In this document: positions 1 to 64,000 of the stretch, in pieces
Position numbering within the stretch: position 1 is the stretch's first letter
Layout: every line of letters starts with the position of its first letter
DNA from: Streptomyces sp. cg36
Lineage (GTDB): Bacteria > Actinomycetota > Actinomycetes > Streptomycetales > Streptomycetaceae
Length of the DNA: 64,000 nt
NCBI RefSeq assembly: GCF_041080675.1
Contig: NZ_CP163520.1
Span: 2,728,001-2,792,000, forward strand
Direction of reading: 5' to 3'
Position numbers and translations under genes: made by a program
Notes under the pieces: generated by a model
What the model was told of the DNA's origin: nothing
Databases searched by the model: none
Seen by the model: the letters and a program-made list of their open reading frames with translations, nothing else

Positions 1-572
1 CGCTTCCTTGCGTAAGTGGTGACGACTGTACCGTTTTCGAAGGTACGGCTGTCCGTCGGCACGAACGAGCGGGGCGAGAACTCGGCCCGGAACAGCGGGA
101 TTCCGGCGCCCGCGACGATCGGATAGCTCTTGATCACGAGCTCGTCGATCTCGTCGACGAGCTGGCCCGCGAGGTCGGCCCCGCCGCACAGGTAGATGTC
201 GGCGCCCGCCTCCTTCTTGAGCTCGCGGACGAACGGGACCGGGTCGCCGGAGACGATCTCCACGGCCGGGTCGGGGGACTCGGCGAGGCTGCGCGAGAAG
301 ACGATCTGGCGCAGGTGCGCGTACGGGCTGGTGATGCCGTGGCGCAGGCCCGGTTCGTACGAGGCGCGCCCCATCAGCACCGTGTCGTACCGGCCGAGCG
401 GCGCGTCGGCGGCACCCAGGGCCTGACGGGCGGCGGTCGGCAGGGCGTCCGGCATCTCGCGCGCCATGAAGCCCGCGAACTCCTCGCTCACCGGATAGAA
501 GTCGAACGACCCGTCCGGACCGGCGATGAAGCCGTCGATGGTGAGGGCGATGTAATACGAAAGCTTGCGCAA
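1..572 (-). CDS. Dihydrofolate reductase-like (RibD C-terminal fold) protein, 3' end outside window
   Basis: The reverse strand reads RKLSYYIALTIDGFIAGPDG at the N-terminus, then GRYDTVLMGR and IYLCGGADLAGQLVDEID. This pattern is typical of the bacterial DHFR/RibD-C reductase family, which uses NADPH; the substrate of this branch is generally unknown. The likely start is TTG at 572, preceded by AGAGG at a good distance; no in-frame ATG or GTG fits as well. About 190 residues are visible and the reading frame leaves the window still open, close to the usual family length. It is divergent from the TetR gene at 710 and shares with it a control region carrying a large palindrome, so it is probably that regulator's target. 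The exact biochemical role is not known. Confidence 0.8.
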   Translation of the reverse strand, partial: MRKLSYYIALTIDGFIAGPDGSFDFYPVSEEFAGFMAREMPDALPTAARQALGAADAPLGRYDTVLMGRASYEPGLRHGITSPYAHLRQIVFSRSLAESPDPAVEIVSGDPVPFVRELKKEAGADIYLCGGADLAGQLVDEIDELVIKSYPIVAGAGIPLFRAEFSPRSFVPTDSRTFENGTVVTTYARK

Positions 573-644
573 ACTGACCTCTTCGGTTCGGGAGTGCGGT
601 CGGTGTGGCTGGCACGGTCGACGCGGTCGGCACGCTCGGATCGC

Positions 645-682
645 CAACCACTTCACGTAAAGTACTTTGGACGTAGTGGTTG
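645..682. promoter_or_regulatory. 38-bp palindromic operator between reductase and tetR
   Basis: Outer arms CAACCACT (645-652) and AGTGGTTG (675-682) are exact reverse complements. An inner perfect palindrome AAAGTACTTT (659-668) has the same centre, 663.5. The site lies in the divergent intergenic region and is the best candidate binding site for the TetR protein encoded at 710, controlling both genes. Binding is inferred, not shown. Confidence 0.6.
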
Positions 683-709
683 CGCAATCCCTTTGAGAGA
701 GGAACGCGG

Positions 710-1282
710 ATGGTGAGGAACCCGGAGCGCAGGACCGCGCTCGTCGACGCGGCGATCGAGGTGCTGGCGCGCGAGGGGGCGCGCGGGATGACCTTCCGCG
801 CCGTGGACACCGAGGCCGGAGTGCCGCCCGGCACCGCGTCCAACTACTTCACCAGCAGGGACGACCTGTTCATCCAGGCCGGGCGGCACATCCACGTCCG
901 GATGGCGCCGGACCCCGACGAGGTGGCCGAGGCGCTGCGGCCCGCGCCCTCGCGGGAGCTCGTCGCCTCACTGATGCACTGGCTGGTGCGGCGCATGGCC
1001 AAGGAGCGCGTCGGCTGTCTCGCGCTGCTGGAACTGAAGCTGGAGGCCACCCGCAGACCGGAGTTGCGGGCGACGCTCACCGAGGCCATCCGCGCCGACC
1101 TGGACGCCAACATCCGCTTCCATCTGGACGCGGGGCTCCCGGGCGACGCGGACACCGTACGGCTGCTCCACTTCGCCATGACCGGCCTGCTGATCGACTC
1201 CCTCACCCTGCCGGACGTACTCGGCCCGGACCAGACCGACCGCCTGGTGGAAATGGTCGTGGACCGGGTGGTGGGATCCTGA
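710..1282 (+). CDS. TetR/AcrR family transcriptional regulator
   Basis: The protein has about 190 residues. Residues 1-50 form a TetR helix-turn-helix (alpha helix RRTALVDAAIEVLAREG, then GVPPGTASNYFTSRDDLF). The rest is an alpha-helical ligand-binding domain that is not conserved enough to name a ligand. ATG at 710 is chosen because GAGAGG lies 6-8 nt upstream; an in-frame ATG at 680 would run into the palindromic operator. TetR proteins usually repress their own gene and a divergent neighbour, so the DHFR-like reductase is the likely target. The inducer is unknown. Confidence 0.88.
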   Translation: MVRNPERRTALVDAAIEVLAREGARGMTFRAVDTEAGVPPGTASNYFTSRDDLFIQAGRHIHVRMAPDPDEVAEALRPAPSRELVASLMHWLVRRMAKERVGCLALLELKLEATRRPELRATLTEAIRADLDANIRFHLDAGLPGDADTVRLLHFAMTGLLIDSLTLPDVLGPDQTDRLVEMVVDRVVGS

Positions 1283-1421
1283 GCGGCCACGGGCCCGGCG
1301 GGGGCGGGTGAGGGGTCCGCCGGGTGGCCGAGGGGCACTCGGGGCGGCCGGCTTCCGGGGCGGGGCGCCAGACCACCGGCTTGCGGAACGGGCCGCTGGG
1401 TGACCGGCTCCCGGGGCGCCG

Positions 1422-2048
1422 CTAGCCCACCGGCTCGCGCCACATCGGATACATCTGCGGCCCCCCGGGCAGCCGCAGCGGCTCCCCGAGGTGGACGAAG
1501 CCCAGCCGCTCGTACAGCCGGGCACTGCGCGTGTTGCTGGCCTCCAGATACGCGGGCAGCCCCGCCCGGTCGCACCGCCGCAGCTCGGCCGCGATCAGCG
1601 CGGCCCCGTCCCCCCGGCCCTGGCGCTCCGGCGCGACCGCTATCAGCAGCAGATAGGTGTGCGCGCGGCCGTGCGGATGGATGGAGGCGGTGAACCGGCC
1701 GATCTGCTCGACGCGTTCGTTCTCCGGGTCGACGGCCTCCCTCAGCAGCACCGGCCCGTCCTCCTCGTCGTCCCCGGGCCCGGCCGGAACGTCCACCCAC
1801 AGGGCCGTCGCCGTGCCGTCCCCGGCCAGCTCGACCCGGCCCTCGGCCAGGGAGATCTCCGCGAAGGCGCGCATCAGGCGCGGGTGCGCGGCGCGGCGGT
1901 GGGCCGGGTCCGGGAAGACCCAGCTGCTCACCGGGTCGTTCTGGAACACCGTGTCGAGGAGGTCCACCACCGCCTCCAGCGCCCCGGCGTCGTCCGGTGC
2001 CACCCGGCGTATGCCCGCTTCCGGTCCCGTATTCGTGTCGACATGCAT
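1422..2048 (-). CDS. GNAT family N-acetyltransferase
   Basis: The protein has about 208 residues. The acetyl-CoA binding signature LLLIAVAPERQGRGDGAAL lies near residues 140-155, followed by the C-terminal YLEASNTRSARLYERLGF typical of motif B in GNAT enzymes. These transfer an acetyl group from acetyl-CoA to an amine; the substrate cannot be read from the sequence. ATG 2048 has AAGGG in front; a GTG at 2066 in the same frame is an alternative start. It stands alone, convergent with the TetR gene upstream. Confidence 0.82.
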   Translation of the reverse strand: MHVDTNTGPEAGIRRVAPDDAGALEAVVDLLDTVFQNDPVSSWVFPDPAHRRAAHPRLMRAFAEISLAEGRVELAGDGTATALWVDVPAGPGDDEEDGPVLLREAVDPENERVEQIGRFTASIHPHGRAHTYLLLIAVAPERQGRGDGAALIAAELRRCDRAGLPAYLEASNTRSARLYERLGFVHLGEPLRLPGGPQMYPMWREPVG

Positions 2049-2263
2049 GTCGGCCGCCCTTGTCACGTTCCGTCGATCCTCAACTGACGGCCACGATCCT
2101 AGGGTTGACTCTCCCAGAGTCAGGGAACGAGGGGCCCCGGTGGCAGCCCGGAGCCCCTCGTCCCGCCCCCCTCGGGCTTTCGCCCACGGCCCCCCTCGGG
2201 CCGTTTCCCCCTGCGGGTGCGGTCAGCCACGGCCCCCTCGGGCCACCACCCCCGCCGGTACGG

Positions 2264-3295
2264 TCAGCGCGAGCGCCTGGTCACGAACTCCGCGAGCGCC
2301 AGCAGGTCGCCCGCCGCCCCGAGGTCGGGGACCGCCCTGGACAGCTCGCCCACCGCCCGGGCCATCCGGTCGGCCGCGTGGATCTGCGCCCAGTCCCGGC
2401 CGCCCGCCCGGTCCACCGCCCCCGCCGCCCGCCGCACCGCGGCGGCCCCCATCGGGCCCCGGTACAGCTCCGCGAGTTCGGCCGAGGCCGGGGTGCCCGA
2501 GGTCAGGGCGGCCACCACCGGCAGCGACTTCTTGTGCGAGGCGAGATCGGAGCCGGCCGGTTTGCCGGTCCGGCCGGGGTCGCCCCAGATGCCGATCAGG
2601 TCGTCGATGAGCTGGAAGGCGAGCCCCGCCTCCCGCCCGAACGCGTCGAGCGCCGACACCTCCTCGGGCTCCGCCCCCGCGTACAGCGCGCCCAGCGAGC
2701 AGGCGCAGCCCAGCAGCGCCCCCGTCTTGGCCATCGCCATGTCCAGGCACTCGTCCAGCGACACCTCCTGCGGGCCGCGCTGCTCGAAGGCGCAGTCGGC
2801 CTGCTGTCCGGCGCAGAGCTCGATGACGCAGGAGGCGAGCCGCGCCGAGGCGGCCGGGGCCGCCGGATGGGTGTCCTCGGCGAGCAGCCGCAGCGCCAGG
2901 GCGAGCAGGGCGTCGCCGACGATGATGGCGTCGGGCGTCCCGAACACCGTCCAGGCGGTGGGCCGGTGGCGGCGGGTGGCGTCCTCGTCGATCACGTCGT
3001 CGTGGAGCAGGGTGAAGTTGTGGACGAGTTCGACGGCGGCGGCGGCCCGCAGCGCGTGCTCGGTCCGGCCGCCGAGCGCCGCGGCGGCGGCGAGCACCAG
3101 GGCGGGCCGGATGGCCTTGCCCGCCTGTCCGGCGGCGGGCGTGCCGTCCGCGTGCTCCCAGCCGAAGTGGTACATCGCGACGCGCCGTATCGAGCCGGGC
3201 AGCGACTCGACGGTGGCCCGCAGCCACGGGTTCACCGCCAGCCGGGTCCGCTCCAGCAGGTCGACGGCCTCACGTCCCTCGACGGCTTCCCCCAT
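2264..3295 (-). CDS. Polyprenyl (isoprenyl diphosphate) synthase, probable encapsulin cargo
   Basis: The core enzyme has about 343 residues. The first aspartate-rich motif HDDVID is near residues 98-103 and the second, DDLIGIW, near 231-237. The basic GKAIRPALVLAA motif near residue 59 marks a trans-prenyltransferase making GPP, FPP or GGPP from IPP and DMAPP. Family 2B encapsulin loci commonly pair the shell with terpene cyclase or polyprenyl synthase cargo that carries a long disordered, Pro/Ala-rich N-terminus. The start is uncertain. ATG 3295 gives only the catalytic core, TTG 3301 is better spaced from GAGAGG, and the same frame is open back to 3451. The upstream DNA (3296-3600) encodes a Pro/Ala/Gly-rich repeated peptide in a different frame. 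Confidence 0.85.
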   Translation of the reverse strand: MGEAVEGREAVDLLERTRLAVNPWLRATVESLPGSIRRVAMYHFGWEHADGTPAAGQAGKAIRPALVLAAAAALGGRTEHALRAAAAVELVHNFTLLHDDVIDEDATRRHRPTAWTVFGTPDAIIVGDALLALALRLLAEDTHPAAPAASARLASCVIELCAGQQADCAFEQRGPQEVSLDECLDMAMAKTGALLGCACSLGALYAGAEPEEVSALDAFGREAGLAFQLIDDLIGIWGDPGRTGKPAGSDLASHKKSLPVVAALTSGTPASAELAELYRGPMGAAAVRRAAGAVDRAGGRDWAQIHAADRMARAVGELSRAVPDLGAAGDLLALAEFVTRRSR

Positions 3296-3383
3296 GACCA
3301 ACTCGACATTCCTCTCGTCGTGTTCGCTGCGCCGCGTCCTGCTTTGCCCTGCCCTGCTCCTGGGCCGTGTTGAGGTGTCGCGC

Positions 3384-3505
3384 GGAGTGCCGTGCTCCCG
3401 GGCCGCGCTGGGATGTCGTACGGAGTTGTCGAATGCCTGGGTCGCGGCCAAGCCATTGCGTGGAGTGCCGTGCTCCCCGGCCGCGCCGGGATGCCGTACG
3501 GAGTT
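3384..3505. repeat. Two 44-bp direct repeats, period 78 bp, upstream of polyprenyl synthase
   Basis: Copies at 3384-3427 and 3462-3505 differ at only a few positions; the start-to-start distance is 78 bp, or 26 codons. On the minus strand, in the frame one off from the synthase, both encode TPY(D/G)IPARPGSTAL, and two of the three substitutions I counted fall at third codon positions there. This suggests a repeated, translated, disordered peptide. The whole 3296-3675 stretch otherwise holds no clear gene. Confidence 0.55.
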
Positions 3506-3675
3506 TCTCGAACGCCCCTACCAGCCAAGGCTGTTACCCGGGCGCCCGCGCCCCTGCCCGTACGGGCGCGGCTTCCCTGTGGCGCGCGCATCCGGCGGCG
3601 CGCCCCGCCGGCTGTGTCGTTGCCGGGCGGGCGGCCCGCCGACCTCCCCGTCGCGGGCCGCCCGTCCGGGGTCTC

Positions 3676-4368
3676 TCAGCGCCAGCGGCTGACTTCGACG
3701 TTTTCGAGGACGCCCAGGGCGTCGGGGACCAGGATCGCCGCGGAGTAGTACGCCGTCACCAGATACGAGATGATCGCCTGCTCGTCGATCCCCATGAACC
3801 GCACCGACAGACTCGGCTCGATCTCGTCCGGGATCCCGCTCTGCCGCAGCCCGATCACACCCTGCTCGTCCTCACCCGTACGCATACAGATGATCGACGT
3901 CGTCCGCTCCGCACTCAACGGGATCTTCCCGCACGGAAAAATCGGCACCCCCCGCCACGCCGGCAGCCGATGCCCCTCGAAATCCACCGACTCCGGCACC
4001 AGACCCCGCTTGTTGCACTCCCGCCCGAACGCCGCGATCGCCTTCGGATGCGCCAGGAACAACTTGCTCCCCCGCCGCCGCGACAACAGCTCATCCATGT
4101 CATCAGGACTCGGCACCCCGTCATGCGGCTGCAGCCGCTGACTGTAATCACAGTTCGCCAGCAACCCGAACTCCCGGTTGTTGACCAGCTCGTCCTCCTG
4201 CCGCTCCCGCAACGCCTCCACCGTCAGACGCAACTGCTGCTCCGTCTGATTCATCGGCTGGTTGTACAGATCCGCCACCCGGCTGTGAACCTTCAGCACC
4301 GTCTGCGCCACCGACAGCTCATACTCACGCGGCGCACCCTCATAATCCACATACGTATGCGGGATCAC
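3676..4368 (-). CDS. Family 2B encapsulin shell protein, C-terminal (HK97-fold) part
   Basis: The product has 230 residues and starts at GTG 4368 with [20 protein letters not shown]. It contains the conserved [56 protein letters not shown] and [17 protein letters not shown] segments of family 2 encapsulins, virus-derived HK97-type capsid proteins that self-assemble into protein nanocompartments. In the usual gene this part is continuous with the cyclic-nucleotide-binding part. Here the upstream ORF stops at TGA 4365-4367, which overlaps this GTG by four bases (GTGA). It is either translationally coupled or the product of a one-base frameshift. It ends 380 bp before the polyprenyl synthase core. 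Confidence 0.82.
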
Positions 4369-5072
4369 GCCTCACCCACATGACCCGCCGCCAGATCAAT
4401 GGCCGCCTCACCGTACTTGTTCGTCCGCTGGTCCGGCACCAGCGCGAACCCCGCCAGATGCTCCCCCAGCCCCGTCGCCCGCTCCGCCAGGTTCAGCACA
4501 TCCGCCCGCGACAGCACCAGCACCGTCACCGCCGTCGCCGCCCGCGCCGTCGACTCCCACCGCGCCGCCTCCGACACCAGCGCCTGCTCCCCCAGATGCG
4601 CCCCGTCCGCCAGCACCCCCAGCACCGCCTCACCCCCATAGGGGCCCGCACCGATCAGCTCCACCCGACCGTGCGCCAGCAGATACACCGCATCCACCGC
4701 ACCACCCGCCGACGCCAGCACCTCACCCGCCGCGAACTCCCGCTGCACACACCGCGCCGCCAGCTCCCCCAGCACCGCCTCGTCCTCAAACCCCCGCAAC
4801 GCCGGCAACTCCCCCAGCTCCGCCGGGATCACCGCCACCCGCTCACCCGTCTGCACAAACGTGATCTTCCCGTCCCCCACCGCATAACTCAGACGCCGGT
4901 TCACCCGGTACGTACCACCCTGCACCTGCACCCACGGCAGCATCTTCAACAGCCACCGCGACGTGATCTCCTGCATCTGCGGAACCGACTTGGTCGTCGT
5001 CGCCAGATTCCGCGCCGCCGCCGTACCAAGACTCTGCTGCGCACGGTTCTCGGGTGATGTCTCGACCGACAT
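4365..5072 (-). CDS. Family 2B encapsulin, N-terminal part with cyclic-nucleotide-binding-like domain
   Basis: The product has 235 residues. ATG 5072 follows GAGAGGGAATCAC, a good ribosome-binding site; longer in-frame starts lack one. Residues 1-90 ([20 protein letters not shown], then the strand-rich [14 protein letters not shown]) form the N-arm and first part of the HK97 fold. Residues about 90-215 form a Crp/cNMP-type beta-roll ([43 protein letters not shown]) that in family 2B shells is displayed outside the capsid. The ORF ends in AAGHVGEA and a stop, exactly where normal proteins continue into V/I-PHT. Neighbours support a terpenoid-precursor nanocompartment. Confidence 0.82.
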
Positions 5073-5231
5073 GTGATTCCCTCTCGATCTTCCGATCATG
5101 AGCTGACCTGCAGCGAGAAGCCTTCCAGCACGGAGGGTGCGCGCACCATCACACGAAGGAGTGGGACTAGAACCGCCCCGGCGGGGCAACTTGCGCCTCC
5201 CCGCCGAATCCCCCCTCCGGTTCCGGACTTA

Positions 5232-5254
5232 AACTTGCACACAAGATGCAAGTT
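5232..5254. promoter_or_regulatory. NsrR-type 23-bp box upstream of nsrR
   Basis: Perfect inverted repeat AACTTGCA (5232-5239) / TGCAAGTT (5247-5254) with a 7-bp spacer. Length and AA...TT ends match Streptomyces NsrR boxes. It lies just before nsrR, so autoregulation is likely. Confidence 0.65.
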
Positions 5255-5269
5255 ATTTACGGTGCAGTC

Positions 5270-5728
5270 ATGAGGTTGACGAGATTCACGGACCTGGCGC
5301 TGCGCGTGCTCATGCGCCTGGCTGTCGCGGACGAGGGCGACCGGGAGGCGCCGCCCACCACCCGCGAGGTGGCCGAGACCATGCGGGTGCCCTACACGCA
5401 CACCGCGAAGGTCGTCGCCAAGCTCCAGCACCTCGGCCTGGTCGAGGCCCGGCGCGGGCGCGGCGGCGGACTCGCGCTCACCCCGGCGGGCCGCCGCGCC
5501 TCGGTCGGCGGGCTGGTCCGCGAACTGGAGGGGCCCGGTGACGTGGTGGAGTGCGAGGGGGCCGTGCCGTGCCCGCTCAACTCCGCGTGCCGGCTGCGCG
5601 GCGCACTGCGCAGCGCGCAGGAGGCGTTCTGCGCCTCCCTCGACCCGATCACCGTCGCCGACCTCGTCACCTCACCGACGGGCCCGCTGCTCATCGGCCT
5701 GACGGGCGGACGCGGCCGGGCCGGCTGA
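5270..5728 (+). CDS. nsrR: Rrf2-family nitric-oxide sensor NsrR
   Basis: The protein has 152 residues. The N-terminal winged helix begins MRLTRFTDLALRVLMRLA. Three cysteines, near residues 95, 101 and 107 (ECEGAVPCPLNSAC), have the C-x5-C-x5-C spacing that ligates the [4Fe-4S] cluster of Streptomyces NsrR. The cluster reacts with NO and DNA binding is then lost. ATG 5270 is preferred over ATG 5246 because 5246 lies inside the operator palindrome; the ribosome-binding site is weak. The flavohemoglobin gene directly downstream carries its own NsrR-like box, which strongly supports the name. Confidence 0.9.
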   Translation: MRLTRFTDLALRVLMRLAVADEGDREAPPTTREVAETMRVPYTHTAKVVAKLQHLGLVEARRGRGGGLALTPAGRRASVGGLVRELEGPGDVVECEGAVPCPLNSACRLRGALRSAQEAFCASLDPITVADLVTSPTGPLLIGLTGGRGRAG

Positions 5729-5797
5729 GGCCAGGGGGGCGCACGCCCGGGCGCCCCCTCCCCCCGACACCACCAGCCCGCTCACCCCACGCCGCTA

Positions 5798-5820
5798 AAT
5801 ACGACTCTAAAATTCCAATT
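5798..5820. promoter_or_regulatory. NsrR-type box upstream of hmp
   Basis: A 23-bp AT-rich element begins AATACGA and ends TTCCAATT, placed directly before the AAGGAG ribosome-binding site of hmp. It has the same length and AA...TT ends as the box at 5232 but is less symmetric, like known hmpA operators. Binding would block transcription or translation initiation. Confidence 0.5.
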
Positions 5821-5831
5821 AAGGAGCCATC

Positions 5832-7031
5832 TTGCTCTCCGAGAAGTCGGCCGCGACCGTACGCGCCACCCTGCCCGCCGTCGGCGCGGCCATCGGCACC
5901 ATCACCGAGCGCTTCTACGAGCGGCTGTTCGCGGCCCACCCCGAGCTGCTGCGCGACCTCTTCAACCGGGGCAACCAGGCCGCCGGGCTCCAGCGGCAGG
6001 CGCTCGCCGGGTCCATCGCGGCCTTCGCCACGCACCTCGTGGAGCACCCGGACGGGCGGCCCGACGCGATGCTGGGCCGCATCGCCCACAAGCACACCTC
6101 GCTGGGCGTCACGGCCGAGCAGTACGAGGTGGTCCACCGGCATCTGTTCGACGCGATCGCCGAGGTGCTCGGCGAGGCCGTGACCCCCGAGGTCGCGGCT
6201 GCCTGGGACGAGGTCTACTGGCTGATGGCCAACGCGCTGACCGCCGTCGAGACCCGGCTGTACGCGGCCCACGAGGTGGCCGCCGGGGACGTCTGGCGCG
6301 AGTGGACGGTGGTGGGCCGCACGGAGGAGACCGCCGACGCGGCCACCTTCCACCTGCGGCCCTCCGACGGCGCGCCCGCGCCCGGCTTCCGCCCCGGCCA
6401 GTACGTCTCCGTCCAAGTCGAACTCCCGGACGGCGCCCGCCAGATACGCCAGTACAGCCTGAGCTCCGCCCCCGGCTCGGCCACCCGCTCGATCACCGTC
6501 AAGCGGGTCCGGGGCCGGGCCGGGGCGCCGGACGGCGAGGTCTCCCACCACCTCCACGCGCGCGTGCACGAGGGCGACCGGCTGCACCTCTCGGCCACCT
6601 GCGGCGATCTCGTCCTCGACGGCGGCGGGGCGCCCCTGCTGCTCGCCTCGGCGGGGATCGGCTGCACCCCGATGCTGGCGATGCTGGAGCACCTGGCGGA
6701 CACCGGGCACCGCGCCCCGGTGACCGTGGTGCACGGCGACCGCTCCCCCGCCGAGCACGCCCTGCGCGACGACCACGCGGCCCTGACGGCCAAACTCCCG
6801 GACGCCGCCGCCCACTTCTGGTACGAGCGCCCCGAGCCGGGCCACCCCGCCGACCGCACCGGCCGGGTGGACCTGGCCGCGGTGGCGGTGGCGCCGGGCA
6901 CGCGCGCGTACCTGTGCGGGCCGCTGCCGTTCATGCGGGCGGTCCGGAGCCAGCTGCTGGCCAAGGGGGTCGCGCCCGCCGACATCCACTACGAGGTGTT
7001 CGGACCCGACCTCTGGCTCGCACAGGACTGA
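5832..7031 (+). CDS. hmp: Flavohemoglobin, nitric oxide dioxygenase
   Basis: The protein has 399 residues and converts NO plus O2 to nitrate using NAD(P)H. The globin domain (1-145) has the distal Tyr in FYERLFAAHPEL (Tyr29) and the proximal His in AHKHTSLG (His88). The FAD-binding domain (about 150-265) carries RQYSLSS. The NAD-binding domain (about 265-395) carries ASAGIGCTPMLAML and ends with YEVFGPD. The TTG start at 5832 is preceded by AAGGAG at ideal distance. The gene follows nsrR with a box over its promoter, so it is expected to be induced by NO. Confidence 0.95.
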   Translation: MLSEKSAATVRATLPAVGAAIGTITERFYERLFAAHPELLRDLFNRGNQAAGLQRQALAGSIAAFATHLVEHPDGRPDAMLGRIAHKHTSLGVTAEQYEVVHRHLFDAIAEVLGEAVTPEVAAAWDEVYWLMANALTAVETRLYAAHEVAAGDVWREWTVVGRTEETADAATFHLRPSDGAPAPGFRPGQYVSVQVELPDGARQIRQYSLSSAPGSATRSITVKRVRGRAGAPDGEVSHHLHARVHEGDRLHLSATCGDLVLDGGGAPLLLASAGIGCTPMLAMLEHLADTGHRAPVTVVHGDRSPAEHALRDDHAALTAKLPDAAAHFWYERPEPGHPADRTGRVDLAAVAVAPGTRAYLCGPLPFMRAVRSQLLAKGVAPADIHYEVFGPDLWLAQD

Positions 7032-7196
7032 GGGTAATCGGATGGTTTGTCCGGAAAGGCTCGCACGCCGTCCGAACAGATCGCCCACTCACTGCGGTTC
7101 CGGTACAAGCGGTAGACAACATTCCGCTCGTGCCGCACCGGTACCGGCGGCCATCAGGTACCGCAGCCGCCGGTACCGCGAACGAAGGAGCCGGCC

Positions 7197-7787
7197 ATGG
7201 CCCCACCCATGTCCGCCGACCAGTTCCTCTCCGCCCTGCGCGCCGAGGGGCTGCGCGTCGTCGAAGTCGGGCAGTGGCGCACCCACAACCGGGCCGGGCA
7301 CGGCGCCTGGGGCCCGCTCAACGGCGTGATGATCCACCACACCGTCACCGAGGGCGCCGACGCCACCGTACGCATCTGCTACGACGGCTACGACAGCCTG
7401 CCCGGCCCGCTCTGCCACGGCGTGATCACCAAGGACGGCACGGTCCACCTGGTCGGCAACGGCCGCGCCAACCACGCGGGCGCGGGCGACGGCGACGTAC
7501 TGCGCGCGGTGATCGCCGAGAAACGGCTGCCGCCCTGCGACCAGGCGGACACCGACGGCAACGCGCACTTCTACGGCTTCGAGTGCGAGAACCTCGGCGA
7601 CGGCGAAGACCCCTGGCCACCGGCCCAGCTCGAAGCCATCGAGAAGGCCGCGGCGGCGGTCTGCCGCCACTACGGGTGGACCGAACGCTCGGTGATCGGC
7701 CACAAGGAGTGGCAGCCGGGCAAGGTCGACCCCCGCGGCTTCACCATGGACTGGCTGCGCGAGCGGGTGCACGAGCGCCTCAAGTGA
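7197..7787 (+). CDS. N-acetylmuramoyl-L-alanine amidase (Amidase_2/PGRP domain)
   Basis: The protein has 196 residues. The Amidase_2 fold covers nearly all of it: VMIHHTVTEG (zinc His47 or His48), LCHGVITKDGTVHLVGNGRANHAG, FYGFECENLGDG and VIGHKEWQPGKVDPRGF with the second zinc His and the Asp. It cleaves the amide bond between MurNAc and the stem peptide. No signal peptide is visible, as in phage-type endolysins. ATG 7197 follows GAAGGAG. It sits immediately before the recombinase scar and may be a host gene bordering the insertion or part of the decayed element. Confidence 0.9.
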   Translation: MAPPMSADQFLSALRAEGLRVVEVGQWRTHNRAGHGAWGPLNGVMIHHTVTEGADATVRICYDGYDSLPGPLCHGVITKDGTVHLVGNGRANHAGAGDGDVLRAVIAEKRLPPCDQADTDGNAHFYGFECENLGDGEDPWPPAQLEAIEKAAAAVCRHYGWTERSVIGHKEWQPGKVDPRGFTMDWLRERVHERLK

Positions 7788-7809
7788 GACCGGGCGGCAC
7801 AATGGACGG

Positions 7810-7893
7810 GTGATCTCCAGGGCGCTCGACCTCACCACCGCGCTGCGGCCACGCATCCCTTCACCACCGCAACGGGTCGAGGACGAGCGCTTC
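7810..7893 (+). pseudogene. Truncated 5' end of a PLP-dependent deaminase/desulfhydrase-like gene
   Basis: From GTG 7810 the translation (DLTTALRPRIPSPP, then DERF) matches the first residues of the intact PLP enzyme at 9593 (DLATALQPRPPSPL, then DERF). Even the preceding CACAATGG is shared. Similarity stops at about 7893 and recombinase sequence follows. It looks like the original 5' end of the gene left behind by an insertion or recombination. Confidence 0.6.
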
Positions 7894-7916
7894 CTGATCG
7901 CGCACGAGCGTGATCT

Positions 7917-7961
7917 CCAGACCTTGCGGACCGCGAGGGCCTCACGGTCCGCAAGGTCTGG
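7917..7961. repeat. 17-bp perfect inverted repeat at the recombinase breakpoint
   Basis: CCAGACCTTGCGGACCG at 7917-7933 is the exact reverse complement of 7945-7961, with an 11-nt spacer. The right arm is native recombinase coding sequence (VRKVW), so the left arm looks like a fold-back copy. An 11-bp direct repeat GTGATCTCCAG (7810-7820 and 7910-7920) ends in the same place. Confidence 0.7.
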
Positions 7962-8455
7962 AAAGAGGAGCTGTCCGCCTTCAAGGCGGGGATCAAGCGC
8001 GAGGAGTTCGACAATGCCATCTCGGCCGTTCTGGCCGGAGAGGTGCGGCACCTCCTGGTCTGGACACTCGACCGGCTGAGCCGCCGGGGCATGGGCCAGG
8101 TCGGCCAGGTCCTCGACCAGTTCGACGAGCGGGGCGCGCGCCTGCTGGCGCACATGGACGGCCTGGACAGCAGCATCCCGCAGCACCGGGGGCTGTTCGC
8201 CTGGCTGGCCGAACAAGCTCGGCCGGAGTCCTACAACACCCCGACGCGCACGCGCAGGACCAAGGCCGAGAAGAAGACCACCGGGGCCTGGCCGGGCGGC
8301 CAGCCGCCGTACGGCCTACGGGTCCGCAAGGGGAAGTGCTCGACGGAACGCCACCCCCGGGAGTACAGGACATCGCGCCGGATCGCCGACGCACTGCTCG
8401 CCGACTCTCCGACGGAGTCCATCGCCGACGCGCTCGACCGGTTCACTGAACGGCC
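7926..8455 (+). pseudogene. Degenerate serine recombinase/integrase fragment
   Basis: The frame reads REGLTVRKVWKEELSAFKAG, then HLLVWTLDRLSRRGMGQ and TTGAWPGGQPPYGLRV, the hallmark stretch of serine recombinases between the catalytic domain and the start of the recombinase domain. The catalytic-serine N-terminus is missing: an in-frame TGA precedes the fragment and the left side is replaced by an inverted copy of its own sequence. The C-terminal half after RFTERP is also absent, replaced by the 3' end of the convergent XRE-type gene. It cannot encode an active enzyme and marks a decayed integrative element. Confidence 0.75.
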
Positions 8456-8471
8456 TGCCGCCGACGCCCGA

Positions 8472-9251
8472 TCACTCCGGCGGCCTGCTGTACTGCTCCA
8501 GGGTCGCCTTCGCGGTGGAGGTGTCCATCAGACGCAGTTCCCAGGGCCCGCTGTTGACGTCGAACTCCTTGCCGAAGCCGACCCACTTCCCGGCCATGCG
8601 CCGACCGGTCGGCTCCACCAGCATCTGCACCGCGCCGTGGTAGCGAGCGCCCTGGTAGTAGCCACCGCCGGCGGTCTCCTCGGTCCACGTCCCGGTGACC
8701 ACGTTGCGGTCGACGGTGAGGTCCAGGGCGAGCGGGGAATCCGGGTTGGCGGACGCGCCGGGCAGCGACCGTCCCGTCAGTCGGTTTCCGTGCTGGACCA
8801 GCACCACGAAGTGCTTGCCCTCGAAGGTCGCGTCGCGGCCGGACGAGTAGAACTCGTAGCGGGACAGCCATACGCCGTTGTGGCTGTCCACGGCCCGGTG
8901 AGGCGCCACCTGGGGGGCTCCGGACGCGAGGGCCACCCCTTCGGTGCCCGGCGCCATGTCGTGCCCTCCCGCGCCGTCCTCACGGACTCGGGCCATGGGC
9001 ACGTGCGGCGCGAAGCCCAAGACCTCGATCGGCATCCCGGTGACCCTTTGCAGGGCTCGTGCGTAGACCGGCCGGGGGGACCGGCTGATCCCGGACTCCC
9101 AGCGCTGCACCAGCCGCTTGCTGGCGTCGTTCGGCTCGCCCAGTTCGTCCCCCGCCCGGCGGATGGCCTTCGCGAGGTCGTCCTGGCTCATCCGCAGGCC
9201 GATGCGTACGGCCCGCAGGGCGTCGTTCGGTACGTGCACCACGGTCGTCAT
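8472..9251 (-). CDS. XRE-family DNA-binding protein with C-terminal effector-like domain
   Basis: The protein has 259 residues. ATG 9251 begins TTVVHVPNDALRAVRIGLRM. Residues about 10-60 form a Cro/C1-type helix-turn-helix (SQDDLAKAIRRAG, then SKRLVQRWESGISRSP). Residues about 120-255 contain a beta-rich region of unknown function (GVWLSRYEFYSSGRDATF, GRRMAGKWVGFGKEFDVNSG). Similar HTH proteins occur in actinomycete mobile elements, which fits its position next to the recombinase remnant. It is convergent with that remnant. What it regulates is unknown. Confidence 0.78.
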   Translation of the reverse strand: MTTVVHVPNDALRAVRIGLRMSQDDLAKAIRRAGDELGEPNDASKRLVQRWESGISRSPRPVYARALQRVTGMPIEVLGFAPHVPMARVREDGAGGHDMAPGTEGVALASGAPQVAPHRAVDSHNGVWLSRYEFYSSGRDATFEGKHFVVLVQHGNRLTGRSLPGASANPDSPLALDLTVDRNVVTGTWTEETAGGGYYQGARYHGAVQMLVEPTGRRMAGKWVGFGKEFDVNSGPWELRLMDTSTAKATLEQYSRPPE

Positions 9252-9592
9252 GCGATCCAAGCTAGCGCCAACCCGTGGCCAATGACACCGAATTGACGCC
9301 CTTGCGATGACGCCGGAACGGCACCTTCTCTGCCGTCGCAAGGGCTCTCGCCGCAGCGGGACGCTCACAGCTCACGAAACCGGACGAAGGGCATCCGATG
9401 AGAGCGAGCCGGGGCTCAGACCGTCATGTGGTTACGGGTCTCCCGCGACGGCGGGCGCACCTGGGGCAGCGAGCGCGTCTTCCGGGCCGATGCTCCCCTG
9501 GCGCCGCTGATCACCTCCGCGTGGCCACCGTGCCGCTGCGCGCGCTGCACGCCCCGCAGGCGGTAGCGGCGGCGCTGAGCAGCCACAATGGG
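9252..9592. other. Intergenic region between XRE gene and PLP-enzyme gene
   Basis: About 340 bases hold the XRE promoter and the upstream region of the PLP-enzyme gene. The open frames here have no recognisable protein features. No clear promoter, tRNA or att core is visible. Confidence 0.4.
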
Positions 9593-10534
9593 ATGGTGAG
9601 CCAGCCCGTAGACCTTGCCACCGCCTTGCAGCCCCGGCCGCCCTCCCCGCTCCAGGAACTCCACGACGAGCGGTTCGAGCGCCGGGGCGTGCGGCTGCTG
9701 CTCAAGCGGGACGACTTGATCCACACCACGATGCCGGGCGGCCCCGGTGCGCTGGGACCAGTGGAGCTGTACCCTCCCGGCAACAAGTGGCGCAAGCTCG
9801 CCCCGAACCTGGCCGAGGCCGGCGGGCGGCCGGTGCTCACCTTCGGTGGGGCCTACTCCAACCATCTGCGCGCGACCGCCGCCGCGGGCCGGCTGCTCGG
9901 CTTCCCCACCATCGGCGTGGTCCGGGGCCAGGAGCTGGCCGGGCGCCCGCTCAACCCCTCGCTCGCCCGGTGCGCGGCCGACGGGATGCGGCTGCACTTC
10001 GTGGACCGGGCCACCTACCGGCGCAAGGCCGAGCCGGAGGTGCTGGCCGCGCTGCGCGAGCTCTTCGGGGACGAGCCGTACGTGGTGCCCGAGGGCGGCA
10101 GCAACTCCGCGGCCGTACGCGGCTGCACGGAGCTCGGCCGCGAGCTGCGCGGGGCCGCCGACGTGGCCGCGGTGGCGTGCGGGACCGGCGGGACGCTGGC
10201 GGGCCTCGCGGCGGGCCTGGGCGACGGCGGCCGGGCCGTCGGGTTCCCGGTGCTGCGTGGCGGCTTCCTCGACGAGGAGATACGCCGGTCGCAGCGCGAG
10301 GCGTTCGGCGCGGTGACCCCCAACTGGTCCCTGGACGACCGTTTCCACTGCGGCGGCTACGCCCGCACCACCCCCGCCCTCGAAGCCTTCGCCACCGACT
10401 TCGAGACCCGCCACGGCCTGGCGGTCGAACGGCTCTATGTCGCCAAAATGCTGCTCGGCCTACTGACACTGACGGAAGAGGGCGCCTTCCCCCCGACCAC
10501 AACCCTGGCAGCAATCATCACCGGCACCCCGTGA
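9593..10534 (+). CDS. PLP-dependent enzyme, ACC deaminase / D-cysteine desulfhydrase family
   Basis: The protein has 313 residues. GNKWRKLAPNL carries the PLP-binding lysine, TFGGAYSNHLRATAAAG binds phosphate or substrate, PEGGSNSAAVRGCTEL follows, and CGTGGTLAGLAAGL is the glycine-rich phosphate cup of fold-type II enzymes. Members break down 1-aminocyclopropane-1-carboxylate or D-cysteine to a keto acid and ammonia; which one applies here is not clear. Between LIH and GNKWRK there is an unusual Gly/Pro-rich insertion of about 17 residues (TTMPGGPGALGPVELYP). ATG 9593 matches the truncated copy at 7810. It is the intact version downstream of the recombinase scar. Confidence 0.83.
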   Translation: MVSQPVDLATALQPRPPSPLQELHDERFERRGVRLLLKRDDLIHTTMPGGPGALGPVELYPPGNKWRKLAPNLAEAGGRPVLTFGGAYSNHLRATAAAGRLLGFPTIGVVRGQELAGRPLNPSLARCAADGMRLHFVDRATYRRKAEPEVLAALRELFGDEPYVVPEGGSNSAAVRGCTELGRELRGAADVAAVACGTGGTLAGLAAGLGDGGRAVGFPVLRGGFLDEEIRRSQREAFGAVTPNWSLDDRFHCGGYARTTPALEAFATDFETRHGLAVERLYVAKMLLGLLTLTEEGAFPPTTTLAAIITGTP

Positions 10535-10745
10535 AGGGGCGCGGGGAACGGCGCGAGAAGCGACCACGCCCCGCAGCCGAAGTCCGGCCCATGAGGGGCG
10601 CGGGGAACCGCGCGAGCAACCCACCACCGGCCCGCAGACAAACGCGGGTATTCAGGGGCGCGGGGAACCGCGCGACCAGCCCGCCACCGGCCCGCGGACA
10701 AGGACCGGGCCCAAGAGCGACCCACCACCGGCCCGCAGCCGAACC
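10535..10745. repeat. Imperfect tandem intergenic repeat
   Basis: Three to four copies of a unit of about 60-65 bp contain AGGGGCGCGGGGAACCGCGC followed by a CCACCGGCCCGCAG core. This dispersed, palindrome-rich unit is common between genes in Streptomyces. It separates two convergent genes and could act as a transcription stop. Confidence 0.65.
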
Positions 10746-10756
10746 GCACGCCCGTC

Positions 10757-12355
10757 CTACTCCTCGCTCTCCCGATACGCCGCCGCCTCCTCAAGATCCA
10801 GCCGCCGCAGCAGCGTCCGCAGCATCTCGTCATCGATGCGCCGAGCATCCCGCAGCCGTACGAACACCTCCCGCTCCGCGCCGATCATCTCCCGCGAGAG
10901 CCTGCGGTACGTCGTGTCGGCCGACTCGCCGGTCACCGCGTTCACCCCGCCCAGCCGCTCCCACACGGAGTTGCGGCGCCGCTCCAGGACCGTGCGGAGC
11001 CGGTCGGCGAGCGGCGGGGGCAGCGCGTTGGCCTCGTCGGCGAGCAGCTCGTCCAGGCGCCGCTCGGCGGCCAGCGACGCCTCGCTCTGGGCCTGCGCCT
11101 CGGCCAGCGTCTCGGCCCGCGCGTCCCGGCCCGGCAGCTTCAGCGCCCGGATCAGCGGCGGCAGGGTCAGCCCCTGCACCACCAGGGTGGCGATGACCGT
11201 GGTGAAGGTGAGGAAGAGCACCAGGTTGCGGGCCGGGAAGGCCCGGCCGTCGTGGAGGGTCAGCGGGATCGAGAAGGCGATGGCGAGCGAGACCACCCCG
11301 CGCATCCCGGCCCAGCCCACGATCACCGGCGCCGTCCAGTCGGTGCCCGGCTCGCGGGCGCGGATGCGCGCGGAGAGCGCGCGCGGCAGGTACGTGGCCG
11401 GGAACACCCAGAGGAACCGGACCACCACGACGGCCACGAAGACCCCGGTCGCGTACAGCAGGGCCTGCCCGGCGTCGTACTCGCCCAGGTCCTCCAGGAC
11501 CACCGGCAGCTGCAGTCCGATCAGCGCGAACACCGACGATTCCAGGACGAACGCGACCATCTTCCAGACCGCCTCCTCCTGGAGCCGCGTCGCGAAGTCC
11601 ACCTGCCAGGCCCGGTGGCCGAGGTAGAGCGCCACGACCACCACCGCGAGCACCCCGGACGCCCCGACCTCCTCCGCCGCCGCGTACGCGACGAACGGGA
11701 TCAGCAGCGACAGCGTGTTCTGCAGCAGCGGCTCGCCCAGGTGGGTGCGGAGCCAGTGGATCGGCACCATCAGGACGAGCCCGACACCGATCCCGCCGAC
11801 CGAGGCCAGCGCGAACTCCCGCAGCCCGCCCGCCCAGGTCGCCCCCTCCCCCACGGCCGCCGCCAGCGCCACCTTGTACGCGGTGATCGCGGTGGCGTCG
11901 TTCACCAGCGACTCGCCCTGGAGGATCGTGGTGATCCGGCCGGGCAGGCCGAGGCGGCGGGCGATGGCGGTGGCCGCGACCGCGTCCGGCGGGGCGACCA
12001 CCGCGCCGAGCACCAGCGCGGCCGTGAGCGGCAGGTCGGGCACGAGCAGATAGGCGAGCCAGCCCACGGCCAGGGTCGCGAACAGCACGTAACCGACCGA
12101 GAGCAGCGCGACGGGCCGCAGATTGGCTCGCAGATCGAGGTACGAGCTGTCGACGGCCGCCGTGTACAGCAGGGGCGGCAGCAGCAGCGGCAGCACGATG
12201 TGCGGGTCGAGCGCGTAGTCGGGCACGCCCGGCACATAGGCCGCCACCAGCCCGGCCGCCACCAGCAGCAGCGGGGCGGGCACGGGGGTGCGGCGGGCGG
12301 CGCCGGCCACCGCCGCGCTCCCCGCCACCAGTGCCACCAGCGGCAACGCGTCCAT
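10757..12355 (-). CDS. Na+/H+ antiporter, CPA1 (NhaP/Nhe) family
   Basis: The protein has 532 residues and about 12 membrane segments in residues 1-410. Characteristic CPA1 motifs are VVAPPDAVAATAIARRLGLP (ion-binding Asp in the discontinuous helix), ILQGESLVNDATAI and VGWAGMRGVVSLAIA. The C-terminal 115 residues are soluble, charged and helical (AETLAEAQAQSEASL, ERRRNSVWERLGG), probably regulatory. It exchanges Na+ (or K+) for protons for pH and salt balance. ATG 12355 opens directly with the first hydrophobic helix. It is divergent from the UBP zinc-finger gene with only 39 bp between them. Confidence 0.9.
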   Translation of the reverse strand: MDALPLVALVAGSAAVAGAARRTPVPAPLLLVAAGLVAAYVPGVPDYALDPHIVLPLLLPPLLYTAAVDSSYLDLRANLRPVALLSVGYVLFATLAVGWLAYLLVPDLPLTAALVLGAVVAPPDAVAATAIARRLGLPGRITTILQGESLVNDATAITAYKVALAAAVGEGATWAGGLREFALASVGGIGVGLVLMVPIHWLRTHLGEPLLQNTLSLLIPFVAYAAAEEVGASGVLAVVVVALYLGHRAWQVDFATRLQEEAVWKMVAFVLESSVFALIGLQLPVVLEDLGEYDAGQALLYATGVFVAVVVVRFLWVFPATYLPRALSARIRAREPGTDWTAPVIVGWAGMRGVVSLAIAFSIPLTLHDGRAFPARNLVLFLTFTTVIATLVVQGLTLPPLIRALKLPGRDARAETLAEAQAQSEASLAAERRLDELLADEANALPPPLADRLRTVLERRRNSVWERLGGVNAVTGESADTTYRRLSREMIGAEREVFVRLRDARRIDDEMLRTLLRRLDLEEAAAYRESEE

Positions 12356-12394
12356 CCAGTCACCTCACACCCGGTCCGTCGTAACCTGGCAATC

Positions 12395-12655
12395 ATGAGC
12401 GAGTGCCCGCACGTTGCCGAACTGCCGCGCCCCGAGCCGGTCCCGCTGACCACGACCTGCGAGGAGTGCCTGGCGGCCGGCACGCACCACGTGCAGCTGC
12501 GGCTCTGCCTGGTCTGCGGCTATGTGGGCTGCTGCGACTCGTCACCGAGGAAACACGCGAGCGCCCACCACCGGGAGACCGGCCACCCGGTGATGCGCAC
12601 GCTGGAGGCGGGCGAGGACTGGCGCTGGTGCTTTGTGGACAACGTACTGGTGTGA
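12395..12655 (+). CDS. UBP-type zinc finger domain protein
   Basis: The protein has 86 residues. The whole protein is one ZnF-UBP module: CPHVAEL at the N-terminus, CEECLAAGTHHVQLRLCLVCGYVGCCD with zinc cysteines, HASAHHRETGHPVM with zinc histidines, and WRWCFVDNVLV at the end. In eukaryotes this fold binds the free C-terminus of ubiquitin; in Streptomyces stand-alone copies are common and of unknown function. It shares a divergent promoter region with the antiporter gene. Confidence 0.88.
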   Translation: MSECPHVAELPRPEPVPLTTTCEECLAAGTHHVQLRLCLVCGYVGCCDSSPRKHASAHHRETGHPVMRTLEAGEDWRWCFVDNVLV

Positions 12656-12956
12656 CCCCGGAGGTCAGGAGGGTCCCGACGGTTCGACGGCCCGCGGCCT
12701 GGGTACGTCAACCCGGCGCCGGTTCACCGCAATTGGGCACCGCACACCTCTAGCCACTGTCCGTGCTCATATGCTTACCATGAGTGACACCTGCCGGGAG
12801 GGGTCCCGGCGACACGGCACCATGGATCGCGATAGCGTCGCCCTTCCGAGCACCACGTCGCGTGGACGGCGCACGATCACGCATTACGTACCGCATGGCC
12901 CCGGAGGCGTCCCCTCCACCGGGGCCCGAGAGAGCTTGTGCACCTTGGAGGTGAGG
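12656..12956. other. Control region before ushX-sigH
   Basis: About 300 bases contain no convincing gene. The ushX frame is open upstream to an ATG at 12780, but that segment has no ribosome-binding site and looks unlike protein. It probably holds the promoters of the stress-inducible sigH operon. Confidence 0.4.
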
Positions 12957-13370
12957 GTGTCCCAGATCGCAGGCGAGCCCGGGAATCAGGACTTCGTGGA
13001 AGTCCGGCTGCCGGCCGCGGGTGCCTACCTGTCGGTGCTGCGTACGGCCACGGCCGGTCTAGCGGCACGTTTGGACTTCACCCTCGACGAGATCGAGGAC
13101 CTGCGCATCGCGGTCGACGAGGCGTGCGCGATCCTGCTCCAGCAGGCCGTGCCCGGCTCCGTACTGAGCTGTGTGTTCCGGCTCGTGGACGACTCGCTGG
13201 AGGTCACCGTCTCGGCCCCGACCACGGACGGCCGGGCCCCCGAGCGCGACACCTTCGCCTGGACGGTGCTCTCCGCGCTCGCCGGCAAGGTCGACTCCTC
13301 GGTGGCCGACGACCGCACGGTCTCCATCAGCCTGTACAAACAGCGCGGCGCGGGACCCGGACCGGCGTGA
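12957..13370 (+). CDS. Anti-sigma factor of the RsbW/HATPase family, UshX/PrsH-like
   Basis: The protein has 137 residues. The start is GTG 12957 with GGAGG five bases upstream. The fold follows the RsbW/SpoIIAB pattern: FVEVRLPAAGAYLSVLRTAT, then the N-box EIEDLRIAVDEACAILL, and finally DDRTVSISLYK. The ATP-lid G-boxes (DxGxG and GxG) are not recognisable; that segment reads RDTFAWTVLSALAG. The gene overlaps the SigH-type sigma gene by 4 nt, so the two are translationally coupled, as in the Streptomyces ushX(prsH)-sigH pair. It should sequester the sigma factor until stress or development releases it. Confidence 0.83.
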   Translation: MSQIAGEPGNQDFVEVRLPAAGAYLSVLRTATAGLAARLDFTLDEIEDLRIAVDEACAILLQQAVPGSVLSCVFRLVDDSLEVTVSAPTTDGRAPERDTFAWTVLSALAGKVDSSVADDRTVSISLYKQRGAGPGPA

Positions 13371-14332
13371 GCGGGGACGGTCCGGTGCGCGACGAGCGGC
13401 GCATCCCCGAGGCGCACCCGGAGGTGCCGCGCTCCGTCGGCATTCCGGAGCAGCAGGCCCGGCCGCACCCGGTGGACGGACTTGACGGCCTTGAGGCCGT
13501 GGCGGAGCAGACGCGGCAGGCAGAGCGGGCGGCCCACATGAGCGAGCACACCGAGCACACGCAGCACCAGCACGATCCGCAGGACCGCAGCGGGGCGCGG
13601 GCGATGTTCATCGAGCTGCGCAAGCTCGCGGACGGCTCGCCGGAGAAGGCCGAGCTGCGCAACCGGCTGGTCCGGATGCACCTGCCGCTGGTCGAGCACC
13701 TGGCCCGGCGCTTCCGCAACCGCGGCGAGCCGCTGGACGACCTGACGCAGGTGGCGACCATCGGCCTGATCAAGTCGGTGGACCGGTTCGACCCGGAGCG
13801 CGGCGTCGAGTTCTCGACGTACGCGACCCCGACGGTCGTCGGCGAGATCAAGCGGCACTTCCGGGACAAGGGCTGGGCGGTCCGGGTGCCGCGCCGCCTC
13901 CAGGAGCTGCGCCTCGCCCTGACCACGGCCACCGCCGAGCTCTCCCAGCAGCACGGCCGCTCGCCCACGGTGCACGAGCTGGCGGAGCGCCTGGGCATCT
14001 CCGAGGAGGAGGTCCTGGAGGGCCTGGAGTCGGCCAACGCGTACTCCACGCTCTCGCTGGACGTGCCGGACACGGACGACGAGTCGCCCGCGGTCGCGGA
14101 CACGCTGGGCGCGGAGGACGAGGCGCTGGAGGGCGTCGAGTACCGGGAGTCGCTCAAGCCGCTCCTGGAGGACCTGCCGCCGCGCGAGAAGCGCATCCTG
14201 CTGCTGCGCTTCTTCGGGAACATGACCCAGTCGCAGATCGCGCAGGAGGTCGGCATCTCGCAGATGCACGTCTCCCGGCTGCTGGCCAGGACCCTGGCCC
14301 AGCTGCGGGAGAAGCTGCTGGTGGAGGAGTAG
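13367..14332 (+). CDS. sigH: SigB/F-type stress-response sigma factor, SigH-like
   Basis: The protein has 321 residues from GTG 13367, which overlaps the ushX stop (GTGA). Residues about 85-155 form sigma region 2 (LVRMHLPLVEHLARRFRNRG, DLTQVATIGLIKSVDRFDP, STYATPTVVGEIKRHFRD). Region 3 covers about 165-225, and region 4 ends with ILLLRFFGNMTQSQIAQEVG and ISQMHVSRLLARTL. The first 85 residues are a charged, His-rich tail absent from ordinary SigB proteins; ATG 13538 inside it could give a shorter form. Related Streptomyces SigH exists in several sizes and controls osmotic stress and sporulation genes. Confidence 0.87.
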   Translation: MSGDGPVRDERRIPEAHPEVPRSVGIPEQQARPHPVDGLDGLEAVAEQTRQAERAAHMSEHTEHTQHQHDPQDRSGARAMFIELRKLADGSPEKAELRNRLVRMHLPLVEHLARRFRNRGEPLDDLTQVATIGLIKSVDRFDPERGVEFSTYATPTVVGEIKRHFRDKGWAVRVPRRLQELRLALTTATAELSQQHGRSPTVHELAERLGISEEEVLEGLESANAYSTLSLDVPDTDDESPAVADTLGAEDEALEGVEYRESLKPLLEDLPPREKRILLLRFFGNMTQSQIAQEVGISQMHVSRLLARTLAQLREKLLVEE

Positions 14333-14505
14333 GCCCGGCCCGCGCCGGGGTGCCGGACCGCGCGTCCGGCCGTGGAGGACCCGCGTCCCGGACGAGGTGC
14401 GGCGGGCGGGGCCCAGGGCCGGCCGGGCGGATCCGGTCGCGGTCCGAAGCGCCCGCGCCGGGCGCCCCGGGCAAGGCGCCCAGGGCAAGGCCCGCCGGGC
14501 GGGTC

Positions 14506-14952
14506 CTAGCGCTCGCCCGCCCCGCGCACGCCGAGCGCCTCCGCCGTGGCCGGGTTGACCAGCATCACGAGACCGGTCACCGCCAGCGCGGCCACGGCGA
14601 TCCCCACCGGGATGGCCGGGCCGTTCGAGGTCAGCAGCATGTAGGCGACCGGCAGGGCCAGGATCTGGGTCATCAGCGCCGGGCCCCGGCTCCAGCGGCG
14701 GCGCAGCAGCAGTCCGCGCGCGGCGATCAGCGGCATGAGGCCCAGGACCATCAGCGTCACCCCGCCGGTCTCGGCCTGCCGGGGCTGGTCGGGCTTGCCC
14801 AGCAGGCCCATCACGAGCATGTAGAGGCCGCCGGCGACCAGGGCGAGGCCCTCGACGGCGGCGATCGCGGCGGCGGCGGTGAGGCGGCCGGGGCGCGGCC
14901 CCTCGGGGGCGCCGGTGCCGGGCTCGCGGTCAGGGTGCTGGTCAGTACTCAC
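14506..14952 (-). CDS. Small integral membrane protein of unknown function
   Basis: The protein has 148 residues. GTG 14952 opens a hydrophilic stretch (STDQHPDREPGTGAPEGPRP) followed by four predicted membrane helices: LTAAAAIAAVEGLALVAGGL, VTLMVLGLMPLIAARGLLL, LMTQILALPVAYMLL and IPVGIAVAALAVTGLVML. No catalytic motif is visible. Such proteins are widespread in Streptomyces without assigned function. It is convergent with sigH and divergent from the lipid kinase gene. Confidence 0.75.
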   Translation of the reverse strand: MSTDQHPDREPGTGAPEGPRPGRLTAAAAIAAVEGLALVAGGLYMLVMGLLGKPDQPRQAETGGVTLMVLGLMPLIAARGLLLRRRWSRGPALMTQILALPVAYMLLTSNGPAIPVGIAVAALAVTGLVMLVNPATAEALGVRGAGER

Positions 14953-15101
14953 CCCAGCAGGGTAGCCGCCGCCCCCGGGCCCGCCCCGGGCCCCCGGCGG
15001 CCCCGCACCCCCTGGCGGAACGTTTCCTTCCGCTCTTGCCGGGGGCCGGAGGGGAGGGGCTGCACTGTGCCCGGTACCGCCCGGTAGGTACTCTGGCGAC
15101 C

Positions 15102-16070
15102 ATGCGTGCACTTCTCGTGGTCAACCCGGCGGCTACCACCACCAGTGCCCGCACCCGTGATGTCCTCATCCACGCGCTGGCCAGCGAGATGAAGCTGGAG
15201 GCCGTGACGACGGAGTACCGGGGGCACGCCCGCGACCTCGGGCGGCGGGCCGCGGAGAGCAACGACATCGACCTGGTCGTGGCGCTCGGCGGCGACGGCA
15301 CGGTCAACGAGGTCGTCAACGGACTGCTGCACGACGGACCCGATCCGGAGAACCTGCCGAGTTTCGCGGTGGTCCCCGGCGGCTCCACGAATGTCTTCGC
15401 CCGCGCGGTCGGACTGCCCAATGAGCCCGTCGAGGCCACCGGCATACTGCTGGACGCCCTGCGCGAAGGGCGCGGCCGTACGGTGAGCCTGGGCCTCGCG
15501 GCGGGCACGCCGGGCACCGAGGACGAAGGCGTCCCGGCCCGCTGGTTCACTTTCTGCGCCGGATTCGGATTCGACGCGGGCGTCATCGGCCGGGTCGAAC
15601 AGCAGCGGGAAAAGGGCAGGCGTTCGACGCACGCGCTGTATCTGCGCCAGGTGGCCCGCCAGTTCCTCGGCGAGGAGCACCGCAGACACGGGGTGATCAG
15701 CCTGGAGCGGCCCGGCCAGGACCCGGTCGAGGACCTGGTGATGTCGATAGTCTGCAACACCTCCCCCTGGACCTACCTGGGCAATCGCCCGGTGTACGCG
15801 GCTCCGGAGGCGTCCTTCGAGACCGCCCTCGACGTGCTGGCGCTCAGCCGCCTCTCGACCACGGCGGCGGCCCGTTACGCGACCCAGCTGCTGACGTCGA
15901 CGCCCGAGAAGGGGCCGCGCGGCAAGCACGCGGTGTCACTGCACGACCTCACCGACTTCACCTTGCATTCAAAGGCCCCGCTCCCCTTCCAGATGGACGG
16001 CGACCACCTGGGTCTGCGTACGAGCGTGACGTTCACAGGCGTACGCCGTGCACTGCGTGTGATTGTGTGA
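15102..16070 (+). CDS. Diacylglycerol/sphingosine-type lipid kinase (DagK family)
   Basis: The protein has 322 residues. The catalytic domain starts MRALLVVNPAATTTSARTR and carries the ATP-binding LVVALGGDGTVNEVVNGL and VVPGGSTNVFARAVGLP, both typical of the DAGK_cat family. The C-terminal half includes CAGFGFDAGVIGRVE and ends in the usual LHSKAPLPFQMDGDHLG strand. It phosphorylates diacylglycerol or a related lipid at the membrane. ATG 15102 is the first residue aligned with the family. It is followed by wblE in the same orientation. Confidence 0.9.
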   Translation: MRALLVVNPAATTTSARTRDVLIHALASEMKLEAVTTEYRGHARDLGRRAAESNDIDLVVALGGDGTVNEVVNGLLHDGPDPENLPSFAVVPGGSTNVFARAVGLPNEPVEATGILLDALREGRGRTVSLGLAAGTPGTEDEGVPARWFTFCAGFGFDAGVIGRVEQQREKGRRSTHALYLRQVARQFLGEEHRRHGVISLERPGQDPVEDLVMSIVCNTSPWTYLGNRPVYAAPEASFETALDVLALSRLSTTAAARYATQLLTSTPEKGPRGKHAVSLHDLTDFTLHSKAPLPFQMDGDHLGLRTSVTFTGVRRALRVIV

Positions 16071-16387
16071 GTGGAAGGGCCGAAAGTCCTTTAACTCGAA
16101 CGTTTGGGCTGGGCCCCACCCCATAGAAGTACGACTGTGACCCAGTCGACACCGAGGAATCAAAAAAAACTTTCCGGAAGGGGTTGTATCCGCCGCCGAG
16201 GTTTGCGAATCTCTACATGGCGATCGGGACGGCCCGCAACACCGGCCTCCGTGAGAGCCAGAACCCCTCCTCAAGCTCAGGACCACAACCAGTCCATCTG
16301 GAAGTCGGCCCTTCCCTTACGGGGGGATTCGTGAAAGCGTTCACATTCACAAGCAACCCGCACGTAATACCAAGAGAGGTAGCAGCC
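16071..16387. other. Upstream region of wblE
   Basis: This gap of 317 bases has an A-tract (16162-16169) followed by a TTTCCGGAAG palindrome and lower G+C than its neighbours, as expected for a strong regulated promoter. I see no gene in it. Confidence 0.45.
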
Positions 16388-16645
16388 ATGGACTGGCGTC
16401 ACAACGCCGTTTGTCGTGAGGAAGACCCCGAGCTGTTCTTCCCCATCGGCAACACCGGTCCTGCGCTGCTGCAGATCGAGGAAGCCAAGGCCGTCTGCCG
16501 CCGCTGCCCCGTCATGGAGCAGTGCCTGCAGTGGGCGCTCGAGTCCGGCCAGGACTCGGGTGTCTGGGGTGGCCTCAGCGAGGACGAGCGCCGTGCGATG
16601 AAGCGCCGCGCCGCCCGCAACCGGGCGCGCAACGCGACCGCCTGA
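16388..16645 (+). CDS. wblE: WhiB-like iron-sulfur transcription factor WblE
   Basis: The protein has 85 residues. Four cysteines (9, 37, 40 and 46; AVCREEDPELFF and AVCRRCPVMEQC) bind a redox-sensitive Fe-S cluster. GVWGGLSEDERRAM is the invariant Wbl turn and RRAARNRARNATA is the basic DNA- or sigma-contacting tail. Sequence and length fit WblE, the WhmB1-like essential member of the family that works with the principal sigma factor. ATG 16388 follows AGAGAGG. The gene is followed by a strong hairpin terminator. Confidence 0.92.
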   Translation: MDWRHNAVCREEDPELFFPIGNTGPALLQIEEAKAVCRRCPVMEQCLQWALESGQDSGVWGGLSEDERRAMKRRAARNRARNATA

Positions 16646-16738
16646 TTCCCCCCTCTGCCTAGGCCCGCGCGGCGCGTACAGCGAGTACGCACTCACCGCC
16701 CCCCGAGCCGCAGCGCGCAGCAGTAACCCACAGCATTC

Positions 16739-16769
16739 GAGCCCCGGACCGTTCCTCGGTCCGGGGCTC
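16739..16769 (+). terminator. Terminator after wblE
   Basis: Arms GAGCCCCGGACCG and CGGTCCGGGGCTC (13 bp, perfect) with loop TTCCT lie 94 bp after the wblE stop and before the convergent kinase gene, so they can act for both. Confidence 0.8.
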
Positions 16770-16881
16770 GCTGCTGTGCACGGCGTTTCCGGGAGCGTAC
16801 GGGCAAAGAACGTTTCCGGCCGCGTACGGGCAAACGTTTCCGGCCGGACGACCGGATCCGGCCGACGCGGCCGGGCCGGGG

Positions 16882-18348
16882 CTACTTCTCGGCCCGGACC
16901 GGGACGTCCAGCACCACCTGGGTGCCGCCGTCCGGCGCGGCCACCATGTCGAAGGCGCCGCCCAGCTCGCCCTCGACCAGCGTCCGGACGATCTGGAGGC
17001 CGAGGTTCCCGGCGGTCTTGGGGTCGAAGCCCGCGGGCAGCCCGCGTCCGTCGTCGCGCACCGTGATCAGCAGCCGGGCTTCCCCGCGGGAGCCGCCCCG
17101 GACCGCCGAGACCTCCACCGCGCCCTGCTCCCCCGGTGCGAAGGCGTGTTCCAGCGCGTTCTGCAGGATCTCGGTCAGGACCATCGAGAGCGGGGTGGCG
17201 ACCTCGGCGTCGAGGATGCCGAACCGGCCGGTGCGGCGGCAGGTCACCTTGCCCGGGGAGATCTCCGCCACCATCGCCAGCACCCGGTCGGCGATCTCGT
17301 CGAACTCGACGCGCTCGTCCAGGTTCTGGGACAGCGTCTCGTGCACGATGGCGATCGAGCCGACCCGCCGGACCGCCTCGTTGAGCGCCTCGCGCCCCTG
17401 CTCGGAGTCGATCCGCCGGGCCTGGAGGCGCAGCAGGGCCGCCACCGTCTGGAGGTTGTTCTTCACCCGGTGGTGGATCTCCCGGATGGTGGCGTCCTTG
17501 GTGATCAACTCGCGCTCGCGGCGGCGCAGTTCGGTCACGTCCCGCAGCAGCACCAGCGAACCGATGCGGGTGCCCTTGGGCTTGAGCGGGATGGCGCGCA
17601 GCTGGATGACCCCGCCGCTGCCCTCGACCTCGGTCTCGCGCGGGGCGTATCCGCTGGCCAGCTTGACGATGGCCTCGTCCACCGGCCCCCGGGAGGGCGC
17701 GAGTTGGGCGGTGAGCTCGCCCAGGTGCTGGCCCACCAGGTCGGAGGCGAGGCCGAGCCGGTGGTACGCGGAGAGGGCGTTGGGCGAGGCGTACTGGACG
17801 ATGCCGTCCGCGTCGAGGCGCAGCAGCCCGTCCCCCGCGCGCGGCGAGGCGTCCATGTCGACCTGCTGCCCCGGGAACGGGAACGTTCCGGCGGCGATCA
17901 TCTGCGCCAGGTCGGAGGCGGACTGGAGATAGGTGAGCTCCAGGCGCGAGGGGGTGCGCACGGTGAGCAGATTGGTGTTGCGGGCGATGACCCCGAGGAC
18001 GCGGCCCTCCCTGCGCACGGGAATGGACTCCACCCGCACCGGCACCTCCTCGCGCCACTCCGGGTCGCCCTCGCGCACGATCCGGCCCTCGTCGAGCGCG
18101 GCGTCGAGCAGCGGGCGCCGGCCGCGCGGGACGAGGTGGCCGACCATGTCGTCCTGGTAGGAGGTGGGCCCGGTGTTGGGCCGCATCTGGGCCACCGAGA
18201 CGTACCGGGTGCCGTCGAGGGTGGGAACCCACAGCACCAGGTCGGCGAAGGAGAGGTCGGAGAGCAGCTGCCACTCCGAGACCAGCAGATGGAGCCACTC
18301 CAGGTCGGATTCACTGAGAGCGGTGTGCTGACGTACGAGGTCGTTCAT
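16882..18348 (-). CDS. Cytoplasmic sensor histidine kinase, PdtaS-like
   Basis: The protein has 488 residues. A GAF-like domain (about 1-150) is followed by a PAS-like segment (about 165-275). The HisKA_2 domain has the phospho-accepting His in IREIHHRVKNNLQTVAALL, and the HATPase domain has LTEILQNALEHAFAPG (N-box) and VRDDGRGLPAGFD (G-box). This architecture matches actinobacterial PdtaS kinases, which signal to an ANTAR response regulator that binds RNA. No such regulator lies in this window, so the kinase is an orphan here. ATG 18348 is preferred over GTG 18357. A dre-like DasR box lies about 210 bp upstream. Confidence 0.87.
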   Translation of the reverse strand: MNDLVRQHTALSESDLEWLHLLVSEWQLLSDLSFADLVLWVPTLDGTRYVSVAQMRPNTGPTSYQDDMVGHLVPRGRRPLLDAALDEGRIVREGDPEWREEVPVRVESIPVRREGRVLGVIARNTNLLTVRTPSRLELTYLQSASDLAQMIAAGTFPFPGQQVDMDASPRAGDGLLRLDADGIVQYASPNALSAYHRLGLASDLVGQHLGELTAQLAPSRGPVDEAIVKLASGYAPRETEVEGSGGVIQLRAIPLKPKGTRIGSLVLLRDVTELRRRERELITKDATIREIHHRVKNNLQTVAALLRLQARRIDSEQGREALNEAVRRVGSIAIVHETLSQNLDERVEFDEIADRVLAMVAEISPGKVTCRRTGRFGILDAEVATPLSMVLTEILQNALEHAFAPGEQGAVEVSAVRGGSRGEARLLITVRDDGRGLPAGFDPKTAGNLGLQIVRTLVEGELGGAFDMVAAPDGGTQVVLDVPVRAEK

Positions 18349-18557
18349 GGAGGGCACGTCAGGAGGGTAACCCGCGCGGGCTACGGCGCCGGGTCGGGAC
18401 CCTCGGCCCGTCCGGCACCGCAGCCCGGAACAACCGGCCGACGGGTGTGCGGTGCCCCTCGGCCTTACGGGAGGTTTCCGGCGCTGTCAGGGCAGAGAGC
18501 GCCGGATACCTCGGTCCGGCCTCCTGTGCGGGGAGGCCGGAGGCCCTGTGCGGCCAT

Positions 18558-18573
18558 TGTGGACTAGACCATT
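18558..18573. promoter_or_regulatory. dre-like DasR box upstream of the sensor kinase
   Basis: TGTGGACTAGACCATT agrees with the DasR consensus (TGGTCTAGACCA core) at about 13 of 16 positions, including the central CTAGACCA. It lies in the 429-base gap between the kinase gene and tetR; that gap also holds the palindrome CGGCCCGGATCCGGGCCG at 18595-18612 and the repeats that follow. Confidence 0.5.
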
Positions 18574-18665
18574 CGTCGCTGTCCATCCATATGCCGGCCC
18601 GGATCCGGGCCGACGCAAGCCCGCACCCCGGGCGGGACCGAGCCTGCCACGAGGGCGGCGGGAAG

Positions 18666-18804
18666 CCTAGAGCCCGTCCGGCGATTCGCGTCGCCGGGCA
18701 GACGCGAAGGGGACGACCGGTCCTAGAGCCCGTCCGGCGATTCGCGTCGTCGGACGGACGCGAAGGAGTCGACGGCCCTAGAGCCCGTCCGGCGATTCGC
18801 GCCG
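18666..18804. repeat. Three-copy direct repeat ending inside tetR
   Basis: Copies of CCTAGAGCCCGTCCGGCGAT continuing TCGCG at 18666, 18722 and 18777, with a period of 55-56 bp. The third copy contains the stop codon and last codons of the TetR gene, so the protein tail RESPDGL is repeat-derived. The motif is a common dispersed Streptomyces element. Confidence 0.75.
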
Positions 18805-19404
18805 AACGGGGGCGGCGGGCCAGGCGCGCATCGCGGTCTCGGCCGCGATCGCCAGCTCCTCCTCGGCCGCGCCGTCCCTGGCCTGCAAGGACATGCCCTG
18901 GAACACCGCGGCGCTGAACCGGGCCAGGGCGCGGGCGTCGGTCGTGGCGGGCAGCTCCCCGGCGGCCACGTCGGCGGCGATCCGGCGCTCGAACTCCGCG
19001 AGGTTGGCCTCGCGCTGCTCGCGCAGCGCCCGTTCGACCTCCTGGGTGGCGCAGTTGACGGCGGCGGTGACGACCAGGCAGCCGGGCGGGCGGCCCGGGC
19101 GGACGAACTCCGCGGCGGCCTCCCGCAGGATCCGCCCGATCGCCGCGCGCGCGGTCCCCTCCTCGGCGAGCGCCCGGACCATGTACGCGCCGTGCGTCTG
19201 CCCGTACCCCCGGACGACCTCGTCGAACAGGGACTTCTTGTCGCCGAAGGCCGCGTACATGCTGGGCGCGCCGATGCCCATGGCGCGGGTCAGATCGGCG
19301 ACGGAGGTCGCCTCGTAGCCGTGCTCCCAGAAGGCCAGGGTGGCCTGTTCGAGGGCGCGCGCCCGGTCGAAGGAGCGGGGCCGGCCGCGCTGTCCGGTGG
19401 TCAT
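18778..19404 (-). CDS. TetR family regulator
   Basis: The protein has 208 residues. The helix-turn-helix lies in residues 1-55 (RARALEQATLAFWEHGYEA, then GIGAPSMYAAFGDKKSLFDE). The C-terminal part (GRPPGCLVVTAAVNCATQEV) resembles the TetR_C subfamily often paired with short-chain dehydrogenases. It is divergent from the SDR gene at 19500, with two inverted repeats between them, so it most likely represses both. Its C-terminal residues are encoded by a dispersed repeat. Confidence 0.88.
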   Translation of the reverse strand: MTTGQRGRPRSFDRARALEQATLAFWEHGYEATSVADLTRAMGIGAPSMYAAFGDKKSLFDEVVRGYGQTHGAYMVRALAEEGTARAAIGRILREAAAEFVRPGRPPGCLVVTAAVNCATQEVERALREQREANLAEFERRIAADVAAGELPATTDARALARFSAAVFQGMSLQARDGAAEEELAIAAETAMRAWPAAPVRRESPDGL

Positions 19405-19416
19405 GGACGAATTCTA

Positions 19417-19476
19417 TAGCGAGCGCTAAAGAATGTGCTACGGTCCATTTCTGTAGTGACCGATATAGAAATATCG
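19417..19476. promoter_or_regulatory. Two inverted repeats in the tetR/SDR control region
   Basis: TAGCG-AG-CGCTA at 19417-19428, immediately upstream of tetR, and CGATAT-AGAA-ATATCG at 19461-19476, upstream of the SDR gene. Both are perfect in their arms and sit in an AT-richer pocket. They are candidate TetR operators. Confidence 0.5.
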
Positions 19477-19499
19477 AACGGGAACGGGGAGGACACGCC

Positions 19500-20252
19500 A
19501 TGGGCGCACTCACGGGCAGGACGGCGCTGGTCACCGGGGCCAGCCGGGGCATCGGCCGGGCCGTCGCGGAGCGGCTGGGCCGGGACGGGGCACGGGTCGC
19601 CGTCCACTACGGCAGCAACGGGGCGGCGGCGCGGGAGACCGTCGCCGCGATCGAGGCGGCGGGCGGCTCGGCCTTCGCCCTCGGCCGCGAACTCGGCGTC
19701 CCCGGCGACGCCGAGGCCCTGTGGGCCGCCTTCGACCGGCAGGCCGACGGGGTCGACATCCTGGTCAACAACGCGGGCATCGGCACGGCGAAGGCGTTCG
19801 GGGACATCGCGGAGGAGGAGTACGACCGGCTCTTCGCCGTGAACGCCAGGGCCCCGTTCTTCCTGACCCGCCTCGGCCTGGAGCGGATGCGCGACGGCGG
19901 CCGGATCGTCAACGTCTCCTCCGGCGTCTCGCGCTCCGCGCTCCTGCCGGACCTGATGGCGTACGCGATGACCAAGGCCGCGCTCGACGTGTTCACCCGC
20001 GACCTGTCCCGCGTCGTGGGAAGCCGCGGCATCACCGTCAACTCGGTGGCGCCCGGCATCGTCGACACCGATGTGAACGCGGAGTGGCTGCGCGCGAGCG
20101 AGGAGGCGTGGCAGGGCGCGGCGGCCATGTCGGCACTGGGCCGCGTCGGCACCCCGGCGGACATAGCGGACGTGATCGCGTTCCTGGCCTCGCACGAGGG
20201 GCGCTGGGTGACGGGGCAGTGGGTGGACGCGACGGGCGGGTCGCTGCCGTAG
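19500..20252 (+). CDS. Short-chain dehydrogenase/reductase (SDR)
   Basis: The protein has 250 residues. The NAD(P)-binding TGASRGIGRAVAERLG starts at residue 13, NNAG lies in LVNNAGIGTAKAF, the catalytic Ser is in IVNVSSGVSRSA, and Tyr-x-x-x-Lys in MAYAMTKAALDVF. GRVGTPADIADVIAFLAS and TGQWVDATGGSLP are typical of classical FabG-like SDRs. ATG 19500 follows GGGGAGG. It is likely repressed by the divergent TetR protein; the substrate is unknown. Confidence 0.92.
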   Translation: MGALTGRTALVTGASRGIGRAVAERLGRDGARVAVHYGSNGAAARETVAAIEAAGGSAFALGRELGVPGDAEALWAAFDRQADGVDILVNNAGIGTAKAFGDIAEEEYDRLFAVNARAPFFLTRLGLERMRDGGRIVNVSSGVSRSALLPDLMAYAMTKAALDVFTRDLSRVVGSRGITVNSVAPGIVDTDVNAEWLRASEEAWQGAAAMSALGRVGTPADIADVIAFLASHEGRWVTGQWVDATGGSLP

Positions 20253-20259
20253 GGGGTTG

Positions 20260-20620
20260 GGGGTGGCCCTGGTGCCGCGCCTGTGCCGGGGCCCGGTCCA
20301 TCCTCGGCCGGCGCCCGCTGCCGCCGGGGGCGCGGTCACCCCTCGGCCGCGGGGGCCTCGGCGGCGACCCCCACGTGGGGGCCCGGTCCGTCCTCGGCCG
20401 GGGCCCGGCAGAAGGCCCCCGGCAGGGCCCGGCAACCCCGGCCAGAGGCGCAACCGGACGTCCGGCGGCGGCCCCTCAGCGGCGCCCGGTCACACTCGGC
20501 CGGGGCCCGACCGGGGCACGACAGAAGGTCGCCGGTGGGGGCCGGTCACCCTCCGCCGGGGCCCGGCAGAAGGCCGTCCGTGACGCCCGGTCGCCCTCCG
20601 CCGGGGCGCCGCCGGGTCAG
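20260..20620. repeat. Degenerate GC-rich repeat array between SDR and SIS genes
   Basis: Roughly six imperfect copies of a motif like GCCCGGTCACCCTCCGCCGG followed by GGCCCGGCAGAAGG fill the 372-base convergent intergenic gap. No gene is seen. It could serve as a bidirectional stop or simply be a decayed repeat expansion. Confidence 0.55.
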
Positions 20621-20624
20621 GTCC

Positions 20625-21695
20625 TCAGTGGGTCTCCGTCACCTTGGCCAGGGCCCGTGGTGCGTCCGGGTCCTGGCCGCGGGCGATCGTCACCTCGTAC
20701 GCCAGGAGTTGCAGCGGCAGGATCTCCAGTACCGGCTGGAGCTCCTCCGGTACGCCCTCCGTCGGCAGCACGAACCCCGCCGACGCCGCATCCACCTGGG
20801 CCTTCGGGCCGACCACGAACAGGTCCGCGCCCCGGCCGCGCAGCCGGTCGAGGACCGGCTGGAGGGCCTGGCCGCCCCGGCCGTCGGTGACCACCGCGAT
20901 CACCGGCGAGATGTTGTCGACCATGGCCAGCGGGCCGTGCAGCAGGTCGGCGCCCGAGTACGAGAGGGCGGGGATGTAGCTGGTCTCCATCAGCTTCAGC
21001 GCGGCCTCCTTGGCCGTGGGGTAGCCGTACCCCCGCGAGGTGATGACCATGCGCTCGGCGAACCGGTACCGGGAGGCCAGGCGGCGCACCTCGTCCTGGC
21101 GGGCCAGCACCTGGTCGGCCAGGTCCGGCAGGGCGGCCGCGGCCGAGCCGTCGCCGCCGCGCAGGCCCTCGACCAGCAGGTAGAGGCTGAGCAGGGAGGC
21201 CGTGTACGTCTTGGTCGCGGGCAGCGCCTTCTCCGGCCCGGCCAGGATGTCGACATGGTGCTCGGAGACGGCCGCCAGCGGGGAGTCGGCGTTGTTGGTG
21301 ACGGCCAGGGTGATCGCGCCCGCCGCGCGCGCCGCCCGGGTGGAGTCCACCAGGTCGGGCGAGCCGCCGGACTGGCTGACGGTGATCACCAGGACGTCGC
21401 TGAGGTCGGGGCGGGCGCCGTACGCCGTAGTGGTGGACATCGAGGTCAGCCCGCAGGGCATGCCGAGCTGGATCTCCAGCAGGTACTTGGCGTACAGCGC
21501 GGCGTTGTCGGAGGTGCCGCGCGCGGTCAGCAGGACGAACCGGGGCTTGGCCGCGGCGATCGCGGCGGCGGTCTCACGGATGCGGGGCGCGCCCTCGGCC
21601 AGGATCCGCCGCAGCACGGCGGGCTGCTCCGCCATCTCGCCGCGCATGATCCGGCCGGGCTGCTCGCTCTGCGTCATCGACATCGGGGACGACAT
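20625..21695 (-). CDS. SIS-domain sugar-phosphate isomerase/deaminase (AgaS/GlmS-like)
   Basis: The protein has 356 residues with two SIS domains. The first has LLTARGTSDNAALYAKYLLE, VLVITVSQSGGSPDLVDSTR and LAVTNNADSPLAA; the second has MVITSRGYGYPTAKEAALKL and SGADLLHGPLAMVD. These resemble the isomerase half of GlmS but without the glutaminase, as in AgaS-type aminosugar-phosphate deaminases. ATG 21695 follows TTTGGAGG. It is divergent from nagB with a shared dre site, so it should be DasR-controlled and act in GlcNAc/GlcN-6-phosphate use. Confidence 0.85.
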   Translation of the reverse strand: MSSPMSMTQSEQPGRIMRGEMAEQPAVLRRILAEGAPRIRETAAAIAAAKPRFVLLTARGTSDNAALYAKYLLEIQLGMPCGLTSMSTTTAYGARPDLSDVLVITVSQSGGSPDLVDSTRAARAAGAITLAVTNNADSPLAAVSEHHVDILAGPEKALPATKTYTASLLSLYLLVEGLRGGDGSAAAALPDLADQVLARQDEVRRLASRYRFAERMVITSRGYGYPTAKEAALKLMETSYIPALSYSGADLLHGPLAMVDNISPVIAVVTDGRGGQALQPVLDRLRGRGADLFVVGPKAQVDAASAGFVLPTEGVPEELQPVLEILPLQLLAYEVTIARGQDPDAPRALAKVTETH

Positions 21696-21800
21696 GCGCG
21701 GTGCCTCCAAATGGCGGTCGCTGTACGCGTTGCCGAAACCCCTCCAGTCGACCATGGGAAAAGGCCCGGCCGCCAGCGGGAGGGCCGCCCATTCTGCTAG

Positions 21801-21816
21801 ATTGGTCTATACCACC
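21801..21816. promoter_or_regulatory. DasR box (dre) between SIS gene and nagB
   Basis: ATTGGTCTATACCACC closely follows the DasR consensus AGTGGTCTAGACCACT and lies 37 bp before nagB and about 105 bp before the divergent SIS gene. Confidence 0.8.
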
Positions 21817-21852
21817 CTGGTTAGTTCTACGTCTCCAGATCGGCAGGCCCAC

Positions 21853-22638
21853 GTGGAAGTTGTCATCGTCCCGGACGCCAAGGCGGGCGGCGAGCTCATC
21901 GCGGAATCCATCGCGGCACTGTGGCGCCGCAAGCCGGACGCGCTGCTCGGCGTGGCCACCGGCTCGACCCCGCTGCCCATCTACGACGCGCTGACCGCCA
22001 AGGTCGCCGCCGGGGACGTCGACGTCTCGCGGGCCCGGGTCTGCCAGCTCGACGAGTACGTCGGGCTGCCGACCGGGCACCCCGAGTCCTACCGCGCGAC
22101 CGTGATCCGCCAGGTCGTCGAACCGCTCGGGCTCGGCGCGGGATCCTTCATCGGGCCGGACGGTTCGGCGGCGGACGTCCAGGCGGCGTGCGAGGCGTAC
22201 GACCGGGAGCTGGCGGCGGCCGGGGGCGTCGACCTCCAGATCCTCGGGATCGGCACCGACGGGCACATCGGCTTCAACGAGCCGTGCTCCTCGCTGGCGT
22301 CCCGGACCCGGATCAAGACGCTGACGGAGCAGACGCGGGTGGACAACGCGCGCTTCTTCGACGACGACATCGAGCAGGTGCCGCACCACGTCATCACCCA
22401 GGGCATCGGCACGATCCTGGAGGCCCGGCACCTCGTGCTGCTCGCGACGGGCGAGGGGAAGGCGGAGGCGGTGGCCGCGACGGTGGAGGGGCCCGTCGCC
22501 TCCGTCGTGCCCGCGTCCGCGCTGCAGCTGCATCCGCACGCGACGGTCGTCGTGGACGAGGCGGCGGCGTCGAAGCTGAAGCTGGCGCACTACTTCCGGC
22601 ACACGTACGCGAACAAGCCGGAGTGGCAGGGCCTGTAG
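21853..22638 (+). CDS. nagB: Glucosamine-6-phosphate deaminase NagB
   Basis: The protein has 261 residues. VEVVIVPDAKAGGELIAES, LLGVATGSTPLPIYDAL, QLDEYVGLP (catalytic Asp) and GIGTDGHIGFNEP (catalytic His/Glu region) are the signature of NagB, which converts glucosamine-6-phosphate to fructose-6-phosphate and ammonia. The GTG start at 21853 gives exactly the family N-terminus. It belongs to the DasR regulon, with a dre site directly upstream. Confidence 0.95.
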   Translation: MEVVIVPDAKAGGELIAESIAALWRRKPDALLGVATGSTPLPIYDALTAKVAAGDVDVSRARVCQLDEYVGLPTGHPESYRATVIRQVVEPLGLGAGSFIGPDGSAADVQAACEAYDRELAAAGGVDLQILGIGTDGHIGFNEPCSSLASRTRIKTLTEQTRVDNARFFDDDIEQVPHHVITQGIGTILEARHLVLLATGEGKAEAVAATVEGPVASVVPASALQLHPHATVVVDEAAASKLKLAHYFRHTYANKPEWQGL

Positions 22639-22646
22639 GAGCCCCC

Positions 22647-23566
22647 ACCCCGCCCCTTCCCTAAACCCTCCGGGGGTTGGGGGGGAGGGCGGGAGGGGTT
22701 GTCTCCGGGGGCTTCGCCCCCGAATCCCGGCGGGGCCTGCGGCCCCTGCACCTCGCTCGGGGCTGCGCACCCTTGGGAGGGCGGGGAAGGCCGGAGAGCG
22801 TTCCCGGGGCTCCGCCCCCGAACCCCGGCGGGGCCTGCGGCCCCCGCGCCCCGCTTGGGGCTACGCACCCTCGGGAAGGCGGGAGAGCGTTCCCCGGGAG
22901 CTCCGCCCCCGAACCCCGGCGGGGCCTGCGGCCCCCGCACCCCGCGACGGGCTGCGCACCCTCGGGAGTGAGGGGAAGGCCGGAGAGCGTTCCCCGGGGC
23001 TTCGCCCCCGAACCCCTCGCGGGGCCTGCGGCCCTCGCACCCCGCCAGGCGTTGCGCATCCCTTGGGGGAAGGGTTTTCCCGGGGGCCGGGACCTCGCGG
23101 GGCCTGCGGCCCCCGCACCCCGCTCGGGGCTGCGCCCCTGGACCCCCGTTCGGCCCCGCGGCCGTGCACCCCGCCAAGGGCGCCGCCCCACAGCGTGAAC
23201 GACGAACGCCGGACCGGCTGCTGACAGCCGGTCCGGCGTTCCTTCGTTTCGTCCCCCACCTCGAAGCGGGGTGCGGGGGCCACAGGCCCCGCCGGGGGTC
23301 CCAGGGGCGCAGCCCCCGGAAGGACCCGGAGAGCCCGCTTTCCTCCCCCAACCCTCCCTGCGGGGTGCGGGGGCCGCGGGCCCCGCCGGGGTCCCGGGGG
23401 CGCAGCCCCCGGACGTAAGCCGGGACGCGCTCTCCTTCCCCGACCCCCGAGCGGGGTGCAGGGGCCGCAGGCCCCGCCGGGGGGCCGGGGGCGGGGCCCC
23501 CGGGAAACCCTTCCCCCTTTCCCCCCTCCCCCCAACCCCCGGAGGGTTTAGGGAAGGGGCGGGGAG
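22647..23566. repeat. Large inverted repeat structure filled with 90-110 bp GC repeats
   Basis: The outer arms (about 22647-22690 and 23521-23566) are almost exact reverse complements of more than 40 bp, each containing CCTTCCCTAAACCCTCCGGG or its complement. Between them are about five direct copies of CCCCGAACCCCGGCGGGGCC on the left and three inverted copies on the right, meeting at a hairpin. The 932-base gap contains no gene; open frames in it are compositional. It lies between convergent nagB and the GH3 gene. Confidence 0.8.
23204..23241. terminator. 17-bp hairpin at centre of the inverted structure
   Basis: GAACGCCGGACCGGCTG and its exact complement, separated by CTGA, form a very stable stem, followed by CTTCGTTTCG. 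It is probably the main transcription stop for nagB and can also act on the opposite strand. Confidence 0.8.
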
Positions 23567-23570
23567 GGGC

Positions 23571-25076
23571 TCACCCCTTGGTCAGGGCTTCCGCCGCCGC
23601 CCTGCCGCACACCCTCGCCGCGCCGTGCGTCGCGATGTGGACCGCCCCCCTCGGCGGCGCCTGCGGCACGCCCATCTCGATCACGACCGTGTCGGGCCGC
23701 GCCGACAGCAGGGTGTGCAGGGCCGCCGACATCCACGGATGGCGGTGCTCGTCGCGGACGACCGCGACGATGCGGCGGGGGCCCGCCGCCGCGAGGACCC
23801 CGGCCGGATCGTCGTCCGGCCCGTACGTCCCCGTCTCCGTCCCCGGCAGCAGCGCGCCCAGCTCCGCCGCCACCCCCCACGGCGTCTCGTCCCCGACGGC
23901 GATGTTGGCGACCGGGGTGAACGAGGCCACATAGGGCGCGGCGGCCAGCGGCGCCGCGTCCCCCGTCACCTTCAGCGCGCGCCGCGCCGCGACCAGGCCG
24001 ACGTCGGCGCCGGGCGCGGTCCCCTCCTGCACTTCCGCGCCCGGCTCCGCCGCGTCCCCCCTGGCCCGCCGCGTCCAGGACGCGAGTGCGCGCACCCGCG
24101 CCGCCGCGTCGGCGAGGCGCGATTCGGGCAGCTCACCGGCCCGTACCGCCGCGACCAGCGCGTCGCGCAGCCGCAGCACGGTGTCCTCGTCCGCCAGGCC
24201 GCCGCCGACGCACAGGGCGTCCGCTCCGGCCGCGATCGCGAGGACCGAGCCCCGCTCGATCCCGTACGTCGAGGCGATGGCCTGCATCTCCACGGCGTCG
24301 GTGACGATCAGCCCGTCGTAGCCGAGTTCCTCCCGCAGGAGTCCGGTCAGGACGCGGGGGCTCAGCGTGGCCGGGCAGGTCGGGTCGAGCGCGGGTAGCA
24401 GGATATGCGCACTCATGACCGACTTGGAACCCGCGGCGATCGCGGCGCGGAAGGGCACCAGCTCACGGGCGTGCAGGGTGTCGAGGTCCACGTCGATGCG
24501 GGGCATCGCGTGGTGCGAGTCGACGGCGGTGTCCCCGTGGCCGGGGAAGTGCTTGGTGCAGGCGGCGACGCCGGCGGACTGCATGCCGTCGATGTAGGCG
24601 GCGGTGTGCCGCGCCACCAGGTACGGGTCGGCGCCGAAGGACCGTACGCCGATGACCGGGTTGCCGGGGTTGGAGTTGACGTCCGCCGACGGCGCCCAGT
24701 TCAGGTCGACGCCGCAGGCCGCGAGGCGGCGGCCGAGTTCGTGCGCGACCGCCCGGGTCAGCTCGGTGTCGTCGACGAAGCCGAGCGCGAGGTTGCCGGG
24801 GAAGGACGAGCCGGTACGGACTTCGAGGCGGGTGACGTCGCCGCCCTCCTCGTCGATGGCGACCAGGACGTCGTCCCGCTCGGCCCGCAACTGGGCGGTC
24901 AGGGCGGCCAGTTGCGGGGCCGAGTCGATGTTGCGGCCGAACAGGCCGACCGAGGTCAGGCCCTCCCCGATCCGGCGCAGCAGCCAGTCGGGGGCGGTGG
25001 TGCCGACGAAGCCGGGCTGCAGGACGGTCAGGGCGTCACGCGTGAGCGTGTCGGTGCTGCGTGCGATCGTCGTCAT
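23571..25076 (-). CDS. GH3 beta-N-acetylhexosaminidase (DasD-like)
   Basis: The protein has 501 residues. The GH3 barrel (about 15-350) shows GLFGRNIDS, LVAIDEEGGDVTRL, NWAPSADVN, CTKHFPGHGDTAVDSHHAMP (NagZ-type His/Asp acid-base loop) and LIVTDAVEMQAI with the nucleophile Asp. A C-terminal domain of about 150 residues follows. No signal peptide is seen, so it should act inside the cell on chitobiose imported by DasABC. It lies 9 bp after dasC, in the das operon. Related operon members are called DasD. Confidence 0.88.
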   Translation of the reverse strand: MTTIARSTDTLTRDALTVLQPGFVGTTAPDWLLRRIGEGLTSVGLFGRNIDSAPQLAALTAQLRAERDDVLVAIDEEGGDVTRLEVRTGSSFPGNLALGFVDDTELTRAVAHELGRRLAACGVDLNWAPSADVNSNPGNPVIGVRSFGADPYLVARHTAAYIDGMQSAGVAACTKHFPGHGDTAVDSHHAMPRIDVDLDTLHARELVPFRAAIAAGSKSVMSAHILLPALDPTCPATLSPRVLTGLLREELGYDGLIVTDAVEMQAIASTYGIERGSVLAIAAGADALCVGGGLADEDTVLRLRDALVAAVRAGELPESRLADAAARVRALASWTRRARGDAAEPGAEVQEGTAPGADVGLVAARRALKVTGDAAPLAAAPYVASFTPVANIAVGDETPWGVAAELGALLPGTETGTYGPDDDPAGVLAAAGPRRIVAVVRDEHRHPWMSAALHTLLSARPDTVVIEMGVPQAPPRGAVHIATHGAARVCGRAAAEALTKG

Positions 25077-25085
25077 GTGGCGGCG

Positions 25086-25937
25086 TTATCCCTTCACTGC
25101 GCCGGCCGTCAGACCCGCGGCCATCTTGCGCTGGACGAGGAGGAAGAGGGCCACGATGGGGACGGCCATCATGGTGGAGCCGGCCATCATGGGGGCGAAC
25201 TCGGTGCCGTGCTGGGTGGTGAAGTTGGAGAGCCACACGGTGGCCGTCTGGTGGTTCTGGCTCATCAGCATCAGGGCGTAGAGGTACTCGTTCCACGCCT
25301 GGATGAAGCCGTAGACCGAGGTCGCCACCATGCCCGGGGCCAGCAGCGGGAAGACCACGCGGATGAAGGCGCCGGTGCGGCTGCAGCCGTCGACCATCGC
25401 CGCCTCCTCCAGCTCCTTGGGCACGTTGACGATGAAACCGCGCAGCGTCCAGACCGTGAAGGGGAGGATGAAGGTCAGATAGGTGAGGATCAGACCCGAG
25501 AGCTTGTCGTACTGGCCCAGGTCGTTGAGGAGCAGGAAGACCGGGATGATCATCGCGACCAGCGGGACCATCTGGACCGCCAGGATGCCGATGATCACGA
25601 TCTTGCGGCCCCGGAAGGCGAACCGCGAGATGGCGAGCGCGGCCAGCAGGCCGACAGCGATGCCGATCAGCACGACGACGACCGAGACGATCAGCGAGCG
25701 GCCGATCGAGCCCCAGAAGTCGCCGATGTCCAGCGCCCGGCGGAAGTTGTCCAGGGTGAAGGTCCGCGGGAAGAAGTGCGGGTTCGGGTCGATCGCGTCC
25801 TTGGACGGCTTGAGGGCCGTGTTGAGCATCCAGTAGACCGGGAAGCCCGCGGTGGCGAAGACCAGCAGTCCGAGCAGGTTCCAGCCGAGCTTGGACTTCT
25901 TCTTGCGGGGGCGCGCGAGCGCGTTGGAGGCAGCCAT
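25086..25937 (-). CDS. dasC: ABC sugar transporter permease DasC
   Basis: The protein has 283 residues and six membrane segments, starting with NLLGLLVFATAGFPVYWML. The EAA loop KELEEAAMVDGCSRTGAF, followed by VVFPLLAPGMVATS, couples it to the ATPase. Carbohydrate-type (MalG-like) permease of the N,N'-diacetylchitobiose importer DasABC. It follows dasB by 3 nt. No ATPase gene is present here; in Streptomyces this role is filled by the shared MsiK. Confidence 0.93.
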   Translation of the reverse strand: MAASNALARPRKKKSKLGWNLLGLLVFATAGFPVYWMLNTALKPSKDAIDPNPHFFPRTFTLDNFRRALDIGDFWGSIGRSLIVSVVVVLIGIAVGLLAALAISRFAFRGRKIVIIGILAVQMVPLVAMIIPVFLLLNDLGQYDKLSGLILTYLTFILPFTVWTLRGFIVNVPKELEEAAMVDGCSRTGAFIRVVFPLLAPGMVATSVYGFIQAWNEYLYALMLMSQNHQTATVWLSNFTTQHGTEFAPMMAGSTMMAVPIVALFLLVQRKMAAGLTAGAVKG

Positions 25938-25940
25938 CGG

Positions 25941-26936
25941 TTACTCCACCTCTCCGATCTTCAGCATCTGGCGCATGTAGACGGCGATCACACCGAGCAG
26001 CAGGAGCACGGTGAGCAGCGCGATCGCGGAGCCCTGCGAGTAGTCGTTGACCACGAACGCCTTGTCGTACGAGTACGTGGTGAGGAGCTGGAACTCGGGC
26101 TCGGGGTGGTTGCTGCGCATCACGAAGACCTGCGGGAAGACGCCCATGTCCCAGATGACCGAGAGGGTCGCCAGCATCACGATGATCGGCTTGAGGATCG
26201 GCAGCGTGACGTGCCGGAAGACGCCCCAGGAGCCGGCGCCGTCGAGCCGCGCGGCCTCTTCGAGCTCCTTGGGGACCTGGGTGAGGCCCGCGCTCAGGGT
26301 GATGACGACGAACGGCACCGCGCCCCAGACGACCAGCAGCATGATGACGGTGAGGCCCTGGGTGCCGCTGGCGAACCAGTTGTGGCCGATCATGTCGACC
26401 CCGGGCAACTGGCTGAGCAGCCAGTTCAGTACGCCGAAGTCGGTGTCGAACATCCACTTGAAGATGGTGATGGCGACGACGATGGGCATGCCCCAGCTCG
26501 CCACCAGGGCGATGTTGACCAGGGTCTTGACCCAGCCGGAGACCCGCTGGAGCAGCAGGGCTATCAGCATGCCGAGCACCATGGTCAGCACGACCGCGGT
26601 GAAGGCGAACACCACGGTGCGGACGACGACGGTCCAGAACTCGTTGTCGCTCAGGACCTTGGTGAAGTTGTCGAAGCCGACCGACTCCGGGTCCTTGAAG
26701 CCCCACAGCTGCGGCTGGCCGAACTTCTGGAAGGACAGGGTGACCAGGCGCACCAGCGGATAGCCCAGGACGAGGGCGAGCACCAGGATGCAGGGGGCCA
26801 GCAGTGCCCACGGCACCGCCGCCTGCCCCCGCGAGCGCTTTCTGCCCGGCTTGCCCGGCTCCGCGGGGCCCGTGCCCGGTTGTGGTTCGCGCCGCGCCGG
26901 CGGCACCTTGGCGGTGGTTGTCTCTGCGGCACTCAT
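25941..26936 (-). CDS. dasB: ABC sugar transporter permease DasB
   Basis: The protein has 331 residues. A 40-residue charged N-terminus precedes six membrane helices (ALLAPCILVLALVLGYPLVRL first). The EAA motif is KELEEAARLDGAGSWGVFRH, followed by VTLPILKPIIVML. It is the MalF-like partner of DasC in chitobiose uptake. It is separated from dasA by a strong hairpin, which should lower permease expression relative to the binding protein. Confidence 0.93.
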   Translation of the reverse strand: MSAAETTTAKVPPARREPQPGTGPAEPGKPGRKRSRGQAAVPWALLAPCILVLALVLGYPLVRLVTLSFQKFGQPQLWGFKDPESVGFDNFTKVLSDNEFWTVVVRTVVFAFTAVVLTMVLGMLIALLLQRVSGWVKTLVNIALVASWGMPIVVAITIFKWMFDTDFGVLNWLLSQLPGVDMIGHNWFASGTQGLTVIMLLVVWGAVPFVVITLSAGLTQVPKELEEAARLDGAGSWGVFRHVTLPILKPIIVMLATLSVIWDMGVFPQVFVMRSNHPEPEFQLLTTYSYDKAFVVNDYSQGSAIALLTVLLLLGVIAVYMRQMLKIGEVE

Positions 26937-26971
26937 CGCGCGCTCCTAGCGGTCCCTCTCCGGTACTGGCC

Positions 26972-27011
26972 GGGCGAGGGCCCCGTCGCTGTTCCGACGG
27001 GGCCCTCGCCC
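26972..27011 (-). terminator. Intra-operon hairpin between dasA and dasB
   Basis: GGGCGAGGGCCCCGTCG and its complement around CTGTTC, with no T-run. Placed inside an operon it likely causes partial termination or protects the 3' end of the dasA mRNA. Confidence 0.75.
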
Positions 27012-27016
27012 ACAGG

Positions 27017-28303
27017 TCACTTGGTGTTGATGACCTTGTCGATCGCGGTGTCCGCGTCCTTGGCGGCCTGCTCGACCGACTTCTTGCCGGTGCCGATGGC
27101 CTGGAGCATGTCCTGGAGGACCTTGGCCTTCTCGACCTGGCCCCAGCCCGGCGCCATGGGCACGAACCAGCTGGACTCGGCCGCGGTGGCCGCGACGGCG
27201 GTCTTCGGGTCCGACTTCAGCGGCGCGAGGTCCGTCTTGTTGTTGGGCAGGTTCTGCTTGGCGATCAGGCCCTTCTGGCCCTGGGTGCCGGTGAAGGCGT
27301 TGATCCACTCGCCGGCCAGCGCCGACGCCTTGGACTTGACCGGGATGGCGAGGTCCGAGCCGCCGAGGAAGACGGGCATGGCCTTGCCGGACGGGCCGGG
27401 CATCACGAAGGACTCGAGCTTGTCGGCGAGCTTGCCGACCTTGTCGTTCTCGGGGAGCGCGGCGCTGCCGCCCTCCCAGGCGGCGCTGAAGATCAGCGCG
27501 GACTTGCCCTGGCCGTAGACGATCGGGCGGTCGGCCTCGTCCTTCGTCTTGTCGCCGTGCATGTACTTGTCGAGGATGTTCTTGTACTCGGTCAGGCCCT
27601 TGAGGGACTCCGGCGAGGACAGGTTCGCCTTGAACTTGCCGCCGTCCTCCTTGGCGATGGAGCCGCCGGCGTCGTACACGTACGACATGGCCGCGTACCA
27701 GTCACGGCTCGGCTGGTACCAGGCGCTGAACTTGTCGCCCTTCTTCGCCTGGATCTTGTCCAGGTCGCCGGTGAGCTCGGCGTACGTCTTCGGCACGGCG
27801 GTGACGCCGGCGTCGGCGGCGATGTCCTTGCGCCAGGTCGCCGTGCGGCCACCCGCGTAGTAGGGGACGCCGTAGGTCTTGCCGTCGTAGGTGACCGACG
27901 CCTTGAGACCGTCGAGCCAGGCGGAGGAGTTGTCGAACTTCGACGGGTCGATCTCGGCGAACGCGCCCTTGACCGAGTAGGCGAGCATCTCGGTGTTGCC
28001 CATCTCGACCACGTCGGGGGCCTTGTCGGTGGCGAGCACCGCGTCGAGCTTGGCGTTCTTGTCCGGCCAGCCGTAGTACTCGTGGTTGATCTTCAGGCCG
28101 GGGTGCTTGGCGATGATCGCGTCGTCGGCGGCCTTGACCAGGTCCGGCCAGTTCTTCTGCGCGTCCACGGTGAGCCAGACGGTCAGCTGCTTGGCGTCCG
28201 CGCCGCCCTTGCCGTCGTCCTTCTTGTCGTCCGACCCGCCACACGCCGCGACGCCGACCATGATGCCCGCGACGCCGATCGCCGCGATGAGCTTGCGCTT
28301 CAC
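27017..28303 (-). CDS. dasA: Chitobiose-binding lipoprotein DasA
   Basis: The protein has 428 residues. A lipoprotein signal MKRKLIAAIGVAGIMVGVAACGG carries a lipobox Cys at about residue 21, then a charged linker. The rest is a SBP_bac_1 type sugar-binding protein (QLTVWLTVDAQKNWPDL, YGVPYYAGGRTATWRKDI, SALIFSAAWEGG, WINAFTGTQGQKGL). It delivers N,N'-diacetylchitobiose to DasBC and affects Streptomyces development. Two dre boxes lie upstream, matching strong DasR repression and GlcN-6-phosphate induction. Confidence 0.94.
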   Translation of the reverse strand: MKRKLIAAIGVAGIMVGVAACGGSDDKKDDGKGGADAKQLTVWLTVDAQKNWPDLVKAADDAIIAKHPGLKINHEYYGWPDKNAKLDAVLATDKAPDVVEMGNTEMLAYSVKGAFAEIDPSKFDNSSAWLDGLKASVTYDGKTYGVPYYAGGRTATWRKDIAADAGVTAVPKTYAELTGDLDKIQAKKGDKFSAWYQPSRDWYAAMSYVYDAGGSIAKEDGGKFKANLSSPESLKGLTEYKNILDKYMHGDKTKDEADRPIVYGQGKSALIFSAAWEGGSAALPENDKVGKLADKLESFVMPGPSGKAMPVFLGGSDLAIPVKSKASALAGEWINAFTGTQGQKGLIAKQNLPNNKTDLAPLKSDPKTAVAATAAESSWFVPMAPGWGQVEKAKVLQDMLQAIGTGKKSVEQAAKDADTAIDKVINTK

Positions 28304-28390
28304 GCCATCCTCCTCAAGGGATGCTGCAACCCCCCGCCCACCGCGAAGACATACGACGTGTACTGCCTGTGGGGCTGGGACCTGGTCTTT

Positions 28391-28430
28391 AATGGTTTAG
28401 ACCAGTACCGGGAGCTTGGCCTAGACCTTT
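28391..28430. promoter_or_regulatory. Two DasR boxes upstream of dasA
   Basis: AATGGTTTAGACCAGT (28391-28406) and CTTGGCCTAGACCTTT (28415-28430) both keep the TGG...TAGACC core; centre-to-centre distance is 24 bp. They lie in the divergent dasA/dasR control region. Confidence 0.82.
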
Positions 28431-28488
28431 AGGGGTGTCAAGGGTGTATAAGAAGGGCTGTCGCGTCCGTTATCGGACCGACACCTAG

Positions 28489-29352
<864 letters not shown>

Positions 29353-29540
29353 TCGGCCCGCTCGGAAGAACGGACCGATCGGGCCGATCGGGCCGAACCG
29401 ACCGGACGGCCCCGGCCGACGCCCCGGACGACGCGCCGGGCGACGTCCGGTATCCGGTACAGGGGTTCCGTGACGGGTCCCCGTCCCCTAGATTTCGTGC
29501 GCATTACAACAGGTGAGCACAGTGAGGGGACGCAGCCACC

Positions 29541-29795
29541 ATGCCGGACACAACGCAAGTGCGGAGAGCGGTGATCACGCCGGTGCGCGTGGTCATCGCG
29601 ATCTGTCTGATCGCGCCCTTCGTGGCGATGCTCTGGGTCGGTTCGTACGCGAAGGCCGACCCGGCCCTCGCCGGGATCCCGTTCTTCTACTGGTACCAGA
29701 TGCTGTGGGTGGTCATCTCGACCGCGCTCACCATGCTCGCGTACAAGCTGTGGCAGCGCGACCAGCAGGGCCGCAAGGCGGGTGAGGGCAAGTGA
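29541..29795 (+). CDS. DUF3311 small membrane subunit of an SSS transporter
   Basis: The protein has 84 residues with two membrane helices (VVIAICLIAPFVAMLWVG and FFYWYQMLWVVISTALTMLA). DUF3311 proteins are typically encoded directly upstream of MctP-type solute symporters and are thought to be a partner subunit. The stop codon overlaps the next start by 4 nt (GTGA), so the two are translationally coupled. Confidence 0.88.
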   Translation: MPDTTQVRRAVITPVRVVIAICLIAPFVAMLWVGSYAKADPALAGIPFFYWYQMLWVVISTALTMLAYKLWQRDQQGRKAGEGK

Positions 29796-31423
29796 CTCTC
29801 GCAGCTGGCGACGGTGTCAACGGCGTCGCGCTCGGCGTCTTCATCTTCTTCTTCCTGGCCGTCACGGTCATCGGCTTCCTGGCCGCCCGCTGGCGCCGGG
29901 CCGAGAACGAGCACAGCCTGGACGAGTGGGGCCTGGGCGGGCGCTCGTTCGGCACCTGGGTCACCTGGTTCCTGCTCGGCGGCGACCTCTACACGGCGTA
30001 CACCTTCGTCGCGGTCCCGGCGGCGGTGTACGCGGCGGGTGCGGCCGGGTTCTTCGCGGTGCCCTACACCATCCTCGTCTATCCGCTGATCTTCACCTTC
30101 CTGCCCCGCCTGTGGTCGGTCTCGCACAAGCACGGCTATGTGACGACCTCGGACTTCGTGCGCGGCCGGTTCGGCTCCAAGAGCCTGTCGCTGGCGGTCG
30201 CGGTCACCGGCATCCTGGCCACCATGCCGTACATCGCGCTCCAACTGGTCGGCATCCAGGCGGTGCTGGACGTGATGGGCATCGGCGGCTCCGGCAACTG
30301 GTTCGTCAAGGACCTGCCGCTGCTGATCGCCTTCGCGGTGCTCGCCGCGTACACCTACTCCTCGGGGCTGCGCGCCCCCGCACTGATCGCGTTCGTGAAG
30401 GACACGCTGATCTACATCGTCATCCTGGTGGCGATCATCTACATCCCGATCAAGCTCGGCGGCTTCCACGACATCTTCGCCGCGGCCCGCCACAAGTTCG
30501 AGACGCCCAACGCGGCCGGGAAGCCCACGGGCGCGCTGGTGCCCGGTGAAGCGGGCCAGTGGACGTACGCCACGCTCGCCCTCGGCTCGGCGCTGGCGCT
30601 CTTCATGTACCCGCACTCGATCACGGCGACCCTCTCCTCCCGCAGCCGCAACGTCATCCGCCGCAACACCACGATCCTGCCCCTGTACTCCCTGATGCTG
30701 GGGCTGCTCGCGCTGCTCGGCTTCATGGCGATCGCGGCCGGGGTCAAGGTCAAGAACGGCCAGCTGGCGATCCCGCAGCTGTTCGAGGACATGTTCCCGG
30801 ACTGGTTCGCGGGCGTGGCCTTCGCGGCGATCGGCATCGGCGCGCTCGTCCCGGCGGCGATCATGTCGATCGCAGCCGCGAACCTGTTCACCCGCAACAT
30901 CTACAAGGACTTCATCAAGCCGGACGCCACGCCGAAGCAGGAGGCCCAGGTCTCCAAGTTCGTCTCGCTCCTGGTGAAGGTGGGCGCCCTGGTCTTCGTC
31001 CTGACCATGGACAAGACGGTCGCGATCAACTTCCAGCTGCTCGGCGGCATCTGGATCCTGCAGACCTTCCCGGCGCTGGTCGGCGGTCTGTTCACCCGCT
31101 GGTTCCACCGCTGGGCGCTGCTCGCGGGCTGGGCGGCCGGCATGCTCTACGGCACGCTCGCCGCGTACGGGGTGGCCTCCCCCACCCAGAAGCACTTCGG
31201 CGGCAGCTCCAAGGAGATCCCGGGCATCGGTGAGATCGGCTACATCGGCCTCACCGCGTTCGTCCTGAACGTCGCCGTCACCGTCGTCCTCACGGTCGCC
31301 CTGCGGGCCCTGAAGGCCCCCGACGGCGTCGACGAGACCTCCCCGGAGGACTACACGGCGGACGCCGGCGAGCCCGGCGTACAGACCGAGCTGCCCCCGG
31401 CGACGGCGGGCTCCGCGCACTGA
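29792..31423 (+). CDS. Sodium:solute symporter, MctP monocarboxylate type
   Basis: The protein has 543 residues and about 13 membrane helices. Typical SSS features are SLDEWGLGGRSFGTWVTWFLLGGDLYTAYTF near the N-terminus, ATMPYIALQLVGIQAVLDVMG, and AAIMSIAAANLFTRNIYKDF. The MctP branch takes up lactate, pyruvate and short monocarboxylates. GTG 29792 overlaps the DUF3311 stop. It lies downstream of dasR but has its own upstream region. A perfect hairpin follows. Confidence 0.88.
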   Translation: MTLAAGDGVNGVALGVFIFFFLAVTVIGFLAARWRRAENEHSLDEWGLGGRSFGTWVTWFLLGGDLYTAYTFVAVPAAVYAAGAAGFFAVPYTILVYPLIFTFLPRLWSVSHKHGYVTTSDFVRGRFGSKSLSLAVAVTGILATMPYIALQLVGIQAVLDVMGIGGSGNWFVKDLPLLIAFAVLAAYTYSSGLRAPALIAFVKDTLIYIVILVAIIYIPIKLGGFHDIFAAARHKFETPNAAGKPTGALVPGEAGQWTYATLALGSALALFMYPHSITATLSSRSRNVIRRNTTILPLYSLMLGLLALLGFMAIAAGVKVKNGQLAIPQLFEDMFPDWFAGVAFAAIGIGALVPAAIMSIAAANLFTRNIYKDFIKPDATPKQEAQVSKFVSLLVKVGALVFVLTMDKTVAINFQLLGGIWILQTFPALVGGLFTRWFHRWALLAGWAAGMLYGTLAAYGVASPTQKHFGGSSKEIPGIGEIGYIGLTAFVLNVAVTVVLTVALRALKAPDGVDETSPEDYTADAGEPGVQTELPPATAGSAH

Positions 31424-31445
31424 GCCGACCCTTCACCGAACGCAC

Positions 31446-31474
31446 ACGGGCCGCCGGGAATCCCGGCGGCCCGT
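31446..31474 (+). terminator. Terminator after the symporter
   Basis: ACGGGCCGCCGGGA and its exact complement with a one-base centre, 23 bp after the symporter stop. Confidence 0.8.
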
Positions 31475-31564
31475 TGTCGCGTTCCGGGAAGGCGAGTTGA
31501 CGCTCTGCCACGCGATGATTTCACCGCGACACAACATGTGGGGGTGGAGTCGGAACCCGGCACA

Positions 31565-31695
31565 AGATGTATGCTCGTCATCGCTGTCGACGCAGGGGAA
31601 TCCGGTGCAAATCCGGAACTGTCCCGCAACGGTGTACTGGTGTGCATACGCGCACTTTGTTCAGTCCGAGGTCCTGCCGACAGCGCACCCTGGGC
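31565..31695 (+). ncRNA. Cobalamin (B12) riboswitch controlling nrdAB
   Basis: The B12 box and neighbours are plain: AGGGGAATCCGGTGCAAATC, then GGAACTGTCCCGCAACGGT, and later AGTCCGAGGTCCTGCCGAC. GTATGC and GCATAC at the flanks can pair as a closing stem. It sits about 130 bp before the nrdA start. Adenosylcobalamin binding should shut off the oxygen-dependent class Ia reductase when the B12-dependent class II enzyme can work, as known in Streptomyces. Exact ends are approximate; the rest of the 31424-31826 gap holds no gene. Confidence 0.92.
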
Positions 31696-31826
31696 CATCC
31701 GGTCCGGGTGCCCAGACGTCCGGGCCTCGCGGAATGGGCAGGTGGACGCGACGTACCCCCGATGGGGTGTGTTCGTGTGCCCGCACCCTCCCCCAAGGCC
31801 CCGTGCCGAGCGAGGAGTGCCCCCAC

Positions 31827-34205
31827 GTGACCATCGCCCCTGCGGATCCCGCTTCAGCGATCGCCGACGAGCAGGCGGACGCCCCCGGGACCGCCCTGCT
31901 GCGGACCCTGACCGACCTCACCGCCGATCTGCCGGACACCGACCCCGGCCGTGTCGCCGCCGCCGCGCTGCGCGGCCGGAACGCGCGCTCGGACGAGGCG
32001 GAGCTGCGTGGGCTGGCCACCGAGGCCGCCGCCGGCCTCATCTCCGAGGACCCGGCGTACTCCCGTCTGGCCGCCCGGCTGCTGACGATCACGATCGCCG
32101 AGGAGGCCGCGACCCAGGGTTCGGTCTCCTTCGCCCGGTCCGTCGCCGTCGGCCACACCGAGGGCCTGATCGCCGACCGCACCGCCGACTTCGTCGCGCT
32201 GCACGCGGCCCGGCTGGACGCCTTGGTCGACGCCTCCCTCGCCGACGGCGCCGACGACCGCTTCGGCTACTTCGGCCTGCGCACCCTCTACTCCCGCTAC
32301 CTGCTGCGCCACCCGATCACCCGCAAGGTCATCGAGACCCCGCAGCACTTCATGCTCCGGGTCGCGGCGGGCCTGGCCGAGGACGACTCGGCGCGCGCGC
32401 TCGACGAGGTCGCCTCGCTGTACGGGCTGATGAGCCGGCTGGACTACCTGCCGTCCTCCCCCACGCTCTTCAACTCCGGCACCCGCCACCCGCAGATGTC
32501 CAGCTGCTACCTGCTGGATTCCCCGCAGGACGAACTGGACTCGATCTACGACCGCTACCACCAGGTGGCGCGGCTCTCCAAGCACGCGGGCGGCATCGGC
32601 CTCTCCTACTCCCGCATCCGCTCGCGCGGCTCCCTCATCCGGGGCACCAACGGGCACTCCAACGGCATCGTGCCGTTCCTGAAGACGCTGGACGCCTCCG
32701 TGGCGGCGGTCAACCAGGGCGGTCGGCGCAAGGGCGCGGCGGCGGTCTACCTGGAGACCTGGCACTCCGACATCGAGGAGTTCCTGGAGCTGCGGGACAA
32801 CACGGGCGAGGACGCCCGGCGCACCCACAACCTGAACCTGGCGCACTGGATCCCGGACGAGTTCATGCGCCGGGTGGACGCGGACGGCACCTGGTCGCTG
32901 TTCTCCCCCGCCGACGTGCCCGAGCTGGTCGACCTGTGGGGCGACGAGTTCGACGCCGCCTACCGCAGGGCCGAGGCGGCCGGTCTGGCCCAGAAGACCA
33001 TGCCGGCGCGGGACCTGTACGGCCGGATGATGCGCACCCTGGCGCAGACCGGCAACGGCTGGATGACCTTCAAGGACGCCTCCAACCGGACCGCCAACCA
33101 GACGGCGGAGCCGGGCCACACGGTCCACTCCTCCAACCTGTGCACCGAGATCCTGGAGGTCACCGACGACGGCGAGACGGCCGTCTGCAACCTCGGCTCG
33201 GTCAACCTCGGCTCCTTCGTGCTGGCCTCCGGCGAGATCGACTGGAAGCGGCTGGACGAGACCGTCCGCACCGCCGTGACCTTCCTCGACCGGGTCGTCG
33301 ACATCAACTTCTACCCGACCGAGCAGGCCGGCCGCTCCAACGCCAAGTGGCGTCCGGTGGGCCTGGGCGCGATGGGTCTGCAGGACGTCTTCTTCAAGCT
33401 GCGCCTGCCCTTCGACTCCCCCGAGGCGAAGGCGCTCTCCACCCGGCTGGCCGAGCGCATCATGCTCACCGCGTACGAGGCGTCCTGCGACCTCGCCGAG
33501 CGGTCGGGCCCGCTGCCCGCGTGGGACAAGACCCGCACCGCGCGCGGCGTGCTCCACCCCGACCACTACGACGTCGAGCTGAACTGGCCGGAGCGCTGGG
33601 CGGCGCTGCGCGAGCGGATCGCCACGACCGGCATGCGCAACTCGCTGCTGCTCGCGATCGCCCCGACCGCGACCATCGCCTCCATCGCCGGTGTCTACGA
33701 GTGCATCGAGCCGCAGGTCTCCAACCTCTTCAAGCGCGAGACGCTGTCGGGTGAGTTCCTCCAGGTCAACGGCTACCTGGTGGACGACCTGAAGAAGCTC
33801 GGCGTGTGGGACGCGCAGTCCCGCGAGGCGCTGCGCGACGCCAGCGGCTCGGTCCAGGACTTCAACTGGATCCCGGCCGACGTGCGCGCGCTGTACCGCA
33901 CCGCGTGGGAGATCCCGCAGCGCGGTCTGATCGACATGGCGGCGGCCCGGACCCCGTTCCTGGACCAGTCGCAGTCGCTGAACCTGTTCCTGGAGACGCC
34001 CACCATCGGCAAGCTGTCGTCGATGTACGCGTACGCCTGGAAGCAGGGGCTGAAGACCACGTACTACCTGCGCTCGCGCCCGGCCACCCGGATCGCCCGC
34101 GCCGCCCAGGCCGCGGCCCCCATCCCGGTCCAGCAGGCCGCCCCCGACGCCGACGCGATCGCCTGCTCCCTTGAGAACCCCGAGTCCTGCGAGGCATGCC
34201 AGTAA
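31827..34205 (+). CDS. nrdA: Ribonucleotide reductase class Ia, large subunit
   Basis: The protein has 792 residues. The 10-stranded barrel carries SSCYLLDSPQDELDSIYD, NQGGRRKGAAAVYLETWHSDIEEFLELR, SNLCTEILEV (catalytic Cys/Glu) and RNSLLLAIAPTATIASIAG. The C-terminal tail ends CSLENPESCEACQ, providing the Cys pair for re-reduction. It turns ribonucleoside diphosphates into deoxy forms with NrdB. GTG 31827 with GAGGAG upstream is the start; the open frame further upstream is riboswitch RNA. The stop overlaps the nrdB ATG (TAATG). Confidence 0.95.
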   Translation: MTIAPADPASAIADEQADAPGTALLRTLTDLTADLPDTDPGRVAAAALRGRNARSDEAELRGLATEAAAGLISEDPAYSRLAARLLTITIAEEAATQGSVSFARSVAVGHTEGLIADRTADFVALHAARLDALVDASLADGADDRFGYFGLRTLYSRYLLRHPITRKVIETPQHFMLRVAAGLAEDDSARALDEVASLYGLMSRLDYLPSSPTLFNSGTRHPQMSSCYLLDSPQDELDSIYDRYHQVARLSKHAGGIGLSYSRIRSRGSLIRGTNGHSNGIVPFLKTLDASVAAVNQGGRRKGAAAVYLETWHSDIEEFLELRDNTGEDARRTHNLNLAHWIPDEFMRRVDADGTWSLFSPADVPELVDLWGDEFDAAYRRAEAAGLAQKTMPARDLYGRMMRTLAQTGNGWMTFKDASNRTANQTAEPGHTVHSSNLCTEILEVTDDGETAVCNLGSVNLGSFVLASGEIDWKRLDETVRTAVTFLDRVVDINFYPTEQAGRSNAKWRPVGLGAMGLQDVFFKLRLPFDSPEAKALSTRLAERIMLTAYEASCDLAERSGPLPAWDKTRTARGVLHPDHYDVELNWPERWAALRERIATTGMRNSLLLAIAPTATIASIAGVYECIEPQVSNLFKRETLSGEFLQVNGYLVDDLKKLGVWDAQSREALRDASGSVQDFNWIPADVRALYRTAWEIPQRGLIDMAAARTPFLDQSQSLNLFLETPTIGKLSSMYAYAWKQGLKTTYYLRSRPATRIARAAQAAAPIPVQQAAPDADAIACSLENPESCEACQ

Positions 34206-35236
34206 TGAGCTCCACCGAGAACAAGTCCGCCTCTGACAAGAACCTGCTCGACCCGGGCTTCGAACTGACCCTGCGTCCGATGCGCTACCCGGACTTCTAC
34301 GAGCGCTACCGCGACGCGATCAAGAACACCTGGACCGTGGAGGAGGTCGACCTCCACTCGGACGTCGCCGACCTCGCCAAGCTGTCCCCGGGCGAGCAGC
34401 ACATGATCGGCCGGCTGGTGGCGTTCTTCGCCACCGGCGACTCGATCGTGGCCAACAACCTCGTCCTGACGCTGTACAAGCACATCAACTCCCCCGAGGC
34501 GCGGCTGTACCTGAGCCGTCAGCTCTTCGAGGAGGCCGTGCACGTCCAGTTCTATCTGACGCTGCTCGACACCTACCTCCCCGACCCGGAGGACCGCGCG
34601 GCGGCGTTCGACGCGGTGGAGAACATCCCCTCCATCCGTGAGAAGGCGCAGTTCTGCTTCAAGTGGATGGACTCGGTCGAGAAGATCGACCAGCTGGAGA
34701 CGCAGGCCGACCGCCGCCGCTTCCTGCTGAACCTGATCTGCTTCGCCGCGTGCATCGAGGGCCTGTTCTTCTACGGCGCCTTCGCGTACGTGTACTGGTT
34801 CCGCTCGCGCGGTCTGCTGCACGGCCTGGCCACCGGCACCAACTGGGTGTTCCGGGACGAGACGATGCACATGAACTTCGCCTTCGAGGTCGTGGACACC
34901 GTCCGCAAGGAGGAGCCGGAGCTCTTCGACGACCTGCTCCAGCAGCAGGTCACCGACATGATCAAGGAAGCGGTGGAGGCCGAGCTGCAGTTCGGCCGCG
35001 ACCTGTGCGGCGACGGTCTGCCGGGCATGAACACCGAGTCGATGCGCGAGTACCTCCAGTGCGTCGCCGACCAGCGTCTGACGCGCCTCGGCTTCGCCCC
35101 GGTGTACGGCTCGGCGAACCCGTTCTCCTTCATGGAGCTCCAGGGCGTCCAGGAGCTGACGAACTTCTTCGAGCGCCGCCCGTCCGCCTACCAGGTGGCG
35201 GTCGAGGGCTCGGTGGGCTTCGACGAGGAGTTCTGA
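34205..35236 (+). CDS. nrdB: Ribonucleotide reductase class Ia, small subunit
   Basis: The protein has 343 residues. Metal-binding helices: FFATGDSIVANN, RQLFEEAVHVQFYL (Glu/His), IEGLFFYGAFAYVY and FRDETMHMNFAFEVVD (Glu/His). It houses the di-iron tyrosyl radical cofactor that starts catalysis in NrdA. ATG 34205 overlaps the nrdA TAA. Known Streptomyces operons continue with an AraC-like nrdS; here a terminator follows instead. Confidence 0.95.
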   Translation: MSSTENKSASDKNLLDPGFELTLRPMRYPDFYERYRDAIKNTWTVEEVDLHSDVADLAKLSPGEQHMIGRLVAFFATGDSIVANNLVLTLYKHINSPEARLYLSRQLFEEAVHVQFYLTLLDTYLPDPEDRAAAFDAVENIPSIREKAQFCFKWMDSVEKIDQLETQADRRRFLLNLICFAACIEGLFFYGAFAYVYWFRSRGLLHGLATGTNWVFRDETMHMNFAFEVVDTVRKEEPELFDDLLQQQVTDMIKEAVEAELQFGRDLCGDGLPGMNTESMREYLQCVADQRLTRLGFAPVYGSANPFSFMELQGVQELTNFFERRPSAYQVAVEGSVGFDEEF

Positions 35237-35253
35237 TCCTTCGGACGAGCTGT

Positions 35254-35290
35254 GAAAGGGGCCCGCACCCCGAAGGTGCGGGCCCCTTTC
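35254..35290. terminator. Bidirectional terminator between nrdB and def
   Basis: A 16-bp perfect stem, GAAAGGGGCCCGCACC and its complement, around CCGAA. It ends both convergent genes. Confidence 0.88.
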
Positions 35291-35312
35291 GCGTCCTGCG
35301 GGCGACCGGGAA

Positions 35313-35945
35313 TCAGTCGTTCGGGACGACCTCGTAGCGCGGGGTGTTCTCCGCCATCTGGCGCAGCGCGTCCTTGCGGTCGCGCTTGGAGAGGCGGTCG
35401 ATGTACAGGTAGCCGTACAGGTGGTCCGTCTCGTGCTGGAGGCAGCGGGCGAAGTAGCCGGTGCCGCGGACCCGGATCGGGTTGCCCTCGGCGTCCTGGC
35501 CGCTGACCACCGCGTAGTCCGGGCGGGCGAGCTCGGCGTAGGCGGTCGGGACCGAGAGGCAGCCCTCGTTGGACTCGTCGAGCACGCGGCGGTCGGCCGG
35601 CAGCTCCTCCAGGACCGGGTTGCAGACGACGCCGACGTGGCGCACGCCCTCGTCGTCCATGCAGTCGTAGACGAAGACCTTCAGGTCCACGCCGATCTGG
35701 TTGGCGGCCAGGCCCACGCCCTCGGCGGTGCGCTGGCTGGCGAACATGTCGTCGACCAGGGCGGCGAGCTTGTCGTCGAACTCGGTGACGTCCTTGCACT
35801 CCTTGTGCAGCACCGGGTTGCCGACGACCGTGATCGGCCGGGACGTGCCCCGCTCGCGGTACGCCTGCTCGCGCTCCTCGCAGTCCTCCGTGTCGACGAC
35901 GAACCCGTCGTTCTCGACCTGCTGGTCCGTCTCCTGCTGCGACAT
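35313..35945 (-). CDS. def: Peptide deformylase
   Basis: The protein has 210 residues. It carries all three conserved motifs: [17 protein letters not shown] and QHETDHLYG with the HExxH-type metal site. It removes the formyl group from N-terminal methionine of new proteins. An acidic N-terminal extension of about 40 residues precedes the core ([20 protein letters not shown]), longer than in E. coli but usual for one of the Streptomyces copies. Streptomyces normally has more than one def gene. Confidence 0.95.
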
Positions 35946-36016
35946 CTTGGCCGTAAGCCTTCCTGAAAGCCGGTTCCGATCCCGTACAGCCTATGGCCTG
36001 TCCGGGCGGTGCGCGT

Positions 36017-37006
36017 TCAGCAGACCTCTTCGAGGTCGCGCCACTCGCGGCTGTCCGGGCTGTCCGCGACCCAGCCGTCCAGCAGCCCGCGCACCAGCCC
36101 CGGCGGCGCAGCGATCCCGCACTCGCGCTCGGGCACCCACAGCTCGCCGGCCGTGCGGTGGCCCAGCGGGCCGGGGTGGCCCGGCTCGCTGTGGTCGTGC
36201 GGGTCCAGGTGCTCGCCGTCGCCCTCGTCGCTGGGCATCCGCGACTCCGAGCAGGCCCGGCAGAGCAGCCGCACCGACGACGACCAGTCCTCGGCGGCGA
36301 AGCCCGCGTCGGCCGCGAGCCGCTCCAGCGCGTCCCGGTCCGCCTCGGTGGCGGCCTCCAGGAGCACCACCCAGGTGGGCACCGGCGAGGGCGCCCACAG
36401 CTCGATCTCGTCGAAGACGGGGAAGGAGGGCCCGGCCGCGACCGTGCGCTCGCCGTGCGGCACCCCGTCGTGCAGGACCACCTCGCCCCAGCGCCGCCCG
36501 GAGGACGGCAGCGGGATCGACAGCACCTCGATCCGCGCCGGGTCCAGCCTGCGGCCCCACACCACCTCGGCCTCGCCCTCGGGCGAGAGCCGCACGGCCG
36601 CGCTGCCCAGCTCCATCCCCAGCGGCTCGCCGGTGCCGGTGGCGCTCTCCTGGTAGCCGCGGACCTTCAGGCCGTACGCCTGCCAGGCGCGGCGGGCCAG
36701 CGGCCAGTCCTGGAGCGCGGTGGCCGCGATGCCCACGTTCCACCAGTCGGGGGCCCCGGTCTCCTTGTCGAGCAGCGCCACGGCCCGCAGTCCCGCGGCC
36801 CGCGCCTGCTCCCAGTCGTGCCGGAACTTGTGCAGCAGCGCCAGGTTGAACCAGGACTCGGAGAGCCACGGTTCCAGGTCCGCGGCGCGCGTCAGCAGCG
36901 CGCCGGCGTCCTCGTACCTGCCGTCGCCGATCAGCGTGAACGCACGGTCCGTGGCCTGCCGCCACGAGGCGGAGGGCCGGTGCCGTCCCTTGCCGAAGAT
37001 CCTCAC
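36017..37006 (-). CDS. Tetratricopeptide-repeat protein of unknown function
   Basis: The protein has 329 residues from GTG 37006. Residues about 15-110 form a TPR region (ATDRAFTLIGDGRYEDAGAL, ESWFNLALLHKFRHDWEQA, WWNVGIAATALQDWPLARRA). The remainder is a beta-rich region with CRACSESRMP and a final ECGIAAPPGLVRGLLDGWV stretch. No enzymatic motif is seen. The family is conserved and syntenic in streptomycetes. Longer starts up to 37111 exist but lack support. Confidence 0.75.
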   Translation of the reverse strand: MRIFGKGRHRPSASWRQATDRAFTLIGDGRYEDAGALLTRAADLEPWLSESWFNLALLHKFRHDWEQARAAGLRAVALLDKETGAPDWWNVGIAATALQDWPLARRAWQAYGLKVRGYQESATGTGEPLGMELGSAAVRLSPEGEAEVVWGRRLDPARIEVLSIPLPSSGRRWGEVVLHDGVPHGERTVAAGPSFPVFDEIELWAPSPVPTWVVLLEAATEADRDALERLAADAGFAAEDWSSSVRLLCRACSESRMPSDEGDGEHLDPHDHSEPGHPGPLGHRTAGELWVPERECGIAAPPGLVRGLLDGWVADSPDSREWRDLEEVC

Positions 37007-37121
37007 GATTCCCGCCTGCCCAGACCGGCCTGCCTCCGAGCCGGTCTTACGGTCTCCCAGTGTTTCTGGGTTCTTTCGCATCCAACCATGCCCGGCCGGA
37101 AGGCCGCTCATTACTCCTGGG

Positions 37122-38408
37122 TTACCCAGGTGACACCGGGGTCAGACTGCCGCGGCCCAGGACGCGTGCCAGCGATTCGACGACCTCGGGCTGATAGTCC
37201 CTCCCGGTGCCGAGCCGCAGCTGCTCCAGGGCGCTCAGCGAGCCCCCCGGTCCGCCCGGGGAGGCCGCCAGGTCGTCGTAGGCGTTGACCGCGCGCACGA
37301 TCCGGGCGGGCAGCGGCTGCTCGCGGTACGGGTCGGCCTGGCGCTCCACGATCACCGCGACCTCGGCGGGCACCCCGGTCTGGCGGACCACGGCCCCGCC
37401 CAGCAGCGCTATCCGGCGCTGTTCGGCCTCGGGGAGCGCCGCCGTCGCCCCGGCGGGCACCGGGTCGACCAGCGAGAGCTGCCCGATGTCGTGCATCAGG
37501 GCCGCGTACTCCAGAACGGTCAGCTCCGGCCCGCTCAGCCCCAGCTCGCGCCCGACGGCCCGGCTCAGCTCGGCCACCCGGCGGGCGTGGCCCGGCTGGG
37601 TGTACCCCGCGATCTCGGTGGCGCGGGCCAGGGAGGCGATGGTCTGCCGGTAGGTGGTGCGCACCCCCGCGTACCGCCGGAACGCCAGCTGGGTCAGGAG
37701 CAGCGGCACGCAGAACACCGGCAGCGCCCACAGCCCGGCCACCGCGACCGCCAGCGCGATCACGGCGCCGGTGGCGCAGACGGCGGAGCCCACCCCGAGC
37801 AGCGCCCGCAGCTGCTCGCGCAGGAGCGGGCCGTACGGGTAGGAGGTGCGGGCCCGCACCAGGGCGGCGGCGACCACCGCGTCGCACAGCGCGGTCAGCA
37901 CCAGGACGAGCAGCAGGAACAGCGCGTAGGACGGCCCGTGTCCGGCCCACAGCGCCAGTGCGCCGGAGTTGTAGAGCGGCTGGAAGCAGGCGGCGGCGAA
38001 GGCCACGGTCAGCACCCGCCGGGCCATCTGCTCGGGGCTCGGCCCCCGGCCCCGCGCCACGTGCGGGACCGCTCCGACCAGGGCGGCGGCGAACACCACG
38101 GCGACGGCCTGGAGGACGCCGTGGTGGGTGGCGCGCCCGCCGTTCTGGCCGAGCAGGGCGTAGGCGAGGGCGCCGGCCGAGCCGAGCGGCGCCGACTCGC
38201 GGGCCGCCCCCTCGTCCTCGCGGCCGTCCCGCCCGTCCCAGCGGGCCAGTTCGCCGACGGCGACCAGCGCGCCGAAGGCGAGGGCGCCGCCGGGCTCCAC
38301 CACGCCGTACCAGAGGGTGCGGCCCAGGGCCCAGACGGTGAGCGCGGCGGCGGCCCCGTACACCCCGGCGACGGGGTACGGCAGCGGGGGCGCCTGGGGG
38401 CGGCTCAT
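37122..38408 (-). CDS. Membrane HD-domain protein, degenerate in the GYP motif
   Basis: The protein has 428 residues. The first 260 contain seven or eight membrane helices (AALTVWALGRTLWYGVV, VLQAVAVVFAAALVGAV, ALPVFCVPLLLTQLAF). The cytoplasmic HD domain has GHARRVAELSRAVG and YAALMHDIGQLSLVDPV, but the HHE and GYP residues of HD-GYP phosphodiesterases are replaced (VIVERQADPYREQPLP). The ATG overlaps the stop of the upstream HD-GYP gene by 4 nt, so they form a translationally coupled pair. It is perhaps a regulatory partner rather than an active c-di-GMP phosphodiesterase. Confidence 0.8.
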   Translation of the reverse strand: MSRPQAPPLPYPVAGVYGAAAALTVWALGRTLWYGVVEPGGALAFGALVAVGELARWDGRDGREDEGAARESAPLGSAGALAYALLGQNGGRATHHGVLQAVAVVFAAALVGAVPHVARGRGPSPEQMARRVLTVAFAAACFQPLYNSGALALWAGHGPSYALFLLLVLVLTALCDAVVAAALVRARTSYPYGPLLREQLRALLGVGSAVCATGAVIALAVAVAGLWALPVFCVPLLLTQLAFRRYAGVRTTYRQTIASLARATEIAGYTQPGHARRVAELSRAVGRELGLSGPELTVLEYAALMHDIGQLSLVDPVPAGATAALPEAEQRRIALLGGAVVRQTGVPAEVAVIVERQADPYREQPLPARIVRAVNAYDDLAASPGGPGGSLSALEQLRLGTGRDYQPEVVESLARVLGRGSLTPVSPG

Positions 38409-39796
38409 CCGCGCCCGGCCGGGGCGGCGTCGCACGGCGAGACGTTTCCGCGCCCGGCGTGCGACGGGAGCGCGCCGCGGTCCGGCTCGTCCGCCGTCAC
38501 CGCCGGATGCCAGCCGTGCCGGTCGAGCGCCCGCACCAGGGCGCCCACCATCTGGGGGTCGAACTGCCGCCCCGCGCACCGCCGCAGCTCCTCGACGGCC
38601 GCCCCGACGGGCCGGGCGCGGCTGTAGGAGCGGGTGGACGTCATCGCGTCGAACGCGTCGGCGACGGCGACGACCCGGGCGAACTCGGGGATCTGGGGAC
38701 CGCGGAGCCCGTACGGATAGCCGCTGCCGTCGAGGCGTTCGTGGTGGTGCAGGATCGCGGCGCGCGCCTCGCCGAGGAAGCCGATGCCGCGCACCATCTC
38801 GTGCCCGTACTCGGGGTGCAGCTCGATCACCGCGCGCTCCTGCGGGGTGAGCGGCCCGTCCTTGCGCAGCAGCCGCGTCGGCACGCCGAGCTTGCCCACG
38901 TCGTGCAGGATCCCGGCGAACCGCAGCACCTCCAACCGGTCCTCGGCCATGCCGAGTTCGCGGGCGATCAGGACGGAGGCGAGGCCGACGCGCTCGCTGT
39001 GGCCGCGGGTGTAGGTGTCCTTGATGTCGACGGCCTGCACCAGGGCCCGGATGGTGGCCTGGTGGGCGGCGTGCTCGCGGTGGTACTGGGCGAAGACCCA
39101 GCACGAGACGTACATCGGCAGCAGCACCAGCAGGGCGGCGGGCGGGCCGTAGGGGCTGCGCCACAGGACGGCCATCATCAGCCCGGCGAGCCCGTGCACC
39201 CCGTAGGGGGCGAGCGAGCGCGGCAGCAGTCCGCGCCAGGCGGTGCGGGCGGGCAGCCGCTCGGCGGTCCACAGGATCAGCCCGTCGAGCGCGGTCAGCA
39301 CCAGGCAGAAGACCAGCGCCGCCGCCGCGGCGGGCAGCAGCGCGTACGGGAAGTCGGGCGCGGGGGCGGCCGGGGTGCCGCCGAGGGCGGTGCGCCCGCC
39401 CAGCAGCAGATGCGTCCAGGCCGCCGCGGAGCCGGCCAGCGCGAGCCGGGCGGCCCGCCAGATCCGGCGCGGGGTCTCGGGGGCCTCGGCGACCGGCGCG
39501 AGCAGCGCGCCCGGGACGGCGGCCAGCGCGGCGGCGCCGGGCGGCAGCAGGAACGCGGCGGCGAGCAGCACCGGGAAGAACGATCCGGAGGGCACCGCGA
39601 CGGTGGCGCGGCCCGCCAGGAACGGGCAGCGCGCGGGCCATTCGCAGAGCGCGTACAGGGCCGCGAGCAGCCCCAGTGCGCCCCAGGGGACCGCGGTGCG
39701 CGCCAAGGGCAGCACGACCGCCCCGGCGGCCACCACGGCGCCCAGCAGAACCCCGCGCGCCCCCCGGTTCAGGGTCCGCCGCTGCGGTCCGTCCAT
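38405..39796 (-). CDS. Membrane HD-GYP domain protein
   Basis: The protein has 463 residues. An N-terminal membrane region (about 15-240; VLLGAVVAAGAVVLPLA, FFPVLLAAAFLLPPGAAALAAV, LVFCLVLTALDGLILW) precedes a complete HD-GYP domain. That domain has IKDTYTRGHSERV, FAGILHDVGKLGVPTRLL, HPEYGHEMV, ILHHHERLDGSGYPYGL and VADAFDAMTSTRSY. Such domains hydrolyse cyclic di-GMP, a key developmental messenger in Streptomyces. It is first in a two-gene operon with the degenerate partner downstream. Confidence 0.88.
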   Translation of the reverse strand: MDGPQRRTLNRGARGVLLGAVVAAGAVVLPLARTAVPWGALGLLAALYALCEWPARCPFLAGRATVAVPSGSFFPVLLAAAFLLPPGAAALAAVPGALLAPVAEAPETPRRIWRAARLALAGSAAAWTHLLLGGRTALGGTPAAPAPDFPYALLPAAAAALVFCLVLTALDGLILWTAERLPARTAWRGLLPRSLAPYGVHGLAGLMMAVLWRSPYGPPAALLVLLPMYVSCWVFAQYHREHAAHQATIRALVQAVDIKDTYTRGHSERVGLASVLIARELGMAEDRLEVLRFAGILHDVGKLGVPTRLLRKDGPLTPQERAVIELHPEYGHEMVRGIGFLGEARAAILHHHERLDGSGYPYGLRGPQIPEFARVVAVADAFDAMTSTRSYSRARPVGAAVEELRRCAGRQFDPQMVGALVRALDRHGWHPAVTADEPDRGALPSHAGRGNVSPCDAAPAGRG

Positions 39797-39915
39797 GGCG
39801 CGCCTCCCTCCGTTCCCCGGATCGGGAGGATAGGCCCGCGCGGCGCGGCGAGTAGGCGCATTGTCGGATTGAACCGTTTAGGTCCCGTCCGATTAGCACC
39901 TTCGAGTGACAGAGA

Positions 39916-39943
39916 AGGGCCGCGACCCCTGGGTCGCGGCCCT
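39916..39943 (-). terminator. Terminator after sigR-rsrA
   Basis: AGGGCCGCGACCC and its exact complement around CT, directly after the rsrA stop on the minus strand. Confidence 0.8.
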
Positions 39944-39965
39944 CAGCTCCGTTCCGTCGCGGGGG

Positions 39966-40259
39966 TCAGCCCTCGGCGACGATGTCCTGGTCCGGCACGG
40001 CCTGGCCGGAGCGGATCAGATCGATCCGGCCCATGACCTTGGACCGCAGGTCGGCGGGTACGTCGTCCGATCCGCAGCAGCGCTTGACCAGCTTCTTCAC
40101 GGCCTGCTCCAGGCCGTACTTCTCCAGGCAGGGCGAGCACTCCTCGAAGTGCACCTCGAACTTGTCGCAGTCGCTGTCGGGCATCTCGTGGTCGAGGAAC
40201 TCGTAGAGATGGTCCAGGACCTCAGAGCAGTCCGTCTCGTGCGGCTCTCCGCAGCTCAT
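39966..40259 (-). CDS. rsrA: Zinc-containing redox anti-sigma factor RsrA
   Basis: The protein has 97 residues. Cys3, Cys11, Cys31, His37, Cys41, Cys44, Cys61 and Cys62 occupy the same positions as in the characterised protein; HFEECSPC is the HxxxCxxC ZAS motif. Disulfide stress makes it form a disulfide, lose zinc and release SigR. The ATG overlaps the sigR stop by 4 nt, keeping the pair balanced. Confidence 0.96.
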
Positions 40260-41065
40260 GAGCCCGAGCCTTTCGCTTCGTCCGACTCGCCGGCGCCGGC
40301 CGGGACGAGCCCGCGGTCACGGGCGTAGTCCTCCAGCATTCCGCGCAGTTGGCGGCGGCCCCGGTGCAGCCGGGACATCACCGTACCGATGGGTGTACCC
40401 ATGATGTCCGCGATCTCCTTGTACGCAAAGCCCTCGACATCCGCCAGATAGACGGCGATGCGGAACTCCTCGGGGATCGCCTGGAGGGCTTCCTTCACGT
40501 CGGAGTCGGGCAGGTGGTCCAGCGCCTGCGACTCGGCCGACCGCAGTCCGGTCGACATGTGCGACTCCGCGCGCGCGAGCTGCCAGTCCTCGATCTCCTC
40601 GGCGGCGCTGCGCTGGGGTTCGCGCTGCTTCTTCCGGTACGAGTTGATGAAGGTGTTGGTGAGAATCCGGTAGAGCCAAGCCTTGAGGTTCGTCCCCTCC
40701 CGGAACTGGTGGAAGGATCCGTACGCCTTAGCGTAGGTCTCCTGGACCAGGTCCTCGGCGTCGGCCGGGTTGCGCGTCATGCGCAGGGCGGCCGAGTACA
40801 TCTGGTCGAGGTAGCCGAGGGCATCCCGCTCGAAGCGCGCGTTGCGCTCGGCGGTCGACTCTTCCGCGTGGCCGTCGTCGGTCCCTGTGACCGGACCCAC
40901 CTCCTCGAACGGTGTGGCGAGTCCGAAGCTGGACCCACTCGAATCGGAGGATAGACGACGATCCGGTCCGCCCGCCGCTCGAATAGGAGCGTTCTTGGCA
41001 GCCGTCAGCACCGTCCACTCCAGGTCAGCGGCGTGCGAGCGACTGGGGCAGATGGTCGAACCCAT
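40256..41065 (-). CDS. sigR: Thiol-oxidative-stress ECF sigma factor SigR, with long SigR-prime form
   Basis: From ATG 41065 the product has 269 residues; from GTG 40900 it has 214. Region 2 includes [16 protein letters not shown] sequence ([57 protein letters not shown]). Region 4 includes [19 protein letters not shown] and [20 protein letters not shown]. It directs thioredoxin and other thiol-repair genes. The upstream ATG has a strong GGAGAGGGAG site and adds exactly 55 residues, as in the unstable induced form SigR-prime. RsrA follows with a 4-nt overlap. Confidence 0.95.
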
Positions 41066-41121
41066 GCGACGGACTCCCTCTCCACGTAATGCTCAGGCTT
41101 GCGGATGCGTATGTCCCTCAC

Positions 41122-41148
41122 AACAGCGGGTGGGTACGTGTCATTCCC
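41122..41148 (-). promoter_or_regulatory. SigR-dependent promoter of sigR
   Basis: On the minus strand GGGAAT, an 18-bp spacer, then GTT: the consensus for SigR promoters. It lies about 57 bp upstream of the long start and overlaps the end of the hydrolase gene. It allows positive autoregulation producing SigR-prime. Confidence 0.85.
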
Positions 41149-41776
41149 GCAGCGAGCGCACCCACCGGCCGACGCCGTCCGTGATGACCGCGAGGGCCTC
41201 GTCCTGGGTGAGGGAGGCGCGCTTGGGCACCGCGAACCCGTGATCGCCGAAGGGCACTTCCACGAGTTCGTGCTCCCCGTCGGGGAACTCGGCGGGCTTC
41301 CCGAAGGGGTCGTTTCCGCCCTGCACGACGAGGGTGGGCACCCCGGCCCCCAGCAGCTCCTCGGCACGGGACTTCTCCGGCCTGCCCGGCGGGTGCAGCG
41401 GGAAGCTCAGCGCGAGCACGGCGTGCGCCCCGAGCTCGCGGGCGGTGCGGCAGGCGACGCGGGCGCCGGCGCTGCGGCCCCCCGCGACGACGGGCGCCCC
41501 CTCGGCGGCGAGCGCGGGCCACACCGCGCGCCACCCGGCGTCCAGCGTCTTCGGCGCCGGCGCCACCTTCTTGCCCGCCACGCGCCAGGGCTGCTCCACG
41601 AGGGCGACGGTGACGCCCCGGGGCGGCAGCGCGGCGGCCAGCGCGGCGAGGTCCCGGGCGTCGATGCCGCCGCCCGCACCGTGGCTCAGGGCGAGGGTGA
41701 GGCGGGCTCCGGCGGCGCGGTGCCAGGTGATGCGGGCGTCGCCCGCGGGGGTCTCGATGAGGTCGCTGTGGGTCAC
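41141..41776 (-). CDS. Alpha/beta hydrolase, dienelactone hydrolase-like
   Basis: The protein has 211 residues. The oxyanion strand LTLALSHGAGGGIDARDL and the nucleophile elbow VAGGRSAGARVA (G-x-S-x-G) are followed by PTLVVQGGNDPFG (acid Asp) and VPFGDHGFAVP (catalytic His). The family is small single-domain hydrolases of undefined substrate. It precedes sigR on the same strand, and the SigR promoter starts inside its last codons. Confidence 0.85.
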   Translation of the reverse strand: MTHSDLIETPAGDARITWHRAAGARLTLALSHGAGGGIDARDLAALAAALPPRGVTVALVEQPWRVAGKKVAPAPKTLDAGWRAVWPALAAEGAPVVAGGRSAGARVACRTARELGAHAVLALSFPLHPPGRPEKSRAEELLGAGVPTLVVQGGNDPFGKPAEFPDGEHELVEVPFGDHGFAVPKRASLTQDEALAVITDGVGRWVRSLRE

Positions 41777-41930
41777 GGGGTCATCCTGCCGGGTCCCCGC
41801 CCCGCCCCTTCCCGAACGCCTCGGGCGGGCGGCCGGGTGTTTCGTCCGCGGACCGTGCGGGGACGCCCGCGCGGTTGCCGGCGCCCCTGAAGGCGGGCCC
41901 GAAGGTCCTTTCCAGGGGCGCGGGGCGGCG

Positions 41931-42746
41931 TCAGAAGAGCGTGCCCTCCTCCGGGCCCGCCAGTTCCTTCAGGAGTTCCGGGCCGTTGTTGCGCACGTTG
42001 CTGACCGCCGTCGAGACGGCGTACGCCCGCATCCGTCCCTCCGGCGGCGGCGCCAGCAGCCCCCGCAGCTCCGCCACGTCCGTGGTGGCCGGATCCAGCC
42101 AGGCCGCCCAGCGGTCCGGGGTGAGCATCAGCGGCATCCGGGGGTGGATCGCGTGCAGGGTCGAGGGGCCCTCGGCGGGGGCCACCCCGAGCGGCCCGGT
42201 CTCCGCCTCGGTGGTGATCACCGAACAGGTCGCCCACCAGGCGGCGGGATGGTCGTCCGGGAGCGTGCGGTCGCGCCAGAACTCGTACAGGCCCGCCATC
42301 GCGAACGCCGACCCGTCGGCGGGCGAGATGAAGTACGGCTGCTTGCGCGCCCGCTTCCTCTTCCCCTCGACCTCCAGCTCGCGCTCGTCGGCCCCGGTGA
42401 CCCACTCGTAGTAGCCGTCGGCCGGAACGATGCAGCGGCGGGTGGCGAAGGCCCGCCGGAAGGACGGCTTCTCGTGCACCGTCTCCGACCGTGCGTTGAT
42501 CATCCGGGCCGCGCCCTCGGGCGACTTCGCCCAGGACGGCACCAGCCCCCATCTCAGCTTCCGCAGCTGGCGAACCGGACGGCGGTCTTCCGCGTCTTTC
42601 AGTGGACGCTCCAGGACCGCGTAGACCTCCTTGGTCGGGGCCACGTTCCAATCGGGCGCCAGGGTCTCCTCGGGGTCCCACTTCTCTATCTCGAAGACTT
42701 CCGCGAGATCCTCGGGACCACGACTCGCTGCATACCTCCCACACAT
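41931..42746 (-). CDS. SRAP domain protein (YedK/HMCES family)
   Basis: The protein has 271 residues. Starts MCGRYAASRGPEDLAEVF: after Met removal Cys2 is the catalytic residue. WNVAPTKEVYAVL, INARSETVHEKPSF, RRCIVPADGYYEW and LHAIHPRMPLML complete the SRAP signature. Members crosslink to abasic sites in single-stranded DNA through Cys2 and shield them during replication. ATG 42746 is fixed by this requirement. It is divergent from the M50 protease gene. Confidence 0.94.
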   Translation of the reverse strand: MCGRYAASRGPEDLAEVFEIEKWDPEETLAPDWNVAPTKEVYAVLERPLKDAEDRRPVRQLRKLRWGLVPSWAKSPEGAARMINARSETVHEKPSFRRAFATRRCIVPADGYYEWVTGADERELEVEGKRKRARKQPYFISPADGSAFAMAGLYEFWRDRTLPDDHPAAWWATCSVITTEAETGPLGVAPAEGPSTLHAIHPRMPLMLTPDRWAAWLDPATTDVAELRGLLAPPPEGRMRAYAVSTAVSNVRNNGPELLKELAGPEEGTLF

Positions 42747-42795
42747 GACAGCCACCCTGCCACGCGGCAGCCGATCACAAGGAGCCGTTCCGCAC

Positions 42796-43500
42796 ATGCC
42801 CGCCGAATTGCCCGGACTTGAGCTCTTCGACACCCAGGCCGCACCGGCCCAGTGGCTGGTCGTCGCCACCGGGGTGGCCGCGCTCGCCGCCGTCGTCCCG
42901 CACGGCGTGTGGCGCCTCTCACGCAACGCGATCACCATCGCCCACGAAGGCGGGCACGGTCTCGTCGCCCTCCTCACCGGCCGCCGCCTGGACGGCATAC
43001 GCCTGCACTCCGACACCTCCGGCCTCACCGTGAGCCGGGGCCGCCCCACCGGCCCGGGCATGATCCTGACGGCCGCCGCGGGCTACACCGCTCCCCCGCT
43101 GCTCGGCCTCGGCGGCGCCGCGCTGCTGGCCGCCCACCACGTCACCCTGCTGCTCTGGCTGGCCACCGCCCTGCTGGCGGCGATGCTGGTGATGATCCGC
43201 AACGCCTACGGCGTGCTCACCGTCGTCCTCTCCGGCGCCGCCTTCCTGCTGGTGTCCTGGCTGGCCGCCCCCGACGTGCAGTCCGCGTTCGCGTACACGG
43301 TGGTGTGGTTCCTGCTGCTGGGGGGCGTGCGGCCCGCCTTCGAGCTCCAGCGCAAGCGGCACGGACGGCACGGCGGCGACTCCGACGCCGACCAGCTGGG
43401 ACGGCTCACCCACGTACCACCGGCGCTCTGGCTTTTCCTCTTCCACGCCGTCTCCGTCTGCTCGCTCATCGGTGGCGGACGGTGGCTGCTCGGTCTCTAG
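42796..43500 (+). CDS. M50-type membrane metalloprotease-like protein
   Basis: The protein has 234 residues. ITIAHEGGHGLVALLTG contains the HExxH zinc motif inside a hydrophobic segment, as in site-2-type proteases. Five or six membrane helices follow (AAGYTAPPLLGLGGAALLAAH, LLLWLATALLAAMLVMI, YGVLTVVLSGAAFLLVS). ATG 42796 follows AAGGAG; ATG 42745 is possible but less supported. The substrate is unknown. It precedes aroA by 26 bp. Confidence 0.85.
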   Translation: MPAELPGLELFDTQAAPAQWLVVATGVAALAAVVPHGVWRLSRNAITIAHEGGHGLVALLTGRRLDGIRLHSDTSGLTVSRGRPTGPGMILTAAAGYTAPPLLGLGGAALLAAHHVTLLLWLATALLAAMLVMIRNAYGVLTVVLSGAAFLLVSWLAAPDVQSAFAYTVVWFLLLGGVRPAFELQRKRHGRHGGDSDADQLGRLTHVPPALWLFLFHAVSVCSLIGGGRWLLGL

Positions 43501-43526
43501 GTTCTCCCCCCACTAAAGTGAGAGCC

Positions 43527-44852
43527 ATGACCGAAACGCCCGTGCACCCCGCCCTCTGGCCCGCCCCCGTAGCGAGCGGAGCCGTCGACGCGACGGTCAC
43601 CGTGCCCGGTTCGAAATCGGTCACCAACCGCGCGCTCGTCCTGGCCTCCCTCGCCGCCGAGCCCGGCTGGCTGCGCCGCCCCCTGCGCTCGCGCGACACC
43701 CTGCTGATGGCGGAGGCGCTGCGCGCCCTGGGCGTCGGCATCGAGGAGGGCGTCGGCCCCGACGGCTCCGGCGAGGCGTGGCGGGTGATCCCGGCCGGTC
43801 TGCACGGCCCCGCCGCCATCGACGTCGGCAACGCCGGTACGGTGATGCGCTTCCTGCCCCCCGTCGCCGCCCTCGCCGACGGCGCGATCCGCTTCGACGG
43901 CGACCCCCGCTCCTACGAGCGCCCCCTGAACGGCGTGATCGACGCCCTGCGCGCGCTCGGCGCACGCATCGACGACGACGGGCGCGGCGCGCTCCCGATG
44001 ACCGTGCACGGCAGCGGCGCCCTGGACGGCGGCCGGGTCCGCATCGACGCCTCCTCCTCGTCCCAGTTCGTCTCCGCCCTGCTGCTCTCCGGCCCGCGCT
44101 TCAACCAGGGCGTGGAGGTGCGGCACGTCGGCGCCTCGCTGCCGTCCATGCCGCACATCCGGATGACCGTCGACATGCTCCGCTCGGTCGGCGCCCAGGT
44201 CGACGAGCCCGAGACCGGCGGCGAGCCCAATGTGTGGCGGGTCTCCCCGTCCGCGCTGCTCGGCCGCGACCTGACCGTCGAGCCGGACCTGTCCAACGCC
44301 CAGCCGTTCCTGGCCGCCGCCCTGCTCACCGGCGGCAGGGTGACCATCCCGGACTGGCCCGAGCGCACCACCCAGCCGGGCGACCAGCTGCGCCGGATCT
44401 TCACCGAGATGGGCGGCTCCTGCGAGCTCACCGCCCGCGGCCTGGTCTTCACCGGCTCGGGCAAGGTGCACGGCATCGACGTGGACCTCGGCGAGGTCGG
44501 CGAGCTGACGCCGGGCATCGCGGCGGTCGCGGCGCTGGCCGACTCCCCCTCCACCCTGCGCGGCGTCGCCCATCTGCGGCTGCACGAGACGGACCGCCTG
44601 GCGGCCCTCACCAAGGAGATCAACGAGCTCGGCGGCGACGTCACCGAGACCGCGGACGGGCTGCACATCCGCCCGCGCGCGCTGCACGGCGGCGTCTTCC
44701 ACACGTACGACGACCACCGGATGGCCACCGCCGGCTCGATCATCGGTCTCGCCGTGCCCGGCGTGGAGATCGAGAACGTGGCGACCACCGCCAAGACGCT
44801 CCCCGACTTCCCGAAGATGTGGACCGAGATGCTGTCCGGGGCCGGAAACTGA
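43527..44852 (+). CDS. aroA: 3-phosphoshikimate 1-carboxyvinyltransferase (EPSP synthase)
   Basis: The protein has 441 residues. VTVPGSKSVTNRALVLASLA near the N-terminus, DVGNAGTVMRFLPPVAAL, IDASSSSQFVSALLL and HLRLHETDRLAALTKEINEL are EPSP synthase motifs; the GNAGTxxR loop contacts phosphoenolpyruvate. It catalyses the sixth step of the shikimate pathway to aromatic amino acids. It is followed 15 bp later by rsgA, so the two are probably co-transcribed. Confidence 0.96.
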   Translation: MTETPVHPALWPAPVASGAVDATVTVPGSKSVTNRALVLASLAAEPGWLRRPLRSRDTLLMAEALRALGVGIEEGVGPDGSGEAWRVIPAGLHGPAAIDVGNAGTVMRFLPPVAALADGAIRFDGDPRSYERPLNGVIDALRALGARIDDDGRGALPMTVHGSGALDGGRVRIDASSSSQFVSALLLSGPRFNQGVEVRHVGASLPSMPHIRMTVDMLRSVGAQVDEPETGGEPNVWRVSPSALLGRDLTVEPDLSNAQPFLAAALLTGGRVTIPDWPERTTQPGDQLRRIFTEMGGSCELTARGLVFTGSGKVHGIDVDLGEVGELTPGIAAVAALADSPSTLRGVAHLRLHETDRLAALTKEINELGGDVTETADGLHIRPRALHGGVFHTYDDHRMATAGSIIGLAVPGVEIENVATTAKTLPDFPKMWTEMLSGAGN

Positions 44853-44867
44853 GCGGGGCCTGAGCAG

Positions 44868-45881
44868 ATGCGCCGCTACGGCAAGAACCCCGACGAGGAC
44901 GACATCCGGGTCCGCCCCAACCGCAAGGGCAACCGCCCGCGCACCAACATCCGCCCCAAGCACGAGGACGCCTCGGAGGGGATGGTCCTCACCGTCGACC
45001 GGGGCCGCCTCACCTGTCTCGTCGAGGACCGTACGGTCACCGCGATGAAGGCCCGTGAGCTGGGGCGCAAGGCCGCGGTGGTGGGCGACCGGGTCATGAT
45101 CGTCGGCGATCTGTCGGGCGCCAAGGACACGCTCGCGCGCATCGTGCGCATCTCGGAGCGCAGCTCGGTGCTGCGCCGCACGGCGGACGACGACGACCCG
45201 TTCGAGCGGGTCATCGTCGCCAACGCCGACCAGCTGGCCATCGTCACCGCGCTCGCCGACCCCGAGCCGCGCCCGCGCATGATCGACCGCTGTCTGGTCG
45301 CGGCGTACGACGCGGGGCTCTCGCCGCTGCTGGTGCTCACCAAGTCCGACCTCGCCCCGGCCGACGAACTCCTGGAGATGTACGGCGCGCTGGGCGTCCC
45401 GCACGTCGTCACCTCCCGCGAGGAGCTCTACAACGGCGACGCGGCCCAGCGGGTGCGCGAGCAGCTCGACGGCCGGGTCACCGCGTTCGTCGGCCACTCC
45501 GGCGTCGGCAAGACGACCCTGGTCAACGCGCTGGTGCCGGAGGACCGCCGCCGGGTCACCGGCCATGTGAACGCGGTGACCGGCCGCGGCCGGCACACCA
45601 CCACCTCCGCGCTGGCCCTGCCGCTGGCCAGCGAGAACGGCGGCTGGGTCATCGACACCCCGGGCGTGCGGTCGTTCGGCCTGCACCATGTGGAGCCGTC
45701 CCGGGTCATCCTCGCCTTCCCCGATCTGGTGCCCGGCACCGAGAACTGCCCGCGCGCGTGCAGCCACGACGAGGCGGAGTGCGCGCTGGACGCCTGGGTG
45801 GCCGAGGGCCACGCCGATCCGGCGCGGCTGTACTCGCTGCGGCGGCTGCTGGCCACCCGGGAGCGGCACGAGGGCGACTGA
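44868..45881 (+). CDS. rsgA: Ribosome small-subunit-dependent GTPase RsgA
   Basis: The protein has 337 residues. An N-terminal OB-fold (VLTVDRGRLTCLVEDRTVTA) is followed by a circularly permuted GTPase: G4 LVLTKSDLA, G1 FVGHSGVGKTTLVNAL, G3 IDTPGVRSFGL. The C-terminal zinc knuckle is CPRACSHDEAECALDAWV. It helps the last steps of 30S ribosome maturation. It follows aroA in the same operon. Confidence 0.95.
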   Translation: MRRYGKNPDEDDIRVRPNRKGNRPRTNIRPKHEDASEGMVLTVDRGRLTCLVEDRTVTAMKARELGRKAAVVGDRVMIVGDLSGAKDTLARIVRISERSSVLRRTADDDDPFERVIVANADQLAIVTALADPEPRPRMIDRCLVAAYDAGLSPLLVLTKSDLAPADELLEMYGALGVPHVVTSREELYNGDAAQRVREQLDGRVTAFVGHSGVGKTTLVNALVPEDRRRVTGHVNAVTGRGRHTTTSALALPLASENGGWVIDTPGVRSFGLHHVEPSRVILAFPDLVPGTENCPRACSHDEAECALDAWVAEGHADPARLYSLRRLLATRERHEGD

Positions 45882-46021
45882 CCGGATCCCCGGCCCGGCA
45901 CCGGGCCGAGCGTGCCCCGGGGGCGGCCGTCGGGGCCCCCGTGCATAATCGGGCTCAGTCGGGCCCCGGTTCGGCCCTGACGATGACGAGCAGTCACTAT
46001 CCGTTGTGGGAGGCCCTGGAC

Positions 46022-46345
46022 ATGGCGTGGCTGCTGGTGGTGGTCGCCGGGATCCTGGAGACCGGGTTCGCCGTCTGTCTCAAACTGTCGCACGGCTTCA
46101 CCCGCATCGGGCCGACCATCGCCTTCGCGGTCTTCGCCCTGGGCTCGTTCGGCCTGCTGACGCTGTCGCTGAAGAAGCTGGACGTGGGTCCGGCGTACGC
46201 GGTGTGGACGGGCATCGGGGCGGCGGGCACCGCGATCTACGGCATGGTCTTCCTGGACGACGTGGTCTCCACGCTGAAGCTGGTGTCGATCTCCCTGGTG
46301 ATCGTGGGCGTGATCGGCCTGCAGATCTCCGGCTCGGCGCACTGA
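46022..46345 (+). CDS. Small multidrug resistance (SMR) family transporter
   Basis: The protein has 107 residues and four membrane helices. The conserved proton/substrate Glu13 lies in VVAGILETGFAVCLKLS; WTGIGAAGTAIYGMVFL is the helix-3 dimer motif. The Lys/Gly pattern (LKLSHGFTRIGPTI) resembles the SugE/Gdx branch that exports guanidinium, but this cannot be settled here. No guanidine riboswitch is visible upstream. Confidence 0.88.
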   Translation: MAWLLVVVAGILETGFAVCLKLSHGFTRIGPTIAFAVFALGSFGLLTLSLKKLDVGPAYAVWTGIGAAGTAIYGMVFLDDVVSTLKLVSISLVIVGVIGLQISGSAH

Positions 46346-46412
46346 GTCCACGCGCACCCGCGGACCGCCCCGGCGGGTCCCGGCTCACGAGCACGGGCTC
46401 AGGGGCCCCGGC

Positions 46413-47066
46413 TCACGGGCCCGGGGACACCGGCCGCAGCGGGGTGCGGGCCAGCAGCGCGCGGACGTGGACGACGTGCCCGGTGCCGCCTGGCGTCCCG
46501 GGCGCGGCCGTCTCGGGTGCGGGAGCCGTCACGTACGACAGGGCGAGCCGCACCACGGTCTCGCAGGAGCGCGCCAGCTCCACGCTGTCCGCGCCCGGCA
46601 GTTCCTTCTCCAGCATCGCGAGCGAGCGGTCCCGTACGGTCGCCACCAGCTCGGCGGGGCCCGGAACTCCGGCGTCCGCGCGCCGCTGCGCCGGTACGGG
46701 CGAGTACGCGCCGGGCGGGCGCAGCGGGCGCGGGGCGGGCAGGCGCTCGCCCCAGCACCCGGTGAGCAGCGCGCGGACCAGTGCGCTGGCCCGGGCCGAG
46801 CGCACGGTCCACTCGGCGAGCGAGACCAGCCGCTCGGCCGGGCCGACCCGGTCGGCCAGGACCCGGTCGACCCCGCGCAGATAGAGGTCGGCCTCGCGCC
46901 GCACCAGCGCGCGGGCCAGCCCCTCCTTGCTGCCGAACTCGTTGTAGAGCGTCTGGCGCGAGACCCCGGCCGCCGAGGCCACGTCCACCATCCGCACGGC
47001 CGCCCAGGGCCGTGCGCCCAGGGCCGCGAGTGCGGCGTCGAGAAGTGCTTCGCGCGCGGTGGGCAT
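46413..47066 (-). CDS. TetR family regulator
   Basis: The protein has 217 residues. The helix-turn-helix is in residues 5-50 (TAREALLDAALAALGARPW, VASAAGVSRQTLYNEFGSKE). The C-terminal domain ends with a Pro/Gly-rich tail. ATG 47066 follows GGAGG. It is convergent with the SMR gene and divergent from hisN; the SMR gene is a possible but unproven target. Confidence 0.85.
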   Translation of the reverse strand: MPTAREALLDAALAALGARPWAAVRMVDVASAAGVSRQTLYNEFGSKEGLARALVRREADLYLRGVDRVLADRVGPAERLVSLAEWTVRSARASALVRALLTGCWGERLPAPRPLRPPGAYSPVPAQRRADAGVPGPAELVATVRDRSLAMLEKELPGADSVELARSCETVVRLALSYVTAPAPETAAPGTPGGTGHVVHVRALLARTPLRPVSPGP

Positions 47067-47267
47067 CGGGCCTCCCCGGGCCGATGGGCGCTCCCCTGCT
47101 CGTCGAGCTGGGGCAGGCTCGTCCCTCAGAGTTGACGCGTGCCCCGGCACTGTCAATAGCCGCGGCGGGCGGTCGGGGCGCACCCCGGAGGCGTCCGGGA
47201 AGCACCGGCGCCGTCCGCATTCCGGGCCGTGTGGTCGCGGCGGGAGCGGGTCGATACGGTGGTGGCC

Positions 47268-48068
47268 ATGCCCGACTACCACGATGACCTGCGACTGGCC
47301 CACGTCCTCGCGGACGCCGCCGACGCCGCCACGATGGACCGGTTCAAGGCGCTCGACCTGAAGGTGGAGACCAAGCCGGACATGACGCCGGTGAGCGAGG
47401 CCGACAAGGCCGCCGAGGAGCTGATCCGCGGCCATCTCCAGCGGGCCAGGCCGCGCGACGCGATCCTGGGCGAGGAGTACGGCCTGGAGGGCACGGGCCC
47501 GCGCCGCTGGGTGATCGACCCCATCGACGGCACCAAGAACTATGTGCGCGGGGTGCCGGTCTGGGCGACGCTGATCGCGCTGATGGAGGCGGGCGAGGGC
47601 GGCTACCGGCCGGTGGTCGGCGTGGTGTCGGCGCCCGCGCTCAACCGCCGCTGGTGGGCGGCCGAGGGGCTCGGCGCGTACACCGGCCGCAGCCTGTCGC
47701 AGGCGACGCGGCTGCGGGTCTCCAGCGTCTCCGAGCTCGCGGACGCCTCGTTCGCGTACTCCTCGCTGAGCGGCTGGGAGGAGCGCGGCAAGCTGGACGA
47801 CTTCCTGGATCTGACCCGGGAGTGCTGGCGCACGCGCGCGTACGGCGACTTCTGGCCGTACATGATGGTCGCCGAGGGGTCGGTGGACATCTGCGCCGAG
47901 CCCGAGCTGTCGCTGTGGGACATGGCGGCCAATGTGATCGTGGTCCAGGAGGCGGGCGGCGTCTTCACCGGTCTGGACGGCAAGGAGGGCCCGCACAGCG
48001 GCAACGCGGCGGCCTCCAACGGCCTGCTCCACGACGAGCTGCTGAACTACGTGGGCACGGCGGACTGA
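47268..48068 (+). CDS. hisN: Histidinol-phosphatase, inositol monophosphatase fold
   Basis: The protein has 266 residues. Metal-binding motifs are [25 protein letters not shown] and [19 protein letters not shown]. The sequence fits the actinobacterial HisN that performs the phosphatase step of histidine synthesis. Metal-dependent and cytoplasmic. ATG 47268 is the first residue of the aligned protein. Confidence 0.9.
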
Positions 48069-48084
48069 CCGGACCCCGCACGGC

Positions 48085-48126
48085 GCGCACGGCGCCCGGG
48101 CCCGCTCCGGGCCGGGGCGCGTGCGC
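48085..48126 (+). terminator. Hairpin after hisN
   Basis: A long GC stem with GCGCAC at the left foot and GTGCGC at the right, with a few mismatches, begins 17 bp after hisN. Probable terminator. Confidence 0.55.
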
Positions 48127-48314
48127 CGCTGGGGCCCCCGGGGGGCGTGGGTCGTACTTTTACGCGCCCCTCAACTGACCTCTACCACCCTCTTGTTGAC
48201 GCGCCCGCCGTGATGTCACTCTAAGAGTCCCCCCACTTGTGAACTTGTGAATCCGTTCTCGTTCCCGTACTTCCGTACGGGCCACGGGGGTTCACCAAGG
48301 AGGTGGCTCCATCC

Positions 48315-48713
48315 ATGCTCGTCCGTGACGCCATGAGCACGGTGGTCCTCACCATCGGACCCGCCCACACCCTCCGCCAGGCGGCCCGGCTGATGGCCGA
48401 CCGCCGCGTCGGAGCGGCCGTCGTCCTCGACACCGACACCAGCGGGCTCGGCATCCTCACCGAGCGCGACATCCTCAACTCCCTCGGCCGGGGCCAGGAC
48501 CCGGACCGGGAGACCGCGAGCAGGCACACCACCACCGACGTCGTCTTCGCGGCGCCGGGCTGGACCCTGGCCGAGGCCGCCGACGCGATGTCGCACGGCG
48601 GCTTCCGGCACCTGATCGTCCTGGACGGCGACGGCCCGGTCGGGGTGGTCTCGGTGCGGGACATCATCCGCTGCTGGGCCCCCGCGCGCCGGCAGAGCGA
48701 ACTGGTCGGCTGA
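48315..48713 (+). CDS. Two-CBS-domain protein
   Basis: The protein has 132 residues. Two CBS motifs: MLVRDAMSTVVLTIGPAHTL through GLGILTERDILNSLG, and TTDVVFAAPGWTLAEAADAM through GVVSVRDIIRC. CBS pairs sense adenine nucleotides. ATG 48315 is preceded by AAGGAGG. A short hairpin (CCCGTAC/GTACGGG, 48264-48281) lies in the leader. The partner protein is unknown. Confidence 0.88.
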   Translation: MLVRDAMSTVVLTIGPAHTLRQAARLMADRRVGAAVVLDTDTSGLGILTERDILNSLGRGQDPDRETASRHTTTDVVFAAPGWTLAEAADAMSHGGFRHLIVLDGDGPVGVVSVRDIIRCWAPARRQSELVG

Positions 48714-48798
48714 CCGGGCCGGGCGCGGGCGCGCGGAGGGCCGACCCCCCGCTGGGGAACCGGCCCTCCGACTGCCTACGACAAGCGGTCCAGTGCTG

Positions 48799-50250
48799 TC
48801 AGCCGCGCAGGGCCTGGACCGCGGCCTCCAGCCGCTTGCCGAAGTCGGCGTCCGCCTTGCGGAAGTTCTCGATCGCGCGCTCGGCGATGTCGTCGCGCGA
48901 GACCTTCGCGATGAAGCCGGACAGGTTCTCGATCAGCCGGCTCTTCTCGTCCTCCGAGTAGAGCCGGTAGAGGTTGCCCGCCTGGACGAAGTCGTCGTCC
49001 TCGGCGTGCAGCGGGGTCGGGTGGTTGCCCGTCGCGTCCGCGACCGGCACCGGCTGCCACAGCGGACGGCCGGTCTGCTGCGGGCCGCCGAAGCTGTTCG
49101 GCTCGTAGTTCTTCGCGCCCTTGTGGCGGCCGTCGTACAGGAAGCCGTCGCGGGAGTTGGTGCGCGCCTCGGTGGCGTGCGGGCGGTTCACCGGCAGGTG
49201 GTCGGCGTTGATGCCGACGCGGTAGCGGTGGGCGTCGCCGTACGCGAAGAGACGGCCCTGGAGCATCTTGTCCGGGGACGGGCCGATGCCGGGCACGAAG
49301 TGCGCCGGGCTGAAGACCGACTGCTCGACCTCGGCGAAGATGTTCTCCGGGTTGCGGTTGAGCTCCAGCTTGCCGATCTCGATCGGCGGGTAGTCCTCGT
49401 GCGGCCACACCTTGGTGAGGTCGAACGGGTTGAAGCGGTAGCCCGCCGCGTCGGCCGCCGGCATGATCTGGACCTGCACGGTCCAGCTCGGGAACTCGCC
49501 GCGCTCGATGGCCTCGCGCAGATCGCGCTGGTGGCTGTCCGGGTCCTCGCCGGCGAGCCTGTTGGCGTCGGCCTGGGTGAGGTTCTTGATGCCCTGGTCG
49601 GTCTTGAAGTGGTACTTGACCCAGAAGACCTCGCCGGCCTCGTTGTTCCACTGGTACGTGTGCGAGCCGTACCCGTTCATGTGGCGCAGCGTGGCCGGAA
49701 TGCCGCGGTCGCCGAAGAGCCAGGTGACCTGGTGCGTCGACTCGGGGCTCAGCCCCCAGAAGTCCCAGACGTTGTCGGCCTCCTGGGAGCCCGTGTACGG
49801 GTCGCGCTTCTGGGTGTGGATGAAGTCGGGGAACTTGATGGCGTCCCGGATGAAGAAGACGGGCGTGTTGTTGCCGACCAGGTCGTAGTTGCCCTCCTCC
49901 GTGTAGAACTTCAGCGCGAAGCCGCGCGGGTCGCGCACGGCGTCGGCCGAGCCGAGGTTTCCGGCCACGGTGGAGAAGCGCAGGAACGTCTCGGTCTGCT
50001 TGCCGACCTCGGAGAGGAAGTTCGCGCGCGTCCACTGCGTCACGTCGCGGGTCACCGTGAACGTGCCGTACGCGCCGGCGCCGCGCGCGTGGACGATGCG
50101 CTCCGGGATGCGCTCGCGGTTGAAGTGCGCGAGCTTCTCCAGGAGCGACTGGTCCTGGAGGAGCACCGGACCGCCGACGCCCGCGGTCTCGCTGTTCTGG
50201 TTGTCGGCCACCGGCGCGCCGGCCTCCGTGGTGAGCGGTCCCTGCGTCAC
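48799..50250 (-). CDS. Monofunctional haem catalase
   Basis: The protein has 483 residues and decomposes hydrogen peroxide. The active-site His is in [14 protein letters not shown] (His54), Asn in [14 protein letters not shown] and haem-ligand Tyr in [15 protein letters not shown]. The clade is the small-subunit type close to Streptomyces CatA/KatA. GTG 50250 is preceded by AGGAGG; ATG 50268 is an alternative. It is divergent from the Fur-family gene. Confidence 0.94.
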
Positions 50251-50311
50251 GTGCGCCTCCTGCGTCATTTCCTGCGAGTCCTGTCCCTTGGCGTTTGCCG
50301 TTCTCGATCCT

Positions 50312-50329
50312 ACAATGGACATTGTCCAA
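50312..50329. promoter_or_regulatory. CatR-like operator between catalase and regulator
   Basis: Overlapping palindromes ACAATG-GA-CATTGT (50312-50325) and TGGACA-T-TGTCCA (50317-50329) lie in an AT-rich pocket about 62 bp before the catalase start. Likely binding site for the divergent Fur-like protein. Confidence 0.65.
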
Positions 50330-50395
50330 GTCAAGCAGACATCCAAAGTCACACCTGTTCGGGATTCGACTCCCCCGGCTGTTAGGCTGGCCCTT

Positions 50396-50812
50396 ATGAG
50401 TGACCTGCTGGAACGACTTCGCGGACGCGGATGGCGCATGACCGCACAGCGGCGTGTCGTGGCCGAGGTGCTCGACGGCGACCACATGCATCTGACGGCC
50501 GACGAGGTCCACGCGCGCGCGGTGGCGAAGCTGCCCGAGATCTCGCGCGCGACCGTCTACAACACGCTGGGCGAGATGGTGACGCTCGGCGAGGTCATCG
50601 AGGTCTCCACGGACCGCCGCGCCAAGCGGTACGACCCGAACGCACACCAGCCCCACCAGCACCTGGTCTGCGCCCTGTGCGGCGCGATCCGCGATGTGCA
50701 CCCCACGGGCAACCCGCTGGCGGACCTCCCCCCGGCGGAGCGGTTCGGCTTCGCCGTCTCGGACGTCGAGGTCACCTACCGCGGCATCTGCCCGGACTGC
50801 GCGAAGGCGTAG
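50396..50812 (+). CDS. catR: Fur/PerR family peroxide regulator, CatR-like
   Basis: The protein has 138 residues. The winged helix includes [25 protein letters not shown] and [19 protein letters not shown]. The dimerisation domain has [17 protein letters not shown] and a terminal CPDC, providing the structural zinc site. In Streptomyces, CatR represses catalase and is inactivated by peroxide. Adjacent catalase and a shared palindrome support the role. Confidence 0.87.
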
Positions 50813-50833
50813 CCGCGGCCGTACGCGTACGCA

Positions 50834-50879
50834 TACGGGAAGAGGGCCCGTCCCCCAGGGGGCGGGCCCTCTTCCCGTA
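50834..50879 (+). terminator. Terminator after catR
   Basis: A long, nearly perfect stem: TACGGGAAGAGGGCCCG on the left and CGGGCCCTCTTCCCGTA on the right, with a C/G-rich loop. Confidence 0.82.
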
Positions 50880-50941
50880 CGCCGTGGCCGCGTCCGTGAA
50901 CGGTGTCCGGAACCGATGTCCGAGAACGGTGCCGGGAAACG

Positions 50942-50978
50942 ACTCAGGGTCCGGATCCAATGGATCCGGGCCCTGAGT
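50942..50978 (-). terminator. Terminator of first tRNA gene
   Basis: A stem formed by ACTCAGGGTCCGGATCCA and TGGATCCGGGCCCTGAGT, seven bases after the 3' end of the tRNA gene. Confidence 0.75.
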
Positions 50979-50984
50979 ACTTGG

Positions 50985-51058
50985 TAGCGGGGACAGGATT
51001 TGAACCTGCGACCTCTGGGTTATGAGCCCAGCGAGCTACCGAGCTGCTCCACCCCGCG
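50985..51058 (-). tRNA. Initiator tRNA-fMet (CAT)
   Basis: A complete cloverleaf of 74 nt. Anticodon loop CTCATAA sits between GGG/CCC base pairs of the anticodon stem, a hallmark of initiator tRNA. Acceptor CGCGGGG pairs with CCCCGC and leaves position 1 unpaired, another initiator feature. D-loop AGCTCGGTAGCT and T-loop GGTTCAAATCC are normal. CCA is not encoded. Confidence 0.95.
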
Positions 51059-51131
51059 TCGGTGAACACAACATTACGTCACCGTGCAGGGCAGCGCAAA
51101 CCCGATCGGCGCACCCCCGCTTGCGCGGCGC

Positions 51132-52943
51132 CTACGCCGTGAGCTCCTGGTGCAGGGCCTCCCGCAGCCGGGCCGCGCGCTCGGCCACCTCGGCCGGCCC
51201 CAGCTCGACCGCCCGCGCGCACCACCGCTGGCCCTCCGCCAGCTCCCCGCACCGCGCGGCGAGCAGCGCGAGCCGCAGCGCCGCCCGCCCGTGCCCGGCG
51301 TTGGCCGCCCGGGTCCACCACAGCGCGGCCTCGCGCTCCTTGCCCTCGCGGGCGAGCAGCAGCCCGAGGTTGAAGGCGCCGTTGCGGCTGCCCGCCTCGG
51401 CGGCCTCCCGGTACCAGCGCGCGGCGCCGTCCTGGTCGCCCCGGGCCGCCGCGAGCATGCCGACGCGGACCTGGGCGCGCCGGTGGCCCTGCCCGGCGGC
51501 CCGCTCGTACCACTCCTCGCACTCCGTCTTCTCGGCCACCGGCTCGCCGAGCACCGGGGCGCCCGGCGGCGGCTGGCGCGCGTCCAGCACGGTGGCCAGC
51601 CGGAACGCGGCCTCCGCGCTGCCGCCGCCCGCCGCGCACCGCAGGTGCCGCTCGGCGGCGGCCTCCTCGCCGTCGCGCAGCAGCGCCATGCCGACCTGGA
51701 GGGCCGCCTCGGTGTGCCCGGCCGCCGCCGCCCGCTCGTACCACTTCAGGGCCTCGACGTCGTCGTCGCGGCTGGCGAAGAGGATGCCCAGGTTGAACGC
51801 GGCGTCCACGCTGCCGGCCTCGGCGGCCTTGGAGAACCAGGGCTCGGCGCCGGTGGCGTCACCGGCCTGGAGCAGCAGCACGGCGAGCGCGTTGGCCGCC
51901 TCGCGGTGCCCCGCGTAGGCGGCGCGCCGGTACCACTGCTCGGCCTGCGCGGTCCGCTCCTGGGCGGCGCAGAGCAGCGCCAGGTTGTACGCGCCGTTGT
52001 CGTCGCCCGCGTCCATGGCGGCCCGGTACCAGCGCTCGGCGGTCTGCGGCTCGCCCCGGGCCGCGTGCAGCGCGCCCAGGGCGTTGGCCGCGTTGCCGTC
52101 GCCGTCCTGGGCGGCGCGCAGCCACCACACGGCCGCGCTCTCCTCGTCGCCCGCGTCCTTGAGCAGGAAGCCCAGCGCGCAGGCCGCCTTCGCCTCGCCG
52201 TCCTTGGCCGAGGTGAGGTACCAGCGCCCGGCCTCCCTGAGCTCGCCGCGCTTCTCCAGGATCGCGCCGAGGTGCAGCGCGGCCCGCCGGTGGCCGCGCG
52301 CGGCGGCCTGGCGGTACCACTGCTCGGCCTCGGCGGCCCGGGCCCTGGCCTCGTCGTCCGGCTCGGGCTCGACAGCGATGTCGGCCTCGCCGCCGTCGCG
52401 CTCGGCCCGCTGGTCGATGAGGCGCGCCAGCCGGTACGCGGCCTCGCGGTGGCCCTGCTCGGCGGCGGCGCGCAGCCACCGCTCGGCGCCCACGTCGCTG
52501 CGGTGTTCCAGCAGGTCGGCGAGGGCGTACGCGCCCAGCGCGTGGCCCTGCTCGGCGGACTGGCGCAGCCAGTACTCGGCGGCCGGCTCGTCGCCGCGCT
52601 CGCGGTAGTGCCGGCCCAGCGCGTGCGCCGCGGCGGCGGAGCCGGCGACGGCGGCGATGCGCCACCATCCGGCCGCCTCGTCCGGGTAGCCGCGCTGGTG
52701 CAGCAGCACGCCCAGGTTGTTGGCCGCGGCGCGGTCGCCCTCGGCGGTGGCCCCCCGCAGATAGGGCTCGGCGCTGTCGAGGTCGCCGCGGCGCAGCAGC
52801 ATGGATCCGAGAACGCTCATGGACGCGGCGTCGCCGCTGTCGGCAGCACGCCGGTGCCGTGCCTCGGTCTCGGCATCGGCGGCGTCATCGGAGCGCATCC
52901 GCGCAAACCGCCCTGTCTCCAACAGAGTTGCCCTGTCCCCCAT
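51132..52943 (-). CDS. Sel1/TPR-repeat protein
   Basis: The protein has 603 residues built of about 14 Sel1-like repeats of 34-36 residues, such as AEPYLRGATAEGDRAAANNLG, AEYWLRQSAEQGHALGAYAL, AEQWYRRAAYAGHREAANAL and ALKWYERAAAAGHTEAALQV. Such solenoids act as protein-protein scaffolds. No signal peptide or enzyme motif. A short acidic insertion (EADIAVEPEPDDEA) breaks the array near residue 190. ATG 52943 is chosen; 52952 is also possible. The gene lies between two almost identical initiator tRNA genes. Confidence 0.88.
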   Translation of the reverse strand: MGDRATLLETGRFARMRSDDAADAETEARHRRAADSGDAASMSVLGSMLLRRGDLDSAEPYLRGATAEGDRAAANNLGVLLHQRGYPDEAAGWWRIAAVAGSAAAAHALGRHYRERGDEPAAEYWLRQSAEQGHALGAYALADLLEHRSDVGAERWLRAAAEQGHREAAYRLARLIDQRAERDGGEADIAVEPEPDDEARARAAEAEQWYRQAAARGHRRAALHLGAILEKRGELREAGRWYLTSAKDGEAKAACALGFLLKDAGDEESAAVWWLRAAQDGDGNAANALGALHAARGEPQTAERWYRAAMDAGDDNGAYNLALLCAAQERTAQAEQWYRRAAYAGHREAANALAVLLLQAGDATGAEPWFSKAAEAGSVDAAFNLGILFASRDDDVEALKWYERAAAAGHTEAALQVGMALLRDGEEAAAERHLRCAAGGGSAEAAFRLATVLDARQPPPGAPVLGEPVAEKTECEEWYERAAGQGHRRAQVRVGMLAAARGDQDGAARWYREAAEAGSRNGAFNLGLLLAREGKEREAALWWTRAANAGHGRAALRLALLAARCGELAEGQRWCARAVELGPAEVAERAARLREALHQELTA

Positions 52944-53082
52944 AAATACCATCGTCGCACCACCCGCAACCCGCGTACACCTGGTATACCGCAGCCAGTG
53001 AGGTCACTTCAGCGTTTTGTCGACATGCCCACAGAGAGATAAGCCAAACGCAGCAGGGGCACATCGGGACAACGCAAATCGA

Positions 53083-53116
53083 CGAGGGCCCGGATCCTGA
53101 TGGATCCGGGCCCTCG
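53083..53116 (-). terminator. Terminator of second tRNA gene
   Basis: Stem CGAGGGCCCGGATCC and its complement around TGAT, a few bases from the 3' end of the tRNA gene. It is similar in sequence to the terminator of the first tRNA gene. Confidence 0.8.
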
Positions 53117-53124
53117 TTCGTCAG

Positions 53125-53198
53125 TAGCGGGGACAGGATTTGAACCTGCGACCTCTGGGTTATGAGCCCAGCGAGCTACCGAGCTGCTCCACCCCGCG
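53125..53198 (-). tRNA. Initiator tRNA-fMet (CAT), second copy
   Basis: Same 74-nt sequence as the copy at 50985 as far as I can compare, with the CTCATAA loop, three G-C pairs in the anticodon stem and mismatched position 1. About 2.1 kb separates the two copies, same strand. Confidence 0.95.
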
Positions 53199-53244
53199 TC
53201 GGTGAATACAACGTATCACGACACGGGACGGAGCTCTGACCGGC

Positions 53245-56139
53245 TTAGCCGCCGCTGGTCCCGGCGCCGCTCGACCCCTTGGCCTTGGCCTCGGCGTCGG
53301 CGGCCCGCTGGAGCGCGGCCTGGAGGTCCGCCTGGGCCTTGCCGTACGCCGTGAAGTCGCCCTTCTGCAGCGCCTTCTGGCCGTCGTCGTACGCCTTCTG
53401 GGCGTCCTTGATGGCCTGCTCCACCGTGGCGTTCGTCCCGGTGGACGGCGGCTTGGTGGTGTCGGTGGGCGGCTTGGTCGCGGGCGGCTCGGCCCCGTCC
53501 ACGCCGAACACCGCGTTCAGCGCCTGGGCCAGGGTGTCCTTGAAGACGGTCGTCTGCCCGTAGGAGACACCGACCTTCTTCAGCAGCGGATAGTTGGCCG
53601 AACCACCGCGCGCGTACACCGGCTCGATGTACAGGAATCCGCCGCCCAGGGGCACGGTCAGCAGATTGCCGTAGTCGATCTCGGAGTCGCTGCCGCGCAG
53701 GTTCCGCACGAACTCGGCGACCTCCGGCAAGCTGTTCAGCTTGCTCTGGACCTGCTGGGGGCCCTGCACGTTGTCCGTGACCCTGAGCAGTCTGATCGTG
53801 CCGTAGTCCTTGCTCGCCGCGTCCGCGTCGATCGCCATGAAGCCGCCGAGGTTCGGCCGCCCGTTCGGGGTGAACGTCGTGGTCAGGGAGAACTTCTTGC
53901 CCTGGTCCTCGGCCCCCGGCATCTTCATCGACAGGTAGTACGGCGGAACCGCGACGCCGTCCTTGTTGGTCGGGTCGTCCGGCACCTGCCAGGCGTCACT
54001 GCCGCTGTAGAACTGCGCCGGGTTGGTGACGTGGTACCGGGTCAGCAGCTCGCGCTGGACCTTGAACATGTCCTGCGGGTACCGCAGGTGGGCCAGAAGG
54101 CTGGGCGGAATGTCCGCCTTCGGCTTCACCGTGTGGGGGAACGCCTTCATCCAGGTCTTGAGGACCGGGTCCTGGGTGTCCCACTGGTAGAGCGTGACCG
54201 TGCCGTCGTACGCGTCGACGGTGGCCTTCACCGAGTTGCGGATGTAGTTGACCTGGTTCTGCTGCGCCATCACCGCGCGCTGGCGGGTGGTCAGCGAGTC
54301 CGCCGTCGTCTCACCGAGCGTCGTACGCGAGGCGTAGGGGTACCCGTTGGTCGTGGTGTACGCGTCGACGACCCACTGGATGCGGTCGCCGACCTTGGCC
54401 GGGTACGGGTCGCCGTCGATGGTCAGCCACGGGGCGACCGCCTCCACGCGCTGCTTGGGCGTGCGGTTGTAGAGGATCTTCGAGCCCTCGCCGATGGCTC
54501 CCGAGTACAGGATCTGCGGCTCGCTGAAGGCCACCGCGTACGCGGCGCGGTTGAAGGGGTTGGAGAGGCTGACGCCGCCCTTGCCCTTGAAGCTCGTCGT
54601 CGCCTGGCCCTTGCCCTCGGCCTCGTAGTCGAGCTCCTTCTGCGGACCGCCGACGATCGAGTACTGCTCGGTCTTCTCGCCGTAGTAGATCCGCTGCTCG
54701 TACCCGTTGAACAGGCCGGTGGTGGGCAGCCCCGACTCGGTGAAGTCGGGCGCGCCGTTGGAGTCCACACTGGTGCCCTTGGCCGCGATCATGCCGTAGC
54801 CGTGGGTGTACGTGAAGTGGTCGTTGATCCAGTTGCGCTTGTCGATGCCGTTGAGGTTGAGCTCACGCAGACCGACGACGGTGTCCTGCTCCTTGCCGTC
54901 CTTGTCGGTGTAGCGGTCCACGTCCAGCGGCACGGCGAACTGGTAGTACTTCCGCTCCTGCTGGAGCTGCTGGAACGCGGGCGTGACCACGTTCGGGTCG
55001 ATCAGCCGGTAGCTGGCGGCCGTGTCCGCGTCGGCGCGCAGCTTGGAGTTGTCCTCGGCGGCCGTGGTGCCCTTGTAGTCCTTCACCTCGGTCGCGTCGA
55101 TGCCGTACGCCTTGCGGGTGGCGTCGATGTTCTTCTGGATGTACGGCGCCTCCTTGGCCTGCTCGTTCGGCTGGACCTGGAACTTCTGGACGATCGCCGG
55201 GTAGAGCCCGCCGATCAGGATCGCCGACAGGACCATCAGGCCGAAGCCGATCACCGGCAGCTGCCAGGTGCGGCGCCACAGCGTCGCGAAGAAGAGCAGC
55301 GCGCAGATCACCGCGATGCAGAACAGGATCGTCTTCGCCGGAAGGTAGGCGTTGGCGTCCACGTACCGCAGGCCCGTCCAGTTGCTGCTGGCCTTGAAGT
55401 CACTGGACTTCACCGCCAGCCCGTACCGGTCGAGCCAGTACGCCACAGCCTTCAGGGCGACGAAGACGCCGAGCAGCACCGACAGGTGCCCGGTGGCCGC
55501 GCCCGTCGCGCGCGCGCCCGGGCTGGTGATGCGCAGCCCGCCGTACAGGTAGTGCGTGAGGGCGGCGGCGATCAGGGAGAGCACGGTGGCCGCGAAGCCG
55601 AAGCCGAGCAGGAACCGGTACCAGGGCAGGTCGAAGGCGTAGAACGACACGTCCAGGTGGAACTGGGGGTCCTTCTGGCCGAACTGCACCCCGTTGACCC
55701 ACATCAGCCAGGTGCGCCACTGCCCGGAGGCGGAGGCGCCGGCGATGAGGCCGACCAGCGCGGTGATCCCCAGGAGCAGCCACTTCTTGAACGGGGCGAT
55801 GCCCATCCGGTAGCGGTCCAGGCTCTGCTGCTCCAGCGACATCGCGCTGAGCGGCGGTCGCAGCCGGTGCGCCAGCCAGATGTTCACCCCGACGGCCACG
55901 GCCATCAGCACGCCGAAGAAGGCGAACAGGCCGATCTTGGTCCACAGGGTGGTGGTGAAGACGGATGAATAGTGCACCGAGCGGTACCAGAGCCAGTCCG
56001 TCCAGAATCCGGCGAACATGACGAACGCCATGGCCAGCACGGCCAGGACACCCAGTGTCATGAGCAGGGTCCGGACCCGGCGGGACGGCCGGCCGACTCT
56101 GATCCGTGGCCCGGACGGGCCTCCGCCGCGGTCCGGCAT
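53245..56139 (-). CDS. UPF0182 family large membrane protein
   Basis: The protein has 964 residues. Seven membrane helices occur in the first 330 residues ([52 protein letters not shown]). A long extracytoplasmic domain follows with repeated Tyr/Trp-rich blocks ([37 protein letters not shown]). The tail is Pro/Thr- then Ala/Lys-rich and probably coiled ([19 protein letters not shown]). COG1615/UPF0182 has no known activity. ATG 56139 lacks a strong ribosome-binding site. Confidence 0.88.
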
Positions 56140-56275
56140 CTGGAAAGCCAAGGTGCGCACCTCGAAGATTCGCTGTCGATTGAGCAGGCCCCGCGATCGT
56201 AGAGCCCACTCATGCAACTTACTGAGGCTTTACTCAGTTCCCGATCCCGGGGTGAAAGAGGGCAGGATGTTGTTC

Positions 56276-56833
56276 ATGTCCAATGTTTCCCCCTCCGGCC
56301 CCCCGATGGCCGCGAGCCCGCTCACCCGCGCCGTGCTCGAAATCGACGAGTACGCCTCCGGCCTCGGCTGGGACCAGCCGGCCCGGCTGTTCGCGCTCGT
56401 CGACACCGCACGGCTCCGCACCCAGGAGCCGGGCCTGGCCTCCCAGCTCGGCCTCGACGAGGGCGACAGCGCCGCCGCGCTGACCCCCATCGAGCAGGAG
56501 GAGATCCCGGCCGGCCGCCCCCTCGACGAGTTCCTGGGCACCATCGCCTGGCCCGACGCGGTGGTCGGCTGCGCGCTGACGGTGGAGCGGCTGATGCTGC
56601 CCCCGTCCGCCGAGACGTCCGTGCCGGAGGGCCTGAACGACAAGCAGCTGGCGAAGTGGGTGGCCAAGCACCCCGACCGCCAGGAGGTCCGGATGACCGT
56701 GGCGGTGCTGCGCGACGGCGCCCGCGAGTCGGCGGTGCGGCTGCGCGAGAAGGACTCGGCCACCGAGGTGCTCACCGGCGCCGGTCTGGTGCCGGGGCTG
56801 GCCGAGGCGCTCTCCGCGACCTTCGCGGACTGA
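56276..56833 (+). CDS. PPA1309-family conserved protein
   Basis: The protein has 185 residues. Sequence such as LTRAVLEIDEYASGLGWDQP, ARLFALVDTARLRTQEP, IAWPDAVVGCALTVERL and HPDRQEVRMTVAVLRDGARE is conserved in actinobacteria and called PPA1309-like. The function is not known; no membrane or catalytic motif. ATG 56276 is chosen; 56267 is an in-frame alternative. It is divergent from the UPF0182 gene, as usual for this pair. Confidence 0.85.
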   Translation: MSNVSPSGPPMAASPLTRAVLEIDEYASGLGWDQPARLFALVDTARLRTQEPGLASQLGLDEGDSAAALTPIEQEEIPAGRPLDEFLGTIAWPDAVVGCALTVERLMLPPSAETSVPEGLNDKQLAKWVAKHPDRQEVRMTVAVLRDGARESAVRLREKDSATEVLTGAGLVPGLAEALSATFAD

Positions 56834-57000
56834 CACGCACGCGTGGAGCGGGCGCCCGCACCGGGCGGGCGCCCCCTTCTACGCGTCTACGCGCGCGGGG
56901 CGCGGCTCTCGCCGTGGCCCGCCACGAGGCTCGGAATCGCGCTCGCCCTACGCGCGCGGAGCGTGTGCAGCCTCGCTCCACGCGCGCGGCGCGCGGTCGG

Positions 57001-58089
57001 TCACTTCGCCGAGCAGCTCGGCAGACCGGCCGAGTCCCCGGTGCGGATCTTCTCCAGCGCCTTGGTGGCGTCCGCGATGGTGGCGACCTTGACCAGGGTC
57101 AGCCCGCCGGGCGGGTCCGAGGCGGCTGCGGCGCAGTTGTCGACGGGCGTCAGGAAGTAGCGGGCGCCCGCGCTGCGCGCGCCGATCAGCTTGAGCTCGA
57201 TGCCGCCGATCGGACCGACCTTGCCCGTGTCGTCGATCGTGCCGGTCCCGGCGACGAACTTCCCGCCGGTCAGATCGCCGGGGGTGAGCTTGTCGACGAT
57301 GCCGAGCGCGAACATCAGGCCCGCGCTGGGGCCGCCGACGTCGCTGAGCTTGATGTCGATGGAGAACGGGAACGTGTGGTCGGTCCCGGCCTGGATGCCG
57401 ACGATCGCGCGGTCGCCGTCCTTGGCCTTGTCCGTGGTGATCGTCACGTTCTCGGTGCCCTCGGGCTCCTTGCCCGCCTTCTCGGCCGCGGCGGCGTCCT
57501 TGGCGGGGACGACGGTGAAGACCACGTTCTGACCGGGGCGGTGCTTGGTGACGAGCTTGGCCACGTCGCCGGGCTCCTTGACGGCCGAGCCGTCGACCGA
57601 CTTGATCACATCGCCCGCGTGCAGCTTGCCCTGGGCGGGGCTGCCCTTGACCACGGACCCCACGACGACCCGGGACTTCACCGGGATCTTCAGCTCGCCC
57701 AGGGCCGCCACCTTGGCGCTCTCCTGCGACTGGCTGAACTCCTCGGCGTTCTCCTGCGAGGACTGCTCCTCGGTCTTGCCGTCCGGGTAGAGCGTGTCGT
57801 GCGGCACGATCTTGTTGTCGTGGGACAGCCAGCCGTAGACCGCCTCGAACAGGTTCATCTTGTAGTTCGCGCCGGTGACCCGGACCGTCGTCATGTTGAG
57901 GTGACCGGTCGTCGGGTACGTCTTGTGCCCGGAGATCTGGAGCACCGGTTCGCCGCGCGCCTCGCCCAGGGTGTTCACCGTGGGACCGGGGGACATCTCC
58001 GCGTACGGCACTTTGATGAGGACGCCTGCGCAGAGCAGCGCGATCAGGATCAAGGTGGAGGCGAGCATCGTCGCGGTGCGGCGTGGCAT
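57001..58089 (-). CDS. PDZ/Lon-like (S16) membrane-anchored protease, YlbL type
   Basis: The protein has 362 residues. One N-terminal membrane anchor (TMLASTLILIALLCAGVLI). A PDZ domain at about 145-215 (VVGSVVKGSPAQGKLHAGDVI). The S16 domain has the catalytic Ser in DVGGPSAGLMFALGI and Lys in GGIELKLIGARSAG. Such proteins degrade or process extracytoplasmic targets; the B. subtilis relative YlbL removes a cell-division inhibitor. It is on the strand opposite the PPA1309-type gene, converging with it. Confidence 0.9.
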   Translation of the reverse strand: MPRRTATMLASTLILIALLCAGVLIKVPYAEMSPGPTVNTLGEARGEPVLQISGHKTYPTTGHLNMTTVRVTGANYKMNLFEAVYGWLSHDNKIVPHDTLYPDGKTEEQSSQENAEEFSQSQESAKVAALGELKIPVKSRVVVGSVVKGSPAQGKLHAGDVIKSVDGSAVKEPGDVAKLVTKHRPGQNVVFTVVPAKDAAAAEKAGKEPEGTENVTITTDKAKDGDRAIVGIQAGTDHTFPFSIDIKLSDVGGPSAGLMFALGIVDKLTPGDLTGGKFVAGTGTIDDTGKVGPIGGIELKLIGARSAGARYFLTPVDNCAAAASDPPGGLTLVKVATIADATKALEKIRTGDSAGLPSCSAK

Positions 58090-58224
58090 GGAACGACAGT
58101 ACGGGACGTGTCTGTCAGTGCACCGCCGGGGCCGGTCCGTCCGGGGAGGACGGGCATCCGCCGTACGGGCCCGGCGCGGGGAGCGCGCCCGTGGGGGCCG
58201 GGCGGGGAGGAGCCGGGCGGGAGG

Positions 58225-58395
58225 TCAGGCGGGCTCGGTTCCGGAGTGGGATTTCTCCATCGCCTCTCGGAAGCGGCTGTAGCCGTCGAGTTCCGCGACG
58301 TCGCCGGAGGTGCGATTGCGGGCTGCCCAGCTCGCCCATATCGCCGCGCCGACAGCAGCGAAAAGCGGAATCAGCAGCCAGGCGAGAGCAGCCAT
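58225..58395 (-). CDS. Small single-pass membrane protein
   Basis: The protein has 56 residues, starting at ATG 58395 with GGAGG five bases upstream. One hydrophobic helix (LAWLLIPLFAAVGAAIWASWA) is followed by a charged tail (RTSGDVAELDGYSRFREAMEK). The composition and clean ribosome-binding site indicate a real gene. The DGYSRFREAME tail is typical of a conserved streptomycete hypothetical family. Function unknown. Confidence 0.8.
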   Translation of the reverse strand: MAALAWLLIPLFAAVGAAIWASWAARNRTSGDVAELDGYSRFREAMEKSHSGTEPA

Positions 58396-58650
58396 CCCGT
58401 CCTCCCGTCCCCAAAGAGCGACCGCAACCGCGGCAACTGACAGATCAGCAGATTAACCATCTGCGAGATCAACGCTCCCGGCAGGGGTGCGGTTACGCAA
58501 ATCGGGGCGGATCCCCCCGACAGGGTTTCAGACCCCCGAACCGGACAGCCCGTTCACCCGTTGGGGGCACCTCGTGGAGTGATCATCGGATGCCGGAGCC
58601 GGTCCGATGATCATCACGCGGACCCCGGTCCCGGGGCCCGCCGTCAGGCT

Positions 58651-59112
58651 CTAGGCGCCGACCCACTCGTCGGTCCCGTCGGAGAACTGCTGGTGCTTCC
58701 AGATCGGCACCTCGTGCTTGAGGTCGTCGATCAGCCGGCGGCACGCCTCGAACGCCTCCGCGCGGTGCGGGCAGGAGACGGCGACGACCACCGCCAGATC
58801 GCCCACCCCCAGATCGCCCACCCGGTGGACGGCCGCCAGCGCGCGGACCGGGAACGCGGCGGCGACCCGCTCCGCCACCCGGCGCATCTCCGCCTCGGCC
58901 GTGGGATGGCACGAGTACCCGAGCTTGGCCACGTCCGAGCCGCCGTCGTGATCGCGCACGGTGCCGACGAAGAGCGCGGTGCCGCCCGCGGAGGAGTCGC
59001 CGACCGCGGCGAACACCTCGTCGAGCGAGAGCGGGGTGTCACGGATCTCCAGCAGCCGGATCGGGTCCTGCGCTGCCTGCTCACCGGGATGGTCGGGGTA
59101 CGTGCGTGCCAT
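58651..59112 (-). CDS. moaE: Molybdopterin synthase catalytic subunit MoaE
   Basis: The protein has 153 residues. FVGTVRDHDGG, LAAVHRVGDLGVGDLAVVVAV and the C-terminal VPIWKHQQFSDGTDEWVG contain the conserved Arg, His and Lys residues of MoaE. It adds the dithiolene sulfurs to precursor Z using MoaD. No moaD or other molybdenum gene is next to it. ATG 59112 is preferred over the longer start at 59160. Confidence 0.93.
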   Translation of the reverse strand: MARTYPDHPGEQAAQDPIRLLEIRDTPLSLDEVFAAVGDSSAGGTALFVGTVRDHDGGSDVAKLGYSCHPTAEAEMRRVAERVAAAFPVRALAAVHRVGDLGVGDLAVVVAVSCPHRAEAFEACRRLIDDLKHEVPIWKHQQFSDGTDEWVGA

Positions 59113-59190
59113 GGGGCCATCGTGCCGTACCGCGCGGACATCCCGGTATTGCTCGTTCACCCGGTCGCCACGACCCTCCGTAGGAGGGTC

Positions 59191-60297
59191 CTACAGACCC
59201 CGGCGCTTGCGGGCCCTGCGCACCACCGCCGCCGCGCCCAGCAGGGCCACGGTCGCACCGGCCGCACCGGCCGCGGTCGCGTCCTTGCGGCCCAGCCGGC
59301 GTCCCGCCACGGTGTGCCGCCCCGCGACCTCCTCAAGAAGCTCCGCCAGGACCTCCTCGTTGGTCCACTGGGGCCGCCAGCCCGCGTCGTGCAGCCGCCC
59401 GACGCTGACCACCCAGGGGTGCATCGTGTACGCCAGGTCGCCGGCCGGGGACGGCGTCAGCCCGATCCGGTGCAGCCGGGCCGCCGCGCCGAGCGCCACC
59501 GCCGAGGGCAGCTCCATCCGCCGGATCCCGCTGAGCTCCTCGACCTCCTCCTGTTCGAGCCAGCCGTCGCAGCCCACCGCGAACTCCCCGTCGACCTTCT
59601 CCAGCGCCGCGTACTCCAGCGCGCTGCACAGGTCGTCGACGTGGCAGAACTGCCAGGTCGGCCGGGATCCGGCGACCACCAGCAGGCGCGGCGACTCGAA
59701 GTAGCGGGTGAGCGCGGTGTCGGTGCCGCCGACCAGGACGGCGGGCCGCACCACGGTCACGTTGAGCCCGGGGTGCGCGCGCGGGGCGCGGCGCCCGAGC
59801 CGCTCGATCTCCAGCAGGTCGCCCACGCCGGTCGCCTCGGCGGTGGCGCGCAGCTCGGCGTCCTCGGAGAGCGGGATGTCGTTGTCGGGCAGCGCGCCGT
59901 AGACCATGGCCGAGGTGCACAGCACGACCCGGTGGACCCCGGCGGCCGCCGCGGCGGTCAGCACCGTCTGGGTGCCGCGCACGTTGTAGGCCGTACGGGC
60001 GGCGTCGTCGGACTCCAGGTCGAGGTCGAGCGCCAGGTGCACCACGACGTCGGCGCCGCGCAGCTTCTCGGCGATCGCCGGGTCGCGCACGTCCAGGACG
60101 TGCCAGGTGGCCTCGGAGACCTCGCCCCGGCGCTCGTCGATCGCGATGACCTGCTTGATCTCCTCGGACGCGGCGAGCCGCGCGGTGAGCAGCGCGCCGA
60201 TCCCGGTCGCGGCACCGGTGACCGCGACGACGGGACCCCGCGCTGCTGCGGGGGAAGGGTTTCGCGCTGCGCGAACCTGCGGATCTGGGGAACTCAC
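59191..60297 (-). CDS. NAD-dependent epimerase/dehydratase family protein
   Basis: The protein has 368 residues. The Rossmann motif VVAVTGAATGIGALLTARLA lies near residue 25, then AIDERRGEV, DVVVHLALDLDLES, NVRGTQTVLTAAAAAGV and STAMVYGA-like sequence (CTSAMVYGALPDND). The C-terminus has a hydrophobic, then basic tail (AGATVALLGAAAVVRRARKRRG) that may anchor it to the membrane. The exact reaction is unknown. GTG 60297 is chosen; ATG 60363 is possible. It is divergent from the metalloprotease-like gene. Confidence 0.85.
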   Translation of the reverse strand: MSSPDPQVRAARNPSPAAARGPVVAVTGAATGIGALLTARLAASEEIKQVIAIDERRGEVSEATWHVLDVRDPAIAEKLRGADVVVHLALDLDLESDDAARTAYNVRGTQTVLTAAAAAGVHRVVLCTSAMVYGALPDNDIPLSEDAELRATAEATGVGDLLEIERLGRRAPRAHPGLNVTVVRPAVLVGGTDTALTRYFESPRLLVVAGSRPTWQFCHVDDLCSALEYAALEKVDGEFAVGCDGWLEQEEVEELSGIRRMELPSAVALGAAARLHRIGLTPSPAGDLAYTMHPWVVSVGRLHDAGWRPQWTNEEVLAELLEEVAGRHTVAGRRLGRKDATAAGAAGATVALLGAAAVVRRARKRRGL

Positions 60298-60487
60298 CGG
60301 GCGTCTCCAGCGGTTGTCTTCAGTACGTACACGAATGACGCGTACGGACCAGGTGACGTCCATCCTGCCGCAGGCCAAGAGTCGGCGGAGCACCGAGCCC
60401 TTATCCGGCCCGGATGTCTACGCTGGTGGTGTTGGTGGGCAGTCGCCGTCGGCAGAGAGCCGGCGGCCCTAGGAGCCGAGGAAACCC

Positions 60488-61918
60488 GTGAGTGACAACC
60501 CATTCGGATTCGGCCTTCCGCCGGAGGAGCCGGAGAACGGCGACGAGGGCAAGGAGAAGGGCAAGGGCAACCAGGGCGGCCCGGCGAATCCGTTCGGGTT
60601 CGGTGCCGGGGCCGGCGGCGCGGACAATCCGTTCGCCGCGATGTTCGGTTCCATGAACCCGAACGACCTGGGAGCCGCCTTCCAGCAGCTCGGCCAGATG
60701 CTGAGCTACGAGGGCGGTCCCGTGAACTGGGACATGGCCAAGCAGATCGCCCGCCAGACGGTGGCCCAGGGCACCGCGGACGGCACCAAGGACGAGAGCG
60801 TGGGCCCGGCCGAGCGAGCCGCGGTCGAGGAGGCCGTGCGCCTGGCCGACCTGTGGCTCGACGGAGTGACGTCGCTGCCCTCGGGCGCGTCCACGGCCGT
60901 CGCGTGGAGCCGCGCGGAGTGGGTCGAGGCGACCCAGCCCGCTTGGAAGGAGCTCGTCGACCCGGTGGCCGAGCGCGTGGGCGCGGCCATGGGCGGGGTG
61001 CTGCCCGAGGAGATGCAGGCCATGGCGGGCCCGCTGATCGGCATGATGCGCTCCATGGGCGGCGCCATGTTCGGCCAGCAGATCGGACAGGCCGTCGGCG
61101 TCCTGGCGGGCGAGGTCGTCGGCTCGACGGACATCGGGCTGCCGCTGGGCCCGGCCGGCAAGGCGGCGCTGCTGCCGCTGAACATCGACGCGTTCGGCAA
61201 GGACCTGGGCGTCCCCAAGGACGAGATCAGGCTGTACCTGGCCCTGCGCGAGGCCGCCCACCAGCGGCTCTTCGCCCATGTGCCGTGGCTGCGCTCGCAC
61301 CTGTTCGGCGCGGTCGAGGGGTACGCGCGGGGGATCAAGGTCGACACCGCGAAGCTGGAGGACGCGGTGGGCCAGCTCGACGTGTCCAACCCGGAGCAGC
61401 TTCAGGAAGCCCTCCAGCAGGGCATGTTCCAGCCGGAGGACACCCCGGAGCAGAAGGCCGCGCTGGCCCGTCTGGAGACGGCCTTGGCGCTCGTCGAGGG
61501 CTGGGTCGACGCGGTGGTCCACGAGGCCGCCAAGCCCCGTCTGACCTCGGCCGACGCGCTGCGCGAGATGCTGCGCAGGCGCCGGGCGACGGGCGGCCCC
61601 GCCGAGCAGACGTTCGCCACGCTGATCGGCCTCCAGCTGCGTCCGCGCCGGCTGCGGGACGCCTCGCGCCTGTGGGCCTCGCTCACGGACGCGCGCGGGG
61701 TCGACGGCCGCGACGACCTGTGGGAGCACCCGGACATGCTGCCGACCGCCTCCGACCTGGACGACCCGGACGGCTTCGTCCACCGCGAGCAGCTGGACTT
61801 CTCCGAGATCGACAAGATGCTCGGCGAGGCCGCCTCCCGCAACGAGAAGCCCGGGAGCGACGGCACGGGCAGGGCCGACGGCGGCGAGGACGACGAGCGC
61901 AAGGGCGACGACGGCAAG
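60488..61918 (+). CDS. Zinc-dependent metalloprotease-like protein (DUF2342/hydrolase family)
   Basis: The protein has 477 residues. The N-terminus has two NPFGFG blocks in a Gly/Glu/Lys-rich stretch, then the core: WDMAKQIARQTVAQG, WVEATQPAWKELVDPVAERVG, FGQQIGQAVGVLAGEVVGSTD, YLALREAAHQRLFAHVPWLR with a zincin-like helix, and EGWVDAVVHEAA. The acidic tail ends DDERKGDDGK. The family is usually annotated as zinc metalloprotease or F420-related hydrolase without proof. GTG 60488. Its stop overlaps the NUDIX start by 4 nt; the stop extends to 61921. Confidence 0.8.
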
Positions 61919-62439
61919 TGAGCCTGCACGAGGACGCGGTCCTGGTACTGAAGGCGTACGAGGACCAGCCGGAGCTGCGCCGGACATATCTGGACCATCT
62001 GTCGGCGCATCCGGACGGCATGTGGAAGGCGTGCGCGGCCGGGCATCTGACGGCGAGCGCGCTGGTCGTCGACCCGGAGCGCGAGCGGGTGCTGCTGACG
62101 CTGCACCGCAAGCTCAACATGTGGCTGCAGATGGGCGGCCACTGCGAGCCGCAGGACACCTCGCTGACGGCCGCCGCCCTGCGCGAGGCCACCGAGGAGT
62201 CGGGTGTGGCGGGTCTCACCCTGCTGACGGGCGGCCCCGTCCGCCTGGACCGCCACCCCATCCCGGCCCCCTGCAACTGGCACCTGGACGTCCAGTACGC
62301 GGCGCTCGCCCCGGCCGGCGCGGTCGAGGCGATCAGCGACGAGTCGCTGGACCTGCGCTGGTTCGGCTACGACGAGGTGGCGACGGTGGCCGACAAGTCG
62401 GTCGTCCAGCTACTGGAGGCGACCCGGGCCCGGCTGTGA
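61918..62439 (+). CDS. NUDIX hydrolase
   Basis: The protein has 173 residues. The Nudix box GGHCEPQDTSLTAAALREATEESGV is intact, with the catalytic Glu cluster in REATEESG. It cleaves nucleoside diphosphates linked to another group; the substrate is unknown. GTG 61918 overlaps the preceding stop (GTGA), so translation is coupled. Confidence 0.9.
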   Translation: MSLHEDAVLVLKAYEDQPELRRTYLDHLSAHPDGMWKACAAGHLTASALVVDPERERVLLTLHRKLNMWLQMGGHCEPQDTSLTAAALREATEESGVAGLTLLTGGPVRLDRHPIPAPCNWHLDVQYAALAPAGAVEAISDESLDLRWFGYDEVATVADKSVVQLLEATRARL

Positions 62440-62460
62440 GCCGCTGACGGCGGGCACGGG

Positions 62461-62492
62461 TAAGGGGCGGTCGCCATGGCGACCGCCCCTTA
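62461..62492. terminator. 32-bp perfect palindrome between convergent genes
   Basis: TAAGGGGCGGTCGCC followed by ATGGCGACCGCCCCTTA is exactly self-complementary. It lies between the NUDIX gene and the convergent AIM24 gene, so it can stop transcription from both sides. Confidence 0.8.
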
Positions 62493-62510
62493 CCGCTGTG
62501 CCGACGGGGG

Positions 62511-63266
62511 TCAGCTCCAGGCGTTGCCCTGGTTCTGGGCGTGGGCGCCCTGCTGGCCCACGCCGTACTGGGCGCGCAGGCCCTGCCCGATCACCGCGTT
62601 CTGCGGGGGCAGCACCTCGCTGGGCTGGACGAGCGCGAAGCCCTGCCCGAGGAAGCTGAGCTCCCAGCCCTCGCCGGTGTTGCCGCGGCGCCGCCAGACG
62701 CCCGTGGAGTGCGTCTGCGCCTGCATCTGCACCCGCAGCGAGGTGGACCAGGCCACGATCGCGTCCGCGTCGGCGTTGACGTACTTGTCCGGGGTGACCT
62801 GGAGCATCAGCGGCTGCCCCGAGGTCATCAGGACGACCTTGCCGGTGCCGGTGATGTTGAGCTGGTACTTGCCGGTGCCGGAGACGCCGTACTGGCTGTC
62901 CACCGCGAGGACCTCGTAGTGCAGCGAGGAGTCCATCGCGAGGACGTAACCGCCGTCGACGGTCAGCCCGTCCCGGTCCACGTCCACCACATGGACGTAC
63001 TGCGCCAGATTGGCGAGGTAGACGGTGCCCTGGCCGGAGACGCGCATCAGGTCCAGGCCCTCGCCGGTGTGCACGCGCGCGTTCTGCTGGCCGCGCGACT
63101 GGTACTCGCCGTCGAACTCCATCAGCCCCTGGTAGGCGACCATCGAGCCCTTGCGGGCGAGGATGTCGTCGTGGCCGGTGAGCACCACCCGCAGCAGCTG
63201 CGCGTTCTGCGCGCTGTAGCGCTCCTGCGACTGCTGTTCGGTGTAGCTGAAAAGCGGGCTCTGCAT
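62511..63266 (-). CDS. AIM24 family protein, copy 1
   Basis: The protein has 251 residues. AIM24/TspO-like beta-barrel features: ARKGSMVAYQGLMEFD, GEGLDLMRVSGQGTVYLANL, VDRDGLTVDGGYVLAMDSSL, GWELSFLGQGFALVQPSEVL. AIM24 proteins are conserved but of unclear function; in yeast mitochondria they affect membrane organisation. It follows a second AIM24 gene by 17 nt on the same strand. Confidence 0.88.
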   Translation of the reverse strand: MQSPLFSYTEQQSQERYSAQNAQLLRVVLTGHDDILARKGSMVAYQGLMEFDGEYQSRGQQNARVHTGEGLDLMRVSGQGTVYLANLAQYVHVVDVDRDGLTVDGGYVLAMDSSLHYEVLAVDSQYGVSGTGKYQLNITGTGKVVLMTSGQPLMLQVTPDKYVNADADAIVAWSTSLRVQMQAQTHSTGVWRRRGNTGEGWELSFLGQGFALVQPSEVLPPQNAVIGQGLRAQYGVGQQGAHAQNQGNAWS

Positions 63267-63283
63267 GGTGTGTTCGCTCCCCC

Positions 63284-63964
63284 TCAGCCCCGGGCCCGCA
63301 GGCGGTCGGTGCTGTCCTCACTCGGCTGTACGACGACGATGCCCTGGCCCGAGAAGGCCATCTGGTACGCCTCTCCGCTGCCCCGCCCGATCAGCGACGA
63401 CGCCTTGAAGCTGCGCTTGCCCTTCACCTTGAGGTTCGGGGACCAGGCGACGAGGGCGTCCGGGTCGACGTACGTCTCGTCCTCGCCGCTGCCGCAGTCG
63501 ACGACGACCGGGGTGCCGCGCGAGGTGAGCGCGACCCAGCCGGTGCCGGAGATCTTCACGTTGAACAGGCCCTGTCCGGCGAACTTGGCCAGTCCCTTGA
63601 CCCGCTCCACGCCCCACTGGAGGCTCGCGTCGAAGGCCAGCACATTGGTGCCGTTCACCGACAGGGCGTCGTTGTTGAGCTGGACGACGACCACATGGGC
63701 CCCGTAGTCGGCGAGGTAGAGCAGTCCGTCGCCGGTGCACTTCATCAGCGGGGCGCCCTCACCGGTGATCCAGTCGCGGGCGATCTGCCGTACGGCGGGC
63801 GGGTTCGGCTCGTACTGGACGAACCCCTCGTAGGCGACCATCGAGCCCACGCGCGCGAAGAGGTCCTGTCCGGTGGTCATGGCCACCTTCAGCATGGCGC
63901 TGCCGTGGTTCTCCATCCGGGCGGCGACGGGTGCGGGGGCGTAGCCCGCGAGTTGCTGGTTCAT
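63284..63964 (-). CDS. AIM24 family protein, copy 2
   Basis: The protein has 226 residues. The same pattern as the neighbour: ARVGSMVAYEGFVQYEP, GEGAPLMKCTGDGLLYLADY, NNDALSVNGTNVLAFDASL, YQMAFSGQGIVVVQPSED. The second half differs, with a basic KVKGKRSFKASSLIGRG segment. ATG 63964 follows GGGAG. It is the middle of at least three tandem members. Confidence 0.88.
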   Translation of the reverse strand: MNQQLAGYAPAPVAARMENHGSAMLKVAMTTGQDLFARVGSMVAYEGFVQYEPNPPAVRQIARDWITGEGAPLMKCTGDGLLYLADYGAHVVVVQLNNDALSVNGTNVLAFDASLQWGVERVKGLAKFAGQGLFNVKISGTGWVALTSRGTPVVVDCGSGEDETYVDPDALVAWSPNLKVKGKRSFKASSLIGRGSGEAYQMAFSGQGIVVVQPSEDSTDRLRARG

Positions 63965-63977
63965 TGATCGGGCTCCC

Positions 63978-64000
63978 TCAGACCTCGTACGGCTGGACGA
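63978..64000 (-). CDS. 3' end of a third AIM24-like gene
   Basis: Seven codons remain, ending VQPYEV and a stop. VQP at this place matches the VVQPSE end of the other two AIM24 proteins, so it is very likely a third copy; the gap to copy 2 is 13 nt. Confidence 0.6.

Follow-up and report, generated by a model that had tools for sequence, protein, structure and literature searches.

The window, a stretch of 64,000 nucleotides, carries a family 2B encapsulin shell gene whose reading frame is broken, and the gene as assembled is not an intact member of that family. It is best explained as a normal family 2B shell gene, encoding the shell protein in one piece, from a bacterium resembling Streptomyces. 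From comparisons of sequences within and between genomes, we conclude that the break is probably a one-base consensus error left behind in a repeat and not a mutation, a reading to which we assign a probability of roughly 0.9.

Both pieces of the gene lie on the minus strand. The first open reading frame (ORF) starts at an ATG whose first base is position 5072, encodes 235 amino acids, and ends in HVGEA followed by a TGA at 4367-4365; the second opens in the next frame at a GTG (4368-4366), encodes 230 amino acids, and ends at 3676. The seam is thus the four bases GTGA (4368-4365), in which the stop of piece 1 overlaps the start of piece 2, and the arrangement described in a first-pass annotation of this DNA is confirmed in the sequence. 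Piece 1 (4365 to 5072) comprises an N-terminal arm and a cyclic-nucleotide-binding-like domain, the latter matching PF00027 over residues 111-198 (62.4 bits); the N-terminal stretch ahead of it has matches to family 2A shells as well. Piece 2 (3676 to 4368) is the HK97-fold (SrpI-like) shell domain (PF19307, 426.1 bits). Against NF041163, the NCBI family 2B shell model of 450 positions, piece 1 covers positions 1-222 (286.6 bits) and piece 2 covers positions 224-450 (449.4 bits). The cut-off of 400 for this model is set for the whole protein; piece 2 passes it alone, and piece 1 falls under it because it is only a piece of the protein. The solved relatives 9bhu, 9bix, and 9bje each match both pieces, with residues 13-238 of the 9bhu shell covered by piece 1 and residues 241-468 by piece 2. 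Since the pieces lie back to back on NF041163 and on 9bhu, they make up one shell gene that is complete except at the seam. The annotation's assignment to family 2B is therefore borne out by NF041163, PF00027, and PF19307, and the alignment with family 2B shells that it had proposed places the two pieces end to end on NF041163.

The features that define family 2B are otherwise in place: a SrpI-like HK97-fold domain, an inserted (E-loop) cyclic-nucleotide-binding-like domain, and an adjoining cargo gene. What the assembly as given lacks is one continuous polypeptide, owing to the break at 4365-4368. The adjoining gene (2264 to 3295, minus strand) is unbroken and encodes a polyprenyl synthase of the kind that family 2 encapsulins carry as cargo (PF00348, 198.4 bits; NF041169, 497.6 bits against a cut-off of 450). 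A relative of this synthase is present at 74 of 80 loci used for comparison below. On the other side of the shell gene, at 5246-5728, lies an Rrf2-type gene. By extension from the family as described in two reports, this neighboring polyprenyl synthase would be the cargo of the particles (PMC8346489, PMC12407261). Elsewhere in the window, at 8043-8449, ORF translations in two frames resemble, by eye, fragments of a serine recombinase.

We compared the seam with 109 related loci, made up of 29 same-genus loci and the 80 just mentioned, which were kept from 581 encoding a relative and of which all but one are titled Streptomyces. The shell gene is a single ORF through the seam in all 109. Relative to the two pieces, the loci carry one extra seam residue, mostly valine, as seen in the 97 for which seam residues were printed. 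A survey of the genus found shell matches in 382 of 392 genomes, and the best-scoring matches, which do not include this genome's own, all lie in open frames of at least 468 amino acids. We also looked for natural splits by two protein searches with length limits that excluded full-length shells, taking the best 120 of 611 matches and the best 120 of 5105, and inspected 29 of these 240 short proteins (17 from the first search and 12 from the second). Many of the 17 shortened family 2B proteins (including P0005 and P0012-P0022) have what by eye seem to be out-of-frame tails, the position of which varies from protein to protein, and some carry the label partial. Such shortened database entries could be mistaken for split shells.

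Within the same genome (9.02 Mb in 3 contigs), the coding sequence recurs almost unchanged at C1:695133-696502, a second copy with 1366 of 1372 aligned positions identical. The two copies differ by four substitutions in one short cluster and by two one-base gaps. At the seam the second copy reads straight through, and the window copy is one base shorter in the alignment; about 300 bases past the seam it is the second copy that loses one base, where the window copy is whole. Each copy is thus whole at the other's break, and the break in the window lies within a near-identical repeat of its own genome, as would be expected of a residual assembly error. Similarity between the copies breaks off close to the coding-sequence boundaries, and only coding sequence is shared between the second copy and the window, as after gene conversion. 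The second copy is followed, some 100 bases downstream, by a gene for geranyl diphosphate methyltransferase (NF041943; L044:9133-11466, C1 about 695133-697466 for the region). No terpene cyclase match (PF19086) was found near the second copy, the genome's six such matches lying elsewhere. Two further, divergent shell copies have long unbroken frames of 556 and 508 amino acids. A third relative of the shell gene is a decayed remnant that has lost internal parts (C1:8319780-8320722; L046:9780-10722); it adjoins a transposase-family match at C1:8319414-8319704.

To place the break against the rest of the assembly, we screened the 432 kb surrounding the locus for frame junctions by comparison with two genomes of the same genus, in both directions, using ORFs of at least 100 amino acids with coding-like base composition. 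With queries from genome G129, two junctions were found in this genome over 198 genes and 214,284 nt, one in the shell gene and one in an accA-type biotin carboxylase gene. With queries from G023 there were three over 177 genes and 189,099 nt. One of these is again the shell gene; the other two fall at low-identity N-terminal ends with continuous translations and represent start-region differences, not breaks. The possibility that the assembly is poor throughout was rejected, since these two and three junctions are no more than the raw counts of 4, 3, 2, and 2 from the four control directions. Both clear frame breaks in the 432 kb fall in genes with a near-identical second copy.

In Streptomyces coelicolor, two characterized acyl-CoA carboxylase complexes have their alpha subunit in common, the product of accA1 or accA2 (PMC13118682). 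The broken biotin carboxylase gene here has a 99% identical second copy at C1:5399452-5401217 (L227), and both copies, that one and the one at C1:3068780-3070715 (L226), are broken in frame. Aligned over 1776 positions, the pair shows 4 gap openings and 18 substitutions, with most substitutions in the last 65 bases; leaving out this divergent tail, 3 substitutions and 4 gap openings remain over 1697 positions. In three control genomes the corresponding pairs, compared over about 1750 bases, show no gap and 0, 14, and 31 substitutions. Loss of both accA copies would presumably be lethal, and if that is so, the breaks in them must be errors.

Other repeats of this genome also differ by small gaps. 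Among 25 pairs of near-identical transposase-family loci, two of which are overlapping, identical stretches of one place, we counted 51 substitutions and 47 gap openings over 31,545 aligned nucleotides. Control loci gave 24 substitutions and 12 gap openings (in 9 of 45 pairs) over 40,868 nt in genome G058, 6 substitutions and 2 gap openings over 25,440 nt (29 pairs) in G007, and 20 substitutions and 2 gap openings over 14,693 nt in a mixed set of 13 pairs from six genomes. The pairs in this comparison are not independent of one another, and few repeat families stand behind the controls. Four of the six 16S genes (L197, L198, L199, and L200) carry differing letters at a single GCGCCGGC site, and L200 among them also shows small gaps within a conserved region; all five 16S genes of control G129 are identical. 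These 16S differences are likely assembly errors. In other repeats of this assembly small gaps exceed the controls, and in mostly single-copy DNA frame junctions do not, a pattern expected of residual error.

The motif GCCGGC occurs in 17 of the 54 distinct difference contexts in this genome's repeats (L206-L227, L044, and window 3675-5045), against about 1.8% expected, an expectation that is somewhat low because longer differences have contexts of more than 15 bases and both copies were looked at. Because one motif accompanies differing letters in unrelated repeats, we infer a base-calling artefact, and the strain might modify its DNA at GCCGGC. As the cause of the seam itself, a GCCGGC-linked error is not supported: the seam has no such site.

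Together, these observations point to the following account. The base missing at 4365-4368 would be a leftover one-base consensus error of an assembly that would rest on long reads. Such an error would persist here because the coding sequence is present twice in near-identical form, so that the reads that could correct it would not be uniquely placeable. Some points weigh against this account. Motif-linked errors do not explain the missing base, given a seam without GCCGGC; gaps between copies also occur in control G058, with its 12 openings; and insertion sequences and rRNA copies can truly differ. In its favor, repeats are a known weak point of polishing: according to the Polypolish report, short reads align unreliably there and errors are often left standing (PMC8812927). 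A one-base indel, real or from sequencing, was among the explanations offered in the first-pass annotation, and it is this one that the 109 unsplit loci, the second copy, and the gaps in other repeats support.

The same indel could be real, in which case the gene is a fresh pseudogene or still yields piece 1, with some of piece 2 perhaps made through reinitiation at the GTG in the overlap. Several family 2B shell genes occur per Streptomyces genome, so one may be spare; the two unbroken divergent copies and the decayed remnant here are examples. Other shortened family 2B proteins exist in databases. A real deletion, however, means that both shell copies, otherwise only four substitutions apart, each lost a base recently and independently, and that the same double event took place in both accA copies. 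At one to three junctions per 214 kb, the clear-junction rate of the 432-kb block, the chance of at least two junctions in the two shell copies is about 0.0001-0.0007 if junctions are treated as independent. We therefore regard a real deletion as unlikely.

A natural two-part shell, in which the base is truly missing and coupled translation yields two chains that assemble into a working shell, was the novelty suggested by the first-pass annotation. The cut does fall in the linker that joins the inserted domain to the remainder of the shell fold behind it, a place that might tolerate a break (PMC8346489), and stop and start overlap. A database protein from the 5105-match search, P0128 (230 amino acids, 11 member sequences), even starts at the same residue as the second ORF and spoke for a recurrent natural split. 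In the genomes closest to P0128 among the matches listed (99% and 98%), the sequence is encoded inside open frames of 469 and 491 amino acids, and a recurrent split was rejected on that ground. The overlap, for its part, is expected by chance: we removed one base at each position of each piece and checked the next in-piece stop against ATG, GTG, or TTG in the true frame, and the stop overlapped a start in 357 of 576 cases for piece 1 (62%; 126 further positions gave no in-piece stop) and in 510 of 606 for piece 2 (84%; 78 further positions without one). Overlap being so common after a one-base loss in this gene, the coupling-like appearance adds no evidence. With none of the 109 related loci split at the seam, nor the second copy, the suggestion of a two-part shell is not supported, and we consider it very improbable.

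Programmed frameshifting, by which a one-base backward slip at the seam would fuse the pieces in part of the product and so give the mixture of split and fused products that the annotation had also entertained, fares worst and is close to negligible: by inspection the slip would yield residues found in relatives, but any one-base loss gives the same residues upon such a slip, the seam shows no slippery heptamer of the form X XXY YYZ, and no slip is needed in the second copy or in the 109 loci, all continuous there. Even taken together, a natural two-part shell and programmed frameshifting have only a very small chance of being correct.

If the break is a residual consensus error, as we favor, it has little biological import, the gene being an ordinary encapsulin shell gene. 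The case carries a caution of more general use, namely, that a near-identical second copy should be sought in the genome before a split gene is called a new architecture.

The break resembles the residual repeat errors of long-read bacterial assemblies described in PMC8812927, where small errors sit in near-identical repeats and other DNA is clean; the cases described there are long-read assemblies, and a long-read origin of the present genome is only presumed. As for the particle, the two-component encapsulins Sl-Enc1 and Sl-Enc2 of Streptomyces lydicus are likewise Streptomyces family 2B shell proteins, and they are reported to form mixed shells of two complete proteins, each with both domains (PMC12407261). 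Unlike Sl-Enc1 and Sl-Enc2, the window locus is one protein's gene cut into two pieces. A further close counterpart is the family 2B shell (NF041163) that has a polyprenyl transferase as its cargo (NF041169), with which the window locus shares the same two domains, their order, and the adjoining cargo gene, the sole difference being the one-base frame break in this assembly.
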